Shown piece by piece: positions 1 through 64,000 of a stretch of DNA of 64,000 nt. How positions within the stretch are numbered: the first letter of the stretch is position 1; each line of letters opens with the position of its first letter. The stretch covers positions 1,550,001 to 1,614,000 of the forward strand of contig NZ_CP011104.1 of NCBI RefSeq assembly GCF_001010285.1, in the 5' to 3' direction. The notes beneath the pieces are model-generated. The model worked only from the letters and a program-made list of their open reading frames with translations. It was not told the DNA's origin and did no database searches. The stretch comes from Photorhabdus thracensis (GTDB taxonomy: Bacteria > Pseudomonadota > Gammaproteobacteria > Enterobacterales > Enterobacteriaceae). A program made the translations under genes and the position numbers.

Positions 1-28
1 GGGCCTTACTTAAATATTCAAAAATCTA

Positions 29-1039
29 TCAATGCTGAACTGCTCGTTTTTCAGGTGCTTTCATATAACGAAAGAAATCAGTATCCGGGCTTAACACCAG
101 AACATCTTTCCCATCTTCACTGAAGCTCTTCTCGTAAGCACGTAAGCTACGGATAAAGGCATAGAAGTCAGGATCTTTGCTGAATGCATCAGCAAACAGT
201 TTAGCAGCTTCTGCATCACCGGAACCGCGCAAAGTACGGGCTTCACGCTCCGCTTTCGCCAATGTTTCAGTCACTTGTTTATCTGCTGTTGCACGCAATT
301 TTTCTGCCTCTTCCTGACCCTGAGAGCGGTGACGACGGGCTACTGCTTCACGCTCTGCACGCATACGCTGGAAGATAGCTTCTGAAACTTCCAGTGGCAG
401 GTTAATCTGTTTGATACGCACATCAACAACCTCAATCCCCAGAGCAGCCATACTGTTCGGATTAATGGCCAGTTGTTTACTCGCTGTTTCTTTCTCTACA
501 CGAGCCGCCGCTGAGGCAATCGCATCATCGGCTTCACTGGTAGCCACTGCTTCGCCGTCAGTCGTACCTTTGTTCAGGGCGTCACGAACATCGGTAGTCA
601 GTTTACCACGGGAATCAGTCACAATGCCGCGAACATCCAGACGACCAATCTCAGAACGCAAACGGTCACTGAACTTACGTTTCAACAGAACTTCAGCCTG
701 AGAAATATCACCATTACCGGTAGCCAGATAGTAACGGCTGAAATCGATAATGCGCCATTTCAGGTAAGAATCAACAATCAGGTCTTTATTTTCACTGGTC
801 AGGAAACGGTCCGCCTGAATATCCATAGTCTGGATACGGGCATCAAGTGTTTTCACTGTTTCAATGAATGGCACTTTAAAGTGCAAACCCGGTGCATAAA
901 CAATCGGTTTATTTTCCGCGTCACGGGCAACCTTACTGAAACGCAGAACAATACCGCGCTGTCCTTCATGCACAACAAACACTGAAGTATACAAAGCCAC
1001 CAATACAGCAACAATAATAACGATGAATGACTTACGCAT
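29..1039 (-). CDS. hflC: HflC, FtsH-protease modulator (SPFH protein)
   Basis: Membrane-anchored SPFH/prohibitin-family protein that, with HflK, forms the periplasmic complex surrounding the FtsH AAA protease and restrains its activity on membrane substrates. A single N-terminal membrane segment (about residues 4-22) is followed by the SPFH domain. A charged Ala/Glu/Arg-rich coiled coil occupies about residues 225-290. The length of 336 aa is normal. The start lies 2 bases after the hflK stop, so the pair is translationally coupled, as in other enterobacteria. It is the last gene of the leftward hfq-hflX-hflK-hflC group visible here. Confidence 0.96.
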   Translation of the reverse strand: MRKSFIVIIVAVLVALYTSVFVVHEGQRGIVLRFSKVARDAENKPIVYAPGLHFKVPFIETVKTLDARIQTMDIQADRFLTSENKDLIVDSYLKWRIIDFSRYYLATGNGDISQAEVLLKRKFSDRLRSEIGRLDVRGIVTDSRGKLTTDVRDALNKGTTDGEAVATSEADDAIASAAARVEKETASKQLAINPNSMAALGIEVVDVRIKQINLPLEVSEAIFQRMRAEREAVARRHRSQGQEEAEKLRATADKQVTETLAKAEREARTLRGSGDAEAAKLFADAFSKDPDFYAFIRSLRAYEKSFSEDGKDVLVLSPDTDFFRYMKAPEKRAVQH

Positions 1040-1041
1040 GA

Positions 1042-2268
1042 TTATTGTCTCCCTACTCTGACAGTATCGTTACGCAGATTATCTGTACGGTTGTAATCTA
1101 CTGTCCGGTTTGAACTTAAGGGTTCTGTCGGGCGAGTAACCCGCGGGCTGGAAACAGTTGTATTACCAAGCTGACTTTCCACGGCTGTTTTACCACTGGC
1201 TGCATCGCTACGGAACATTTGCTCCAATGGCAGGACCATCAGGTTATTACTGTTCTCATTAGCAATAACTTTGCGGGTATTACTCAGTACTTTTTCCATA
1301 GTTTCAATATACAGACGCTCACGGGTAATTTCCGGTGCTGCCTTATATTCAGGCAGCATCTTGGCAAAACTCGCCACTTCACCCTGCGCTTCCAATACCA
1401 CACGCGCTTTATAAGCCTTAGCATCTTCGATTAATCGTTGAGCCTGACCATTTGCACGCGGTTGAACTTCATTAGCGTAAGCTTCCGCCTCACGAATGTA
1501 CTGCTGTTCATTTTCCCGGGCAGCAATCGCATCGTCAAATGACGCTTTTACTTCTTCCGGTGGACGGGCAGTCTGGAAGTTAACATCCAGCAAAGTAATA
1601 CCCATTTTGTATGGACGAATCGTTTCTTCCAGTACCTTCTGGGTATCGCTACGTACAATAGTACGGCCTTCAGTCAAGATTTTATCCATAGTGTATTTGC
1701 CGATAACACCGCGAACCGCGCTGTCAGTTGCCTGACGCAGGCTGTTATCAGGGCTTGTTACGCTATAGAGATAAGCGGCTGGATTCGTCACACGGTACTG
1801 AACGTTCATTTCCACGCGAACAACGTTTTCATCGGAAGTCAGCATCACACCGGATGCCGCCAGTTCACGAACAGATTCCACGTTGACCGGAACCACTTCA
1901 TCAATGAACGTTGGTTTCCAGTTCAGACCTGGCTGCACGATATGGCTCAATTTACCCAAACGGGTGACAACGCCACGTTCTGTTTCTTTAATCGTATAGA
2001 AACCACTGGCGGCCCAGATCACGATGATCGCGACAACAGCAAGGCTAACAATACGCCCGCCAAATTTTGCCCCCTGATCAGAGCCATTACCGCCCTTATT
2101 CCCACCGAAACCACCGAGTTTACTGCTCAGCTTACGGAACAGATCGTCGAGATCAGATGCCCCACGGTTTCGACTACCTTTGTTCCCGCCGGAGTTGCCG
2201 CTATTATTATTGCTGCTCCCCCACGGGTCGCGGTCTTGTCCGTTGTTTCCGGGCTGATTCCACGCCAT
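1042..2268 (-). CDS. hflK: HflK, FtsH-protease modulator (SPFH protein)
   Basis: Partner of HflC in the HflKC-FtsH complex of the inner membrane. The sequence shows a Gly/Asn/Ser-rich cytoplasmic N terminus (about residues 1-65) typical of HflK, one membrane segment near residues 72-92, an SPFH domain, and a Ser/Thr/Arg-rich C-terminal tail. At 408 aa it is close to the usual size. It sits between hflX, 104 bases upstream, and hflC, 2 bases downstream. Confidence 0.96.
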   Translation of the reverse strand: MAWNQPGNNGQDRDPWGSSNNNSGNSGGNKGSRNRGASDLDDLFRKLSSKLGGFGGNKGGNGSDQGAKFGGRIVSLAVVAIIVIWAASGFYTIKETERGVVTRLGKLSHIVQPGLNWKPTFIDEVVPVNVESVRELAASGVMLTSDENVVRVEMNVQYRVTNPAAYLYSVTSPDNSLRQATDSAVRGVIGKYTMDKILTEGRTIVRSDTQKVLEETIRPYKMGITLLDVNFQTARPPEEVKASFDDAIAARENEQQYIREAEAYANEVQPRANGQAQRLIEDAKAYKARVVLEAQGEVASFAKMLPEYKAAPEITRERLYIETMEKVLSNTRKVIANENSNNLMVLPLEQMFRSDAASGKTAVESQLGNTTVSSPRVTRPTEPLSSNRTVDYNRTDNLRNDTVRVGRQ

Positions 2269-2372
2269 GTTTTCGCTCCATTCTTTTATGATTGGTTTTC
2301 AGGCCAAGAGCTGCTTGTAAACAAACCAACTCTCAATCACACAAGTTTTCAGATATTCATCTGACAAGCACA

Positions 2373-3653
2373 TCAGACGATATAATCAAACAAATCCTGT
2401 TCTTGTTTGCACAGACGGCGCCAGTCAACAATTGGCATTCTCACTTCAATACCAACGTTGCCGTCCTCTTCTATCCACTCTTTCTCTATTGCCTGAAGTT
2501 GATAGAAGCGGCTGCGTAAACGACCCGCTTCTGGCGGCAAGCGCAATTCGTAGTGTGCGATTTCACCCGAAAGGCGCTCCGTTAACGCTTGTAACAACAA
2601 CGGGATACCTTCACCGGTTTGCGCCGACAACCAAACTCTGACCGGTAAGTTATCTTCGTTGCGATCAATACGCGGGATGAAGTCCCCCAGCATATCAATC
2701 TTATTCATCACCAGCAGTACCGGAATTTCATGAGCTTCAATTTCTTCCAGTACACTGTCAACCGCAGTAATATTTTCGTCCAGGCGACTATCCGCAGCAT
2801 CAACAACATGCAGCAATAGTGTTGCCTGCCGGGTTTCCTGCAATGTCGCTTTAAATGCCGCAACCAGATCATGAGGCAAATGACGGATAAAACCAACAGT
2901 ATCAGCCAACACTGCCGTGCCAACATCATCAACTCCAATCCGCCGCAACGTTGGATCCAGTGTTGCAAACAGCTGATCAGCCGTGTAAACCTCAGCGGAA
3001 GTCATACGGTTAAATAAGCTTGATTTCCCAGCGTTGGTATATCCCACCAGAGAAATCGTCGGTATATCCGCCTTATTCCGCGCCTGACGCCCCTGTTCAC
3101 GCTGCCTCTCAACCCGACTAAGGCGGCCCAGAATCTGGCGGATCCTATCCCGCAGTAAACGCCGGTCTGTCTCAAGCTGAGTTTCCCCCGGCCCCCTTAG
3201 ACCAATCCCACCTTTTTGACGTTCAAGGTGAGTCCATCCCCGGACAAGACGGGTAGAAAGATGGCGTAACTGCGCCAGCTCCACCTGCAACTTCCCTTCG
3301 TGAGTCCGTGCCCGTTGAGCAAAAATATCCAGAATCACACCAGTGCGATCGATCACCCGACACTGACAGAGCCGTTCAAGGTTACGCTCTTGCGCAGGGC
3401 TAAGAGTATGATTAAACAGCACAACATCAGCACCACTAGCCTGTACAGCCTCAGCAATCTCCTCAGCCTTACCTTCTCCGACAAAATATTTCGGATGAGG
3501 TGCTTTTCTGCTCCCTGTGACAATTTGAACAGGAACCACACCAGCAGAAGTTACCAGTGATTCAAACTCACTGAGATTGTCTGTGTCTTTATCCTGCGAG
3601 AAGAAAATGTGCACCACAACGGCTCGTTCACCGCCTTCATAACGCTCAAACAA
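2373..3653 (-). CDS. hflX: HflX, ribosome-associated GTPase
   Basis: Ribosome-splitting GTPase of the Obg-HflX family that rescues stalled ribosomes, notably under heat stress. The N-terminal HflX domain includes [11 protein letters not shown] near residues 151-161. The G domain has P-loop GYTNAGKSS at 204-212, G3 DTVGFI and G4 NKID. Length is 426 aa. It lies downstream of hfq with a 97-base gap that contains a hairpin, so part of its transcription may be attenuated there. A downstream gap of 104 bases separates it from hflK. Confidence 0.96.
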
Positions 3654-3689
3654 AGGTGAGACCTCTCAGGCTGAGTAAAAAACTATAGG

Positions 3690-3725
3690 AAAAAACATAG
3701 GTAAAGTCTCCCTACCTATGTTTTT
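3690..3725 (-). terminator. Hairpin between hfq and hflX (terminator or attenuator)
   Basis: A 13-bp inverted repeat (3691-3703 with 3713-3725) is flanked by A and T runs on its two sides. On the minus strand it forms a stem ending in a T run just after the hfq stop. It probably ends most hfq transcripts and lets a fraction read into hflX. Confidence 0.7.
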
Positions 3726-3750
3726 CTTCATTTTGTTACCGTTCTCAAGC

Positions 3751-4059
3751 TTATTCAGCGCCATCACTTTCCTGTTGTACTGCCGGAGCGGAAGCTCCAC
3801 CAGAGTGGTAATTACCTACACTTGCCCCTACACCCGTATTGCTACTGTGATGAGAAACTGGGCGGGAAGGTACGACAGTCGAGATAGCGTGTTTATAAAC
3901 CATCTGGCTAACCGTATTTTTCAGTAAAATGACAAACTGGTCAAAAGATTCAATCTGACCCTGCAATTTGATGCCGTTGACCAAATAAATAGAAACCGGG
4001 ACCCTTTCACGCCGTAACGCGTTCAGGAACGGATCTTGCAAAGATTGCCCCTTAGCCAT
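3751..4059 (-). CDS. hfq: Hfq, RNA chaperone
   Basis: Hexameric Sm-like RNA chaperone that pairs small RNAs with mRNAs. Residues 1-65 form the conserved Sm core, with the Sm1 region around [13 protein letters not shown] and the Sm2 motif YKHAIS. Residues 66-102 form a disordered Ser/Gly/Ala-rich tail of normal length. It lies between miaA (110 bases upstream) and hflX, the classical enterobacterial context. The sRNA GlmZ encoded at 57.9-58.2 kb in this window is an expected client, by knowledge of E. coli. Confidence 0.98.
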
Positions 4060-4169
4060 TCTATATTTTCCTTATTTTGTTGTTTTTAACTAAGAACCTG
4101 GAGGTTCGAAAAAATGAACTACTCAAAAATTGCGCTTTGGTACTCATCAATTGTACACAATCAATAAAC

Positions 4170-5111
4170 CTATGCACTAACAACCTGCATAACTGTGCTT
4201 AAAGCCTGTTCAGGTTGAGAACTCTCCAACCAATGAACCGACTCCCAACCTCTGAGCCAAGTTATTTGACGCTTTGCCAATTGGCGTGTTGCACAAATAC
4301 CGCGATAAACCATTTCATCGTAGTTAATCTCGCCAGAAAGATAGGACCACATCTGGCGATAACCAACGCAACGAATAGAAGGTAAATCCACATGCAAATC
4401 ATTACGAGCATAAAGTGCTTTAACTTCTTCTTCAAATCCTGATTCAAGCATTTGATGAAAACGCGCTTCAATACGTTGATGAAGGATCTCACGCTTTGCC
4501 GGCGCAATAGCAAATTGATGGACACGGTAAGGAAGCACTTCTCCTGACAATCTCGTCATCTCAGTGAGAGTTTTACCTGAAATCAGAAAAACTTCCAGTG
4601 CCCGGGAAAGCCTCTGTGGATCATTGGGATGAATTCTTAACGCCGCCACTGGATCAACTTTCTGTAGCTGCTGATGCAATGCATTCCATCCTTGCTCTGC
4701 TGCCTGCTGCTCTATTTGCGCCCGAATAACCGGATCAGCAGAAGGCAAAGGGGATAAACCTTCAAGTAATGCCTTAAAATAGAGCATAGTTCCGCCAACT
4801 AACAGAGGAATACGCCCAGAAGCGGTAATTTCCGTCATTTCCCTCAACGCATCCTGACGGAAATCAGCCGCAGAATAAGGCTGAGAAGGGTCAAGAATAT
4901 CGATCAAACGATGAGGCGCCAACGCTTGCTCTTCTGTTGTTGGTTTAGCTGTACCAATATTCATTCCACGATAAATCAGCGCAGAATCAACGCTTATCAG
5001 TTCCACAGGAAGATGCTGGCGCAAAGCGATAGATAAGGCGGTTTTGCCTGAGGCCGTCGGCCCCATAACAAAGATTGCCGCTGGCAGATGCTGAGTTTTC
5101 TGATCACTCAT
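4170..5111 (-). CDS. miaA: MiaA, tRNA dimethylallyltransferase
   Basis: Transfers a dimethylallyl group to A37 of tRNAs reading UNN codons, the first step of ms2i6A formation. The P-loop GPTASGKT (residues 17-24) and the [16 protein letters not shown] substrate loop are present, and length is 313 aa. I chose the ATG at 5111 (protein MSDQKT...) because it overlaps the mutL stop by 8 bases, the usual arrangement. An upstream in-frame ATG at 5144 would add 11 residues inside mutL. Confidence 0.95.
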
Positions 5112-7005
5112 GAGTAAGGGATGCCACCACTGCTTGTAAATCAATTAATTGTAATAGCCCATCTGGTGGAGATTTTACCAGTTGTGGGCAAAGCCGCTCA
5201 ACATCAGCCAATAACTGTATTGCCTGAGCAACATTCCATGTTTCATGCTCACTGCCAATATGACGAACAAGCCAAGTTACAATCTGTTCTGCCAATATTG
5301 ATGGCTGCTGAGCCAAATAGTTTAACAATTCAGGAATTAATTTGGGCAAATTTTGCTGGCGCAATGGTAACGATACAGCACGTAGTGTTGCTTTTCCATG
5401 AGATACAGACGCTTCGATACCAAAAGAGCCTAATAAGTCACTATAACAATTTAAAGCACTAGCTTCTTCCTTACTGAGAGCCAGTTTCAGCGGGATCAAA
5501 AGTGGTTGTGGTTTTAGTCCTTGCTCCGTTGGTGTCAACTGCACTTGTTTTAACCAGCGTTCAGCGACCGGCAAAGATAACAGCCCAATACCTAACGGAG
5601 ATTCAATCAGAGCGTAACATGGCGGATATATGCTCAACACTTTACCAAAACTATGACTGTTATTTTTAACCTGAACAGGAACAGGCGTCACTTTTGCCGC
5701 CATAACAGGAGCGATTCTTGCCGGGAACAGCTCTCTTTTCTCTTCGGGTTCCGGCACAGATTGCATCAGCTTCTGATACAGCTCGCCCTGAGGTTTTTGA
5801 TAATTGTCTCCATGATACTGACGGTTTTCACCACTGCGGGAAAAACCCGTATTACTCTTACCTGATAAAGTCTCTTTTGGTGATGAAGTTGCCGCAGATG
5901 CGGTGTTATTTTGCCGGGAAAAATGATTTTCTCCTGCTGATGGGCGGTTTTCCGGCTCCCAGACCGGCGCAGGTTCACAACATGCTATATCCAGCTCAAC
6001 GCCGCTTCCACGCTGTTTTAATACGGCAGTGACCCCCTGATAGATAAAATCGTGTACCAGGCGGGCCTGATGGAAGCGAACTTCATGCTTCGCCGGATGT
6101 ACATTAACATCCACCTGATGCGGATCAACTTCCAGATACAAAACAAAAGCCGGCTGCTGTTCTCCCTTGATCAAATCTTGATAAGCCTGACGGATAGCAT
6201 GATTAATTAAGCGATCACGCATCATACGTCCGTTAACATAGCAATATTGAATATCTCCACTGACCGTCGCATTCATCGGATCCGCAACCCATCCCTTGAT
6301 GGATAAATCTCCATGCTGCCAGGAAAGAGCAAGCGCCTGCTGCATAAAAGCGGTACCACAAATAGAAGCCAAACGTCGTTCATACTGTGATTCCTCTTTT
6401 GCCGGCCGGTACTGGCGAACCAACTTGCCGTTATGATGCAAATTGATTGATACATCCAGACGCGCCAGCGCAATGCGTCTGACAACCTCATCAATATGAC
6501 CAAATTCCGTTTTTTCTGTTCGCAGAAATTTACGTCGCGCAGGTGTGTTATAAAACAGATCTAACACTTCAACCGTACTGCCTACCGGATGAGCAGCTGG
6601 CTTCACGGTGACTTCCATATCCCGTCCTTCAGCGTATGCTTGCCAGGCTTCATTCTGCCCTTCAGTACGGGAAGTCAATGTCAGACGCGAAACTGAGCTG
6701 ATACTGGCCAGCGCCTCTCCGCGGAATCCCATACTGATAATCGCTTCCAGATCATCCAGTGTGGCAATCTTACTGGTGGCATGACGAGCCAGTGCCAAAG
6801 CAAGATCCTGATGATTGATTCCACAACCATTATCACGGACACGGATAAGTTTTACTCCACCGCGTTCAATTTCAATATCAATGCGGCTGGCTCCAGCATC
6901 AAGACTATTCTCCATCAACTCCTTGACTACTGATGCAGGACGTTCTACTACTTCGCCAGCAGCAATTTGGTTTGCCAATTGAGGAGGTAAAATCTTGATC
7001 GCCAT
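5104..7005 (-). CDS. mutL: MutL, mismatch-repair ATPase
   Basis: GHKL-family ATPase that links MutS mismatch recognition to MutH incision and UvrD unwinding. ATP-binding motifs are [12 protein letters not shown] (near residue 34), DNGCGI and GFRGEAL. The linker (about residues 340-430) is Ser/Asn/Gln-rich and variable, and the C-terminal dimerisation domain follows. The DQHA metal-binding endonuclease motif of MutH-less species is not seen, as expected for an enterobacterium. At 633 aa it is close to the E. coli protein. It sits 9 bases after amiB. Confidence 0.97.
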
Positions 7006-7014
7006 ATTTAACCC

Positions 7015-8316
7015 TTACTTCCTGGCTGCTTTAGGTGCAGCCTGTAATGGATGCGCCAGAAAATAGTTGCGCAATCCTTGATGGATAGCGCTTGCCAGCT
7101 TATCCTGAAAATCACTGGAACCAAGCAATACTTCTTCAGATGAGTTACTGATAAATCCAGTTTCTACCAAAATTGAAGGGATATCCGGTGAGCGTAGCAC
7201 ACCCAAACTGGCATGTTCTGGCGAACGTTTATGTAATGAACCAACTTTGCGCAACTCATTCAAAACCTGTACTGCAACGTTATAACCCACCCGTTGAGAG
7301 TGACCGAATTGTAAATCCAGTACCGCCTGGCTTAGATAAGGATCTGCACCATTTGCCAGTGCATCGCCTGCACCGCCCAGTAATTCAGACTGTTTCTCAT
7401 GCTGCTCAAGCCAATTACCCAATTCGCTGTTTGCTCGCTTGTTTGACAGTACCCAGACAGAAGCACCACGCGCACTGCGATTGGGCGCAGCGTCAGCATG
7501 AATAGAAACCAGCATATTCGCGCTATGCTTACGCGCAACCTCAGAACGACCTGCAACAGAAATAAAATAGTCTCCACTGCGGGTCAAAACGGGTTTGAAC
7601 ATAGGATCATTGCGCAATAGCGCTTCCAATTTACGCGCAACACTAATAGTGACATTCTTCTCTTTCAGTCCATGTTGCCCGATCGCACCAGGGTCTTGTC
7701 CGCCATGTCCCGCATCAATCGCAACAACAACCCGCAGACTCCCCTTGGGAGTAATTTGTGGCGTCGCCTTTTTTGTCGCCGCTGGTTTATTATCAGTAAT
7801 GGCTGATTTACTGGCTGCCCCTTGTGAACTTTCTCTGAAAACAAGATTACTGACAGGAGCACCAGAAGCCCGCAAGGTAAAAATAACCCGATATTCACTA
7901 CCCGACTGCTGCACTATAGAGTTGACTTTAACTTTTTTATTTAGTTCAAACACAATACGTTTTTTTTGTGCATCAGGTGCCTGACTGGCGCGAATTTTCT
8001 TCACTAAATCCAGTCCCGGCAAATTCATTGGCAAGCCAATAATATTTCCTGACTGGTGAATATCTACCACTAAACGTTCCGGTGAATGCAATGGGAAAAA
8101 GCTGTAATCAGGGCGACTACCTGAAAAAACCATCGTCACTTTGGATTCACTGACACTATTACTCACGTGGATATTGGATAAAGTCGCCGCTGTCGCTGTT
8201 ACCACCACTAAACTGCTCATCATGATAAACAGCCAGCAAATTATCATAAAACTGATTTGCCATTTCTTTATCATTTTTGCAACTAAAGGGTGCATCATGG
8301 TCGGGTGATCCCTCAT
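7015..8316 (-). CDS. amiB: AmiB, N-acetylmuramoyl-L-alanine amidase
   Basis: Periplasmic zinc amidase that splits septal peptidoglycan during daughter-cell separation, normally activated by EnvC. The N terminus has a hydrophobic signal segment (about residues 22-45) ending near TATAA. An AMIN domain follows, then an Amidase_3 domain with zinc motif [14 protein letters not shown] and catalytic region ETGFISN. The ATG at 8316 overlaps the tsaE stop as ATGA. A later start at Met7 or Met8 is possible. Length is 433 aa. Confidence 0.95.
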
Positions 8317-8777
8317 AAATATTTCAAATTATCTAACAGGCTCTCACCATATTCAGACAAAGCAATAAAATGTGCCTGTCGCCCTTCGGGCTGGTAACTC
8401 AAATGTAATTTAATATCCGCATCCGGCAATACACCTTCTCCTTGCTGAGGCCATTCCACCAAACAAATAGCATCCTGATGGAAATAATCACGAACTCCCA
8501 TAAACTCCAGCTCTTCCGGATCAGCCAACCGGTAAAGATCAAAATGGTAAACCGGCCTCGGCGTTAAAGCGTAAGGTTCAACCAAAGTGTAGGTTGGGCT
8601 TTTTACATGCCCTTGATGGCCCAGGGACTGCAAAAAACCACGGCTGAATGTCGTCTTACCGGCACCTAAATCACCATATAAATAAATTACACTGCCATGA
8701 TTACAGGCAGCCGCAACCGCGCCTCCAAGGGAAACCGTCGCTTCTTCATCTTGAAGTGATAAAACAAGTTCTTTCAT
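8313..8777 (-). CDS. tsaE: TsaE, tRNA t6A-modification ATPase
   Basis: Small P-loop ATPase of the TsaBDE complex needed for N6-threonylcarbamoyl adenosine at A37 of ANN-decoding tRNAs. Walker [14 protein letters not shown] lies near residues 35-47, and the TYTLVEPY and HFDLYRL segments are typical. Length is 154 aa. It overlaps amiB by 4 bases. In E. coli nnr (yjeF) lies between tsaE and queG. Here only about 170 bases separate tsaE from the divergent queG and nnr is absent. Confidence 0.96.
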
Positions 8778-8948
8778 CGAATAATATCTGCTGTTTTATT
8801 AATTCGTCAGCTAAAACAATAACCCTAACACAACTCTATTATCAACATTTAACATCTTCTGCTCAGTTTCACCGCTGAACTCACTATTTTTGGCCTGCAA
8901 CAGATTATGCTATACTGCGACTCCTTGCAGCATAAACTAATTTCCGCC

Positions 8949-10106
8949 ATGGCAACTTCTCTCGATCTCAATCTCTTGGTCACAAGCATCAAACAATGGG
9001 GCCTCTCTCTTGGTTTTCAGCAAGTTGGCATTTGTGATATTGATTTATCAGCAGAAGAGCCGAAGCTCCAGGAATGGCTGGATAAACAGTATCACGGTGA
9101 AATGGCATGGATGAAACGCCACGGTATGATGCGTACCCGCCCAAATGAACTGCTGCCAGGAACATTGCGCATCATTAGTGTAAGAATGAATTATCTCCCT
9201 GCCAAAGCCTCTTTTGCCAGCACACTCAGTGATTCTACACTCGGTTATATAAGCCGTTACGCTTTGGGAAGAGATTATCACAAACTACTGCGCCAACGTC
9301 TGAAGAAACTGGGTGAACAAATTCAAGACTATTGCCATGACTTCGAATATCAAGGCATCCTTAATTTCCGGCCTTTTGTTGATTCTGCACCAATAATGGA
9401 ACGCCCACTAGCTGCTAAGGCCGGATTAGGCTGGGTTGGTAAACACTCGCTTATCCTTAATAGAGAAGCTGGCTCATGGTTCTTTCTTGGTGAACTACTG
9501 ATAAATCTTCCCCTACCTGTAGACACGCTACAGGAAGAACAATGTGGCCGCTGTGTGGCCTGTATGACAACCTGCCCAACAGGTGCAATTATTGCTCCTT
9601 ATACCATTGATGCCCGCCGTTGCATTTCTTATCTCACGATTGAATTGGAAGGTGTTATTCCTGAAGAGTTTCGCCCACTGATGGGAAACCGCATTTATGG
9701 TTGTGATGACTGCCAGATTATTTGTCCGTGGAACCGCTTTTCCCAACTAACAGATGAAGGTGATTTCAGCCCCCGGGCAACATTACATACGCCGGAATTA
9801 TTAGATTTATTCAATTGGAGTGAAGAAAAATTCCTGCGAATAACAGAAGGTTCTGCAATCCGCCGTATCGGGCATTTACGCTGGTTACGCAATATTGCGG
9901 TTGCCTTGGGAAACGCACCATATCAAGACAACATCGTTCTATCTCTGCAACAGAAACTAGGATTAAACACAATGCTTGATGAACATATTCATTGGGCTAT
10001 TGACCAACAAATGACTCGCCGGGCAACCAATACTGTCAATGTACAAACTTCTCAACAAAAACGGCTTATCCGAGCGATAACCAAAGGCTTACCCAGAGAT
10101 GCTTAA
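8949..10106 (+). CDS. queG: QueG, epoxyqueuosine reductase
   Basis: Cobalamin-dependent iron-sulfur enzyme that reduces epoxyqueuosine to queuosine in tRNA. Two 4Fe-4S clusters are visible: CGRCVACMTTCPTGAI, and CDDCQIICPWN with an additional upstream Cys. I chose ATG 8949 (MATSLDLN), giving 385 aa. An in-frame ATG at 8907 would add 14 atypical residues. It is transcribed away from tsaE, and the spacer after its 3' end carries the datA-like site. Confidence 0.95.
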   Translation: MATSLDLNLLVTSIKQWGLSLGFQQVGICDIDLSAEEPKLQEWLDKQYHGEMAWMKRHGMMRTRPNELLPGTLRIISVRMNYLPAKASFASTLSDSTLGYISRYALGRDYHKLLRQRLKKLGEQIQDYCHDFEYQGILNFRPFVDSAPIMERPLAAKAGLGWVGKHSLILNREAGSWFFLGELLINLPLPVDTLQEEQCGRCVACMTTCPTGAIIAPYTIDARRCISYLTIELEGVIPEEFRPLMGNRIYGCDDCQIICPWNRFSQLTDEGDFSPRATLHTPELLDLFNWSEEKFLRITEGSAIRRIGHLRWLRNIAVALGNAPYQDNIVLSLQQKLGLNTMLDEHIHWAIDQQMTRRATNTVNVQTSQQKRLIRAITKGLPRDA

Positions 10107-10123
10107 TTATTAACCATCCTGGC

Positions 10124-10391
10124 AGTGTATAAAAAAATTCAAATAATTTTCCTGTGAATAAAATAAAAATTCCTTGCTGATCAATGCTCAAAAAAAGCGC
10201 AAGTGATCAATATGGTATTTCTTAATGAAGGACTATTCCGAAAAACTATCAATAACTTATAGGAGAAACATTGATTTTATAAAATGTAAGATCAGGAAAA
10301 TCTGAAAGAAACAGCCTGTGGATAAGTCTGTGTGGTAATTTTAAGGTGTCGTACTTATTTACCAGGAAATCACTTTCTATTCTGTGGATAA
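10124..10391. promoter_or_regulatory. Candidate datA-like cluster of DnaA boxes with an IHF site
   Basis: In the 450-base spacer after queG, three 9-mers fit the DnaA-box consensus TTATNCACA on the minus strand: 10153-10161 (TGTGAATAA as written), 10317-10325 and 10383-10391 (both TGTGGATAA). A one-mismatch box lies at 10124-10132. A perfect IHF consensus, TATCAATAACTTA, lies at 10247-10259 between the left and right boxes. From memory, E. coli datA, the DnaA-ATP hydrolysis/titration locus, lies next to queG and glyVXY and also has an IHF site between DnaA boxes. Function here is inferred from boxes plus synteny. Confidence 0.6.
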
Positions 10392-10557
10392 AAAATAGAA
10401 ACCAACACCGAACCCTATAGCCCAAAAATCGAACCAAAATAAGCGAGTATTATCATTGGGGAAGAAACTTGGAGAGGGAAGCAAATCGTTTGAATCCCAC
10501 TTAACTTATTGATTCAACAGATATTTTTAAATAGATCATCGTTGAAAGGAGTGCATT

Positions 10558-10683
10558 ATGTACCACCCTCAAAAGTTTGGCAAGCAGAAGTTGAAAAAAC
10601 TTTCGGAGTTAAAGGATCATGCCTTTCCCCTTCCTGTGTGTCCTGTGCCAAAGAAAGACAGAGAACCTATAACCAAGCAATAA
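10558..10683 (+). CDS. Possible 41-aa lysine-rich small protein, unrecognised
   Basis: A 41-codon frame starts with ATG behind a strong ribosome-binding site (AAAGGAG, 6 bases before the start). The product is basic and Pro/Lys-rich (begins MYHPQKFGKQ) with no family I recognise. An overlapping 100-codon frame from 10509 in another phase lacks a comparable ribosome site. The surroundings are gene debris, so this may be a fragment. The call rests on the ribosome site alone. Confidence 0.3.
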   Translation: MYHPQKFGKQKLKKLSELKDHAFPLPVCPVPKKDREPITKQ

Positions 10684-10955
10684 CTCTTAACGGACAAACA
10701 TCATACATTCGGAATTTTTTAGCACAAAACGCCATGAATATAAGAACCCCAGATGAGCATCTGCAAATCAAAAATTGGAGCGGAAAAATGCAACTCACGG
10801 TAACTAACTAAAAAATAATAATTTTTCCTACTTTGCTTCATATCCGTAGACTTGTTTGTTCTGCTTTTCAAAAAAAGCTGCATTTGCTTAATTGGTTCAG
10901 TCATTTTACAATCAATTTATTGACTTTTTATAGTCTATATTTAGTCTTATTCGAT

Positions 10956-11243
10956 GTGAGGGATTCTACGCGTTATTCAGAACAGATTAAACCAATCAGC
11001 TACCTTAAAACCAATGCAGCTGCGGTGATGACGACACTGGCAGAGTCCCGCTCACCGATGATTATTACGCAAAATGGTGAAGCGAAAGCGGTCATTCAGG
11101 ATATTGCCTCTTATGAGCAGACAAAGGAAACCATAGCATTGTTAAAGATTTTGGCTTTAGGACAACAGCAGGTTAAAACAGGTGAAATCACACCGGTAAA
11201 GGATGTAATTCACCGTTTAAAGAATAAAGAGAAGTTCACCTGA
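10956..11243 (+). CDS. YefM/Phd-family antitoxin
   Basis: A 95-aa protein beginning VRDSTRYSEQIKPISYLKTN, read from a GTG at 10956. The pattern (DNA-binding N-terminal fold, then ESRSPMIITQNGEAKAVI and a toxin-wrapping C-terminal helix) is that of YefM/Phd antitoxins paired with ParE/RelE toxins. The frame is open to 10833, but the extra 41 residues are hydrophobic, have no family match and include no nearer ATG. The stop overlaps the start of the broken toxin gene, as is usual in such operons. With the toxin destroyed it is probably a solitary remnant. Confidence 0.8.
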   Translation: MRDSTRYSEQIKPISYLKTNAAAVMTTLAESRSPMIITQNGEAKAVIQDIASYEQTKETIALLKILALGQQQVKTGEITPVKDVIHRLKNKEKFT

Positions 11244-11369
11244 TGTCATATAAAGGAGGTATTAACTAAAGACGCCGAAGCGGATTTAGAGGATATTTAC
11301 GATTATATTGTCGAAAATGACAGTCCTGGGAAAGCCGATTATGTATTGGAGCAGTTGCTGAGTGGTTAG
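11243..11369 (+). pseudogene. ParE/RelE-type toxin, frameshifted and truncated
   Basis: The ATG at 11243 overlaps the antitoxin stop and reads MSYK, then hits a stop after 8 codons. Shifting phase around 11254 restores a toxin-like sequence (TKDAEADLEDIYDYIVEND, then SPGKADYVLEQ) until a stop at 11367. Full-length toxins of this family have about 95-105 residues, so both a frameshift near the start and loss of the C-terminal half have inactivated it. Confidence 0.8.
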
Positions 11370-11404
11370 ATTTTCCCGGTAGGTGTTAATAGCATTCAAT
11401 TACC

Positions 11405-11620
<216 letters not shown>

Positions 11621-11667
11621 ATTACTGACTAATTATAGTCTGAAACAACATAACCGACTTAAAACTT

Positions 11668-11743
<76 letters not shown>

Positions 11744-11799
11744 GTCACTGACTTGGCTAATGATAGCCTGAAATAACATACTGATTACAAATCGAAATT

Positions 11800-11875
<76 letters not shown>

Positions 11876-11928
11876 ATATCTTTCAGTATGCCATACCTGA
11901 TAAAATTCTTCATCGGTACGGGGAGCGC

Positions 11929-11956
11929 ATTATACGAAAAATCGCTGCACTCGCAA
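11929..11956 (-). promoter_or_regulatory. Promoter of the tRNA-Gly operon
   Basis: On the minus strand, -35 TTGCGA (11951-11956) and -10 TATAAT (11929-11934) are separated by 16 bases. A G+C-rich discriminator GCGCTCCCC follows, typical of stable-RNA promoters under stringent control. Confidence 0.75.
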
Positions 11957-12081
11957 GCCCCTTCAACGCAAAAAAACAAACTTTTCGGTCAAATGGCGAT
12001 TTAATAAACACCAATGCAGATTAATAATCGTCACACTGAGCTTACGTTATCATAGCCAGCAGAGGACAAAATAAAACTTTC

Positions 12082-12630
12082 TTATTCCGATTGAATAAAA
12101 TGTTCTCGATAATAAGCTAATTCAGCCACTGATTCGCGAATATCATCCAGTGCCTGATGAGTACTCTGCTTTTTTAATCCCGCCAGGATTTCCGGTTTCC
12201 AACGACGGGCTAATTCTTTCAATGTACTGACATCCAGATAACGGTAGTGAAAATAGGCTTCCAGCTCCGGCATATAACGGAATAGGAAACGCCGATCCTG
12301 ACCAACACTATTACCACAAATAGGTGAAGCCCCCGCGGGAACCCACTCTTCCAAAAATTCAATCGTCGCCTTCTCTGCCGCACGATCATCTATTTTGCTT
12401 GCTTTAACACGTTCAACCAACCCACTGCCAGTATGGGTACGCACATTCCATTCATCCATCAGAGCAAGTTGCTCATCAGACTGATAAATCGCAATGACCG
12501 GCCCTTCAGCCAGAATATTCAAATTTGCATCAGTGACAATTGTCGCAATTTCAATAATGCGATCCCGCTCTGGATCTAAACCCGTCATTTCCAGATCTAT
12601 CCAGATAAGATTGTGCTCACTTTTTGACAT
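12082..12630 (-). CDS. orn: Orn, oligoribonuclease
   Basis: Essential 3'-5' exonuclease of the DEDDh family that degrades 2-5-nt RNAs and pGpG. Motifs are [11 protein letters not shown] (ExoI), [12 protein letters not shown] (ExoII) and [10 protein letters not shown] (ExoIII). I chose ATG 12630 (MSKSEHN), giving 182 aa. The open frame extends 17 codons upstream into the IS-flanking DNA. Transcribed toward the glycine tRNA operon, with a decayed IS element just upstream of its start. Confidence 0.96.
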
Positions 12631-12715
12631 GTTATATCCTAGGTTGGAGAGATAGTTCTTATTATTGACATCCTCCCCCACTTTCGCACTTCGTGACTCA
12701 AGAGGGGGATCCCCG

Positions 12716-13514
12716 TTAGTGGGCGACGGCTGATCGCTCTGCGTCTGGTTCCTGCTTCAACGGGCGGCCTGATTGCTCCGTCCCTCCACAGGCAAGCACG
12801 GCATGCCCTGCCGCTAACATGTTACGAGCGCCGTTTACATCTGCGTTCGCGGTATATCCACACACCTGGCACACGAATTTACTCTGTGACAATCGGTTCT
12901 CTTTTGCTGTATGACCGCAACATGCGCACCGCTGGCTGGTGTATGCCGGAGGGACTGCCAGTACCTGACCGCCGCGCCAGCGCTGCTTATATTCTAGCTG
13001 ACGGCGCATTTCATACCAGCCCTGATCCAGTATCGCGCGATTTAAGCCTGTTTTAGCCCCAACGTTCCTTCCGGGCTGTTCTGCCGTGCCTTTCGCTGAC
13101 TTCGACATGTTACCGACCTTCAAATCTTCAATCACGATCATCGCGTGGTTTTTGCTTATTTTCGTGGTGGGGCTCAGCGGCTTCTATCTCGACTTGAAAC
13201 GACACATACCACTGACCCGCTGACTGGCTGATCGTGGCATTTTTGATTTTGCCGTTCACCTCCTGCGGTTGAAGGTTATCGGTGTAAGCTTCCTGTAAGA
13301 AGGCGTATTCCGGTGTTTTTTTCCACCCCGTGAGCATGCGGTTTAGTTCAAACGCAGAGGGAAGTTTTCCGCCGGAATCCAGAATGTGTTTTGTTACCTC
13401 AAGGCCGTGATCCCAGACAAAACGAGCACACCCGCATAACTGTCGCAAACGCGGCGACTGTTCTTCAGTTGGCTCTAGTCTGAACTTGTAGGCTTTCAGT
13501 ATTAGCATTATCAT
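12716..13514 (-). pseudogene. tnpB: TnpB (IS605 OrfB), internally deleted and frameshifted
   Basis: The N-terminal piece (13128-13514) reads MIMLILKAYKFRLEPTEEQ and joins abruptly to VNGKIKNATIS; about 60 residues of the usual N-terminal region are missing. A second deletion with a phase change joins it to the C-terminal piece (12716-13141, MIVIEDLKVGNMSKSAKGT). That piece retains the zinc finger CACCGH...CQVCGY and the last RuvC Asp (NADVNGARN). The segment that should hold the first RuvC Asp is absent, so no RNA-guided nuclease activity is expected. Confidence 0.88.
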
Positions 13515-13597
13515 TCAGTGTGTGGTCGGTTTATTCTCTATTTTACTGTGCCTTCGGCTAACTTCAATGCAAAAATACAAAATTAATTATTCACGAC

Positions 13598-13751
13598 ATT
13601 CAGCCTTTCCCGTCGCTGACGTAATGAGTTTCTGAACTTACGCGGAGCATACAGAAAGGCAGTTCTCTGGTCCCGTTCCTACTTTGCGGGTTCATGCGGT
13701 GGAGCACCGCTGGAAGTGGTGAAACAATACATTCAACATCAGCGTGGCTGA
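13598..13751 (+). pseudogene. tnpA: TnpA (IS200/IS605 Y1 transposase), C-terminal fragment
   Basis: An in-frame stretch ending at the TGA of 13749-13751 reads VLWSRSYFAGSCGGAPLEVV and then KQYIQHQRG, the characteristic C terminus of Y1-family TnpA. An internal TGA interrupts it at 13617, where the family usually has Leu or Arg after SRR. The catalytic tyrosine region and everything N-terminal are gone. Confidence 0.75.
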
Positions 13752-13892
13752 TGATTCTACGGGCTTTTCAAGCCCGTCCAAATTCCCCTCCCGCCTGATG
13801 TCGGCGGGAGTACCCTTTGGAGGTAAAGATGGATGGTGTATCATAGCGCTTTTAGAAAATAGCAGCGATAAATATGGAACAAGTGAGGTTCG

Positions 13893-14957
13893 GTGGCTAA
13901 GAATAAATTATCCAAAGGCCAGCAACGGCGGGTACAGGCAAATCATCAGCGCAGACTGAAAAAACAGGATAATAAACCTGAAATGGATGATAGCCAGTTA
14001 GGTGAACCTCAGGAGGGGCTGGTTATCAGCCGTTTCGGCCAACATGCTGATGTAGAGGCAGCAGACGGTTCTATACAACGTTGTAATATCCGCAGAACGA
14101 TCCGCTCATTAGTCACAGGTGATCGGGTGGTATGGCGTCCTTCGCTGCAAACGCAAACAGATGTTAAAGTCAATGGCATTGTTGAAGCGGTTCACGAGCG
14201 GACTTCTGTACTGACACGCCCTGACTACTATGATGGCGTTAAACCTATTGCCGCCAACATTGACCAGATAGTTATTGTGTCAGCCATTCTCCCTGAACTT
14301 TCACTCAATATTATCGATCGCTACCTTGTTGCCTGTGAAACACTGGGCATTGAGCCATTGATTGTGCTGAATAAAATTGACCTGTTGGACGAAGAAAGCC
14401 GTGAATGGGTCGATGAAGTCATGTCCACATACCATAATATTGGTTACAGAGTATTAAAGTTATCAAGCCATACTGGCGAAGGTATGGAAGAATTACTAAA
14501 GATGCTCGCAGACAGAATCAGTATCTTCGCCGGTCAGTCTGGAGTGGGTAAATCCAGTTTGCTGAACACGCTCCTGCCGGAAGATGAAGAAAAAATTCTG
14601 GTCAATCAGGTTTCAGAAGTTTCCGGTTTAGGTCAACACACCACCACGGCATCCCGCCTTTATCATTTTCCACATGGCGGTGATGTGATTGATTCTCCAG
14701 GTGTCCGAGAATTTGGCCTATGGCATTTAACACCAGAACAGATAACTCAGGGTTTCGTCGAATTCCGCGATTATCTGGGAAACTGTAAATTCCGCGATTG
14801 TAAACATCGGGATGATCCAGAATGTGCGTTACGGAAAGCAGTAGAAGATAGCAAAATAACTGAAGAACGCTTTGAAAATTATCACCGTATTCTCGACAGC
14901 ATGGACCAAATTAAACCACGTAAGACGTTTACAGATAACGATAGCTATACCCAATAG
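13893..14957 (+). CDS. rsgA: RsgA, 30S-maturation GTPase
   Basis: Circularly permuted GTPase that checks late maturation of the 30S subunit. Order of motifs: OB domain, G4 LNKIDLL, then G1 GQSGVGKSS and G3 DSPGVREFG, followed by a zinc domain ([14 protein letters not shown]). Start is GTG at 13893 (protein [13 protein letters not shown]). Length is 354 aa. The last codons (TQ-stop) lie inside an ERIC element that begins at 14946, so the native C terminus may have been altered slightly. Confidence 0.96.
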
Positions 14958-15072
14958 ATTTCAAGTTGCAGCGCGGCGGCAAGTGAACGCATCCCCAGGA
15001 GCATAGATAACGATGTGACTGGGGTAAGTGAACGCAGCCAACAAAGCAGCAACTTGAAAGATGAAGGGTATA
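14946..15072. repeat. ERIC intergenic repeat (127 bp)
   Basis: An imperfect palindrome of 127 bases opens with TATACCC and closes with GGGTATA. It contains the hallmark core ATCCCCAGGAGC...GTGACTGGGGTAAG. Its size and core match enterobacterial repetitive intergenic consensus elements. It overlaps the final 12 bases of rsgA and supplies the stop codon, and it separates rsgA from psd. Confidence 0.9.
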
Positions 15073-15151
15073 ACTGACATTAAATAAAAGGACGGGTACA
15101 ATAGTCCCCTTTTATCTAATTTGCCGATAAAATAACATCCAAGAGGTTGAC

Positions 15152-16045
15152 GTGCTGGATAACATTAAAATCAGGTTGCATCATTTATTGCCTAAACAAG
15201 GAATTACGAATCTGGCAGGCTGGTTTGCAAATAAAAAGGCTGGCTGGCTGACTCAATTGGCAATTAAGGCGTTTGCCCGTGTTTATAAAGTGGATATGAA
15301 TGAAGCGAAGGTGCCTGAGTTTTCTGCCTATACAACATTCAACGAATTCTTTATCCGCCCATTAAAAGAGGATGTTCGCCCGGTTGTCAGCGAAGAACAT
15401 CAATTAGCACTGCCTGCTGATGGTATTATCAGTCAGTTAGGTAATATCCGGACAGACCAGATACTTCAGGCCAAAGGGCACCACTACACCCTTGAAGCTC
15501 TGCTAGCCGGCAATCATCAGTTGGCAGAGATATTCCGTGATGGGCAGTTTGTAACGACTTACTTATCACCAAAGGATTATCACCGTGTACATATGCCCTG
15601 CGATGGATTGCTGAAAGAGATGATCTATGTCCCAGGCGATCTGTTCTCTGTCAATCCGTTGACTGCCGCCAACGTGCCAAACCTGTTCGCCCGTAATGAA
15701 AGAGTCATCTGCCTGTTTGATACTCAATTTGGGCCAATGATACAGATTCTGGTTGGTGCAACTATCGTCGGCAGTATTGAAATGGCCTGGTGTGGGACGG
15801 TTACGCCACCACGGGAAGGTATTATCAAACGCTGGACTTACCCTGAAGCCGGTACAACTGGCGCCGTCTCTTTGAAGAAAGGTGAGGAAATGGGCCGCTT
15901 CAAACTAGGTTCTACCGTTATTAACCTGTTCGCAGCAAATCAGGTGCAGCTAGCCGGGAACTTAAGCAGTGGTTCAGCAACCCGCATGGGTGAACTATTA
16001 GCCCAAGCGATAATGCCTGAAGAACCTACTGATAACATAAGCTAA
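15152..16045 (+). CDS. psd: Psd, phosphatidylserine decarboxylase proenzyme
   Basis: Inner-membrane enzyme making phosphatidylethanolamine from phosphatidylserine. It self-cleaves at the LGST motif to create a pyruvoyl cofactor. Here FKLGSTVIN places the cleaved serine at residue 254, the E. coli position. GTG start at 15152 with ribosome site AAGAGG, and length is 297 aa. It is followed after 26 bases by mscM, the usual pair. Confidence 0.97.
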
Positions 16046-16071
16046 TCCCCTTCCAAGGAGAGTCCTCTATC

Positions 16072-19000
16072 GTGCGCCTGATTGTCAGCTTATTGCTTAG
16101 CCTGCTCATTATTAGTCCGGTTTTTGCTGCTACTCAACTTGATGAAAACCAGCTCAAACAAGAACTGCAACAAATTGAATCCAGTAAAAATCCGCAGGAT
16201 GCAGAAGTTGCTCAGGCGCTCCAAGGAGCGCTCAATTGGATTGCTGATACTAAATCTGCTAACGACAGAACACAGAAATATCAGGCTACCATTGATGATT
16301 TCCCAAAAATAACCAGAGAGCTTCGTCAAAAGTTACTTGCTGAAAGTGATACTCCCCGCCAGATTCCTGCAAACCAGCCAATCGCAAATCTTGAACAGCA
16401 GATTATTCAGATCAGCAGCCGGTTACTGGACCAAGGTGGACAATTACAGCAGGAGCAGGACAAAGGACGGGAAATCAGCGACTCCCTTGGATTATTACCC
16501 CAACAACAATCAGAAGCACGACGTCTTCTGACTGAAGCATCCTCTCGCCTTCAATCATTAGAAACACCATCCACTCCGTTAGGAGAAGCCCAATTTGCTT
16601 TAGCTCAAGCCGAAGTAAATGCTCACAAAGCTACAGTTAATGAACTGGAAATAGCTCAACTTTCTGCCAATAACCGGCAGGAAATTTCCCGTATGCGAGT
16701 TGATCTGTTCAAAAAGCGTTATCAGCGACTTGATCTTGAGCTGCAACAACTCCGCAGCCAACTTAACGCACAACGCCAGCAAAAAGCAGAATTAGCTCTG
16801 GAACATACAGAAATGCTGGCAGAACAGAGTGGTCAGCTACCAAAATTTCTGCTTGATGAATTACAACTGAACCGTCATTTATCTCAGGAGTTAAATCAGC
16901 AAGCGCAACGAATGAATACCATCGGCTCAAAGCAACGCCAGGCCGCCAGTGATACTATTCAAGTCCGGCAAGCATTGAGTACCATTCGTGAACAGGCCCA
17001 ATGGCTTGGAGGCTCCACAACGCTAGGAGAAGCCCTTCGAACTCAGCTTGCCCGTTTGCCCGACATGTCTAAACCTCAGCAACTTGACCGGAATATTATC
17101 AAATTCAGGGTCGATCGGCTGAAATACGAAGATATGCTGGAACAGTTACAGAAAGAAATAAAACCCGCTCAAGCAAACAACGTTGCACTGACGGCCGAAC
17201 AAGAGCGGATTTACGATTCCCTGATTCGTACCCGCAAAGAATTACTCAATTCACTATTATCTGGTTATGACAGTGAGATTCTTGAACTAACCAAACTGAA
17301 AGTCGCTACCAACCAGCTAAACGATGCACTGACAGAAGTAAAGGAAGCCACCCACCGTTATCTGTTCTGGGTCGCAGATGTTAATCCTGTTTCGCTCGAT
17401 TACCCTATTAGTGTTGTGCAGGATCTGACCCGCTTATTATCACTGGATACTTTCTCTCAGTTAAGTGGGGCCCTGATAGTCATGCTGACCACTCAGGATA
17501 CGCTGCTATATCTGCTTGGTGCACTATTTCTTGTCATATTCAGCGTCGGTTCTCTCCGCCACTATCACGCATTTCTTGAGCGCGCGAGTAACCGCATCGG
17601 CAAAGTAACATATGATCACTTCTCCCTTACTTTGCGTACCGTATTCTGGTCGGTCATTGTTGCGTTACCTTTGCCAATGCTCTGGTCTGCGATCGGCTAT
17701 GGGCTGCAAAGCGCCTGGCAGTATCCAATGGCGATCGCCATTGGATATGGCGTCAGTGCAACGACTCCCGTATTATGGATCTTTATGCTGAGTGCGACAT
17801 TTGCACACCCAAATGGATTATTCATTGCCCATTTTCGCTGGCCGGAAGAACGAGTCAAACGCGCATTGCGATTCTACCAGCTCTCTATCTTTGCCATCGT
17901 GCCATTGGTGATGGCATTAATCACTTTCGAACATTACAGTGATCGAGAATTTGCCTCCACACTTGGCAGGCTCTGTTTCCTGATACTGTGCGTCTCCTTA
18001 AGCTTGATTACCAGCAGCCTGAAACGGGCAAGAGTCCCGCTCTATCTGGATAAAAATGGCTCCGGTGAAAACGTTGTCAATACTGCTCTCTGGTGGATTT
18101 TACTCTCTGCGCCGATAATCGCGGCTCTGGCTTCCATACTGGGCTATTTCAGTACATCGCAGGCATTACTGGGACGTTTGGAGACTTCTGTTGCTATCTG
18201 GTTCTTCCTGCTGGTTATTTACCATATTATCCGGCGCTGGATGCTGATTCAGCGGCGCCGGATTGCTTTTGAACGGGCAAAACAGCGGCGGGCGGAAATT
18301 CTGGCTCAACGCGCCAAAGGCGAAGATGATTCAACGAGTTCAAGCAGCATCGAAGGTTCCATTGAAGTTGACGAACCCATTATTGACCTGGATGCAATCA
18401 GTGCTCAATCCCTGGGATTGGTACGCTCAATTCTGACCATGTTTGCATTGGTTTCACTGATTTTGCTCTGGTCAGAACTCCATTCAGCTTTCTCATTCCT
18501 GGAAAATATCCGCCTGTGGGATGTCACCACAACGATAAACAATGTAGAAACAGTTCAACCCATCACAATGGGCTCGGTATTAATCGCCATACTGGTGATT
18601 ATTATCACAACTCAGCTAGTGCGTAACCTGCCTGCCCTGCTTGAGCTGGCCTTATTGCAGCATCTGGAACTGGCCCCAGGTACCGGCTTTGCCATTACCA
18701 CACTAACCAAATACACCATTACGCTGATCGGTGGTCTGGTAGGTTTCTCGCTGATTGGCATTGAATGGTCAAAACTGCAATGGCTTGTTGCCGCACTGGG
18801 GGTTGGGCTTGGTTTTGGCTTACAAGAAATCTTCGCCAACATCGTTTCTGGCCTGATGATCCTGTTTGAAAAGCCCATCCGTATCGGTGATACCGTCACC
18901 ATCCGCAATCTGACTGGCAGCATCACCAAGATCAATACACGGGCAACGACGCTTTCAGATTGGGACCGGAAAGAAATTATTGTTCCTAACAAAGCCTTTA

Positions 19001-19407
19001 TCACTGAGCAGTTTATTAACTGGTCATTGTCAGACACCATCACCCGTGTCGTACTGACAATTCCTGCTCCGGCAGAGAATAACAGCGAAAAAATCACCCA
19101 AATCCTGTTAAATGCGGCCAAACACAGCTCTCTGATCCTGGATAACCCGGCACCTGAAGTGTATCTGGTTGATCTCCAGCATGGCATTCAGATATTTGAA
19201 TTACGTATTTATGCCGCTGAAATGGGGCACCGGATGCCTGTCCGCCATGAAGTCCACCAGCTTATTCTGCAAGAATTTCACAAGCATGGTATTACTCTGC
19301 CATTCCCGCCATTTCAGGCTAGCATTGATATAATTGGTCAAAACATCCGCAGCGCGACGACCAATATGTCAGGCCGAAACCCACCACGCCAACCGGGTAG
19401 TTTATAA
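16072..19407 (+). CDS. mscM: MscM, miniconductance mechanosensitive channel
   Basis: Large MscS-family channel (1111 aa, YjeP/MscM type) protecting against hypo-osmotic shock. A signal peptide (about residues 1-20) leads to a long periplasmic coiled-coil domain to about residue 460. Many membrane segments follow, with the MscS pore and beta domain near 880-1000 (GLGFGLQEIFANIVSGL, ending in a cytoplasmic domain). GTG start. The final 71 bases (19337-19407) are duplicated at 26646-26716, marking the endpoint of the T6SS cassette duplication. The reading frame here is intact. Confidence 0.95.
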   Translation: MRLIVSLLLSLLIISPVFAATQLDENQLKQELQQIESSKNPQDAEVAQALQGALNWIADTKSANDRTQKYQATIDDFPKITRELRQKLLAESDTPRQIPANQPIANLEQQIIQISSRLLDQGGQLQQEQDKGREISDSLGLLPQQQSEARRLLTEASSRLQSLETPSTPLGEAQFALAQAEVNAHKATVNELEIAQLSANNRQEISRMRVDLFKKRYQRLDLELQQLRSQLNAQRQQKAELALEHTEMLAEQSGQLPKFLLDELQLNRHLSQELNQQAQRMNTIGSKQRQAASDTIQVRQALSTIREQAQWLGGSTTLGEALRTQLARLPDMSKPQQLDRNIIKFRVDRLKYEDMLEQLQKEIKPAQANNVALTAEQERIYDSLIRTRKELLNSLLSGYDSEILELTKLKVATNQLNDALTEVKEATHRYLFWVADVNPVSLDYPISVVQDLTRLLSLDTFSQLSGALIVMLTTQDTLLYLLGALFLVIFSVGSLRHYHAFLERASNRIGKVTYDHFSLTLRTVFWSVIVALPLPMLWSAIGYGLQSAWQYPMAIAIGYGVSATTPVLWIFMLSATFAHPNGLFIAHFRWPEERVKRALRFYQLSIFAIVPLVMALITFEHYSDREFASTLGRLCFLILCVSLSLITSSLKRARVPLYLDKNGSGENVVNTALWWILLSAPIIAALASILGYFSTSQALLGRLETSVAIWFFLLVIYHIIRRWMLIQRRRIAFERAKQRRAEILAQRAKGEDDSTSSSSIEGSIEVDEPIIDLDAISAQSLGLVRSILTMFALVSLILLWSELHSAFSFLENIRLWDVTTTINNVETVQPITMGSVLIAILVIIITTQLVRNLPALLELALLQHLELAPGTGFAITTLTKYTITLIGGLVGFSLIGIEWSKLQWLVAALGVGLGFGLQEIFANIVSGLMILFEKPIRIGDTVTIRNLTGSITKINTRATTLSDWDRKEIIVPNKAFITEQFINWSLSDTITRVVLTIPAPAENNSEKITQILLNAAKHSSLILDNPAPEVYLVDLQHGIQIFELRIYAAEMGHRMPVRHEVHQLILQEFHKHGITLPFPPFQASIDIIGQNIRSATTNMSGRNPPRQPGSL

Positions 19408-19451
19408 AAAGAGAATGAAGAACCGAGCCTCCGTATTTGAATCAACTCACT

Positions 19452-19501
19452 CTATTTCAGGCAAAGTATTACCTTTTACCGCCATCCTATGCCTGAAATA
19501 G
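19452..19501. terminator. Inverted repeat at the mscM/PAAR convergence
   Basis: A 12-bp perfect inverted repeat (CTATTTCAGGCA at 19452-19463 with TGCCTGAAATAG at 19490-19501) spans the PAAR stop codon, between two convergent genes. It could stop transcription from either side but lacks a clear T run. The same structure recurs about 7309 bases later in unit 2. Confidence 0.4.
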
Positions 19502-19750
19502 ACTTTGCGAAGCCATCAATGTCGCCCCACAAGAGGTTTTCATCCCCTCCAGTGCGTACATTTGCCCATTAGAGCTGACTATGCCCGGCGTCCCTTCCAC
19601 GATGGTTTGATTACCACCACATTTTGGACAGGATACCGGATCCCCAACCCGGGCCGCTTTCTTCCCTAACACATCAAAACCGCCATCACCTGCCAGCACC
19701 TTGCCGCCATGCGAAGTCGAATCTCCAACTAAAATAATGGAACGTAACAT
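19487..19750 (-). CDS. PAAR-domain spike-tip protein, copy 1
   Basis: 87-aa PAAR protein that would cap the VgrG trimer and sharpen the type VI needle. The pattern MLRSIILVGDSTSHGGKVLAG, then AARVGDPVSCPKCGGNQTIVEG and MKTSCGATLMA contains the repeated PAAR turns with metal-binding His and Cys residues. It carries no toxin extension. It is divergent from the TssF-like gene with a 268-base A+T-rich promoter region between them. Its encoded protein is identical to that of copy 2 at 26796. Confidence 0.93.
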   Translation of the reverse strand: MLRSIILVGDSTSHGGKVLAGDGGFDVLGKKAARVGDPVSCPKCGGNQTIVEGTPGIVSSNGQMYALEGMKTSCGATLMASQSLFQA

Positions 19751-20018
19751 CTTTTACCCTCTTAACGATGAGTTAAATATTAATTTCAGCTTATGACATC
19801 TGACTATCATCGCGCCACAACTTAATTAAGGAAAACCTCCCTAAATCAAACTCTTTGAAATAAATTAAATCATCATGTTACTTAAACACCTATAAAATTT
19901 ACATTATTGACTGTTTTAAAGTGATATTTACACATCTTTAAAATATCAACCTTGATATTGATTAGATTGAAACATAAATTAACATTAATATTTGAATACA
20001 AAAGAGACAAGCGTAAAT

Positions 20019-21137
20019 ATGAAAAATTTTGAAGACTTCTACCGAAGAGCACTCTCTCAAATAAAGCAGGATATGCATCACGCGGCACAAGAGCATCCAC
20101 ACCTGGCTCCATTTACCGCCGAATCTGGTGACCCGGATATTCTCCGGGTACTGGAAGGTTTTGCGCTTCTGACTGCGGGTCTTCAGCAAAAAATTGACGA
20201 TGGTTTCCCTGAAGTGGTTTACCCTCTTTTACGAAAGGTCTGGCCGATACCGTTACACCCTATCCCTTCAACCAGCGTTATCCAGTTAGCTATTCAACCG
20301 GGCAGCATGACTGAAGCCACACATATCGCCAAAGGCAGTCAAATTTCCACCAGACAACATAACCCAGCAATGACGTTCAGAACCACCCAAGATATCAGCA
20401 TTGAGCCGGTCACCTTGATCCATAAAACGCTGACACACAGCGAAAACAAAAGCCTGATATCGCTGACCTTTCAATATCATGGGCAAACGCCCCACTGGAA
20501 GACCGGGCCCGTCATACTTTTTCTGGGAGAAGATCAAAAACTGGCGTCTTTACTGACGAAATACCTGGATCAGTCGCTGGACGAGACTTATCTGAAAACA
20601 TCCCTGGCAGAGAAAGAGATGTGGCTGTCTATCGAGAGCGCTCCACGTATGAAGGAAAATTTGGTACTGCCAAGACCCCATGACTATTTCTGGCCGTTGC
20701 AGGTGTTATACGAATACCTCTATCTGCCACACGTTAATGACTTTATGTCATTTGACTTATCGGAGGAGATCTCTGAGCTCCCTTTGGGAGAAGATAAGCA
20801 ATTTACCCTTATCTTGGAATTCGACTGCAACATTCCCATTGAGGACATTACCCCCGCATTTATTCCCCACTGCGTACCGGTTATCAACTTAGTGTCGACC
20901 AGAACAAAACCGATAGCATTTGAAAAAGGCAAATCGCGTTATGTATTGGCAGCAGATGAAATCTTTAGTATTGACAGAATTAAACTCCAATCTGAACCAG
21001 AGGAAATCTCTGATGGATCTGACCACCGTGTTCCCCTTATCGACAGCGCGCAACTGACAGCCCACCATTTTGCCGAACCCAGCGACAACATATTGCTTTT
21101 TCCCTCTGCCTGGTCGAAACAAGCCTTCACACATTAA
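20019..21137 (+). CDS. TssF-like baseplate protein, truncated, copy 1
   Basis: The N-terminal 200 residues fit TssF, a type VI baseplate wedge protein (FYRRALSQIKQDM, EHPHLA, then LRVLEGFALLTAGLQQKIDD and FPEVVYPLL). TssF proteins are usually near 600 aa, whereas this one is 372 aa from ATG 20019 and ends soon after SIDRI. After the stop a different phase stays open to 21208, so a frameshift may have cut it. It is separated from any structural tss cluster in this window. It may be a vgrG-linked remnant or a specialised short form; its identical survival in both units is notable. Confidence 0.7.
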   Translation: MKNFEDFYRRALSQIKQDMHHAAQEHPHLAPFTAESGDPDILRVLEGFALLTAGLQQKIDDGFPEVVYPLLRKVWPIPLHPIPSTSVIQLAIQPGSMTEATHIAKGSQISTRQHNPAMTFRTTQDISIEPVTLIHKTLTHSENKSLISLTFQYHGQTPHWKTGPVILFLGEDQKLASLLTKYLDQSLDETYLKTSLAEKEMWLSIESAPRMKENLVLPRPHDYFWPLQVLYEYLYLPHVNDFMSFDLSEEISELPLGEDKQFTLILEFDCNIPIEDITPAFIPHCVPVINLVSTRTKPIAFEKGKSRYVLAADEIFSIDRIKLQSEPEEISDGSDHRVPLIDSAQLTAHHFAEPSDNILLFPSAWSKQAFTH

Positions 21138-21225
21138 CCGTCATCAATGACGACACCGGTGAATACTGGGAATTTTACAATATGCCTGGGCACCAGAAGC
21201 TCATGTAACATAATGAGGAAAAATC

Positions 21226-23349
21226 ATGAAAACCGGACTCCGCTTTTCCTGCACTATCGGCAACCTGGTGCCCATGACTTTTGCGGTCGTCAATTTTACG
21301 TTAGATGAAGCGCTTTCATCATTATTTACCCTGTCTCTGACATTGGCGGCACCGCGTTCAGATATTGATACGGATACCCTTCTGCTCCAAACCGCACAGT
21401 TCACCGTCACCCGTGACGATAATCCGCAACGTGAAGTGAAAGGACTGGTTGAAAGTGCGGTTGTTGGGACCACAAACCGGCATCAAACTCTGTATCACCT
21501 GACCGTCAGACCAGAAATGTGGCTGCTGACACTCGATCAGGACAGCCGTATCTATCACCAACTCAGCGTTCCCGAGATTTTAAGCAGCATACTGAAACAG
21601 AAGAAACTCCGGGCCAATATGCGTTTTAATGACCCGCATTCAGTGCGGGAATACATCACCATGAAAAGGGAATCCTCCTATGATTTCTTTACCCGCCTGG
21701 CGGCGGAAGAGGGGATTTTCTTCTGGTTCGCCGATGATGGACTCCATGTGAGCGACAGCCATTTACACATGAGAGCACCGGATACGCTGATCTACAACCC
21801 GGATGTCACCAGCGCAATAGCAGAAAATGTTATCTCCAAATGGTCTCTGGGTTCCCACATGCGCCCGGAATCTATCACCCAAAAAGACCGAAATTACCAC
21901 AACCCCAATTATGCCTTGCAGCATAACGCAACAGATTTTGCAGCAGAGAACAGCACGCCATTTCACATTTTCGAAAGTTACGGGCGTTTTCTGAAAAACA
22001 AAGAGGGCATGCCATTTACCCAGTACCGGCTGGAAGCTTTACGTGCCGACAGCAAATCAGGGCAGGCGGACAGCAACTGCATTCGATTAATGCCGGGCAG
22101 GATCTTCACATTAACCCACCACCCGATTGACACCATGAATGACCGCTGGCAAGTCGTCTCTTCCCAGCATAAAGGGCATGTGCCCGCCGTTTTGGGTGAT
22201 GGCGGAGCCGGCACCACCCTCAACTCACAGACCCGGTTTATTCCCGGCCGCAACGACTGGCGTCCGCCCTACCGCTATAAACCCCTGGCTGACGGCGATG
22301 AAGTTGCCACGGTTGTCGGGCCGGGCACGGAAGAAATTTATGTGAATAAAGAGGGGGCGGTTCGCGTTCACTTCCACTGGAACCGTTACGACGCGCCTGA
22401 CGACCAGGCCTCCTGCTGGGTACGGGTGGCACAAGGCTGGAATGGCAATGGATTTGGCTTTCTGGCCACACCGCGAGTCGGCCAGGAAGTGATTATCGCC
22501 TATCTCAACGGCGATATTGACCGCCCCATCATTACCGGATGTACCTATAACGCGCTTAACCGTCCGCCGCTGAATTTACCGGCGGAAAAGACCCGCACCA
22601 CCTTCAGAACCAAAACCCATAAAGGTCATGGCTTCAACGAATTGCGTTTTGAGGATGAAAACGGCAGCGAGGAAGTGTTTATTCATGCTCAACGGGATAT
22701 GAATACGCAGGTTCTCAGGGATAAAACCACACAGATAAAGCATGATCAAAAAACAGAAGTCGAACATAACCGTACCACCATAATTAAAAACGATGATGAT
22801 GAAGCCGTGCAGGGCTTACAGACGCTGGAAGTCGGTCAAAATCAAACGGTGACCATTAAAGGTCAGCAAGCCATTTCAATTGGTAAAAGCCATCAATTTA
22901 ACGTCACCGATAACCAGCAAATTACCGTGGGTAAACATATCACGGTGCACTCGGAAAGCGGGCAAATCACGATTGGGAACGCAGGCGGGCAGATAGTCAT
23001 TGATCCGATGGGGAATATCCGTATCGAAGGGGTCAGTATCACTATGGCTGACCATATCACCGGTAAGAAATCCGCCGATGCGCTGTTTGACTACTCCGCC
23101 CGCTATACCCTGCGAAGTGAGCAGACCGGTAAGCCGTTGGTGAATACCCTCTATACCATCACCACCGCCGGCGGGCAGGTCCTCTCCGGTAAAACCGACG
23201 CGCTGGGCAGAACCGTAACCGTTCAGAGTGCGGCTGAAGAAAATCTGCAACTGGATCCGCCAGAAGCCCCACCGAAACCGAAGAAAACCTTATACCGGGT
23301 CAGTGGTAACACACCGGTAGAGTATGTTATGGAGTTTAAGGAGAAATAA
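21226..23349 (+). CDS. vgrG: VgrG spike protein, copy 1
   Basis: 707-aa type VI spike: gp27-like N-terminal half, gp5/OB domain around VGPGTEEIYVNKEGAVRVHF, then a repeated-Asn/Gln/Thr beta-helix (about residues 480-620). The C-terminal extension (YTITTAGGQVLSGKTDALGR) resembles the transthyretin-like tail used for effector loading. The protein begins at ATG 21226 with ribosome site AATGAGGAAAA. Relative to copy 2 it lacks 5 bases near codon 16 and so has an open frame. It is followed after 2 bases by the nuclease effector, implying co-expression and loading. Confidence 0.95.
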   Translation: MKTGLRFSCTIGNLVPMTFAVVNFTLDEALSSLFTLSLTLAAPRSDIDTDTLLLQTAQFTVTRDDNPQREVKGLVESAVVGTTNRHQTLYHLTVRPEMWLLTLDQDSRIYHQLSVPEILSSILKQKKLRANMRFNDPHSVREYITMKRESSYDFFTRLAAEEGIFFWFADDGLHVSDSHLHMRAPDTLIYNPDVTSAIAENVISKWSLGSHMRPESITQKDRNYHNPNYALQHNATDFAAENSTPFHIFESYGRFLKNKEGMPFTQYRLEALRADSKSGQADSNCIRLMPGRIFTLTHHPIDTMNDRWQVVSSQHKGHVPAVLGDGGAGTTLNSQTRFIPGRNDWRPPYRYKPLADGDEVATVVGPGTEEIYVNKEGAVRVHFHWNRYDAPDDQASCWVRVAQGWNGNGFGFLATPRVGQEVIIAYLNGDIDRPIITGCTYNALNRPPLNLPAEKTRTTFRTKTHKGHGFNELRFEDENGSEEVFIHAQRDMNTQVLRDKTTQIKHDQKTEVEHNRTTIIKNDDDEAVQGLQTLEVGQNQTVTIKGQQAISIGKSHQFNVTDNQQITVGKHITVHSESGQITIGNAGGQIVIDPMGNIRIEGVSITMADHITGKKSADALFDYSARYTLRSEQTGKPLVNTLYTITTAGGQVLSGKTDALGRTVTVQSAAEENLQLDPPEAPPKPKKTLYRVSGNTPVEYVMEFKEK

Positions 23350-23351
23350 GT

Positions 23352-24716
23352 ATGACAATATCCAACAGCGGCAACTTATGTCCGGCCGTCACCTCAATTA
23401 ATTGCACGATGGAAATAGGGGTTTTTCCCGCCGATGAAGACCCCTGCTACCTGGCAGAAAAAGCCGAATACGCCCTGCGGCTGCCGGCAATGATTGTCAC
23501 TAAGCAAGGCACCATTCGTTTTCTTAATCAAATCATTATGAGTGGGTTGATTAAGGTTGAAGAGCTTAAACATAACTTTTTATGGTCCTATAAAGCAGAA
23601 GTAGTGTTTGCCATCCGAGGGAAGAAGGATGTTCCTCTGCCCATGCTAGCAACCAGTCAAGACTCTAAGCAGCATTATGGTGATAATTTACCACAATCCA
23701 GTAACCCGTTTACCCGGCCTTCTGCCACCGATGTGAAAAAATTTGGTGTTAAGCGTATTCGACGCCCCGATATTATTCTGGTTAAAGAGGAGGCTCTCCG
23801 CTGGCCGGGCAGAAATGCCACCTATTTTGATGGTTCCGTGCATCCCGATAATCTGAAGATGTTGATTGAAGTAAAATTTCCGGGGGATGTTCTCTCTGAC
23901 AATCAGGAACAAGATTATATCCAGATTGCGACCGAAGACCGCTTTGGTGTAATGCGTGTCATCGATAACCGCACCGAGGAGCAAAAACAGTATGATGAAG
24001 CGTGGCGAAAACATTATCAACCCAGTTCACAACACTACAAAAATCCGATACCACTGGCCCCCCTGCCGCCCAGTTCACCTTCTGATGATGACGCCTTACC
24101 TGCTCCCACGCCTCCCGAAGAGGGCGTGCCGGGGACTATTCCGCAACCGCTGACAAAAAACCTGCCGCTTGTCAGTACCGCCCCCTGGTCTTTTTTACCC
24201 AGCTATGAAGACTGGGTCATTCTCGGGCAGGAAGTCTCTGGCCTGACAGAACAGGGGTTAGATTACATCCGTAACAGTACCCGTGAACTCCTTGCCCAGT
24301 TTGGGGCATGGTTCAATGAAGCCGGTAAATGGGTATGTGAAGAGATCATTGACCCGATAACCCATCAGGCCAGTTACGCTTTTTCCTGGGTCAGTGAACA
24401 AACGGGGAAAATCGTAACCTGGACGGAGAGTGAGATAAAAGCCCGGTGGCAAACCGTGCAACAGGGCTCAGATATCACCCTGGAAGAGCTCAAAAACATG
24501 AGCTGGCTGCAAATATTAAAAGAGGTGGGTGAGGGAATGCTGGAAGTGGTTGTCATTATTGCCGGCGTTGCGGTTGTTATCCTTGTCACCCTTGTCGTTG
24601 CTGCGGCGCTGATTGCACTGGTGGAAATTTTAGCTGCCGCCGCCGCAGTCAGCGCCGCAGCGTTAGCTGCCGTCCTGGCAATATTGGCGAGTGTCACATT
24701 CGCCACCGCCTCATAA
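23352..24716 (+). CDS. VRR-NUC-type nuclease, candidate T6SS effector, allele 1
   Basis: 454-aa protein directly behind vgrG. The segment RRPDIILV ... LIEVKFPGD ... QEQDYIQIA (about residues 137-200) has the D...(E)xK...Q order of PD-(D/E)XK/VRR-NUC nucleases, the fold of TseV-type T6SS DNases. A Pro-rich linker (about 235-270) follows. The C terminus is unusual: about 55 hydrophobic, Ala/Val/Ile-rich residues (from about 395) that could form two membrane segments. Its partner immunity gene follows by 12 bases. Family naming is from motif pattern and the adjacent TsiV-type gene. Confidence 0.8.
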   Translation: MTISNSGNLCPAVTSINCTMEIGVFPADEDPCYLAEKAEYALRLPAMIVTKQGTIRFLNQIIMSGLIKVEELKHNFLWSYKAEVVFAIRGKKDVPLPMLATSQDSKQHYGDNLPQSSNPFTRPSATDVKKFGVKRIRRPDIILVKEEALRWPGRNATYFDGSVHPDNLKMLIEVKFPGDVLSDNQEQDYIQIATEDRFGVMRVIDNRTEEQKQYDEAWRKHYQPSSQHYKNPIPLAPLPPSSPSDDDALPAPTPPEEGVPGTIPQPLTKNLPLVSTAPWSFLPSYEDWVILGQEVSGLTEQGLDYIRNSTRELLAQFGAWFNEAGKWVCEEIIDPITHQASYAFSWVSEQTGKIVTWTESEIKARWQTVQQGSDITLEELKNMSWLQILKEVGEGMLEVVVIIAGVAVVILVTLVVAAALIALVEILAAAAAVSAAALAAVLAILASVTFATAS

Positions 24717-24728
24717 TTCACGGAGAAC

Positions 24729-25877
24729 ATGATGGAAACATTAGATTACTTTTCCCAGTTGAGATCACAACTGCCCTCTTTCCTTTTTATTAATGGTGAT
24801 GAACTGACCGTTTCCCGCCTGGGTCTCTCAATTACCCTGTTTTTTAAACAGGGCTACACGCTGGAGAAAAAGCAACGCATTCTGGCCTGCTACCGGCGCT
24901 TTCGGGAGGAGTTTGGTACTCATCTACGTTTTCATGCTCATGAGCTGAAGGGGTTAAAAAAATATTCACCGGAAAATATTGCTAAGGTGGAAGAAAGTAT
25001 TCTTAATCAGAAAAAGAATCAGCCCTCTAGCTGGGTAGTCAGTGACGCTAAAAATATTTATGAAGCCCCTCATTATCTGATGCGTTACCTAGATTCCGAT
25101 GAAGCTGATGGTGATGACAGTAGCTCTTACCTAAGCCTGACACTGCCCTGGGATTATCTGAAAGAGCAAGACGGCATGGTTCGTTTTATAGCATGGCTGG
25201 ATTTTCTGTGTGAACAGCTCGAACCCGACAGTGGGGACTGTGGCTACAGCCTGGTCATCCCTAGAGATTACCATGACTACTTTCCCTTGGAGTACCAGTT
25301 AGCGCAACGTTACCCTTCCTTGCAAGTGAACTCGGCGGTTCATACTGCGGTATTACAGTATGAACATTCCATCCGTAGTATTAACTGGATCACCCTGCTG
25401 TCCAAACGCTTTGTAGGACGTCTGGGGGGGGAACATTGGATACGTAAAACACTGGCTCGTTACCCGGATGTGGTCATTAGTCCTTACTCCAATGGTCTGA
25501 TGATACGGGTGGGTCAATACCCAGATCTGACACCGCTGCCGGGCAGTGTTCCGGAGAGTTATTTTGCCATTAACCAGCTGATACGCCCGATACGAGTGAT
25601 CCCCCGTGAAGGTCATTCTCTGCATTTTTATGGAGAGGGTCATTTTACGACAGCTTCCACACAAGCCTGGTATGCCCGCTATGACCGTGGCCCTTTGCAT
25701 ATAACCCCGGTGAGAAGCGGCGAACCGATGCTGGTCAGCGGATTCTGGCGAACCGACAGCCAGCCTGACAAACAGTATTTCTTTGTTCAGGGCGCGACTG
25801 CCTTTGATATTCAGGGCGCGGAACCGGGAACAACGGTATGGCATCTGATACGAGAAGCAGAAAATAGGAATGAGTAA
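24729..25877 (+). CDS. TsiV/DUF3396-family immunity protein, allele 1
   Basis: 382 aa, cytoplasmic, acidic in its middle third (YLDSDEADGDDSSSYLSL). It fits the DUF3396 family annotated as type VI immunity for VRR-NUC effectors, with conserved blocks such as GDCGYSLVIP, ISPYSNGLMIRVGQYPDL and the SGFWRTDSQPDKQYFF tail. It would protect against the nuclease encoded just upstream. Compared with copy 2, the N-terminal 130 residues differ at many positions while the last 55 are identical, so specificity may sit in the N-terminal part. Confidence 0.8.
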   Translation: MMETLDYFSQLRSQLPSFLFINGDELTVSRLGLSITLFFKQGYTLEKKQRILACYRRFREEFGTHLRFHAHELKGLKKYSPENIAKVEESILNQKKNQPSSWVVSDAKNIYEAPHYLMRYLDSDEADGDDSSSYLSLTLPWDYLKEQDGMVRFIAWLDFLCEQLEPDSGDCGYSLVIPRDYHDYFPLEYQLAQRYPSLQVNSAVHTAVLQYEHSIRSINWITLLSKRFVGRLGGEHWIRKTLARYPDVVISPYSNGLMIRVGQYPDLTPLPGSVPESYFAINQLIRPIRVIPREGHSLHFYGEGHFTTASTQAWYARYDRGPLHITPVRSGEPMLVSGFWRTDSQPDKQYFFVQGATAFDIQGAEPGTTVWHLIREAENRNE

Positions 25878-26472
25878 AGAATGAGAAACAGTCGATGAAA
25901 AAGAGACACTGGAAGAAGAGGACGCGCTGGAATTCCAGTTTTTCAGTGAAATCCTCTCCGGTCTGCTCGGCAATCTGCAATCCTCCCTACCCGGCCAACA
26001 GGTTTTGGCAAAACTTGCCGCCAAAGAGTCGGACAGCAACGGGGATGGCAACTTCTGGCGCACCATTACCGGCAGTGTTATCACCGTGCTGAATAACGAC
26101 AAAGTCAAATCACCGATGCTTGCAAGCCAGTTTATTCGCGGGATCTTTGTGACTCCATTCAGAACTCCCCACTACCGGGAAGGAAAAATCAATTATATTG
26201 AAATTAACCGCCGCAAATATATCCCTGATACCTTCCGTAATACCAAATTCAGGGAAGCTCAGGAACAGGCCAAATTGACCCTGAATGGCGATACAGCAAC
26301 ACTGGAAGTAGTAGTCCCTGAAACAATGGGCGTTTATTCCCGCAGTAGCGAGCTGTACTGGTACTATGAACAATCGACAAATGTTATTGCCCCTATGCGC
26401 TATTTCCAGGGAGAAGAACCGACAGCAGAAAATACCATTAAAGGCAGTTTTGACGGAGAACGTACTCTATGA
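25870..26472 (+). pseudogene. orf3, copy 1: internally deleted
   Basis: Corresponds to the 33178-35016 gene. Its ATG (25870) overlaps the TsiV stop, codon 5 is TGA (MSKE-stop), and the same phase then stays open (ETVDEKETLEEEDALEFQFF...). After ...SQFIRG, about 1.23 kb of copy 2 is missing and the reading frame resumes with the C-terminal domain (NRRKY, AQEQAKLTLNG). The longest uninterrupted frame with a usable start (TTG at 26005) would give 155 aa. The hydrophobic middle is lost, so activity is unlikely. Confidence 0.75.
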
Positions 26473-26645
26473 AGCAACAACTCAAAAATTTACTCAAAAA
26501 ATGGTTTCCCACTATCCACCCACTGCCAGCCAAACGGCTGGCCCGTTGGGAAAAAGAACTTCTGGCAGTACCACCAGATATTAAGGATTCAGAAACCATT
26601 AAACACGTGGAAATACTGGACCGCCTTAATGATAAGGAGTATTGA
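26469..26645 (+). CDS. 58-aa small protein at the duplication junction, unrecognised
   Basis: ATG 26469 overlaps the end of orf3 copy 1 (ATGA), and the 58-codon frame ends in TGA exactly where unit 2 begins. The product is basic and amphipathic at its start (MKQQLKNLLKKWFPT) and acidic later (LDRLNDKEY). It has no counterpart in unit 2. It may be the cut-off start of a longer gene or a small orf3-linked protein. I do not recognise a family. Confidence 0.5.
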   Translation: MKQQLKNLLKKWFPTIHPLPAKRLARWEKELLAVPPDIKDSETIKHVEILDRLNDKEY

Positions 26646-26716
26646 GTCAAAACATCCGCAGCGCGACGACCAATATGTCAGGCCGAAACCCACCACGCCA
26701 ACCGGGTAGTTTATAA
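26646..26716 (+). pseudogene. Scar: duplicated 3' end of mscM
   Basis: These 71 bases repeat the last 23 codons and stop of mscM (19337-19407), the protein tail NIRSATTNMSGRNPPRQPG. No mscM sequence precedes them, so this is not a gene but the fingerprint of a tandem duplication whose left endpoint was inside mscM. Confidence 0.95.
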
Positions 26717-26795
26717 AAAGAGAATGAAGAACTGAGCCTCCGTATTTGAATCAACTCACTCTATTTCAGGCAAAGTATTACCTTTTACCGCCATC

Positions 26796-27059
26796 CTATG
26801 CCTGAAATAGACTTTGCGAAGCCATCAATGTCGCCCCACAAGAGGTTTTCATCCCCTCCAGTGCGTACATTTGCCCATTAGAGCTGACTATGCCCGGCGT
26901 CCCTTCCACGATGGTTTGATTACCACCACATTTTGGACAGGATACCGGATCCCCAACCCGGGCCGCTTTCTTCCCTAACACATCAAAACCGCCATCACCT
27001 GCCAGCACCTTGCCGCCATGCGAAGTCGAATCTCCAACTAAAATAATGGAACGTAACAT
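26796..27059 (-). CDS. PAAR-domain spike-tip protein, copy 2
   Basis: 87 aa, identical in protein sequence to the copy at 19487. It is divergent from the second TssF-like gene with the same 268-base spacer. Identity of coding and spacer sequence indicates either very recent duplication or ongoing gene conversion. Confidence 0.93.
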   Translation of the reverse strand: MLRSIILVGDSTSHGGKVLAGDGGFDVLGKKAARVGDPVSCPKCGGNQTIVEGTPGIVSSNGQMYALEGMKTSCGATLMASQSLFQA

Positions 27060-27327
27060 CTTTTACCCTCTTAACGATGAGTTAAATATTAATTTCAGCT
27101 TATGACATCTGACTATCATCGCGCCACAACTTAATTAAGGAAAACCTCCCTAAATCAAACTCTTTGAAATAAATTAAATCATCATGTTACTTAAACACCT
27201 ATAAAATTTACATTATTGACTGTTTTAAAGTGATATTTACACATCTTTAAAATATCAACCTTGATATTGATTAGATTGAAACATAAATTAACATTAATAT
27301 TTGAATACAAAAGAGACAAGCGTAAAT

Positions 27328-28446
27328 ATGAAAAATTTTGAAGACTTCTACCGAAGAGCACTCTCTCAAATAAAGCAGGATATGCATCACGCGGCACAAG
27401 AGCATCCACACCTGGCTCCATTTACCGCCGAATCTGGTGACCCGGATATTCTCCGGGTACTGGAAGGTTTTGCGCTTCTGACTGCGGGTCTTCAGCAAAA
27501 AATTGACGATGGTTTCCCTGAAGTGGTTTACCCTCTTTTACGAAAGGTCTGGCCGATACCGTTACACCCTATCCCTTCAACCAGCGTTATCCAGTTAGCT
27601 ATTCAACCGGGCAGCATGACTGAAGCCACACATATCGCCAAAGGCAGTCAAATTTCCACCAGACAACATAACCCAGCAATGACGTTCAGAACCACCCAAG
27701 ATATCAGCATTGAGCCGGTCACCTTGATCCATAAAACGCTGACACACAGCGAAAACAAAAGCCTGATATCGCTGACCTTTCAATATCATGGGCAAACGCC
27801 CCACTGGAAGACCGGGCCCGTCATACTTTTTCTGGGAGAAGATCAAAAACTGGCGTCTTTACTGACGAAATACCTGGATCAGTCGCTGGACGAGACTTAT
27901 CTGAAAACATCCCTGGCAGAGAAAGAGATGTGGCTGTCTATCGAGAGCGCTCCACGTATGAAGGAAAATTTGGTACTGCCAAGACCCCATGACTATTTCT
28001 GGCCGTTGCAGGTGTTATACGAATACCTCTATCTGCCACACGTTAATGACTTTATGTCATTTGACTTATCGGAGGAGATCTCTGAGCTCCCTTTGGGAGA
28101 AGATAAGCAATTTACCCTTATCTTGGAATTCGACTGCAACATTCCCATTGAGGACATTACCCCCGCATTTATTCCCCACTGCGTACCGGTTATCAACTTA
28201 GTGTCGACCAGAACAAAACCGATAGCATTTGAAAAAGGCAAATCGCGTTATGTATTGGCAGCAGATGAAACCTTTAGTATTGACAGAATTAAACTCCAAT
28301 CTGAACCAGAGGAAATCTCTGATGGATCTGACCACCGTGTTCCCCTTATCGACAGCGCGCAACTGACAGCCCACCATTTTGCCGAACCCAGCGACAACAT
28401 ATTGCTTTTTCCCTCTGCCTGGTCGAAACAAGCCTTCACACATTAA
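27328..28446 (+). CDS. TssF-like baseplate protein, truncated, copy 2
   Basis: 372 aa from the ATG at 27328, one residue different from copy 1 (Ile to Thr in AADETFS). It has the same early stop relative to full TssF and the same open tail in another phase. That both copies end identically shows the truncation predates the duplication or has been spread by conversion. Confidence 0.7.
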   Translation: MKNFEDFYRRALSQIKQDMHHAAQEHPHLAPFTAESGDPDILRVLEGFALLTAGLQQKIDDGFPEVVYPLLRKVWPIPLHPIPSTSVIQLAIQPGSMTEATHIAKGSQISTRQHNPAMTFRTTQDISIEPVTLIHKTLTHSENKSLISLTFQYHGQTPHWKTGPVILFLGEDQKLASLLTKYLDQSLDETYLKTSLAEKEMWLSIESAPRMKENLVLPRPHDYFWPLQVLYEYLYLPHVNDFMSFDLSEEISELPLGEDKQFTLILEFDCNIPIEDITPAFIPHCVPVINLVSTRTKPIAFEKGKSRYVLAADETFSIDRIKLQSEPEEISDGSDHRVPLIDSAQLTAHHFAEPSDNILLFPSAWSKQAFTH

Positions 28447-28455
28447 CCGTCATCA

Positions 28456-30663
28456 ATGACGACACCGGTGAATACTGGGAATTTTACAATATGCCTGGGC
28501 ACCAGAAGCTCATGTAACATAATGAGGAAAAATCATGAAAACCGGACTCCGCTTTTCCTGCACTATCGGCAACCTGGCGCCCATGACTTGACTTTTGCGG
28601 TTGTCAATTTTACGTTAGATGAAGCGCTTTCATCATTATTTACCCTGTCTCTGACATTGGCGGCACCGCGTTCAGATATTGATACCGATACCCTTCTGCT
28701 CCAAACCGCACAGTTCACCGTCACCCGTGACGATAATCCGCAACGTGAAGTGAAAGGACTGGTTGAAAGTGCGGTTGTTGGGACCACAAACCGGCATCAA
28801 ACTCTGTATCACCTGACCGTCAGACCAGAAATGTGGCTGCTGACACTCGATCAGGACAGCCGTATCTATCACCAACTCAGCGTTCCCGAGATTTTACACA
28901 GCATATTGAAACAGAAGAAACTCCGGGCCAATATGCGTTTTAATGACCCGCATTCAGTGCGGGAATACATCACCATGAAAAGGGAATCCTCCTATGATTT
29001 CTTTACCCGCCTGGCGGCGGAAGAGGGGATTTTCTTCTGGTTCGCCGATGATGGACTCCATGTGAGCGACAGCCATTTACACATGAGAGCACCGGATACG
29101 CTGATCTACAACCCGGATGTCACCAGCGCAATAGCAGAAAATGTTATCTCCAAATGGTCTCTGGGTTCCCACATGCGCCCGGAATCTATCACCCAAAAAG
29201 ACCGAAATTACCACAACCCCAATTATGCCTTGCAGCATAACGCAACAGATTTTGCAGCAGAGAACAGCACGCCATTTCACATTTTCGAAAGTTACGGGCG
29301 TTTTCAGAAAGACAAAGAGGGCGTACCATTTACCCAATACCGGCTGGAAGCTTTACGTGCCGACAGCAAATCAGGGCAGGCGGACAGTAATTGTATTCGA
29401 TTAATGCCGGGCAGGATCTTCACATTAACCCACCACCCGATTGACACCATGAATGACCGCTGGCAAGTCGTCTCTTCCCAGCATAAAGGGCATGTCCCTG
29501 CCGTTTTGGGTGATGGCGGAGCCGGCACCACCCTCAACTCACAGACCCGGTTTATTCCCGGCCGCAACGACTGGCGTCCACCCTACCGCTATAAACCCCT
29601 GGCTGACGGCGATGAAGTTGCCACGGTTGTCGGGCCGGGCACGGAAGAAATTTATGTGAATAAAGAGGGGGCGGTTCGCGTTCACTTCCACTGGAACCGT
29701 TACGACGCGCCTGACGACCAGGCCTCCTGCTGGGTACGGGTGGCACAAGGCTGGAATGGCAACGGATTTGGCTTTCTGGCCACACCGCGAGTCGGCCAGG
29801 AAGTGATTATCGCCTATCTCAACGGCGATATTGACCGCCCCATCATTACCGGATGTACCTATAACGCGCTTAACCGTCCGCCGCTGAATTTACCGGCGGA
29901 AAAGACCCGCACCACCTTCAGAACCAAAACCCATAAAGGTCATGGCTTCAACGAATTGCGTTTTGAGGATGAAAACGGCAGCGAGGAAGTGTTTATTCAT
30001 GCTCAACGGGATATGAAGACGCAGGTTCTCAGGGATAAAACCACACAGATAAACCATGACCAGAAAACAGAAGTTGAACATAACCGTACCACCATTATTA
30101 AAAACGATGATGATGAAGCGGTGCAGGGCTTACAGACGCTTGAAGTCGGTCAAAATCAAACGGTGACCATTAAAGGTCAGCAAGCCATTTCAATTGGTAA
30201 AAGCCATCAATTTAACATCACCGATAACCAGCAAATTACCGTGGGTAAACATATCACGGTGCACTCGGAAAGCGGGCAAATTACGATTGGGAACGCAAGC
30301 GGGCAGATAGTCATTGATCCGATGGGGAATATCCGTATCGAAGGGGTCAGTATCACCATGTCTGACCATATCACCGGTAAGAAATCCGCCGATGCGCTGT
30401 TTGACTACTCCGCCCGCTATACCCTTCGAAGCGAGCAAAGCGGTAAACCACTGGCGCATACCCGCTATACCATTACCACCGCTGGCGGTCAGACCCTTTC
30501 CGGTAAAACTGACACGCTGGGCAGAACTGTAACCGTACAGAGTGAGGCAGAAGAAAATCTGCAACTGAATTCACCGGAAACCCCACCGAAACCGAAGCAA
30601 ACCTTATATCAGGCCAGTGATAACACACCGGTAGAACATGTTATGGAATTTACGGAGAAATAA
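28456..30663 (+). CDS. vgrG: VgrG spike protein, copy 2, 5' frameshift
   Basis: From the genuine ATG at 28535 (MKTGLRFSCTIGNLAPMT) translation meets TGA at 28589. The VgrG domains continue in another phase (HDLTFAVVNFTLDEALSS onward), open back to an ATG at 28456 that would give a 735-aa protein with an unnatural 40-residue N terminus. Relative to copy 1 there are 5 extra bases where GACTT occurs twice in tandem (28585-28594), a likely slippage site. The rest of the spike, including gp5 domain and tail, is intact. The tail differs from copy 1 at many residues. It is either a pseudogene or is translated from the upstream ATG. Confidence 0.85.
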   Translation: MTTPVNTGNFTICLGTRSSCNIMRKNHENRTPLFLHYRQPGAHDLTFAVVNFTLDEALSSLFTLSLTLAAPRSDIDTDTLLLQTAQFTVTRDDNPQREVKGLVESAVVGTTNRHQTLYHLTVRPEMWLLTLDQDSRIYHQLSVPEILHSILKQKKLRANMRFNDPHSVREYITMKRESSYDFFTRLAAEEGIFFWFADDGLHVSDSHLHMRAPDTLIYNPDVTSAIAENVISKWSLGSHMRPESITQKDRNYHNPNYALQHNATDFAAENSTPFHIFESYGRFQKDKEGVPFTQYRLEALRADSKSGQADSNCIRLMPGRIFTLTHHPIDTMNDRWQVVSSQHKGHVPAVLGDGGAGTTLNSQTRFIPGRNDWRPPYRYKPLADGDEVATVVGPGTEEIYVNKEGAVRVHFHWNRYDAPDDQASCWVRVAQGWNGNGFGFLATPRVGQEVIIAYLNGDIDRPIITGCTYNALNRPPLNLPAEKTRTTFRTKTHKGHGFNELRFEDENGSEEVFIHAQRDMKTQVLRDKTTQINHDQKTEVEHNRTTIIKNDDDEAVQGLQTLEVGQNQTVTIKGQQAISIGKSHQFNITDNQQITVGKHITVHSESGQITIGNASGQIVIDPMGNIRIEGVSITMSDHITGKKSADALFDYSARYTLRSEQSGKPLAHTRYTITTAGGQTLSGKTDTLGRTVTVQSEAEENLQLNSPETPPKPKQTLYQASDNTPVEHVMEFTEK

Positions 30664-30665
30664 GT

Positions 30666-32024
30666 ATGGCAATATCCAACAGCGGCAAGATGTGCCCGGC
30701 AGTGACCTCAATTAACTGTACGATGGAAATAGGCATCTTTCCCGCCGATGAAGATCCCTGTTATCTGGCGAGAAAAGCCGAATATGCCTTGCGTCTGCCG
30801 GCAATGATTATCACCCGGCTGGGTGCTATTCGCTTTCTTAATCAAGTCATTATGAGTGGATTGATTAAGGTTGAGGAACTTAAACATGACTTTCTGTGGC
30901 CCTATAAAGCGGAAGTGGTGTTTGCTATCCGAGGAGAGCAAGATGTCCCCTTACCCATGCTGGCGACCAGTCAAGACTCTAAGCAACGTTATGGTGATAA
31001 TTTACCGCAATCCAGTAATCCGTTTGCCCGACCTTCTGCCGAAGACGCGGAGAAATTTGGGGTTGTTAGTATCCGTCGGCCCGATATTATTCTGGTTAAA
31101 GAGGAGGCTCTCCGCTGGCCGGGCAGAAATGCCACTTACTTTGATGGTTCTGTACACCCTGATAATCTGAAAATGTTGATTGAGGTAAAATTTCCGGGGG
31201 ATAAACTCGCCGAAGATCAAGAAATAGATTATATCCAGATTGCGACCGAAGACCGCTTTGGTGTAATGCGTGTCAGCGATAACCGCACCGAGGAACAAAA
31301 ACAGTATGATGAAGCGTGGCGAGAACACTATCAACCCGGTTCACAACACTATAAAAATCCGATACCACTGGCTCCCCTACCGCCCAGTTCGCCTCCTGAT
31401 GAGGAAGCTTTACCCATTCCTCCAGAAGAGGGCGTGCCGGGCACTATTCCGCAACCCCTGACAAAAAATCCACCGCTTCTCAGCACTTCCCGCTGGTCGT
31501 TTTTACCCAGCTATGAAGACTGGGTTGTCCTCGGGCAGGAGGTGGCCGGGCTGGCTGAAAATGGGTTGAATTATGTCCGCGACAGTACCCGTCAGCTCCT
31601 TGCCCAGTTTGGTATCGGGTTCAATCAAGCCGGTAAATGGGTATGTGAAGAGATTATTGACCCGATAAGCCATCAGGTCAGCTACGCGTTTTCTTGGGTC
31701 AGTGAACAAACGGGGAAAATCGTGACCTGGACGGAGAGTGAGATAAAAGTCCAGTGGCAAACCGTGCAACAGGGCTCAGATATCACCCTGGAAGAGCTGA
31801 AAAACATGAGCTGGATGCAAATATTAAAAGAGGTGGGTGAAGGCATGCTGGAAGTGGTTGTGATTGTTGCCGGCGTTGCCGTTGTTATCCTTGTCACCCT
31901 TGCCGTCGCTGCTGCGCTGATTGCACTGGTGGAAATTTTAGCCGCTGCCGCCGCGGTGAGCGCCGCCGCGTTAGCTGCCGTCCTGGCCATATTGGCGAGT
32001 GTGACATTCGCCACTGCCTCATAA
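30666..32024 (+). CDS. VRR-NUC-type nuclease, candidate T6SS effector, allele 2
   Basis: 452 aa, same architecture as the 23352 gene: nuclease core with RRPDIILV and LIEVKFPGD, Pro-rich linker shorter by two residues, and a hydrophobic Ala/Val-rich C terminus. Substitutions are spread through the protein (for example AEDAEKFGVVSI against ATDVKKFGVKRI), while the catalytic block ALRWPGRNATYFDGSV is unchanged. This argues for retained activity with changed recognition. It is followed 12 bases later by its own immunity allele. Confidence 0.8.
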   Translation: MAISNSGKMCPAVTSINCTMEIGIFPADEDPCYLARKAEYALRLPAMIITRLGAIRFLNQVIMSGLIKVEELKHDFLWPYKAEVVFAIRGEQDVPLPMLATSQDSKQRYGDNLPQSSNPFARPSAEDAEKFGVVSIRRPDIILVKEEALRWPGRNATYFDGSVHPDNLKMLIEVKFPGDKLAEDQEIDYIQIATEDRFGVMRVSDNRTEEQKQYDEAWREHYQPGSQHYKNPIPLAPLPPSSPPDEEALPIPPEEGVPGTIPQPLTKNPPLLSTSRWSFLPSYEDWVVLGQEVAGLAENGLNYVRDSTRQLLAQFGIGFNQAGKWVCEEIIDPISHQVSYAFSWVSEQTGKIVTWTESEIKVQWQTVQQGSDITLEELKNMSWMQILKEVGEGMLEVVVIVAGVAVVILVTLAVAAALIALVEILAAAAAVSAAALAAVLAILASVTFATAS

Positions 32025-32036
32025 TTCACGGAGAAA

Positions 32037-33185
32037 ATGATGGAAACTGTAGATTACTTTGCCCAACTGAGATCACAACTGACCTCTTTTCTTTTTATCA
32101 ATGGTGATGGACTGACCGTTTCCCGCCTGGGACTCTCGATTACCCTGTTTTTTAAACAGGGCTACACTCAGGAGAAAAAGCAACGCATTCTGGCCTGCTA
32201 TCGCCGCTTTCGCGAAGAGTTTGGCACTCAGCTGCGTTTTCATAGCCATTCACTGAAAGGGTTAAGCAAATATTCACCGGAAAATATTATTAAGATAGAG
32301 GAAGGCATTCTCGCCAGGAAAAAAAACCAGCTCTGTGGCTGGGTCGTTAGTAATGCTAAAAATGAAGATGAAGCACCTAATTATCTGATGCGTTACCTGG
32401 ATTCCGATGAGGATGATGGTGACGATAGTAGCTCCTACCTGAGTCTGGTGCTGCCCTGGGATTATCTGAAAGAACCAGACGGCATGGTTCGTTTTATGGC
32501 ATGGCTGGACTTTCTGTGTGAACAGCTCGAACCCGACAGTGGAGACTGTGGCTACTGTCTGGTCCTGCCCAAAGATTACTATGACTACTTTCCTTTAGAG
32601 TACCAACTGGCGCAACGTTACCCTTCCCTGCAAGTGAACTCCGCAGTGCATACAGCCAAATTACAGTATGGTCATTCCATCCGTGGCATTAACTGGATCA
32701 CCCTGCTGTCCAAACGCTTTGTCGGACGTCTGGGCGGCGAAGTCTGGATACGCAAAACACTGGCTCGTTACCCAGATGTGGTCATTAGTCCTTACTCCAA
32801 TGGCCTGATGATACGGGCGGGTCAATACCCAGATCTGACACCACTGTCGGGCAGTGTCCCGGAGAGTTATTTTGCCATTAATCAGCTGATACGCCCGATA
32901 CGAGTGATCCCTCGTGAAGGTCATTCACTGCATTTTTATGGTGCCGGTCATTTCGATGATATTTCCACACTGGCCTGGTATGCCCGCTATGACCGGGGCC
33001 CTCTGCATATAACCCCGGTGAGAAGCGGCGAACCGATGCTTGTCAGCGGATTCTGGCGAACCGACAGCCAGCCTGACAAACAGTATTTCTTTGTTCAGGG
33101 CGCGACTGCCTTTGATATTCAGGGCGCGGAACCGGGAACAACGGTATGGCATCTGATACGAGAAGCAGAAAATAGGAATGAGTAA
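32037..33185 (+). CDS. TsiV/DUF3396-family immunity protein, allele 2
   Basis: 382 aa, homologous over its full length to the 24729 gene. N-terminal differences are clustered (for example HSHSLKGLSKYSPENIIKIE against HAHELKGLKKYSPENIAKVE), whereas the last 55 residues are identical. The stop overlaps the ATG of orf3 (ATGAGTAA), suggesting translational coupling. It probably neutralises the neighbouring allele-2 nuclease; cross-protection is unknown. Confidence 0.8.
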   Translation: MMETVDYFAQLRSQLTSFLFINGDGLTVSRLGLSITLFFKQGYTQEKKQRILACYRRFREEFGTQLRFHSHSLKGLSKYSPENIIKIEEGILARKKNQLCGWVVSNAKNEDEAPNYLMRYLDSDEDDGDDSSSYLSLVLPWDYLKEPDGMVRFMAWLDFLCEQLEPDSGDCGYCLVLPKDYYDYFPLEYQLAQRYPSLQVNSAVHTAKLQYGHSIRGINWITLLSKRFVGRLGGEVWIRKTLARYPDVVISPYSNGLMIRAGQYPDLTPLSGSVPESYFAINQLIRPIRVIPREGHSLHFYGAGHFDDISTLAWYARYDRGPLHITPVRSGEPMLVSGFWRTDSQPDKQYFFVQGATAFDIQGAEPGTTVWHLIREAENRNE

Positions 33186-35016
33186 AGAATGAGAAACAGT
33201 CGATGAAAAAGAGACCCTGGAAGAAGAGGACGCGCAGGAGTTCCAGTTTTTCAGTGAAATCCTCTCCGGTCTGCTCGGCAACCTGCAATCTTCCCGGCCC
33301 GGCCAGCAGGTTTTGGCAAAACTTGCCGCCAAAGAGTCGGACAGCAACGGCGATGGCAACTTCTGGCGCACCATTACCGGCAGTGTTATCACCGTGCTGA
33401 ATAACGACAAAGTCAAATCACCGATGCTTAAGAGCCAGTTTATTCGCGGCGTCGATAATATTCTGCTGGGCATGGGGACATTTTTGGCCACCGTCTGTGC
33501 TGATCCCGGTCAGGCGATTCATCAGGGGGCAAATTACGTCCGGCAACTTCCCCAGCAAGCCATTGACCGGATAACCCAACAATTTGTTCCCGCCCTGCTC
33601 TCCACACTGGGCGTGGTAATTGAACCGGATGGCCGGGTGGCGCTCAGTGAACAGAGTTATCAGGAAGTGCTTAAACGGCTGGAATCAAAAGCCCATCGTC
33701 ACCTTCCTGACCCGGCAGTGCGGACACAGGCTATTGGGGAGCGGATCATTAACTGGAGCAAACGTCTGGGATCACTCGGCGACAAACCGGTGATAACCTT
33801 GCCGGAAGTTAAGACCCTTGCAGACTCGCCGGTTCAGCTTTTTACCTTAGACGGGGCCGGTAAACCGTCCATTGGCTTACTGTTTGACTCCTCACTGACC
33901 GGCGTCAGCCTGTTTCTGAATGCCTTTACCCTGGCGGATGTGGCGATGCAGACAGAATATGCCCGCAACAACCCGTTACAACCCGGACCTTCCTATATGA
34001 GTCTGCTGCGCTTTAGTACCGCGGTGATTGGTATGAGTGCCGATTTGACTTCCCTCGGTTCGACGCTGGCAAGTAAAGTGAATTCCCCAATAGTCAAGGT
34101 GCTGATGAGCAACATAAAAGTACCTGCCGTCAATGTGGCTGTAGTCAATCAGTTCTCCCGGGTTGCCGGCACTGTCGCAGGCTATTTAGGGGCGCTGGTC
34201 TCCTTCTATGATGCCAGTAATGCTTTCAGAGTGGGTAATAACGTAGAAGGTTATAGCCTGGTAGCAATAGGGACAGGTTCTACCATCTTAACAACAGCAG
34301 TCCTAATCGGAGCGGCGGCAGGCACCTTCCTGACCGGCGGCGTACTCACTGCAATAGTCGTCGGGGCCAGTTTGCTTATCGGTGGCAGCATTGTTCAAGC
34401 CAACAGTGCCTGGTCAGATTTGGAGAAAGTACTGAATAACTGTTTTTGGGGGGCGGCAAATAAATATGCTTTTTGGGGGGATGAAAGAAGACCTGAAATT
34501 TCATTGCAATTAGAAATAGCCAGAGAAATGAACAATGACACCCAAAATCATTTCGTTATCGAAAACCAAGAGTTTTTAAATCTGTTTATTCAGCCACAAC
34601 TTAAAATACACAGAGAATATAGAAAAACTACCTATCAATTTACCTTACCTGCCTTCCAGATGGGTATTTCAGAAATATATAGACTTTTCGTTAAAGAAAA
34701 TGAAATATACTATCTCGGAGCACAAATTATCCCTGTCACCATTAACCGTCGCCAGTATACGCGAGATACTGTTCGTGATGCCATATTTGAGGTAGCACAA
34801 GAACAGGCTAAACTGACTCTGAATGGCAATACAGCTACACTGGAAATAGTCACGACAGAAGGGAGAGAAATAAACCCTTATCGCAGCAAGCTATATTGGT
34901 ATTATCAACAATCAGACAATGTTATTGCTCCTTTGCGCTATTTATGGGGAGAAAAACCGACAGCAGAAAATACCATTTTGTTTTTCCAAATAATCACCTC
35001 CTTTTTCAGAACTTAA
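33178..35016 (+). CDS. orf3, unrecognised protein with membrane segments, start interrupted by TGA
   Basis: From the TsiV-coupled ATG at 33178 the frame reads MSKE, then TGA (33190-33192), then continues open to 35016 (about 607 further codons). Later possible starts include TTG 33313. The protein has an acidic N terminus, a Gly/Ala-rich hydrophobic block (about residues 320-385 from the TTG; TILTTAVLIGAAAGTFLTGG) that could insert in membranes, and a soluble C-terminal domain. It follows the effector-immunity pair, so a second effector, for instance pore-forming, or an accessory protein is possible. I recognise no family with confidence. Confidence 0.6.
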
Positions 35017-35300
35017 ATCCTGCTCAATTAACTGTTTTATCCATTTTTTATTGCATTATTTTTAGGGTTTTCTTCATAAAATAACAACGAGAAAGCCCTT
35101 AAATACCCATCTATTCGGATAATATTCTTTTACGTACTGATTTCTTTTCAACTCGCTATTAATGGTTGATGGTTTTCGATTAGATTAACTCTCATTCTGA
35201 AAAGTTGAATTTATTTAGATCCGCCCTTTTATATAAAATCTTTACTACCTCTGCATTCGTACTTTTAAATTATTATGGCAGGTTAGGTAAATATATGATG
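34978..35300. repeat. A+T-rich degenerate repeat, unit A
   Basis: About 320 bases following the point where unit 2 leaves unit 1. It matches 35624-35946 at roughly three quarters of positions by eye (shared blocks ATAATCACCTCCTTTTTCA, CTATTAATGGTT). It spans the last 12 codons of orf3 and its downstream region. From 35017 to 36205 I see no convincing gene; short frames there are A+T-rich and lack ribosome sites. Confidence 0.75.
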
Positions 35301-35623
35301 CACAAGCTTTAAACGTTATTAAAAGTCATTATTTTAACTTATGATTTTAATCAGGGTAAAGTTTTCACTGTTATTTTTACCATTTTTAACGCCTGCTTTT
35401 TATGAAATTTAACCATCATCGAATATCGTGCTTTATCTTTAACGAAAGCTAATCATACCTGTTTTTTATTTCTACTGACTCTGTTTTTCCCTTTTTTCAT
35501 CACCGTCATATTGTTTACGATAAGGTTTATTGGCAATCCTAAGCGGTTTTCATCTGTCCCTGACTTTATTTTGTCTTCATAAATCAGTAAATAAATGGCC
35601 TGATGAGATAAAAACATCCCTGT

Positions 35624-35946
35624 TTGTTTTCTCGGATAATCACCTCCTTTTTCAAGGCTTAAATCCTGTTAAATTAACCGTTTCATCCATTTTTCTATTA
35701 CATTATTTTTATAGTTTTATCCATACAATAATGACGAAAAATCACCTAAATGCCAGCCTAGTAAAATACTATCCTTCTGCATACTGATTTATTTTCAACT
35801 TTCTATTAATGGTTAATGATTTTTGATTAAATGAAATTAATTCTCTTTCTGAAAAGTCGCATTTATTTAAACCCACCATTTATACAAAATCCTTAATATC
35901 TCTGTATTCACTCTCTTAAATAATCATAGCAGATTATGTAAATGCA
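35624..35946. repeat. A+T-rich degenerate repeat, unit B
   Basis: Second copy of the preceding repeat, displaced by 646 bases at its start. The bases just before it (TGGCCTGATGAG, then a run encoding KTSLFVFSD) loosely resemble the orf3 end in unit 2. It may therefore be the remains of a third cassette's 3' end. Confidence 0.7.
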
Positions 35947-36205
35947 AAATAAACCGAGTATATAATCGCTGATAAATAAATTAAAAATAGCAGGGAATAA
36001 CCTGCTTCTAGTCATTTTATACCCCTTAAAAATCCGGCATTAATCGGAAACCTATTTTTTAACTCTTGGCTGATAGATAACTGAATTAATCACCGATAAA
36101 AAGAAGCTTGCAATCTCCCCAAAAGGGAAATGCAAGCAAAAAGAGAAATCAAGAAATGTTAAAAGATGAGCAGTGAGTACAGCAATTTTCACTCCGAGGA
36201 TTTTC

Positions 36206-36652
36206 TTATTTTTTAATTAAAAACTCATCTAATAAATGGCCTTCATTAAGCAGTTTTTGTAAACCTAATGGTCTTTTTCCATTTCCTGACCAGTATTTAA
36301 TCTCCCCATTTTCATTAAACTGATACTTCGGTTTTCTCGTTTTTCCTTTTCCTGTATTTGATTTTTTAGGTTTAAAACCAAAGAGGGTAATAGGTATGTT
36401 AATGGTATTAATATCAAAGCCCATTTCTTCAATAATTTTTAATATTTCTAAACGTTTTTGTTCTTTTTCTTCTATTTCTAATCTGGCTAATCTAGAGGAT
36501 TCCCGGCTTTCGTCAACGATTACCTCTAGTTTTTGGTAAACGTCTTCCAGCCAATCAAAATCTTTTGTTTGAGCAAATTTTCTTAACGTGGTTAATCCTG
36601 TTAAATATTTTGATACAATCTCATATTCTTGTTCTTTGGTTAATTCTGTCAT
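36206..36652 (-). CDS. H-NS-family nucleoid protein (paralogue)
   Basis: 148-aa protein with an N-terminal charged coiled-coil dimerisation region (about 1-80). A basic linker (KKSNTGKGKTRKPKYQF) leads to the H-NS DNA-binding motif YWSGNGKRPLGLQK, ending LLDEFLIKK. The core WSGNGKRP corresponds to the AT-hook-like loop TWTGQGRTP of H-NS. It is slightly longer than H-NS (about 137 aa) and diverged. It lies beside the very A+T-rich tail of the T6SS region, which suggests an island-borne silencer. About 450 bases on its upstream side hold only a transposase scrap. Confidence 0.85.
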   Translation of the reverse strand: MTELTKEQEYEIVSKYLTGLTTLRKFAQTKDFDWLEDVYQKLEVIVDESRESSRLARLEIEEKEQKRLEILKIIEEMGFDINTINIPITLFGFKPKKSNTGKGKTRKPKYQFNENGEIKYWSGNGKRPLGLQKLLNEGHLLDEFLIKK

Positions 36653-36821
36653 TTTGTCACCTTGTTAATATATTTAAAATCCGTTTTTCCTGATGTTTTC
36701 TCTTTCAATGTCAGTATATCACCGAATTTTTTACCTACTTAAAAAAATCCTTAATCATTTCTGTTTTACCTTTAATAATTAAAGTTTTTACCTGTTTATT
36801 CGTAATACACTAGCCCTTTTT

Positions 36822-37025
36822 TCAGATTTTAAAACCACACTGATTTTGTCTCAAAGCAATAGCCTCACGGATAAATCCGAAATCAATGGCGGTATTGATT
36901 TTACGAACCAGATGATTATGAAAAATAAGATTTTCAAGCGAATCCTTTTCAAAAAGAAAAGTTTTTAGAGGGGTATTCTTAACATGGCGGCAAGCTCCGT
37001 TTAGTGAACGGAACTTAATTAACAC
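36822..37025 (-). pseudogene. Transposase N-terminal fragment (IS1182-like)
   Basis: 67 codons with FEKDSLENLIFHNHLVRKIN and then TAIDFGFIREAI, resembling the N terminus of IS1182/IS5-group transposases (pattern: LVP.DHLLRKID.AIDFSFI). No catalytic domain follows. Assignment is by pattern only. Confidence 0.45.
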
Positions 37026-37026
37026 A

Positions 37027-37082
37027 AAGTGCCGGATAAATAACCAGCACTTCGTCAGTCATCTGAGCGCCAATAGCGCTCA
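37027..37082 (-). terminator. Paired hairpins downstream of yigL
   Basis: Two inverted repeats follow the yigL stop: TGAGCGC/GCGCTCA (37064-37082) and AAGTGC...GCACTT (37027-37053). The latter, on the minus strand, is followed by a short T-rich stretch. They probably end yigL transcription. Confidence 0.5.
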
Positions 37083-37097
37083 ATTATAACTGAGCAA

Positions 37098-37898
37098 TCA
37101 AACCTGATACATTTTGCATAAATAGCGGGAAACAGCATCATCTGCATTTGAACCAATCACATCCATATCCGGCAAAATATCTCTCAGGCGTTGGTGAGCA
37201 TCCCGCATAATGCAGCCCTTACCAGCCATCGTCAGCATTTCCATATCGTTCATTCCATCACCAAAAGCTATGCAATCACTGAGTTTATAGCCCATAGATT
37301 TAGCTACCTGTTCAAGGGCATGACCTTTGGAAACGCCACCAGCCATGACCTCCAGACAATTACGTAACGAGAAACTGACATTCACCCTGTCGCCCCAACG
37401 TGCGTTGATTGCCTCCTCCAATATGAGCAATAGATCATGATCTTCACAGGTAAAATAAACTTTACACACACCATCAGTCTTAAAATTATCACGCTCAAAA
37501 AGCCGATAATGAAATATTGACTCCTGGAAAAATTCGTCCTGCTCAGGGCTTTCACGATTCATATACCAATCATCATGACGGTAATAATTGGTCAGAATAT
37601 CAGGGTTATCAAACTCCATCAGACACAAGTCATGCACAATATCAGGATCAACATTGTGGCTGAAAACCAGTTCACCCGCGGTATTATGTACCCTGGCTCC
37701 ATTGGAGGTGATCATATAGGCATCAATACCAAGCCCATCGCGGATTTGGGAAACATCCACGTGATGACGGCCGGTAGCAAAAATAAAATGGATGCCTTTG
37801 TTTGTAAGTAGATTAAGAGTTTCCTTGGTGTAAGACGTTAATTTGTGATCAGGAGACAGCAAAGTACCGTCTAAATCTGAAGCAACAATGTGATACAT
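37098..37898 (-). CDS. yigL: YigL, HAD-family sugar/pyridoxal phosphatase
   Basis: Cof-type HAD phosphatase (266 aa from ATG 37898, MYHIVASDLDGTLLS). Motif I is DLDGTLL, motif II lies near ITSNGA, and motif IV is GDGMNDMEML. In E. coli it acts on sugar phosphates and pyridoxal phosphate. In E. coli the next genes toward recQ are pldB, rhtB and rhtC. Here that interval holds only a transposase fragment. A start 9 codons earlier is open but lacks family support. Confidence 0.93.
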   Translation of the reverse strand: MYHIVASDLDGTLLSPDHKLTSYTKETLNLLTNKGIHFIFATGRHHVDVSQIRDGLGIDAYMITSNGARVHNTAGELVFSHNVDPDIVHDLCLMEFDNPDILTNYYRHDDWYMNRESPEQDEFFQESIFHYRLFERDNFKTDGVCKVYFTCEDHDLLLILEEAINARWGDRVNVSFSLRNCLEVMAGGVSKGHALEQVAKSMGYKLSDCIAFGDGMNDMEMLTMAGKGCIMRDAHQRLRDILPDMDVIGSNADDAVSRYLCKMYQV

Positions 37899-37940
37899 AG
37901 TTATCGTTCCTAATAATTGAATCAATTCTGGTCAAAAAAG

Positions 37941-38105
37941 TCACAAGCAGGTCTGGGTGGAGTAGTTTTCGTTTACAATATCAAACACCACTGACCGCGC
38001 AATCGCTTCATATTTCAGTTGTGTTTTGAGCATCGCCCAGCCCGCGTCTAACACGCTCTTTGCCAGTCTAGTTTTGGCTAACTGGCTGCTGCTCACGTTG
38101 CCTAC
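37941..38105 (-). pseudogene. TnpB (IS605 OrfB) fragment of a second type
   Basis: Minus-strand phase reads VGNVSSSQLAKTRLAKSVLD, AGWAMLKTQLKYEAIA and NENYSTQTC, then a stop. This is the segment of TnpB just before the first zinc-finger Cys pair. It differs from the tnpB at 12.7 kb, so two distinct IS605-group elements have left remains. It lies where pldB-rhtBC would be expected. Confidence 0.75.
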
Positions 38106-38187
38106 AAGTTAGCAAAAGCAGAAAACTGTATCTCACGATTAAGCCAGCTCTCTTTCAACATTTCGGGCTTCATAAATCATCTCCAAG

Positions 38188-40014
38188 CTATTCACACTCC
38201 TCCAGATGTTTACAGATCAAAGCCATAAAAACGCTACCAAAACGTTCTAGTTTTCGTTGTCCTACCCCGTTGATTAATAACATTTCTTCAGCCGTAACCG
38301 GGCATTGCTCTGACATTTCAATCAGCGTAACATCGTTAAATACAACAAAAGGCGGGATATTATCTTCGTCAGCAATAGATTTCCGTAATTTACGCAGCTT
38401 GGCAAACAATTTGCGATCATAATCGCCACTATATGATTTACTTTGCTGGCTACGCCCTTTCAGGTTCTGTATCCGTGGAACAGCCAGTTTCAGCGGAACT
38501 TCACCACGTAATACTGGCCGCGCAGCTTCTGTTAATTGTAATGCTGAATAATTGGCAATGTTTTGACTGATAAAGCCTAAGTGAATAAGCTGCCTCAACA
38601 CGCTAACCCAGTGCTCCTGGCTTTGATCTTTACCAATGCCGTAAACCGGTAAACGATCATGCCTTATATCGCGGATACGCTGATTATTCGCGCCTCTGAG
38701 CACTTCAACAATATAACCGATACCAAAACGCTGACCAACCCGGTAAACACAGGAGAGCGCTTTTTGTGCATCCACCAAGCCATCATAATTTTTCGGTGGA
38801 TCAAGGCAGATGTCACAGTTGCCGCAGGCGGTTTGTTGGCTTTCACCAAAATAGTTCAATAACACTAGGCGGCGGCAAGTTTGCGCTTCGGCAAAGGCTC
38901 CCATCGCATTAAGCTTATGTCGTTCAATATCTTGCTGTGTGTCAGCGGTTTTCTCTTCCAGACAGCGGCGAAGCCATACCATATCAGCCGGATCATAGAA
39001 CAGCACCGCTTCCGCAGGTAAACCATCACGTCCGGCACGCCCTGTTTCCTGATAATAGGATTCGATATTACGTGGAATATTAAAGTGAACCACGAACCGA
39101 ACATTGGGTTTATTAATACCCATGCCAAATGCCACGGTCGCTACCACAACCTGTAAATCATCACGTTGAAATGCATCCTGTACCCGGGCGCGTTGGCTAT
39201 TATCTAACCCGGCATGGTATGGTGCAACACTCAAGCCACGTTTTTGTAAACGTTCAGATATCTCTTCAACTTTATTGCGGCTATTGCAGTAAATGATGCC
39301 GCTTTTACCTTTCTGACCACGGATAAATAACCATAATTGATCTAATGGCTTGTATTTTTCTATCAAGGTATAACGGATATTGGGGCGATCAAAACTGCTG
39401 ATATGAATAAGCGGATTATCGAGATTCAGTAACCGGGCAATATCATTGCGGGTAGTTTCATCAGCGGTCGCCGTCAACGCAATGACAGGTAATGTTGGAA
39501 AGCGTTGCCTGAGCTGTCCCAGCGCCCGGTATTCAGGCCGGAAATCATGGCCCCATTGTGAAATACAATGGGCTTCATCCACAGCCAACATAGCAGGTCG
39601 CCATTCCAAAAGCTGTTCAAGGAAGTTATCCATCATTAAGCGTTCAGGAGCGATATACAGCAATTTGATCATGCCCTGACGGCAACGCCGGATCACATCC
39701 ATCTGCTCTTCACGGGCCTGAGTTGAATTCAGACAATCAGCCGCGACACCATTCGCCCTTAGTTGATCCACCTGATCTTTCATTAAAGAGATCAAGGGAG
39801 AAACAACCAAGGTTAATCCTTCCTGCACCAGTGCCGGAATTTGGTAACACAATGATTTGCCACCACCCGTCGGCATAATGACCAGACAATCACGCCCCTC
39901 AAGAATGGTATTGATGACTTGTTGCTGACCAGGACGGAATTGCTGATAACCAAAGGTTTCCCGCAATACTTGCTCTGCCAGTGATATCGTATTGATGACT
40001 TCTGCGGTAGACAC
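38188..40014 (-). CDS. recQ: RecQ, ATP-dependent DNA helicase
   Basis: 3'-5' helicase of the RecF pathway (608 aa). Motif I is [12 protein letters not shown], motif [17 protein letters not shown], motif [11 protein letters not shown]. The RQC zinc cluster has Cys residues in [12 protein letters not shown]...CGNCDIC, and the C terminus is an HRDC domain (about 530-605). Divergent from yigI with 296 bases between. In E. coli rhtC and pldA flank it; neither is present. Confidence 0.97.
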
Positions 40015-40310
40015 GCTTTTCCTCGACCATTAAAAAATCGCAGACGCCTTAAGCATCTGGCATTATGTTATCTTACTCTCGCAATAATTACTGCAACAAC
40101 AAGCCCGCTACATGATAAACACGGTTGTTATTTATAAAGCGTCAAAAAGGCAACACAGATTATTTTACACTCGAACTTTAATTTTGCTCAGATTGTTTCT
40201 CGAGACGCCTCGCAAACTGGTAAGGTTGGCAATAAAAGCATAACATTAACAATTCATTAACTATATAAAGTGGTATTAATAACACGTACTTTTATTTGGG
40301 GATAAATTAA

Positions 40311-40781
40311 ATGTCGATAACGCAAGTGACTCTGGAGGAAGCCCGCCAGCTAATTGGTAATTTTTTTATTTACCATATGCCTTTTAACCAGATATTAGGG
40401 CTTGAGCTGCTCCGGTTTGAACAGGATTACGCAGAAATACAGTTCCATAATCAAAGTAAGCTGGTAGGAAATACCGCACAGAAGATTTTACATGGCGGTG
40501 TGATTGCATCAGTGCTGGATGTCTGTGCCGGATTGGTCTGTGTCGGTAATGCCTTAGCCCGTATAACACCCATTCCACGAGAAGAATTAGAAAAGCGATT
40601 ATCTACAATGGGAACGATTGATTTGCGGGTGGATTATCTACGTCCTGGCCGTGGTGAAGTGTTTACGGCCACCAGCAGTATTATCCGCAATGGAAATAAA
40701 GTTTCTGTCGCCAGAGCTGAACTGCATAATGAGCAGAGAGCACATATCGCCAGTGTAACAGCGACTTACCTGGTCGGTTAG
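40311..40781 (+). CDS. yigI: YigI, hotdog-fold acyl-CoA thioesterase
   Basis: 156-aa single-hotdog 4HBT-family protein; [16 protein letters not shown] is the active-site helix with the conserved HGG...D pattern, and [11 protein letters not shown] forms the central strand. YigI of E. coli hydrolyses medium and long-chain acyl-CoAs. Its position between recQ and rarD matches E. coli. Confidence 0.9.
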
Positions 40782-40900
40782 TCATATCATTTTAGATATT
40801 AATCCCTTGCGTAATATTCAGCCCGGTGACATATTATTTTCATGTTAACGGGCAGAAATCCATTACACTCTTTACACCTTTTTATTTACATTAGGACAAC

Positions 40901-41791
40901 ATGAATAAGCCACAAACTACCAAAGGCGTTCTGTACGCCTTCGGTGCCTGCTTTATTTGGGGAATCGCCCCAGTTTATTTTAAGTACATTCAGCAAGTAC
41001 CTGCCGACGAAATCCTGACGCATCGTATTATCTGGTCATTTTTCTTTATGTTGCTGCTGCTAACCGTGACGCGTCACTGGTCACAGGTATCCAACGTTTT
41101 TCGTCAACCTAAAAAAGTACTGCTACTGGCAGTGACGGCGACCATTGTTGCCTGTAACTGGCTGATTTATATCTGGGCAGTGAACCACGGTCATATGCTG
41201 GAAGCCAGCCTGGGTTATTTCATTAGTCCACTGGTTAACGTTTTGTTTGGTATGCTGTTTCTGAGTGAACGTTTCCGCCGGATGCAGTGGGCTGCCGTTG
41301 CGCTGGCCTTCACTGGCGTGTTAATCCAGTTATGGCAATTTGGTTCTGTCCCCATTATTGGGTTAAGTCTGGCCGTCACTTTCGCTCTGTATGCCCTGCT
41401 TCGTAAGAAGATGAATGTTGATGCTCAAACGGGTATGACGATTGAAACACTGTGGTTACTGCCGGTTGCAGCTATTTACCTGTTTGGGTTTGCCAACACC
41501 CCAACCAGCGATTTAAGCACCAACTCAACGACACTGAATTTACTGCTGGTTGCCGCAGGCATTATCACCACGGTTCCATTACTGTTATACACGGAAGCCG
41601 CTGCCCATTTGCGTCTATCTACGCTGGGTTTCTTCCAGTATGTCGGCCCAACGTTGATGTTCTTACTGGCAATACTGGTCTATGGCGAGCAAATAGGTAC
41701 AGACCGCCTGATTACTTTTGGCTTTATCTGGGCAGCATTAGTGCTGTTTACACTGGATGCGCTTTATACACAGCGCAGGTCGAAAAAATAA
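40901..41791 (+). CDS. rarD: RarD, EamA-family transporter
   Basis: 296-aa inner-membrane protein with about ten hydrophobic segments and two EamA repeats; starts MNKPQTTKGVLYAFGACFIW. RarD-type permeases are named for chloramphenicol sensitivity in Pseudomonas, and the natural substrate is uncertain. Ribosome site AGGACA precedes the ATG. It is followed 17 bases later by an acetyltransferase gene. Confidence 0.93.
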   Translation: MNKPQTTKGVLYAFGACFIWGIAPVYFKYIQQVPADEILTHRIIWSFFFMLLLLTVTRHWSQVSNVFRQPKKVLLLAVTATIVACNWLIYIWAVNHGHMLEASLGYFISPLVNVLFGMLFLSERFRRMQWAAVALAFTGVLIQLWQFGSVPIIGLSLAVTFALYALLRKKMNVDAQTGMTIETLWLLPVAAIYLFGFANTPTSDLSTNSTTLNLLLVAAGIITTVPLLLYTEAAAHLRLSTLGFFQYVGPTLMFLLAILVYGEQIGTDRLITFGFIWAALVLFTLDALYTQRRSKK

Positions 41792-41808
41792 CAGAATCAG
41801 TTTACGAC

Positions 41809-42276
41809 ATGGAAATAACCATCAGACTGGCTGAAATTGCAGAACAAGCTGCCCTTGAAGCACTCCAGTTACGTGCATCTCTCATGTGGGAAGAAGATCG
41901 GGAATTATTATTAGCCAATCCCCACACGATAGAACTCCCGATAGAACATATTGAAGTGGGGTATGTTTATATTGCGGAACAAGCTGGCGTCATTTTGGGT
42001 TTCAGTGTTGTATTACCACAATCTGATGGAGATGCTGAACTTGATGGATTATTTGTTGAACCCACTGTCTGGCATCAAGGTGTTGGCAGACAGTTATTGA
42101 AAACAGTACTGAATAACGTTCATACAGAAGGAGGAACATCATTGCGGGTGCTGGCTAATCCTCAAGCCGAAGGGTTTTATATTGCTCTTGGTTTTGAACG
42201 TTTAGGGGAAAAACGCGCTCAATTAGGGACAGCAATTTTTATGATAAAAGGAGTACACAATGAAAGTAAGATATAG
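41809..42276 (+). CDS. GNAT-family N-acetyltransferase
   Basis: 155 aa from ATG 41809 (MEITIRLAEIAEQAAL). The acetyl-CoA loop is WHQGVGRQLL preceded by ELDGLFVEP, and the C-terminal ANPQAEGFYIALGFERLG is the usual motif B. The substrate cannot be inferred. The open frame extends far upstream within rarD but without coding character. The 270 bases downstream (42277-42547) contain a small CCTAAGG/CCTTAGG inverted repeat and no gene I can support. Confidence 0.9.
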   Translation: MEITIRLAEIAEQAALEALQLRASLMWEEDRELLLANPHTIELPIEHIEVGYVYIAEQAGVILGFSVVLPQSDGDAELDGLFVEPTVWHQGVGRQLLKTVLNNVHTEGGTSLRVLANPQAEGFYIALGFERLGEKRAQLGTAIFMIKGVHNESKI

Positions 42277-42547
42277 AGTAAATTAATCATGCCTTAGTAT
42301 CTCCATTAATTACATGTTCAGTCAAAAACGCATACCTAAGGCACCTTAGGCTACTTAACCTCAGCTCTGCTTAAGAACAAAGATTTCAGAAGCACGTAGA
42401 TTCAGACTCGGTCTTATCGCTTGGAATGTAAATGTGCTGATTCTATGCGTTTCGTGCATTAACTCAAGTATTTTTATGCCGATAACGTATCAACAGTAAG
42501 TTTGTCAGACATTTGTTCAAGCTCAGTCCGGTGATTTTCATCACCTT

Positions 42548-42838
42548 TCACGGTCGATACTTATACTTCGGGGACTGTTCTGCCTGTCGCCGGATAAAAC
42601 CCTCTGGATCGGCGGTATCTCCCGCCTGTAATAAGTAGTTTAACACGCTTTTTAACTGTTCATCCGTATAGTAATTATACGCCAGCAGTATGACCAACTC
42701 TTGCAGCAGCTCCGCCATATCTCGCTGCCGGATATGCTTTTGCACCATTTCCAGTAGCGCGACCCGTTTATGCGTCAGGATTTCATCGTCCGGGATTACC
42801 GTCACATCTACCAGCGGGAATTTATTGGTGTCGCAGGC
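42548..42838 (-). pseudogene. Rpn-family recombination-promoting nuclease, fragment
   Basis: Reads NKFPLVDVTVIPDDEILTHK and then MVQKHIRQRDMAELL, LKSVLNYLLQAGDTADPEGF, the middle-to-late part of Rpn/Transposase_31 proteins (usual length about 300 aa). The PD-(D/E)XK nuclease N-terminal half is missing. The open phase extends only 3 codons farther. Photorhabdus-type genomes carry many such genes. Confidence 0.75.
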
Positions 42839-42921
42839 AAGCGAAGTTCAGATTAATCTACGTATTTGAGACTGCTGGCATTCAATAGAGCTATCTGAAT
42901 AAACCGTAGCAGAAGGTGAAA

Positions 42922-42965
42922 AATGAAAAAGTCCTAAATTCTATGGATTACAGAATTCAGGACTT
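42922..42965 (-). terminator. Intrinsic terminator downstream of corA
   Basis: A 14-bp stem (42929-42942 with 42952-42965, one mismatch) is followed on the minus strand by a T-rich run (A-rich at 42918-42930 as written). It lies 85 bases past the corA stop. Confidence 0.75.
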
Positions 42966-43049
42966 ATCAATAAGCTAGTTTCTGCGTGCAATCATGTGTA
43001 AAACTTTACCCACGGAAGTAACGCGACCAGTGATAACTTTTACTATATA

Positions 43050-44000
43050 TTACAACCAATTCTTCCGCTTAAAGTAAAGATACGGCGCAAGACCCGCCGC
43101 GATCATCAGCCCGATCGCACCCGGATAACCGAACGACCAATGAAGCTCCGGCATAAATTCAAAATTCATACCATAACTGGAAGCCACCAGCGTTGGGGGC
43201 AGGAATACCACAGATACCACCGAGAAGATTTTGATAATCCGGCTCTGTTCGATATTGATAAAACCCATTGCAGCCTGCATCAAGAAGTTAACTTTCTGAA
43301 ACAGGGATTCATTGTGTGGCAGCAGAGATTCGATATCCCGCAGAATTTCACGGGCCTGCTCAAGCTGGTCTCCCGGCAGACGGGCACGCCGCACCAGAAA
43401 GTTGAGCGCCCGCTGTGTATCCATAAGACACAAACGTACCTTCCAGCCGATATCTTCCTGTTCAGCAAGGCTGGACAGAGCGATATCAAACTCATCCCCC
43501 TGCTTCCCTTCCATAATGACCCGGCTCAGGGATTCCAGAACACTGTAAATATTTTCGATAACATCAGCCAACTGTTCGATTTTGGTTTCAAACAGATCCA
43601 TCAGTACTTCATAGGCATTACCATCAACCAATGTCTGATTACGGGCACGCATACGGTACAATCGGAATGCAGGGAGTTCACGCTCTCGCAATGTATAGAG
43701 ACGACCATCACGAATGGTAAATGCAACGGTTGCGTTGCCAGCATGGTCTTCCGCGTCTTCAAAGTAGAAGAACGAGTGAACGTGTATCCCGTCTTCATCT
43801 TCAAAAAAACGCGCCGACGCCTCAATGTCATCCAATTCCGGTCGGGTTGCCAGAATTTGGCCCAATTCATTTTGAACTTGAAGCCGATCTTGCTCTTCCG
43901 GTTCGACCAAATCTACCCACAAGGAGTCAGATAACTTTTCTCCCTCTTCAAACTCAAGACGGAGCAGGCGATTATTCTCTAACTTAAATGCGCTCAGCAT
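43050..44000 (-). CDS. corA: CorA, magnesium/cobalt/nickel transporter
   Basis: 316-aa pentameric channel. The cytoplasmic funnel domain leads to the pore helix and the signature [10 protein letters not shown] between the two C-terminal membrane segments. The tail ends KRKNWL, with the basic residues of the sphincter. The start is [20 protein letters not shown]. It sits 95 bases downstream of uvrD and has its own terminator. Confidence 0.97.
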
Positions 44001-44095
44001 GTATCATAAGTCTCCTTTACTCCCTACGTGATCGTAAGGCGCGAATGTTACGCTTAGAGGAAAAAGCCTGTCAACATTCAACCTGGATATTATTT

Positions 44096-46258
44096 TCAGA
44101 CCGTTTCAAGCCGGGCATAAGCAGCAACCAGCCACTTAATCCCTTCCCCATGAAACGCAATTTGCAGCCGGCTATGTTCACCACTCCCCTCCATATTGAC
44201 AATGGTTCCTTCACCAAATTTAGGATGACGAACACGTTGTCCAAGGGCATAACCGCTATCATTGGCACTGACTGGCGTACCTAACCGACTATGGTTGACT
44301 GGACGAGATACTGTCGCACGTAACCGGACTTCTTCAATACATTCTGGCGGCAGTTCCCTAATAAAGCGAGATGGCCGATGATAAACTTCTTTACCATATA
44401 AACGGCGGCTTTCTGCATAAGTGATTGTCAGCTTGTCCATTGCACGTGTCAGGCCAACATAAGCCAGTCGACGCTCCTCTTCCAGACGCCCGCCTTCTTC
44501 AATCGACATCTGACTTGGGAACATGCCTTCTTCCATTCCAACAATAAATACCTGTGGGAATTCCAACCCTTTGGCTGAATGCAATGTCATCAGTTGCACA
44601 GAATCCTGATAAGCATCAGCCTGACCTTCTCCAGATTCTAGCGCTGCATGAGAAAGAAATGCCTGTAATGGCATCAGATCTTCGTCCTCATCCTGATAAC
44701 TGAACTGGCGGGTCGCAGTGACGAGTTCCTCAAGGTTTTCAATACGTGCCTGGGCTTTTTCACCTTTTTCCTGCTGGTACATCGCACGCAGGCCAGAATC
44801 GCGGATAACTCTGTCAGTCTGCACATGTAACGGCATATCACCAGTTTCTGTCGATAGTGCTTCTATCAGTTCAATAAAACGCTGTAAGGAAGAAGCGGCC
44901 CGACCCGCCAGCACTTTCTCCTGAAGCAATATTTGACAGCACTCCCACAACGTCTCCTGCCGTTCACGGGCAGCCTGGCGCACTATATCCAACGTTCTGT
45001 CACCGATGCCACGGGTAGGTGTATTCACCACCCGTTCAAACGCCGCATCATCATTACGGTTAGCAATCAAGCGCAGGTAAGCTAACGCATCTTTAATTTC
45101 CTGACGTTCAAAGAACCGCTGACCACCATAAATACGATACGGCATTGATGCCTGTAACAACGCTTCTTCCAGTACACGGGACTGGGCATTGCTGCGGTAA
45201 AGTATGGCGCAGCTTTTCAGTGCACCGCCATTTTCAAGCCAGCTTTTAATCCGACTAACCACATAACGGGCTTCATCAAGCTCATTAAATGCACAATACA
45301 GGGAAATCGGTTCACCTTCTACACCGTCAGTCCACAAATTCTTGCCCAGGCGATCACTGTTATTGGCAATCAGTGTATTGGCAACTTTCAGAATATTACT
45401 GGTGGAACGGTAATTTTGCTCCAAACGGATAGTTTCTGCGCCGGAGAAGTCTTTCAGGAAACGCTGAATATTCTCAACCTGTGCCCCACGCCAGCCATAA
45501 ATAGATTGATCATCATCCCCGACAATCATCACTTTACCCGTTTCCCCCGCCAACAGGTGGATCCAGGCATATTGAATGCTGTTGGTGTCCTGAAACTCGT
45601 CTACCAGAATATTGGTAAAGCGGCCACGGTAATGTTGCAGGATCTGCGGTTTATTCAGCCACAGTTCATGAGCTCGCAGCAGCAGCTCTGCAAAGTCTAC
45701 CAATCCCGCGCGATCACACGCCTCTTGGTAAGCCTGATAAATTTTCTGCCACGTCGCCTCAACAGGGTTGCCATAACTTTCAATATGCTGTGGCCGTAAC
45801 CCTTCATCTTTTTTACCATTGATGTACCACATACCCTGACGAGCCGGCCATTGTTTATCATCCAGATTCATCGCCTTGATAATGCGTTTGAGCAGACGAT
45901 GCTGATCTTCGCTATCAAGAATCTGAAAATCCTGCGGCAAATTGGCATCCAAATGATGCGCCCGTAGCAAACGATGAGCCAGACCGTGAAACGTACCAAT
46001 CCACATTCCACCCTGGCTAGTACCAATCAGGTTTTCAATCCGGTGGCGCATTTCCGCAGCCGCCTTATTGGTAAAGGTCACGGCCATGATGGAAAATGGC
46101 GAAGCATTCTCCACCGACAACAACCAGGCAATCCGGTGTACCAGAACCCGGGTTTTACCACTCCCTGCTCCGGCCAGCACCAACATGTTTGTCCGCGGAG
46201 CAGCTACGGCTTCACGTTGTTTGTCATTCAGACTTTCGAGCAGATAGGAGATGTCCAT
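44096..46258 (-). CDS. uvrD: UvrD, DNA helicase II
   Basis: SF1A 3'-5' helicase of mismatch and nucleotide-excision repair (720 aa). Walker A is AGAGSGKTR, motif II DEFQDTN, motif III GDDDQSIYGWRGA, motif VI VGLTRAMD. I chose the ATG at 46258 (MDISYLLESLNDKQ) over one 4 codons upstream by family alignment. A LexA box lies 38 bases before the start, so SOS induction is expected. Confidence 0.97.
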   Translation of the reverse strand: MDISYLLESLNDKQREAVAAPRTNMLVLAGAGSGKTRVLVHRIAWLLSVENASPFSIMAVTFTNKAAAEMRHRIENLIGTSQGGMWIGTFHGLAHRLLRAHHLDANLPQDFQILDSEDQHRLLKRIIKAMNLDDKQWPARQGMWYINGKKDEGLRPQHIESYGNPVEATWQKIYQAYQEACDRAGLVDFAELLLRAHELWLNKPQILQHYRGRFTNILVDEFQDTNSIQYAWIHLLAGETGKVMIVGDDDQSIYGWRGAQVENIQRFLKDFSGAETIRLEQNYRSTSNILKVANTLIANNSDRLGKNLWTDGVEGEPISLYCAFNELDEARYVVSRIKSWLENGGALKSCAILYRSNAQSRVLEEALLQASMPYRIYGGQRFFERQEIKDALAYLRLIANRNDDAAFERVVNTPTRGIGDRTLDIVRQAARERQETLWECCQILLQEKVLAGRAASSLQRFIELIEALSTETGDMPLHVQTDRVIRDSGLRAMYQQEKGEKAQARIENLEELVTATRQFSYQDEDEDLMPLQAFLSHAALESGEGQADAYQDSVQLMTLHSAKGLEFPQVFIVGMEEGMFPSQMSIEEGGRLEEERRLAYVGLTRAMDKLTITYAESRRLYGKEVYHRPSRFIRELPPECIEEVRLRATVSRPVNHSRLGTPVSANDSGYALGQRVRHPKFGEGTIVNMEGSGEHSRLQIAFHGEGIKWLVAAYARLETV

Positions 46259-46295
46259 AGTTACCATCAATTGATTAAACAGCGACCACAGCCTG

Positions 46296-46311
46296 CTGTG
46301 TTTTTATACAG
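46296..46311. promoter_or_regulatory. LexA (SOS) box before uvrD
   Basis: CTGTGTTTTTATACAG fits the CTGT-N8-ACAG consensus exactly and lies between uvrD and yigB. E. coli uvrD is a known LexA target, which supports the call. Confidence 0.85.
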
Positions 46312-46324
46312 AATAATTTCATGA

Positions 46325-47041
46325 TTATATCAATGCTGTCAAAGAAGCCAAATTGTAAATCTCAATGTGCGGCAACAGGCGGCTCTCAATCGTCTGTAAT
46401 AGTTTTTTATTTTCTGTATTCATCCAGCAAGCCTGCATACCACTACGAAGTGCCCCTTCCACATCAGTATTCAGATCATCACCAATATGCAAAATTTTTC
46501 CAAGTGGTAAACCCAAGCGCTCTGCTGCCAGACGGTACATATCACTATGAGGTTTTGCGCGCCCATCAGGGCCAGCTTTCAGCACAAATTTGAAATAAGG
46601 AGCAAGACCACAGGCCGCCGGTTCCGCATTACCGTTGGTAATGGCGACCAATGGCATCTGTTCAGCAAGCGCAGCAAGGGTTTTATGTGTTGATTCCGGC
46701 ACATCAATCCGGCTACGCCAGTGGGAGAAATGGGCCATGATATCATCCGCGCCCCGGCAGGCATCTTCACGACTAAAACCATAATGGCAAAACATCAGCT
46801 TTGCAGACTGCCAACGCCACAAGGTCATGTCATGGCAGATTTCAGGATCTTGCTCAAATATCACTTCACGGAAAGCATACAGATCCTGACGATCAAGGTG
46901 ACTGAACTTAGGATCATATTGCCGTATAAAATTCAGCACCTCTTCTTCCGTCTTATCTAGCACTGGACGATTGTCATAAAGGGTATCATCCAGATCAAAT
47001 GTCATTGCTGAGACTGGCGCAAGAGGCCGGTAAAAACGCAT
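46325..47041 (-). CDS. yigB: YigB, HAD-family FMN phosphatase
   Basis: 238-aa HAD phosphatase with motif I TFDLDDTLYDN, a threonine/lysine middle (AITNGN...KPHSDMY) and motif IV HIGDDLNTDVEGAL. YigB of E. coli dephosphorylates FMN and the riboflavin precursor ARPP. Its ATG overlaps the xerC stop by one base, the conserved dapF-DUF484-xerC-yigB operon. Confidence 0.93.
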   Translation of the reverse strand: MRFYRPLAPVSAMTFDLDDTLYDNRPVLDKTEEEVLNFIRQYDPKFSHLDRQDLYAFREVIFEQDPEICHDMTLWRWQSAKLMFCHYGFSREDACRGADDIMAHFSHWRSRIDVPESTHKTLAALAEQMPLVAITNGNAEPAACGLAPYFKFVLKAGPDGRAKPHSDMYRLAAERLGLPLGKILHIGDDLNTDVEGALRSGMQACWMNTENKKLLQTIESRLLPHIEIYNLASLTALI

Positions 47042-47952
47042 TACGATTTCCCCCGTTTGGCTCTGGGATGGGCCACATCATACACTTTTGCCAAATGCTG
47101 GAAATCCAGATGGGTATAGATTTGTGTGCTGGATAAACTGGCGTGACCAAGCAGTTCCTGAACTGCACGCAAATCACCACTGGATTCCAGAATGTGTGTG
47201 GCAAAAGAGTGGCGCAATTTATGCGGATGAATATGGCTGCTCATCCCTTGACGAATTCCCCACTGCGCAAATCGCTTCTGTACATTACGGGTTGATATCC
47301 GCCGTCCGCTGTTTGAAATAAAAACCGCATTATCCTCCGGTTCGAACAGTTCCCGCATCTCCAGCCAGCGATTAAGCCATTCAACAGCAGTCTGCCCCAA
47401 AGGGATCTTCCGCTCTTTACTGCCTTTACCTGAAACCCATACTTCCCCGCTTTCAAGATCCAGATGCTGGCAATCAAGGCCCACCAGCTCTGACAAACGC
47501 AATCCAGCACCATACATTACTTCAAGCATCGTCCGGTCACGCGCTGATAATGGATCATTGAAATTGATGTTCAGCAGTTGATCCACTTCATCCACATCAA
47601 TATTTTTCGGTAAATGTCGCTTGGTTCCCGGCGTACTGATGGTCTTTGCCGGATTAACAGCAATCTCGCCCTGAGTTACCTGCCAATCAAGGAAACTACG
47701 CAGAGAAGATAAGCGCAAAGCCAGGTTAGCCGACTGTAAGCCAGCACGACGGCTACGTGTTACCAACATTCTGATTTTCGCAGGATCAAGATCTTTCCAT
47801 TGCCTGATACCTATTTCTAAAACCATCCCAGCTAATGTCGAAAGCTGGCGACGGTAATTAGTGATAGTCACCGGACTTAGCCGGCGCTCGACCCTGAGAT
47901 ACCGCAAAAATGCCTCAACCGGCTCCAGTAACAGCTCAATTCCCTGCGTCAT
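47041..47952 (-). CDS. xerC: XerC, site-specific tyrosine recombinase
   Basis: Resolves chromosome dimers at dif together with XerD. N-terminal SAM-like core-binding domain is followed by a catalytic domain with the R-K-H-R-H-Y set visible in [34 protein letters not shown] and TQIYTHLD. Length is 303 aa. It overlaps yigB and the upstream DUF484 gene by 1 and 4 bases. Confidence 0.97.
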
Positions 47953-48653
47953 ATCTGTTTAATCCAACGAGACAGTATATCCGGCAGTAATTTAGCCAGA
48001 TGATCAAGTATGTCAGTTCCCATGCCGTCTTGATAATGCTGATAATTACGACTGTTAAATATCATCATACCCAGCTCTCCCCGAGTTCCCAGCAGAGATA
48101 TAGCAACCGAACCGACATGACGAACCTGTGGTAACAACAATAAAATTTCCGGCCCGTTCAACATACCGAGATAGTGGTCACTATTACCAAAACGATGAAT
48201 ACGGATTGGCTCAAAAGCATTGCGGGAAAGCGCTAAATCAGACGCATTAAGCGGTGCACCAATATGCCATTTATCACTGAAAAGACGGATATTAGCGCTA
48301 TTTAACCCCAGATTCTTAGCCCATGAATTCAATCGACTAAGCATATCTTGCAAACTCTCTGCCGCCGCTAAATCAACAAGCAGTTTAAGCAACTGCTCGA
48401 AAAGTTGCTCATTCACTCTAGCCTGTTCCATTAGCAGGGTTATATTTTCTTCCAGATAAGTAATGTGTGTTCTCTGGCGATTCATATACCATTCAACCAG
48501 AGAAACCGTCTCTCTTATCGGGTGAGGAACCCGTATCTGTTCAACGACACGTGCATTGCGGATAAAGAAATTGGGGTTTTCCAACAAATAATCCACAACA
48601 GTTTGATCATTGAGTGTACCAGCGATGTTTAACTGCTCTTCTTTTTTCTCCAT
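47949..48653 (-). CDS. yigA: DUF484-family (YigA) protein
   Basis: 234-aa cytoplasmic protein of the DUF484 family, GAF-like in fold, of unknown biochemical role. The N-terminal block [20 protein letters not shown] is characteristic. It is always found between dapF and xerC in enterobacteria, as here. It is 33 bases after dapF. Confidence 0.9.
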
Positions 48654-48686
48654 CTTCCGATGCCCCGCAGTTCAAAACAAAATCGA

Positions 48687-49511
48687 TTACAGATGAATTG
48701 TGCCATCATAAACATGCGTCGCCGGCCCAGTCATATAGAGAGGTTTGCCCGGCCCTTCCCAACAGATAAACAGTGAACCTCCCGGCAAGTCTACCTGAAC
48801 ATGACTGTCGAGCAGTTGCTGTTGAATGCCGACGGCTACCGCTGCACAAGCACCACTGCCACAAGCCTGAGTTTCCCCAACACCACGTTCATAAACCCGT
48901 AAGCAAATATGACCACGGTTTAAAATTTGCATGAAACCAATATTAGCCCGTTCAGGAAATCTTTCATGGCTTTCCAGAGCTGGCCCCAGAATTTCCACTT
49001 CAGCAGTTTCCACATCTGCCACCTGAATCACACAATGAGGATTCCCCATGGAAATCACACCACAAAGAACCGTTCTTTCTACCACTCTTAAAATATAGGT
49101 TTTTTCTGCCTTTAACGCGCGAAATGGCACAAGATGTGGCTCAAATTCAGGTTCCCCCATATTCACGCAAACCTGATCATCATTGGTAATACTCAATACC
49201 ATACGTCCCGACTGAGTACTAACTTTAATATCACGCTTATTAATCAATCCCTTAAGGCGGACAAAACGGGCAAAACAACGCGCCCCATTGCCACACTGTG
49301 CCACTTCACTGCCATCAGCATTAAAAATGCGATAGTGAAAATCCAAATCCGGATCATAAGGTGCTTCAACAACTAACAGCTGATCGAAGCCCACACCAGT
49401 ATGCCTGTCAGCCAAACGGCAGATCAGTTCTGGTGAGAAATAAACATTTTGGGTCACAGCATCAACGACCATAAAGTCATTACCAAGACCATGCATTTTG
49501 GAGAACTGCAT
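48687..49511 (-). CDS. dapF: DapF, diaminopimelate epimerase
   Basis: Converts LL- to meso-diaminopimelate for lysine and peptidoglycan synthesis. The two catalytic cysteines lie in [10 protein letters not shown] and [12 protein letters not shown] chose ATG 49511 ([13 protein letters not shown]), giving 274 aa. The frame extends 9 codons farther. It follows lptM by 47 bases. Confidence 0.97.
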
Positions 49512-49558
49512 ATAATGCTCCACCGTAAGCCGCAGCACGAACTACCAGCTTATTTCGC

Positions 49559-49744
49559 TTATTTCTGAGCGGTGCTATCCACTTTCTGCCCTTGTTGCAC
49601 AGTCTTCACGGGAGTCTGAGCCATGGTCGTCGTCTTCTCTGCCGATGGTTGTTCTGGAGGAAAATAGAGCGGGCCTTTTAGTCCACAGCCGGAAAGTATA
49701 AATAAAGTTATAATAGCCAGAAACCCGCGTAATTTTTTCTTCAT
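49559..49744 (-). CDS. lptM: LptM (YifL), LPS-assembly lipoprotein
   Basis: 61-aa outer-membrane lipoprotein that stabilises the LptDE translocon. The signal peptide ends in lipobox LSGC with acylated Cys at residue 20, followed by the conserved GLKGPLYFPPE. Divergent from cyaY with about 78 bases between starts. It is the first gene of the leftward dapF group. Confidence 0.93.
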   Translation of the reverse strand: MKKKLRGFLAIITLFILSGCGLKGPLYFPPEQPSAEKTTTMAQTPVKTVQQGQKVDSTAQK

Positions 49745-49822
49745 TGCATTAATGCCTGTAATTCATACGTCAATATTCTCTATAATCGCAGTTAGGCCCC
49801 GAAAAGCAAATAGGAATTGAAG

Positions 49823-50143
49823 ATGAACGACAGTGAATTTCATCAGTTAGCTGACCAACTGATGCTTTATATCGAAGAGCAACTGGATAATTATGATGGC
49901 AATGCTGATATCGACTGTGAAACCAATGGCGGTGTCATGACCCTGAGCTTTGATAATGACAGCAAAATTATTATCAATCGTCAGGAACCTTTCCATCAAA
50001 TCTGGCTGGCAACCAAAAACGGTGGTTACCATTTTGACTATAAAGAGGGTCAGTGGATTTGTGACCGTAGCAATGGCAATTTCCTGACCATGTTGGCGCG
50101 ATCCATCACAGAACAGAGTGGTGAACTGTTCAATTTTTATTGA
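49823..50143 (+). CDS. cyaY: CyaY, bacterial frataxin
   Basis: Iron-binding regulator of iron-sulfur cluster assembly (106 aa from ATG 49823). The acidic first helix and strand ([12 protein letters not shown]) and the HQIWLA and GGYHFDY strands are typical. A TTG two codons upstream is possible but the ATG has the better family match. It converges on cyaA with only 28 bases between the stops. Confidence 0.95.
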
Positions 50144-50150
50144 TTGAACC

Positions 50151-50169
50151 TACCCCGCGCAGCGGGGTA
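50151..50169. terminator. Hairpin between convergent cyaY and cyaA
   Basis: TACCCCGCGCAGCGGGGTA is a near-perfect palindrome filling the 28-base gap between the two convergent genes. It is a probable shared, T-poor terminator. Confidence 0.55.
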
Positions 50170-50171
50170 AA

Positions 50172-52748
50172 TCAGTAATGCGACACAGAACGATAAAGTT
50201 CCGGCTGCTCTTCTCCGCCAGTTTCCCCATCATTAGTCACACACAAATGTGAAAAAGAGGATCCACTGAATGGAATAACCTGAATTTGGTCCTCCATTTG
50301 CACAATTTGATAAAACTGTGGCAGGTTAAAGTTGATAAAACTTGATCCGTAAGTAAACCGATCATGCGATGAAGAGTAAAACCGACTGACGTCGCGCACC
50401 AGCTCTTCCTTACTCCCCTCACAATGAGAGTAAATTTCCACCCGATTGGTTTCATCCAAGATATAAATATTAAAGCTCTTATTATCTTGAGTGTTTTCGA
50501 AGAAAAATTGGATGATACCCTCGCTGGCAAAGCCATCAACCACAGCAGGCAAATGTGTCTCTTTGGTATTAATTTTCACCGGCAACCCATGCAATTTGTT
50601 ATTCGAAATTGCCCCGTAGAATTCTACGGCATTCTCCAATTTCTGCACAGATACGTTAAGCCGTTCAAAGAAAAGCCCCCAAGTCTGACCCGCAATGCGC
50701 AGTGCTTTAAAACGGCCCGGATCCTGGCGATTGCTGGATAAACGCAACTCAATACATTCAGATACCAGTTGCTGGATTCGGGTTCGGATAAGCCCGCGTA
50801 AATGATCGCTGTAACAGAATACTTCAACAGCCGCCGGCGGTGCAGCATCTTGATGCATTTTACCCAATATGGTTTTCAATGCTTCCAAAACAGATTGCTC
50901 GCCACTAAAATGTAACGTTCTCACTTCATTCCATGAATTGCGGTAAAGCAAGTCGATGCTTCCCACCAAACACTGTTGCGATTCTCCGAAACTGAATACA
51001 TCAAGCTTACGGAAATCAAAATGCACAACTTGATTAGAAAACGCCGCGGTCGGATCTTTCTCCAGATTAACAATAATCGCCAAGTGGCGGATTTCACACG
51101 GACTATAGAGCGCTTTTGGTGTCGGTGCGGGCAAACGGATAGGAAAATGAAGGGAAATATCGTTAATCAATTCATGCAACTTCAGTTCATCACACTGGGC
51201 TTCACCATTATGAATATGAATACAGGACTTTTCTGTCAATAAGCCGTTAAAATAGGTCCACGACACCAGTTTATTGAGGTAACGATTATATTCCAGAGGC
51301 TGATGGCCGATAATTGATTCAATTATCGGTGCCTGATTGTAAAGATACCAGCCGCTGCGATTTGCTCGTCCTTGAGGCACATAAATAAATGTTAAATGTT
51401 TCTCTGACAGGTCCGGTGAAATCTGTGGATTAACCAGCGTCACCTTACCCGGCAACGCTTCAAATGCAGCGTAGAGTTTACGGGTCAGCACACCAATATC
51501 CTGTGGGCTGGCACTGACACTCAGATTATTACGGCGGGCAAAACGGATAAGGTTACGGTAACTCTGCATCATGGTATCAAGCAGTTCATTATGGGCATCA
51601 CGAACCTGTGCAATTTTCCATGAGTTGCGGTTATCCAAAATTCCCAACCGCTCTGTATCCCACTTCCACTCATATACCAACTGAGTCAAAACCTGACGTC
51701 GCCAACCGGTACAACCTTCATCATCCTGGTTTAGAGAGAGCTTTTCACAAACTTTTAAATAGAAGCATCGACGTATTAAATCTAAGCGAGTCGTATCATT
51801 AATTTCTATCAGATAGCGGGTAACACGCTCAAGCATCATGCTGTATGCATCAAGGCCAAATGAAACTATTTCACCCGCATGCAGACGCTGTTTCATCTCC
51901 ATTGCCAGTAACTTACCATTGGGATATTCCCAGGAATATGCCTCCAGCAACAAGCTTTTCAATACGGCTTTATAAGGTGAGTCGATACTTTTGTAGAGTT
52001 GCCATAAGCTAGCACCAAAGTATTCTTCAGCAGACAGTTCACCTAATCCACCGAGATCAAGCCACTCATTTGGCGTCAAAACACCTTGCGCATAAAGAGA
52101 TAAAACATATTCGTCATAATGGCGCTCTTCTTCTACAGGCACCATTTCCCATAACAAACGCTTACCTGCCATACGCACAGCAGTACGGTAAAATTCATCA
52201 AGTAACAGAATATGCTGAGTAGAACCGCAATCCTCACCGCCAAGACTCCCACTGGCATTATGGCGGAAGCGGTTTTCATCAATAAGAAAAAAATTGACTT
52301 CGATGCCAAGCGCTGACGCCCATTGTTCAATAAGCGTACACTTACGTTGCAGCAGGAGGCGCTCATCATTATCAAGCCATGACTGATGACATACCCAAAT
52401 ATCCAAATCAGAACAACTGCTTTGCCCGATTGACGAAGTACTCCCCATTGAGTAAATACCGGTAATAGGAAGCTGACCATTGGCAGGCTGTTCTATGGCG
52501 TGTTCTAATTTACTTTCTAAATCATCAAGATAAGATTTTTGTGATTCATCATGCACGAAAAAACATACACCGTAGGGAACATTACCATTAATGTAACCTG
52601 GCATCATCGGATGATGATAATGCAATAATACTGGCAGTAAACTGTATACCTGTTTAAATTCCGCACTCATGGCGGTGGAGGCGCGTTCTAACCTGAGTTG
52701 GTTTATCGCATCCAGTCTCTGCTTCAGTGTTTCGATATAAAGGTACAA
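50172..52748 (-). CDS. cyaA: CyaA, class I adenylate cyclase
   Basis: 858-aa enterobacterial adenylate cyclase making cAMP for CRP. The catalytic nucleotidyltransferase core is in the N-terminal half ([20 protein letters not shown]). The C-terminal half is regulated by EIIA-Glc. The start codon is TTG (52746-52748, protein [17 protein letters not shown]). E. coli cyaA also starts with UUG, which limits its translation. A CRP-type site lies about 105 bases upstream. Confidence 0.97.
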
Positions 52749-53340
52749 GACGTCTCGCCCGATTGAGTTCCAGTGCCCAGATAAATCCCCCGCTTCCGGC
52801 TGTTATAACTTAATGGAATTATTTAGAATGATTTTTACCAATTTATTACCGGAAACGTGATCAATTTAACATCTTGTAGATAAACCGTAAAGTCAGTAAA
52901 GCAATTGAATTGCGATGTGACACCCGTTGAAAAACTAAATAACATATTGTTATATATATGAATAATCAGAAAAACCACACTTTTTATACTTTCTTTTATG
53001 AAGGAAATTTTCTCTGCTCATTTTTCAAGTAATGTATCTAATGTTTTTTTATCAGTAGCCTCATAAAAATTACCCATTAGCTATATTTTAATTAGTCATT
53101 CTTTTCATTCAAGATTCTCTAATTACAGAAATAATTTACTGGAAAAGTTAACTCATATTTAAATTAATCTACTTATATCGATATAAAATAATTTAAAAAT
53201 TAAAATTTATTTTATGCCTTAATCTAATCTGCATATTTTCTTCTCAGCCCTTAACTGGAAAAAAAGCTGCTGAAGTGTTAAAACGAGTGCTAGTTTTTCA
53301 TTTATATGACGGCTGAAAAGCCTGAGAAATACAAACATCC
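52749..53340. other. Divergent cyaA-hemC regulatory spacer (592 bases)
   Basis: No gene is apparent. The cyaA-proximal 130 bases hold its CRP-type site; the central part (about 52930-53220) is extremely A+T-rich with no frame of note. The hemC-proximal 120 bases must hold the hemCDXY promoter, which I cannot place exactly. Confidence 0.6.
52853..52870 (-). promoter_or_regulatory. CRP-binding site upstream of cyaA
   Basis: On the minus strand GTTAAATTGATCACGTTT. As I recall it, the E. coli cyaA P2 site has the same core TTAAATTGATCACGTTT. The ATCACGTTT half resembles the CRP half-site TCACA. It would give autogenous repression of cAMP synthesis by CRP-cAMP. Confidence 0.7.
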
Positions 53341-54282
53341 ATGTCAACAAAAAACATCCGTATCGCAACCCGTCAAAGCCCTCTGGCTATGTGGCAGGCA
53401 CTTTATGTTCAACAAAAATTACAGCAACATCACCCAGACCTGGAAGTTCAACTGGTTCCGATGGTAACCCAAGGCGATATCATTCTGGACACCCCTCTGG
53501 CAAAAGTGGGCGGCAAGGGGCTATTTGTCAAAGAATTAGAGCTGGCTCTGCTTGAAGACCGGGCCGATATCGCGGTTCATTCAATGAAAGATGTACCGAT
53601 CTCTTTTCCTGAAGGACTTGGCTTAGTCACTATTTGTGAACGTGATGATCCGCGCGATGCTTTTGTTTCTGCCAAATATAACTCTCTTGATGAACTACCA
53701 ATAGGCAGCATTGTTGGCACATCTAGTTTACGCCGTCAGTGTCAACTCCGTGAATTACGTCCCGACCTGATTATCCGTGACCTTCGGGGTAATGTCGGCA
53801 CCCGCCTGAATAAGCTGGATAATGGTCATTACGATGCCATCATTCTCGCTGTTGCAGGATTGAAAAGGTTAAAACTGCATGAACGTATCCGTACGCCATT
53901 GTTTGTAGAACAATCATTACCTGCCGTTGGTCAAGGAGCCGTGGGGATTGAATGCCGCCTTGACGACCAGCAAACACAAGCTCTGCTGGCACCATTAAAT
54001 CATTATGATACAGAAATCTGTGTTCTTGCCGAACGGGCGATGAATACCCGCCTGGAAGGCGGTTGCCAAGTACCAATAGGCAGCTATGCCATCTGGCAGG
54101 ATGGAAAAATCTGGCTACGGGCATTAGTTGGAGCGCCGGATGGCAGCGTTATTATTCGTGGTGAGAGAACAACCTTACCAAAAGATGCCAGCCAGGCAGG
54201 AGTTGAGCTGGCAGAAGAGTTGCTGGAACGGGGAGCGAGAGCAATTCTGGCCGACGTTTATCAAGGAAATCCTCCCACATGA
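53341..54282 (+). CDS. hemC: HemC, hydroxymethylbilane synthase
   Basis: Polymerises four porphobilinogens into hydroxymethylbilane (313 aa). The dipyrromethane cofactor is held by Cys242 in [10 protein letters not shown], and the ITQGD-type and HSMKDVP catalytic motifs are present. It is the first gene of hemCDXY; its stop overlaps hemD by 4 bases. Confidence 0.97.
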
Positions 54283-55019
54283 GTATTCTGGTGACACGGC
54301 CTTATCCTGTCGGAGAGGAATTAGTCAGAAAGTTACAGGCAGCGGGAAAAACTGCTTTCAGCGCACCTTTAATCAATATTCACCCAGGCTCAGAGCTGCC
54401 ACAGTTAGCTAAGAAGGTCAATCAACTGAATGCCGGTGATATGGTATTTCTGTTGTCAAAAAATGCAGTTCATTATGCAAATTCACAGTTAAATAAAATT
54501 AATCTGTCATGGCCTGACAAGCTGATTTATTATTCTATTGGCAGATCAACCGCACTGGCCTTTCATCAACTGACTGATATAAATATCATCTGGTCATCAG
54601 AGGGTGAAACCAGCGAAATCCTGCTGGAACTACCATCATTACATCAGGTTGAAAATAAACAGGCTTTGCTGCTCAGAGGAAATGGAGGACGTGAGGTTAT
54701 TGCCCGCACGTTGACAGAAAGAGGGGCCTCAGTTAGTTATTGTGAATGCTATCTTCGCCAACCAGTAGACTATCCGGCAGCAGAATTCAGCGCCTATTGG
54801 CAAAAATATGGAGTACAGACTTTAATTGTAACCAGTGGCGAAATACTGCAACTGTTATATAACTTAATACCCGAAAGTGATCGGAATGGGTGGTTATTAA
54901 ATTGCCGCCTTGTTGTGGTAAGCGAGCGTCTCGCACACATCGCCCAGAGCCTGGGCTGGCAAGATGTTAAAGTTGCAAAAAGTGCAGACAACGATGCCTT
55001 AATTCAGGCACTAGAATAA
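54279..55019 (+). CDS. hemD: HemD, uroporphyrinogen-III synthase
   Basis: Closes and inverts ring D of hydroxymethylbilane to form uroporphyrinogen III (246 aa). Two-domain fold with low sequence conservation; recognisable parts are [30 protein letters not shown] and [12 protein letters not shown]. Translationally coupled to hemC and followed by hemX 20 bases later. Confidence 0.93.
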
Positions 55020-55039
55020 ACTGACATGGGATGCCCACT

Positions 55040-56173
55040 ATGACGGAACAAAAACAGTCCGCCGAGACGGTTAAAAAAACAATAAATACGGTTGAAAACT
55101 CGCAACAGCCTGAAACAGCGCCTCAAAAACAAGAACGTTCTGGCACACTGAGAAGTATCATTACTATTGCAATTATTCTGGCAATCGGTGGCGGTCTTTA
55201 TTACTACGGACAACAACAAAGCCATTTACTCCGCGTGGAAAACCATGAACTACGCCAACAATTGGAATCATTAAAACAACAGCAATCACAAGATAAACAA
55301 CGTATTGAAATTCTGTTCAAAGAACAATCGCAATCTTTAAACCATTTTGCCGCACAAGCAGCACAAAATGATCAACTGGATAATCGCCTGCAAGAGTTAC
55401 AAGCCAGAATCTCTTCGTTATCCAGTTCTGACATAAAAAGCTGGCTATTGGCGCAAGCTGACTTTTTGGTCAAAATGGCTGGACGGAAATTATGGAATGA
55501 TCAAGATGTCGTCACCGCCGCAGCCCTCCTGAAAAATGCAGATGCCAGTCTCGCTGAGATGAATGATCCAAGCCTGATTGAAATCCGTCGTGCAATTACA
55601 CAGGACATCAGCGCATTATCTGCCATCAATCAGGTTGATTTTGATGGCGCCATCCTGCGGGTTAACCAACTCTCTAACCAGGTAGATAATCTGCGTCTGG
55701 CTGACAACACAATTGATGGTTCACCTATGGATGCAGACAATGATGAATTAACCAGCACATTATCTGAATGGCGTCAGAATCTGAATAAAAGCTGGAACAG
55801 TTTTATGGATAATTTTATTACTATCCGTCGCCGCGATACTACAGCAGAACCATTACTGGCGCCAAATCAGGATATTTATCTACGGGAGAACATCCGTGCC
55901 CGTCTGTTGATTGCCGCTCAAGCAATACCGCGTCATCAGGGTGAAGTTTTTAAACAGTCACTGGAAACGGTTTCAACCTGGGTCAGAGCTTACTTTGATA
56001 TCAACGATCCAAATACCAAAGCATTTCTGGAAGAAATTGATTCACTCAGTCAGCAACCTGTTTCCATGACGATACCCGATCATCTTTCAAGTCAGCCTTT
56101 ACTGGAAAAACTGATGCAAACCCGGGTTCGCAACTTGCTGTCCCAGTCCTCTGAAACCCACCAGGAAGGCTAA
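55040..56173 (+). CDS. hemX: HemX, membrane protein of the hem operon
   Basis: 377 aa from ATG 55040 ([11 protein letters not shown]). A Gln/Lys/Thr-rich cytoplasmic N terminus precedes one membrane segment (about residues 35-57), then a periplasmic coiled coil. It was once annotated as uroporphyrinogen methylase, but it lacks SAM-binding motifs and its function is unsettled. It lies between hemD and hemY. Confidence 0.9.
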
Positions 56174-56176
56174 GTT

Positions 56177-57388
56177 ATGCTGAAAGTTTTGTTACTGTTT
56201 GTTGTACTGATTATTGGTATTGTGCTTGGCCCAATAGTTGCGGGTCATCAGGGATATGTTCTGATTCAGACTGATAAGTACAATATTGAAACCAGTGTTA
56301 CCAGCCTGTTCATTATATTTGTTCTGTTACAAATGGTGCTCTGCTTCCTTGGCTGGTGCTACCGCAGAGTCATGCGTACAGGTTCCCGTACCCGTGGTTG
56401 GTTCCTCGGACGTAAACGCCACCGCGCTCATGCTCAGACAAAAGAAGCGCTAATTAAACTGGCCGAAGGCGATTTTAAACAAGTTGAGCAATTACTGACC
56501 CGTAATGCTGATCATGCAGAACAACCTGTAGTCAACTACTTGCTGGCAGCCGAAGCAGCTCAACAACGTGGAGATGAATTCCGTACCAATCAGTATCTGG
56601 AACGTGCGGCAGAAGTCGCAGACAATAATCAGTTACCTGTGGATATTACCCGTGTACGTATTCAACTGGTACAAGGTGAAATTCATGCAGCTCGCCACGG
56701 TATAGACAAACTTCTGAATCAAGCTTCACGCCATCCAGAAGTTTTACGCCTGGCTGAACAGGCTTATACAAGATCGGGAGCTTACCAGTCACTGATTGAT
56801 ATACTGCCAACAATGGAGAAAATCCATCTGCATGATGAATCGCAAATTCATAAGCTGCGTCAACAAGCCTATATCGGTCTGATGAATCAATATATGGCAG
56901 AACAAGGCAGCGAAGGTTTAAAACGCTGGTGGCATGATCAAAGCCGTAAAATTCGCCATGATGTGGTTTTGCAGGTTGCGATATCTGAGCATTTGATTGA
57001 ATGTGATGATCATGAAACTGCACAAAAAATCATCCTTGAAAGTTTAAAACGTCAATACGATGAACGTTTATTGTTGTTGATTCCGCGGTTAAAAAGTGAA
57101 GATCCAAAGCCAGTACAAAAAGCGCTGGACCATCAGTTAAAGCAACATGGCGCAACCCCTCTGCTAAACAGTACTCTTGGACAGGTTGCTTTGCGTCATG
57201 GAGAATGGGAAAAAGCAACAAAAGATTTTAAAGCCGCATTAGATCAGCGGCCAGATGCCCATGATTATGCCTGGTTAGCAGATGCATTGGATAAGTTACA
57301 CAAACCGGAAGAAGCGGCACAGGTTCGCCGTGAGGGATTGGTGCTAACTTTGAAACGCGAGAGTGATGTAATGAATAGTGTCAGCTAA
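56177..57388 (+). CDS. hemY: HemY, TPR-containing heme-pathway membrane protein
   Basis: 403-aa inner-membrane protein: two N-terminal membrane segments (about 1-25 and 40-62), then TPR-like repeats, including LGQVALRHGEWEKATKDFKA near the C terminus. Enterobacterial HemY is unrelated to Bacillus HemY oxidase and is proposed to coordinate late heme synthesis. It is 3 bases after hemX and is followed by an intrinsic terminator. Confidence 0.92.
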   Translation: MLKVLLLFVVLIIGIVLGPIVAGHQGYVLIQTDKYNIETSVTSLFIIFVLLQMVLCFLGWCYRRVMRTGSRTRGWFLGRKRHRAHAQTKEALIKLAEGDFKQVEQLLTRNADHAEQPVVNYLLAAEAAQQRGDEFRTNQYLERAAEVADNNQLPVDITRVRIQLVQGEIHAARHGIDKLLNQASRHPEVLRLAEQAYTRSGAYQSLIDILPTMEKIHLHDESQIHKLRQQAYIGLMNQYMAEQGSEGLKRWWHDQSRKIRHDVVLQVAISEHLIECDDHETAQKIILESLKRQYDERLLLLIPRLKSEDPKPVQKALDHQLKQHGATPLLNSTLGQVALRHGEWEKATKDFKAALDQRPDAHDYAWLADALDKLHKPEEAAQVRREGLVLTLKRESDVMNSVS

Positions 57389-57455
57389 CATTTGACACCA
57401 GAGTTTTATGATCTATCGATCAACATTCCTTTACACGTTATTCATGCCATTGATT

Positions 57456-57484
57456 AAAAATGCCCCCATACGAGGGCATTTTTC
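57456..57484 (+). terminator. Intrinsic terminator after hemY
   Basis: AAAAATGCCCCC...GAGGGCATTTTT is a G+C-rich stem with a T run on both strands. It serves the end of hemCDXY and, from the other side, the convergent TM2 gene whose stop lies at its edge. Confidence 0.88.
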
Positions 57485-57786
57485 TAGCCATATTTTCTGG
57501 CAAAATTTTCATCAGAAGTGCAAAGATAAATAATAAATTCAATAAATGAGATAAACGAAGGGATAAATGTCCAGCAAAATAACAGATATAAAATCCCCAT
57601 GCCGATTTTACCCAGATAAAATTTATGAGCACCAAAACCGCCAAGAAAAAATGCCAGTAACGCAGCAACAATTCTGCTTTTACTGCCAGAAGAATATGCC
57701 TTTATCACCGCACCACAATGCGGGCATGATTGCGCAGATTCATGCAACATTTGACCACAACCAAGGCATCCGATCATCTTTGACAT
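57484..57786 (-). CDS. TM2-domain protein with zinc ribbon
   Basis: 100-aa membrane protein. Two CxxC pairs (CLGCGQ, CPHCGA) form an N-terminal zinc ribbon. The TM2 domain has the conserved GGFGAHKFYLGK loop between two hydrophobic helices. Function unknown. It is convergent with hemY and shares its terminator. Not part of the E. coli gene order here, where aslA/aslB occur. Confidence 0.88.
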   Translation of the reverse strand: MSKMIGCLGCGQMLHESAQSCPHCGAVIKAYSSGSKSRIVAALLAFFLGGFGAHKFYLGKIGMGILYLLFCWTFIPSFISFIEFIIYLCTSDENFARKYG

Positions 57787-57936
57787 CTATATTTCCTTTA
57801 AATAAGTTAGGACGAAGTACTATAACTAAGTCAGTTTTATAGCAGAAACCAATAGTCATATTTCCCGTTTTGCTTATATTAAATATTAATATCTAAACAG
57901 TATATAAATCTATCAGAGATATCCCTAACGATAGGC

Positions 57937-58152
57937 AAAAAAACACCTATCCTAGAAATAAAGATAGGTGTACAAATACAATCAGGTCTACAGACGGATA
58001 GTGCCTCACTCAACGTTAAGTCCGATCGGCGATGAAAAGATGGCTATATCTTACTCATCTGTGACATGGACAATAGGCACCGATAATCAGCTCTGCATCA
58101 TCCCTGGGTTTATGAAGCATGTGCTGTCATAAGAAATAGGATGAGCATCTAC
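57937..58152 (-). ncRNA. glmZ: GlmZ small regulatory RNA
   Basis: Minus strand from 58152 begins GTAGATGCTCAT and contains GCTTCATAAAC, GATGATGCAGAGC and TAACGTTGAGTGAGGCAC. As I recall E. coli GlmZ, it begins GTAGATGCTCAT and contains CTCATAAAC, GACGCAGAGC and CAACGTTGAGTGAAGCAC in the same order. It ends in a terminator hairpin (57943-57951 with 57963-57971) and T run. Location between hemY and the argX tRNA operon matches E. coli. GlmZ, with Hfq, activates glmS translation and is cleaved by RNase E with RapZ; the TTGAGTGAGG part is the glmS-pairing/cleavage region. Confidence 0.93.
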
Positions 58153-58162
58153 ATTTGTAGTA

Positions 58163-58180
58163 ATGCATTTAACATGCCAA
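58163..58180 (-). promoter_or_regulatory. Sigma-54 promoter of glmZ
   Basis: Minus strand TTGGCATGTTAAATGCAT fits TGGCAY-N5-TTGCW with one change, with GG and GC 12 bases apart, at about -25 and -13 from the predicted GlmZ start at 58152. Enterobacterial glmZ/glmY genes are known to use sigma-54 promoters. Confidence 0.82.
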
Positions 58181-58274
58181 CTTTTATCCAGATGATAAGT
58201 CGCTTAGCCTCATCGGTTATTTCTCTATTTATTACAACGAGAAAGCAAATCATCACAAAATCTACGTCATTGAC

Positions 58275-58292
58275 TGTCTCTTATTTGAGACA
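58275..58292. promoter_or_regulatory. GlrR activator site, distal-proximal pair member 1
   Basis: TGTCTCTTATTTGAGACA fits the GlrR (YfhA/QseF) recognition sequence TGTC-N10-GACA exactly. Centred about 130 bases upstream of the GlmZ start, a normal enhancer distance for a sigma-54 activator. Confidence 0.82.
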
Positions 58293-58338
58293 ACGTATAA
58301 TACATTTATTATTTTTTATTTTAATTCAATATGTTAAA

Positions 58339-58356
58339 AGTCTCTTATTTGAGACA
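58339..58356. promoter_or_regulatory. GlrR activator site, pair member 2
   Basis: AGTCTCTTATTTGAGACA, one base off TGTC-N10-GACA and sharing the same inner ten bases as the nearer site; 64 bases farther from glmZ. The repeated identical core supports a pair of binding sites. Apart from these sites and the tRNA terminator, 58181-58514 shows no supportable gene. Confidence 0.78.
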
Positions 58357-58514
58357 GCTAATATGTCAATCGTCGTCAAAATACAACAAGATAAAAAATT
58401 ATTATATAAAACAAGTAGCTAATGTCTAAAAGACAATTCACTGAACTTAAATCAAATAAAGTATACACTGCAAGTAATGGACAGAAGGGGAAACAGAAAA
58501 TAGGAAGGGGAAAA

Positions 58515-58538
58515 GCAAAAAACCCTGCAATGCAGGGT
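58515..58538 (-). terminator. Terminator of the Arg-His-Leu-Pro tRNA operon
   Basis: Minus strand ACCCTGCATTGCAGGGT followed by TTTTTT, 12 bases beyond the CCA end of tRNA-Pro. Confidence 0.88.
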
Positions 58539-58549
58539 CCTTCAAAATT

Positions 58550-58626
58550 TGGTCGGCGAGAGAGGATTCGAACCTCCGACCCACTGGTCCCAAACCAGTT
58601 GCGCTACCAAGCTGCGCTACTCGCCG
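58550..58626 (-). tRNA. proM: tRNA-Pro(TGG)
   Basis: 77 nt with encoded CCA, starting CGGCGAGTAGCGCAGC, anticodon TGG, T-loop GTTCGAATC. Last gene of the four-tRNA operon. Confidence 0.97.
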
Positions 58627-58644
58627 AAATTCTTTTCTTTTTTA

Positions 58645-58731
58645 TGGTGCGAAGGGGGGGACTTGAACCCCCACGTCCGTAAGGACACTAACACCTGAAG
58701 CTAGCGCGTCTACCAATTCCGCCACCCTCGC
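58645..58731 (-). tRNA. leuT: tRNA-Leu(CAG)
   Basis: 87-nt class II tRNA with long variable arm and encoded CCA, starting GCGAGGGTGGCGG, anticodon CAG. The acceptor stem contains one G-U pair (position 5). Confidence 0.96.
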
Positions 58732-58746
58732 GTGTCATAAAAAAGA

Positions 58747-58822
58747 TGGGGTGGCTAATGGGACTCGAACCCACGACAACTGGAATCACAATCCAGGGCT
58801 CTACCAACTGAGCTATAGCCAC
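58747..58822 (-). tRNA. hisR: tRNA-His(GTG)
   Basis: 76 nt starting GTGGCTATAGCTCAG, anticodon GTG, CCA encoded. The extra 5' G typical of tRNA-His is added opposite the C before CCA. Confidence 0.97.
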
Positions 58823-58896
58823 CATAACAGCTATTTTACTACTAGATACAACTTACAAACAGCGGAAATACACCGCAGCTCTTGCACGCAAATCAA

Positions 58897-58973
<77 letters not shown>

Positions 58974-58994
58974 TTAACGCCGTTGCGGATGGGG

Positions 58995-59023
58995 ATAGTA
59001 CGGATTTAATGATATACTGTCCA
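58995..59023 (-). promoter_or_regulatory. Promoter of the four-tRNA operon
   Basis: Minus strand -35 TGGACA (59018-59023), 17-base spacer and -10 TACTAT (58995-59000), followed by a CCCC-containing discriminator. It lies 22 bases before tRNA-Arg. Confidence 0.78.
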
Positions 59024-59130
59024 GTGCTTTTTTTAAGAAATGATGCGTTTGATTACACCTTGCTCACTTCGTTGATAAAGCCCGCTCTTATTTCCCCTAC
59101 CCACTACCGCAGTGATAACAAATCAGTCTA

Positions 59131-60507
59131 TCAGGGTTTTAGTTTTTGACTGCTAAAAAACCTCACTAACCAATAAATCAGCGACACTATCAGCAGAAAA
59201 CCTCCACCTACCAGCAATGAGAAACGAGTATCCGGGTTAATTGCCATGCCTATCAACACACAGCATAAAAATGCCAGTGTCAGATAATTCACATAGGGGA
59301 ACAGGATAGATTTAAAACTATGTTGCTTCAGAGCCTCTTGATGGTACTGACGAAAACGCAACTGGCTCACCAGAATAACAAACCACGGAACCATTCCCGG
59401 CAGGACACTGGCACTGTAAACATAAACAAAAACTGCCTGTGGATTTGGGATCAGGTAATTCAAACTGGAACCTATCAGCAAGCACAGAATTGTAATGGCA
59501 ATACCGATTACCGGCACACCATTCTTTGACAATTTTGTCAGCGATGAAGGTAACTGACGATTTTGCGCCAATGCATAGAGCATCCGTCCACCGCTGTACA
59601 TACCACTGTTACAACCAGAAAGTGCAGCGGTCAATACAACAAAGTTAATCACAGCTGCCGCTGAAGTGATACCCACTTTGGTAAAGGTCATCACAAACGG
59701 GCTGCCCTGTGAACCAACTTCTATCCACGGAAACAAGGTAACGACAATAAAGATCGCACCCACGTAGAAAATCAGGATACGCCAGAGAATATTGTTAATC
59801 GCTTTTTTCAACGTAACCTGTGGATTTTTAGCTTCACCCGCAGTGATGCCTACCAGTTCCACTCCCTGATAAGATGCAACAACAATACAAAGCGCAAACA
59901 GAAACCCTTGCCAACCACCAGCAAAGAAACCGCCATGGGCAGTCAGATTATCCAATCCAATAGGTTGCCATTGATTACCAATACCAAAAAATATCAATCC
60001 CAGGCCAATCAGGATCATGACGATAATTGTGGTCACTTTAATCATGGCAAACCAAAATTCCAATTCACCATAAAGACGTACTGCCGCGAGGTTCGCTAAA
60101 GCGACTAATGCCACCGCAATCAATGCTGATACCCATTGAGGAAGCTCGGGAAACCAGAACTCAGCATAAACACCGATAGCTGTTATTTCTGATATCCCTA
60201 CTGCCACCCACATAAACCAATAACCCCAAGCGGTCAGGCATCCCCAATATGGGCTGAGATATTTATGACCAAAAGAAGCGAAAGAACCCGTGACAGGCTC
60301 AAGAAACAGCATTTCACCCATGGATCGCATAATGAAGAAAACAAAAATTCCGGCAATAATGTAAGCCAGCAAAACAGAAGGGCCAGCCCATTTCAACGTG
60401 CTGGCTGAGCCCATAAACAGACCGACACCAATAGTTCCACCTAATGCGATTAGCTCGATATGACGGGCTTCTAAACCTCGTTGCAGGCCCTGTTGTTGAT
60501 CTGCCAT
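59131..60507 (-). CDS. thrP: ThrP (YifK), threonine/serine permease
   Basis: APC-superfamily amino-acid:proton symporter with 12 membrane segments (458 aa from ATG 60507, [20 protein letters not shown]). [13 protein letters not shown] in the first segment and the [10 protein letters not shown] block are characteristic of the AAT family. In E. coli YifK was shown to transport threonine and serine. The open frame extends 18 codons upstream. It lies between the tRNA operon and wecG, as in E. coli. Confidence 0.94.
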
Positions 60508-60749
60508 AAATTCCCTGTCCATTGTTATGTGTTTTAATGTGCAAATAGTCAAAATATACAAGACTGGTTTTGACCAGCCATAAAAATGGCAGGGATCAAA
60601 ACACGTTTTTCCGCTCAGTGGAATAAAAAATTACCTAATAATTAGTACAGATGACAAAAGCCCGGCAGGATCAAACGGTTATATAGACGTTGTGAAACGA
60701 ATTTTTTGATAGCCTGCCGCAAATTGTTATACGACAGGCAGGCAACTAT

Positions 60750-61487
60750 CTACAGACGATTGCGGTAGTAATATCCCAGAAACTTCAGTAGCTTAAACTG
60801 ACGACGGATACGGCTTGGTTGTGATAACAAACGATAAAACCACTCAAGCCCGAGGTTCTGCCATACTTTTGGCGCACGTTTTACGTGGCCGGTGAATACG
60901 TCATAAGTACCACCAACTCCCATATAGAGAGCATCGCAATGAATTTTACGGCAGTCACGCATGAAAATTTCTTGCTTAGGCGACCCCATTGCAACTGTCA
61001 CAATGGCTGCCCCACTGGCATGAATCCGCTCAAAAACAACATTACGCTCTTCTGGCGTGAAATAACCATTCCGACTGCCAACGATATTGACGTTCCACTG
61101 AGTCCGCAGTTTGTTTTCCGTCTGTTCTAATATCTCTGGTTTACCGCCAACCAGAAAAACGGGGGTGCCTTCTTTGCCAGCACGCTCCATGATGGCTTCC
61201 CACAGATCAGCACCGGCTACGCGGGAAACTTCAGCATCAGGGTATTTACGGCGGATAGCACGTACAATGCTGATACCATCGGCATACAGATACTCTGCTT
61301 CGCCCAGCAGTGTACTCAACGCTTTATCTTCCTCTGCCGTCAGAACTTTTTCCGCATTAACCGCAACCAGAGTACCGGTTTTTACCTCCCCGCGTTGGAA
61401 AATATGGTCAAGAAAGTGTGCCATATCGCGGAAGCCCCAAATATTCAAACCACGAATACTATATTTGGAGATATTGTTTAGCTCCAT
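60750..61487 (-). CDS. wecG: WecG (RffM), UDP-ManNAcA transferase
   Basis: GT26 glycosyltransferase that adds N-acetylmannosaminuronate to lipid I of enterobacterial common antigen (245 aa). Conserved blocks are [36 protein letters not shown] and the C-terminal [16 protein letters not shown] membrane-binding region. It overlaps wzyE by 10 bases. The spacer to thrP (60508-60749) has no gene. Confidence 0.95.
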
Positions 61488-62857
61488 TTTCTTTCCTTAC
61501 ATTGCAACGGACGTTTTTGCGATACGGCCAGGTTGCTGGTCAGGTATTTTCTAATAAGCCCTGCACTCTCAAGTAGCCAATACAACAACTTAGCAACCAC
61601 CAAACACAAACCAAAAATAATACAGAAAAATACCACACGGGAAACAAATGAATCCAATCCTTCACGAGCCAGTACTATCATGTTGAAGATCGCGCCAAAG
61701 CAGAATGCCTGTAAAATAGCGGCTTTATAACGATTAGTCTCCTGTTTACCTAACTCATAAATCCAGTCAAACCACTTAATTATCAACCCAACAACAATCG
61801 CACCAACCGGAATAAATAGCACTCCGCCCATAACCACCAGAGAACCTATCAAAGTCGGGGAGATTGCCAGACCAGAGTGGTTATCCAGCACCTCCCAGGT
61901 GAAGTAATTCGCAGAATTCAACACTGCATCAGGGCGCCCAGGCCAGAGCCAGCTTGGAATAAAAACATAGAAATCACGGATAACCGGCGCCAGCCCCTGA
62001 AAATCGATTTTGTCATAGTTATTCAGCAGTAACGCAAGATTTTCCCACGGCGAGAAAGTATCTCTAGTGAGGTAGAGGAAGGTATAAAACGCTTCTGCAC
62101 CACTGACATCCAAACTATAACGTTTGAGCGCCAACCAGAACATGCCAACAATTCCCATTGCTCCCGCAGTCATCAGCATCCACAAGGTTATCCAACCACG
62201 AACAATGCCGATAAACAGGAATAACGCAAACGCAATAATAATATTAGCCCTTGTTCCCCCAACGATGACATAAGTCAGAATCCCAAAAGCAACCGTGCTC
62301 ATCAGAAAAAACAACCAGCGTAATTGTGTCGGTTTCAGGAAATAGACCACTAACATGGCAGGAATAAAGAAGTAAAAGAACCGTTTCAGGGCAACACCGG
62401 AAACCTGACTGGAAAAAATCTGACTGTACGACTGTAATTTAAACAATAGAAAACCGTTTTGCATAAAGAACAGCCCAACGGTCACAACCGCAACCAATAC
62501 CAGCAATAACCATGTGAAGTTAGTTTCTACTCGGTTCATGGTGAATACGGGTGTTTTAAGCTGCATAGACGGCTTTCTTAACCGGGTTTTATAACTGACG
62601 TAATAAATTCCATAAAAACAAGTTGAAGCCAGCAGAGCATGTAATAAGGAGTCTACAGGTACCACCTCAACATCGAATTGAAAAACCAACAAGCATGTCA
62701 GAGGGAAACCAAAATAAAATGTCAGCAAATAAAGCAATGAGAAGAACACATTAAAATTAAAGCGTACACGCCGGAATTCCTGATAAGTCAGCGTCAGGAT
62801 AAAAACCAGTGATATCAGATAAACAACAAATAATCCGCCAAATTGCGTTAAAGTCAT
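61478..62857 (-). CDS. wzyE: WzyE, enterobacterial common antigen polymerase
   Basis: 459-aa polytopic inner-membrane protein with about 11-12 hydrophobic segments and a large periplasmic loop (about residues 260-320, with [17 protein letters not shown]). It joins ECA trisaccharide repeat units at the periplasmic face. It is coupled to wecF (4-base overlap) and wecG. Confidence 0.95.
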
Positions 62858-63939
62858 TGCTGTTCTCCTGCCGCTTTTACCAGCGCTTGCCGCCAGCCAT
62901 CAACAAAATTTGGGCTGAAGAAAGTTATCGTATTTCTATCTAAGGAAAGCATCTGCCGTTGTGCTTCTGTAATTAGTTGGTTATCTAAAGGAGCACCGAA
63001 GAAAAATACCGGAACCTGCTGTTCTGTTAAATCCTGCCAAAAAAGATTCTGACGACTAAGCACAAGCGGCACACCAAATTGGATCAACAGACAAATTGTT
63101 CCAATCCCCTGTTGGCGGTTAAAAATGAAATACCCTAAATCACAACGACGCAACAATGCCAAATAATCATCAAACGCCAGATTTTTCTTAAGAATTCTTA
63201 AATTTTCCGGTCGGAACAGCGATAAAGCAGACTGTTCAACCTGCTCAATATAAGCCTGATTATTTTCCGGATAACCCATTGGGATGACTATTTGTACCTT
63301 ATCACCAAACTGCTTATGAATAGCTTTCAGTGCAGTAATATGACGGTTTGATCGATCACCGGAGTTCCCCAACAAAATTGTCATCTTGTCATCATCAGAA
63401 GGAGATTTTTCTGCAATCGTCAAGGCCGGGTCCATTCTGGTTGGGAAATAGAGTAATGACGTTGGTACTTTCGGATGATGTTGAGAATAAAAATAGAGAT
63501 CACCACGAACCGCAAATACATGCCCTACCCGACGCTGCGCCAGACGACGCAGAAAATAAAACAGACGGAATTTTAACTGACAAGAGTCTTCATAAAGATC
63601 AGCACCCCAAGCATGCCACCAGAATTGATTGCGTTTTATTTTTCCTGATAACAATGCTAACCACAAACCCGCATTAAATTGTCCATGAAAAAAAAATCGG
63701 CAATCCCTGTCTGACTGCGCTTTAGCAACAACAGCTCGAGACAGAGATTTTTTACTGTCGAAAAATGCCATATCTAATGCCGGGCAATCATCCAATGAAA
63801 CTCGATCCCTAGCCACTACCATAAACTTTGGTTTAGCTGAAAAACCCATTTCTTGCGCTAAAACGTCATTAAAAAAGCGCAATACCGTTCGATTATGATG
63901 GGGGATATCAGATCCCAGAACGTGAATGAGGGTTGTCAT
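62854..63939 (-). CDS. wecF: WecF (RffT), Fuc4NAc transferase
   Basis: GT56 glycosyltransferase completing ECA lipid III (361 aa from ATG 63939, [16 protein letters not shown]). Further blocks are [11 protein letters not shown] and [15 protein letters not shown]. The ATG overlaps the stop of the upstream wzxE as ATGA, which fixes the start. An ATG 12 codons upstream lies inside wzxE. Confidence 0.95.
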
Positions 63940-64000
63940 GCTCGCCTGCAATAAATAAGAAATGCACCACAACAAAGGGTGAAATAAACAACATAAGTTG
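63936..64000 (-). CDS. wzxE: WzxE, ECA lipid III flippase (C-terminal end only)
   Basis: The last 20 codons visible read [20 protein letters not shown], then TGA at 63936-63938. A hydrophobic segment with a basic tail immediately before wecF fits the C terminus of the flippase WzxE, the standard neighbour. The rest lies beyond the window. Confidence 0.72.

Follow-up and report, generated by a model that had tools for sequence, protein, structure and literature searches.

Does the non-coding DNA beyond the end of queG in Photorhabdus thracensis hold the datA element of this chromosome? datA is a site in E. coli that helps to switch off the initiator protein of chromosome copying. In the literature covered, as far as its text was available, datA is a system whose workings were elucidated in E. 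coli, and the available text of the literature searched yielded no description of it in Photorhabdus. The window analysed here is a stretch of 64,000 nucleotides of the P. thracensis chromosome (contig NZ_CP011104.1, positions 1,550,001 to 1,614,000), and positions are counted from its first letter unless they are said to be chromosomal. An earlier note on this DNA had proposed a candidate datA next to queG and tRNA-Gly, composed of three consensus DnaA boxes, one near-match and a perfect IHF site. The explanation that best accounts for the features listed below, and a very probable one in our judgement, is that the locus represents datA of the Photorhabdus chromosome.

10383–10391, minus strand: DnaA box 1 (TTATCCACA), exact consensus; nine of nine bases invariant among 12 genus members
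10329–10337, minus strand: position aligned with DnaA box 7 (TACCACACA), three mismatches
10317–10325, minus strand: DnaA box 2 (TTATCCACA), exact; TTATCCACA is found in 60 of 60 aligned loci
10247–10259, minus strand: predicted IHF-binding site TAAGTTATTGATA (consensus YAANNNNTTGATW), exact and oriented as in E. coli
10162–10220, minus strand: conserved block within the spacer from the IHF site to box 3, recognised in the footprint of 41 loci from other genera
10153–10161, minus strand: DnaA box 3 (TTATTCACA), exact and equal to E. coli box 3; invariant in 12 genus members
10124–10132, minus strand: near-match box TTATACACT, judged to lie outside the element; found in 2 of 12 genus members
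8907–10106, plus strand: queG (Pfam QueG_DUF1730), convergent towards the putative datA
11545–11875, minus strand: three tRNA-Gly(GCC) genes (ARAGORN), equivalent to glyV-X-Y, 1,219 bp from box 2
10392–11544, no strand: DNA between the putative datA and the tRNA operon, holding a Phd/YefM antitoxin ORF
10833–11243, plus strand: Phd/YefM antitoxin ORF, reading away from the putative datA

The core of the proposal is borne out by the letters of the window. Exact matches to TTWTNCACA occupy 10153–10161, 10317–10325 and 10383–10391, all of them on the minus strand, and an exact IHF consensus (WATCAANNNNTTR) stands between the boxes at 10247–10259. Read from the tRNA genes towards queG, the order is box 1, a box 7-like site, box 2, 57 bp, the IHF site, 85 bp and box 3. 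The site at the box 7 position, TACCACACA, lies 3 bp upstream of box 2 in the same direction and, with its three mismatches, is expected to be of low affinity. Two parts of the proposal had to be amended. The fourth, near-match box does exist as a one-mismatch site (TTATACACT, 10124–10132), but it is altered in 10 of 12 genus members and was for that reason excluded from the element. Likewise, queG ends at 10106, 46 bp from box 3, and the nearest tRNA-Gly begins at 11545, so that queG is adjacent to the element and the tRNA operon, which lies 1,219 bp away from box 2, is not. A second exact match to the IHF consensus was observed at 10502–10514, in the opposite orientation and some 110 bp further out than box 1.

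Between glyY and queG, E. coli MG1655 carries, in order, ATATCCACA (box 1), TTGTAAACA (box 7), TTATCCACA (box 2), the IHF site and TTATTCACA (box 3), followed on the other strand by box 4, TCATCCACA. We infer which published box number belongs to which of these sequences; the assignment fits because the order agrees with that given in the available text of PMC5742627 (box 7, box 2, IHF site, box 3), and because boxes 7 and 3 of MG1655, with everything between them, span 183 bp, the length of minimal datA given there. The same text also gives 262 bp, and that available of PMC10380432 gives 187 bp for datA.

The window agrees with this arrangement in order, direction and neighbourhood; the earlier note had placed the element where E. 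coli has datA. The gaps on the two sides of the IHF site are 56/84 bp in E. coli and 57/85 bp in the window, that is, within 1 bp; box 2 and box 3 are identical in sequence; and in both chromosomes datA lies beside queG, convergent with it and ori-proximal. The distance from box 1 to box 2, start to start, is 67 bp in E. coli and 66 bp here. The differences are equally definite. The tRNA-Gly operon is 85 bp from box 2 in E. coli, as against 1,219 bp in the window; E. coli box 7 ends in AACA, whereas the site at its position here ends in CACA; and the spacer from the IHF site to box 3 holds one GATC in E. coli and two, 26 bp apart, in the window. Box 7 is essential in E. coli according to the available text of PMC5742627. 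For box 4, which is stimulatory and not essential in vivo in E. coli, the window has no equivalent within two mismatches, and by eye it is also missing from many rows of the 60-locus alignment described below. A direct DNA comparison of 10107–11544 with E. coli genomes gave no match; homology therefore rests on architecture, neighbourhood and intermediates.

Other chromosomal elements combine DnaA boxes in related ways. Both DARS1 and DARS2 carry DnaA boxes, and DARS2 also an IHF site, but in the DARS cores boxes I and II are in opposing orientation (PMC8682772, available text), whereas the three strong boxes of the window all point in one direction. A sequence of Photorhabdus luminescens homologous to DARS2 is named in the available text of the same source. 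oriC also has DnaA boxes around an IHF site, and that of this genome is located elsewhere, at about 1,918,053–1,918,454 of the chromosome, as placed by similarity and by its neighbours mioC and mnmG. datA and oriC are 358 kb apart, a separation equal to 7.0% of the chromosome, compared with 10.1% in E. coli.

The protein partners of the E. coli system are encoded in this genome. One DnaA scores over the family cut-off and, within domain limits that we assume, it is identical to the E. coli protein at 212 of 217 positions of domain III and at 120 of 120 of domain IV; IHF alpha and beta are both present, over their curated cut-offs. Arg281, Arg285, Leu290 and Arg334, which the available text of PMC5742627 names for datA-dependent hydrolysis, are conserved in this DnaA. 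By analogy with E. coli, we infer that Photorhabdus datA would sustain DnaA-ATP hydrolysis.

Within the genus, the arrangement is strictly maintained. The three boxes and the IHF site are found with gaps of exactly 57/85 bp in 12 of 12 Photorhabdus genomes, with box 1 starting 66 bp before box 2 in 11 of them and 67 bp before it in one. Boxes 1, 2 and 3 are invariant at 27 of 27 positions across the 12 members, which provides the conservation in relatives on which the earlier note had made its reading depend, and the IHF site is invariant at 9 of 13; in the rest of the interval from box 1 to box 3, 127 of 199 positions are invariant. The box 7 position reads TA[TC]CACACA in all 12, and both GATCACTTG and TTGATCA[AG]CAA, which belong to the conserved block listed above, are present in all 12. 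In every one of these genomes, the spacer from the IHF site to box 3 holds two GATC sites 26 bp apart; a pair with this separation would suit SeqA.

Beyond the genus, conservation was followed from queG. Among 109 genomes of the family searched, 67 other than the window's own had a queG match, and from these 64 loci were drawn, one per genus, which together with the window and E. coli make a set of 66 (G039, G043 and G062 were left out because their queG match was broken or cut off). The architecture, defined as at most one mismatch per box, at most two in the IHF site and gaps of 54–59 and 80–88 bp, is present in 60 of the 66 queG-adjacent loci; the six that lack it were left out of the alignment. 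The spacing is exactly 56/83 in 41 of the 60. When all gap pairs between 10 and 150 bp were counted, 56/83 was the commonest (42 loci), and the next, 123/83 (21 loci), is formed by box 1, at whose place a box with at most one mismatch stands in 40 of the 60 loci. In 41 genomes no queG match was obtained, and the 20 of them that were listed measure 0.4–2.4 Mb except G042 (3.7 Mb). This last genome (locus L248) has a strong match to the datA profile, with an E value of 2.1e-26, yet no queG match.

A loose pattern blind to genes, which permitted gaps of 50–65 and 75–95 bp, matched 21 of 198 genomes of the family and 15 of 394 of the order, and its reversed version none in either; the strict letters are thus kept in a minority of genomes. 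These matches comprise 29 distinct loci, of which 24 lie beside queG, all with gaps of 55–57/82–85 bp. The remaining five belong to family f8, are not beside queG and represent the only matches outside the family of the window. These five (L049, L050, L051, L052 and L053) match the loose pattern away from queG, L049 adjoining a TRAP gene and a polA-like gene, and L052 a TRAP gene.

A profile built from the 60 loci, the window among them, finds a single match in the window's own genome, at the datA locus (E 1.3e-21), and, within the family of the window, reaches E values of at most 1.3e-12 in 30 of 34 genomes, some of these loci being members of the profile. Outside the family its best E value is 1.8e-7. 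Although 227 of 394 genomes of the order pass an E value of 0.01, most of the scores listed outside the family are near 20 bits and probably reflect chance. Thirteen of the better matches outside the family were inspected. Loci of families f5 and f21 have kept queG and parts of the arrangement. In one genus of family f8, five loci (L265, L268, L269, L270 and L274) carry a datA-like element with no queG in the surrounding 5 kb; it consists of box 7, box 2, an IHF-like site 56–58 bp further on and box 3 about 95 bp beyond, the distance from the IHF site to box 3 being longer by about one helical turn. In L265 and L268 this element lies between what we recognise as a TRAP transporter gene and a polA-like gene. 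Taken together, the datA geometry is present in most of the genera surveyed in the family, which suggests that the mechanism described in E. coli is ancestral there.

Could so regular an arrangement have other causes? Matches to the IHF consensus, and to a relaxed DnaA consensus, abound in AT-rich DNA, and the further exact IHF consensus at 10502 illustrates how a cluster of DnaA boxes with an IHF match might arise by chance in an AT-rich intergenic region. However, dinucleotide shuffles of 10107–10440 contained at least three exact boxes in 1 of 20,000 cases and the box-IHF-box architecture in 0 of 20,000, the loose architecture pattern has a single match in the 5.147 Mb genome (none for its reversed control), and the arrangement is conserved across genera, all of which makes an origin by chance scarcely credible. 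In a genome-wide count of DnaA boxes, a check that the earlier note had called for, TTATNCACA is found 214 times against 97 for the reversed control, and among the matches listed, which extend to chromosomal position 2,989,185, three copies within 300 bp are found at this locus and in the oriC region only.

Function is a separate matter, since boxes that bind DnaA could act as a passive titration site that lowers the free pool of the protein without IHF-dependent hydrolysis. DnaA would bind anyway to three strong boxes so near oriC, and box 7, without which hydrolysis fails in E. coli, is weakly matched here. Titration needs no fixed spacing around an IHF site, though, and the 57/85 gaps are kept in 12 of 12 genus members, while the gene-blind search returned the narrow range of gaps in 24 of 24 queG-side loci despite the wider ones that it permitted; we consider titration alone improbable. 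Less probable still, indeed very hard to sustain, is the idea that the boxes were simply inherited and the element has been inactive in the genus since its tRNA control partner moved off. The displacement of the tRNA operon by 1.2–9.7 kb in 12 of 12 genomes and the missing box 4 speak for such a relic, but boxes without a single change in 12 species, next to surroundings in which 72 of 199 positions vary, do not, and five other loci whose tRNA lies 479–966 bp off retain the architecture. Counting against the datA reading itself are the three mismatches in the box 7 equivalent, the absence of box 4, the tRNA displacement in 12 of 12 genomes and the f8 loci away from queG. On balance, the identification as datA made in the earlier note is supported, and the element is best regarded as an ortholog of the known datA; what draws attention is the geometry kept across the family, the separation from the tRNA genes and the conserved block.

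The separation from the tRNA genes sets Photorhabdus apart from most of the aligned loci. In 41 of the 60, a distance of 72–105 bp separates the end of the last tRNA-Gly from box 2, and in six it is 479–1,219 bp; in the other 13 no tRNA-Gly was seen in the upstream sequence at hand, about 1.4 kb in nine of them and 149–715 bp in four. Across the genus, the distance from tRNA-Gly to box 2 is 1,217–9,738 bp in 12 of 12 genomes. In the window, the tRNA-Gly triplet is still the next tRNA on the side away from queG, and a simple scan from the tRNA genes to datA, on the tRNA strand, found one terminator-like site, fewer than in shuffled sequence. With the tRNA operon 1.2–9.7 kb off, the E. coli mode of control, in which tRNA read-through governs IHF release, probably does not hold unchanged; because the operon is far away in the genus, IHF release in Photorhabdus would not be driven by read-through from a nearby tRNA. 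Photorhabdus therefore bears something akin to the insertion described in the available text of Kasho et al. 2024 (PMC10950094), with datA intact. The genus amounts to an experiment made by nature: its tRNA operon was displaced, and datA stayed whole. As for the DNA in the gap, the sequence past the Phd/YefM ORF (within 10833–11400) may, by eye, represent a broken toxin partner.

The other feature that emerged from the alignment is the block, about 60 bp long, in the spacer from the IHF site to box 3; in the window it includes GATCACTTG (10200–10208), TTGATCAGCAA (10174–10184) and a T-rich tract. Its conservation was measured in a footprint of those 41 loci, each from a different genus, whose spacing is exactly 56/83; the window and E. 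coli are not among them. Since these loci were picked by their boxes and IHF site, conservation of the latter is partly by construction, whereas that of the block is not. Mean information per position is 1.87 bits in box 2, 1.65 in box 3, 1.44 in box 7 and 0.87 in the IHF site (1.13 over its nine specified positions); it is 0.10 at positions 11–52 of the spacer between box 2 and the IHF site, and 0.92 in the block, from +100 to +160. Conservation of the block is therefore roughly on a par with that of the IHF site, and it far exceeds that of the other spacer. Its parts differ somewhat, with 1.03 bits from GTTA to GATCRCTTG, 0.55 from +122 to +136, 1.11 in TTGAnnnnCAAnG and 1.15 in the T tract. 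GATCRCTTG is present in 44 of the 60 loci, and TTGAN4-5CAA in 51.

The block also served as the starting point of a search. Its exact motif was found in 111 stretches among 84,980 genomes, with box 3 at the expected place in 111 of 111 and box 2 in the 110 that have enough sequence, one being cut by a contig end. All tests, including those for the IHF site and for queG within 400 bp, hold in 97 of the 111; among the others, nine lack an IHF site within two mismatches and eight lack a queG match within 400 bp, four stretches being shared between the two groups. The 80 stretches with a name all come from genera that we take to be Enterobacterales.

Several candidate roles were tried. For an RNA hairpin or terminator, RNAalifold on the 41 ungapped loci returned no consensus structure in either direction; single blocks of 75 bases from E. 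coli and the window fold at -12.7 and -14.1 kcal/mol, respectively, as raw single-sequence energies. Searches of the block for IHF, Fis, LexA, CRP and Tus consensus sites gave no consistent match (the Fis site at +152 is exact in 0 of 41 loci). Nor does the DnaA consensus account for the block, although two features stand as candidates for its role: a 9-mer at +138, counted from box 2, that weakly resembles a DnaA box (a mean of 3.0 mismatches over the 41 loci), and a GATC at +113, found in 34 of 41.

The available texts of PMC10950094, PMC5742627, PMC10380432, PMC13036160, PMC4585315, PMC8682772 and PMC12371093 give no function for the block; mutagenesis work in E. coli may touch it. According to the available text of Kasho et al. 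2024 (PMC10950094), an unknown factor is required for the timely release of IHF from datA, and the conserved block sits where such a missing factor could act. In Photorhabdus, the block may contribute to assembly of the complex or to the timing of IHF. It is conceivable, though rather doubtful, that the block is the binding site of that factor, or alternatively a second, low-affinity array for ATP-DnaA that does the same job, and that it would time datA where no tRNA read-through is nearby, as in Photorhabdus. The displaced tRNA operon and the conserved block thus provide two tests of how IHF leaves datA on time.

Further along the window, beyond the tRNA genes and near orn, two ORFs on the minus strand at 12716–13514 seem to represent a single IS605-type OrfB gene that has been split: one matches the C-terminal part of the protein (Cas12f1-like_TNB) and the other its N-terminal part (HTH_OrfB_IS605).
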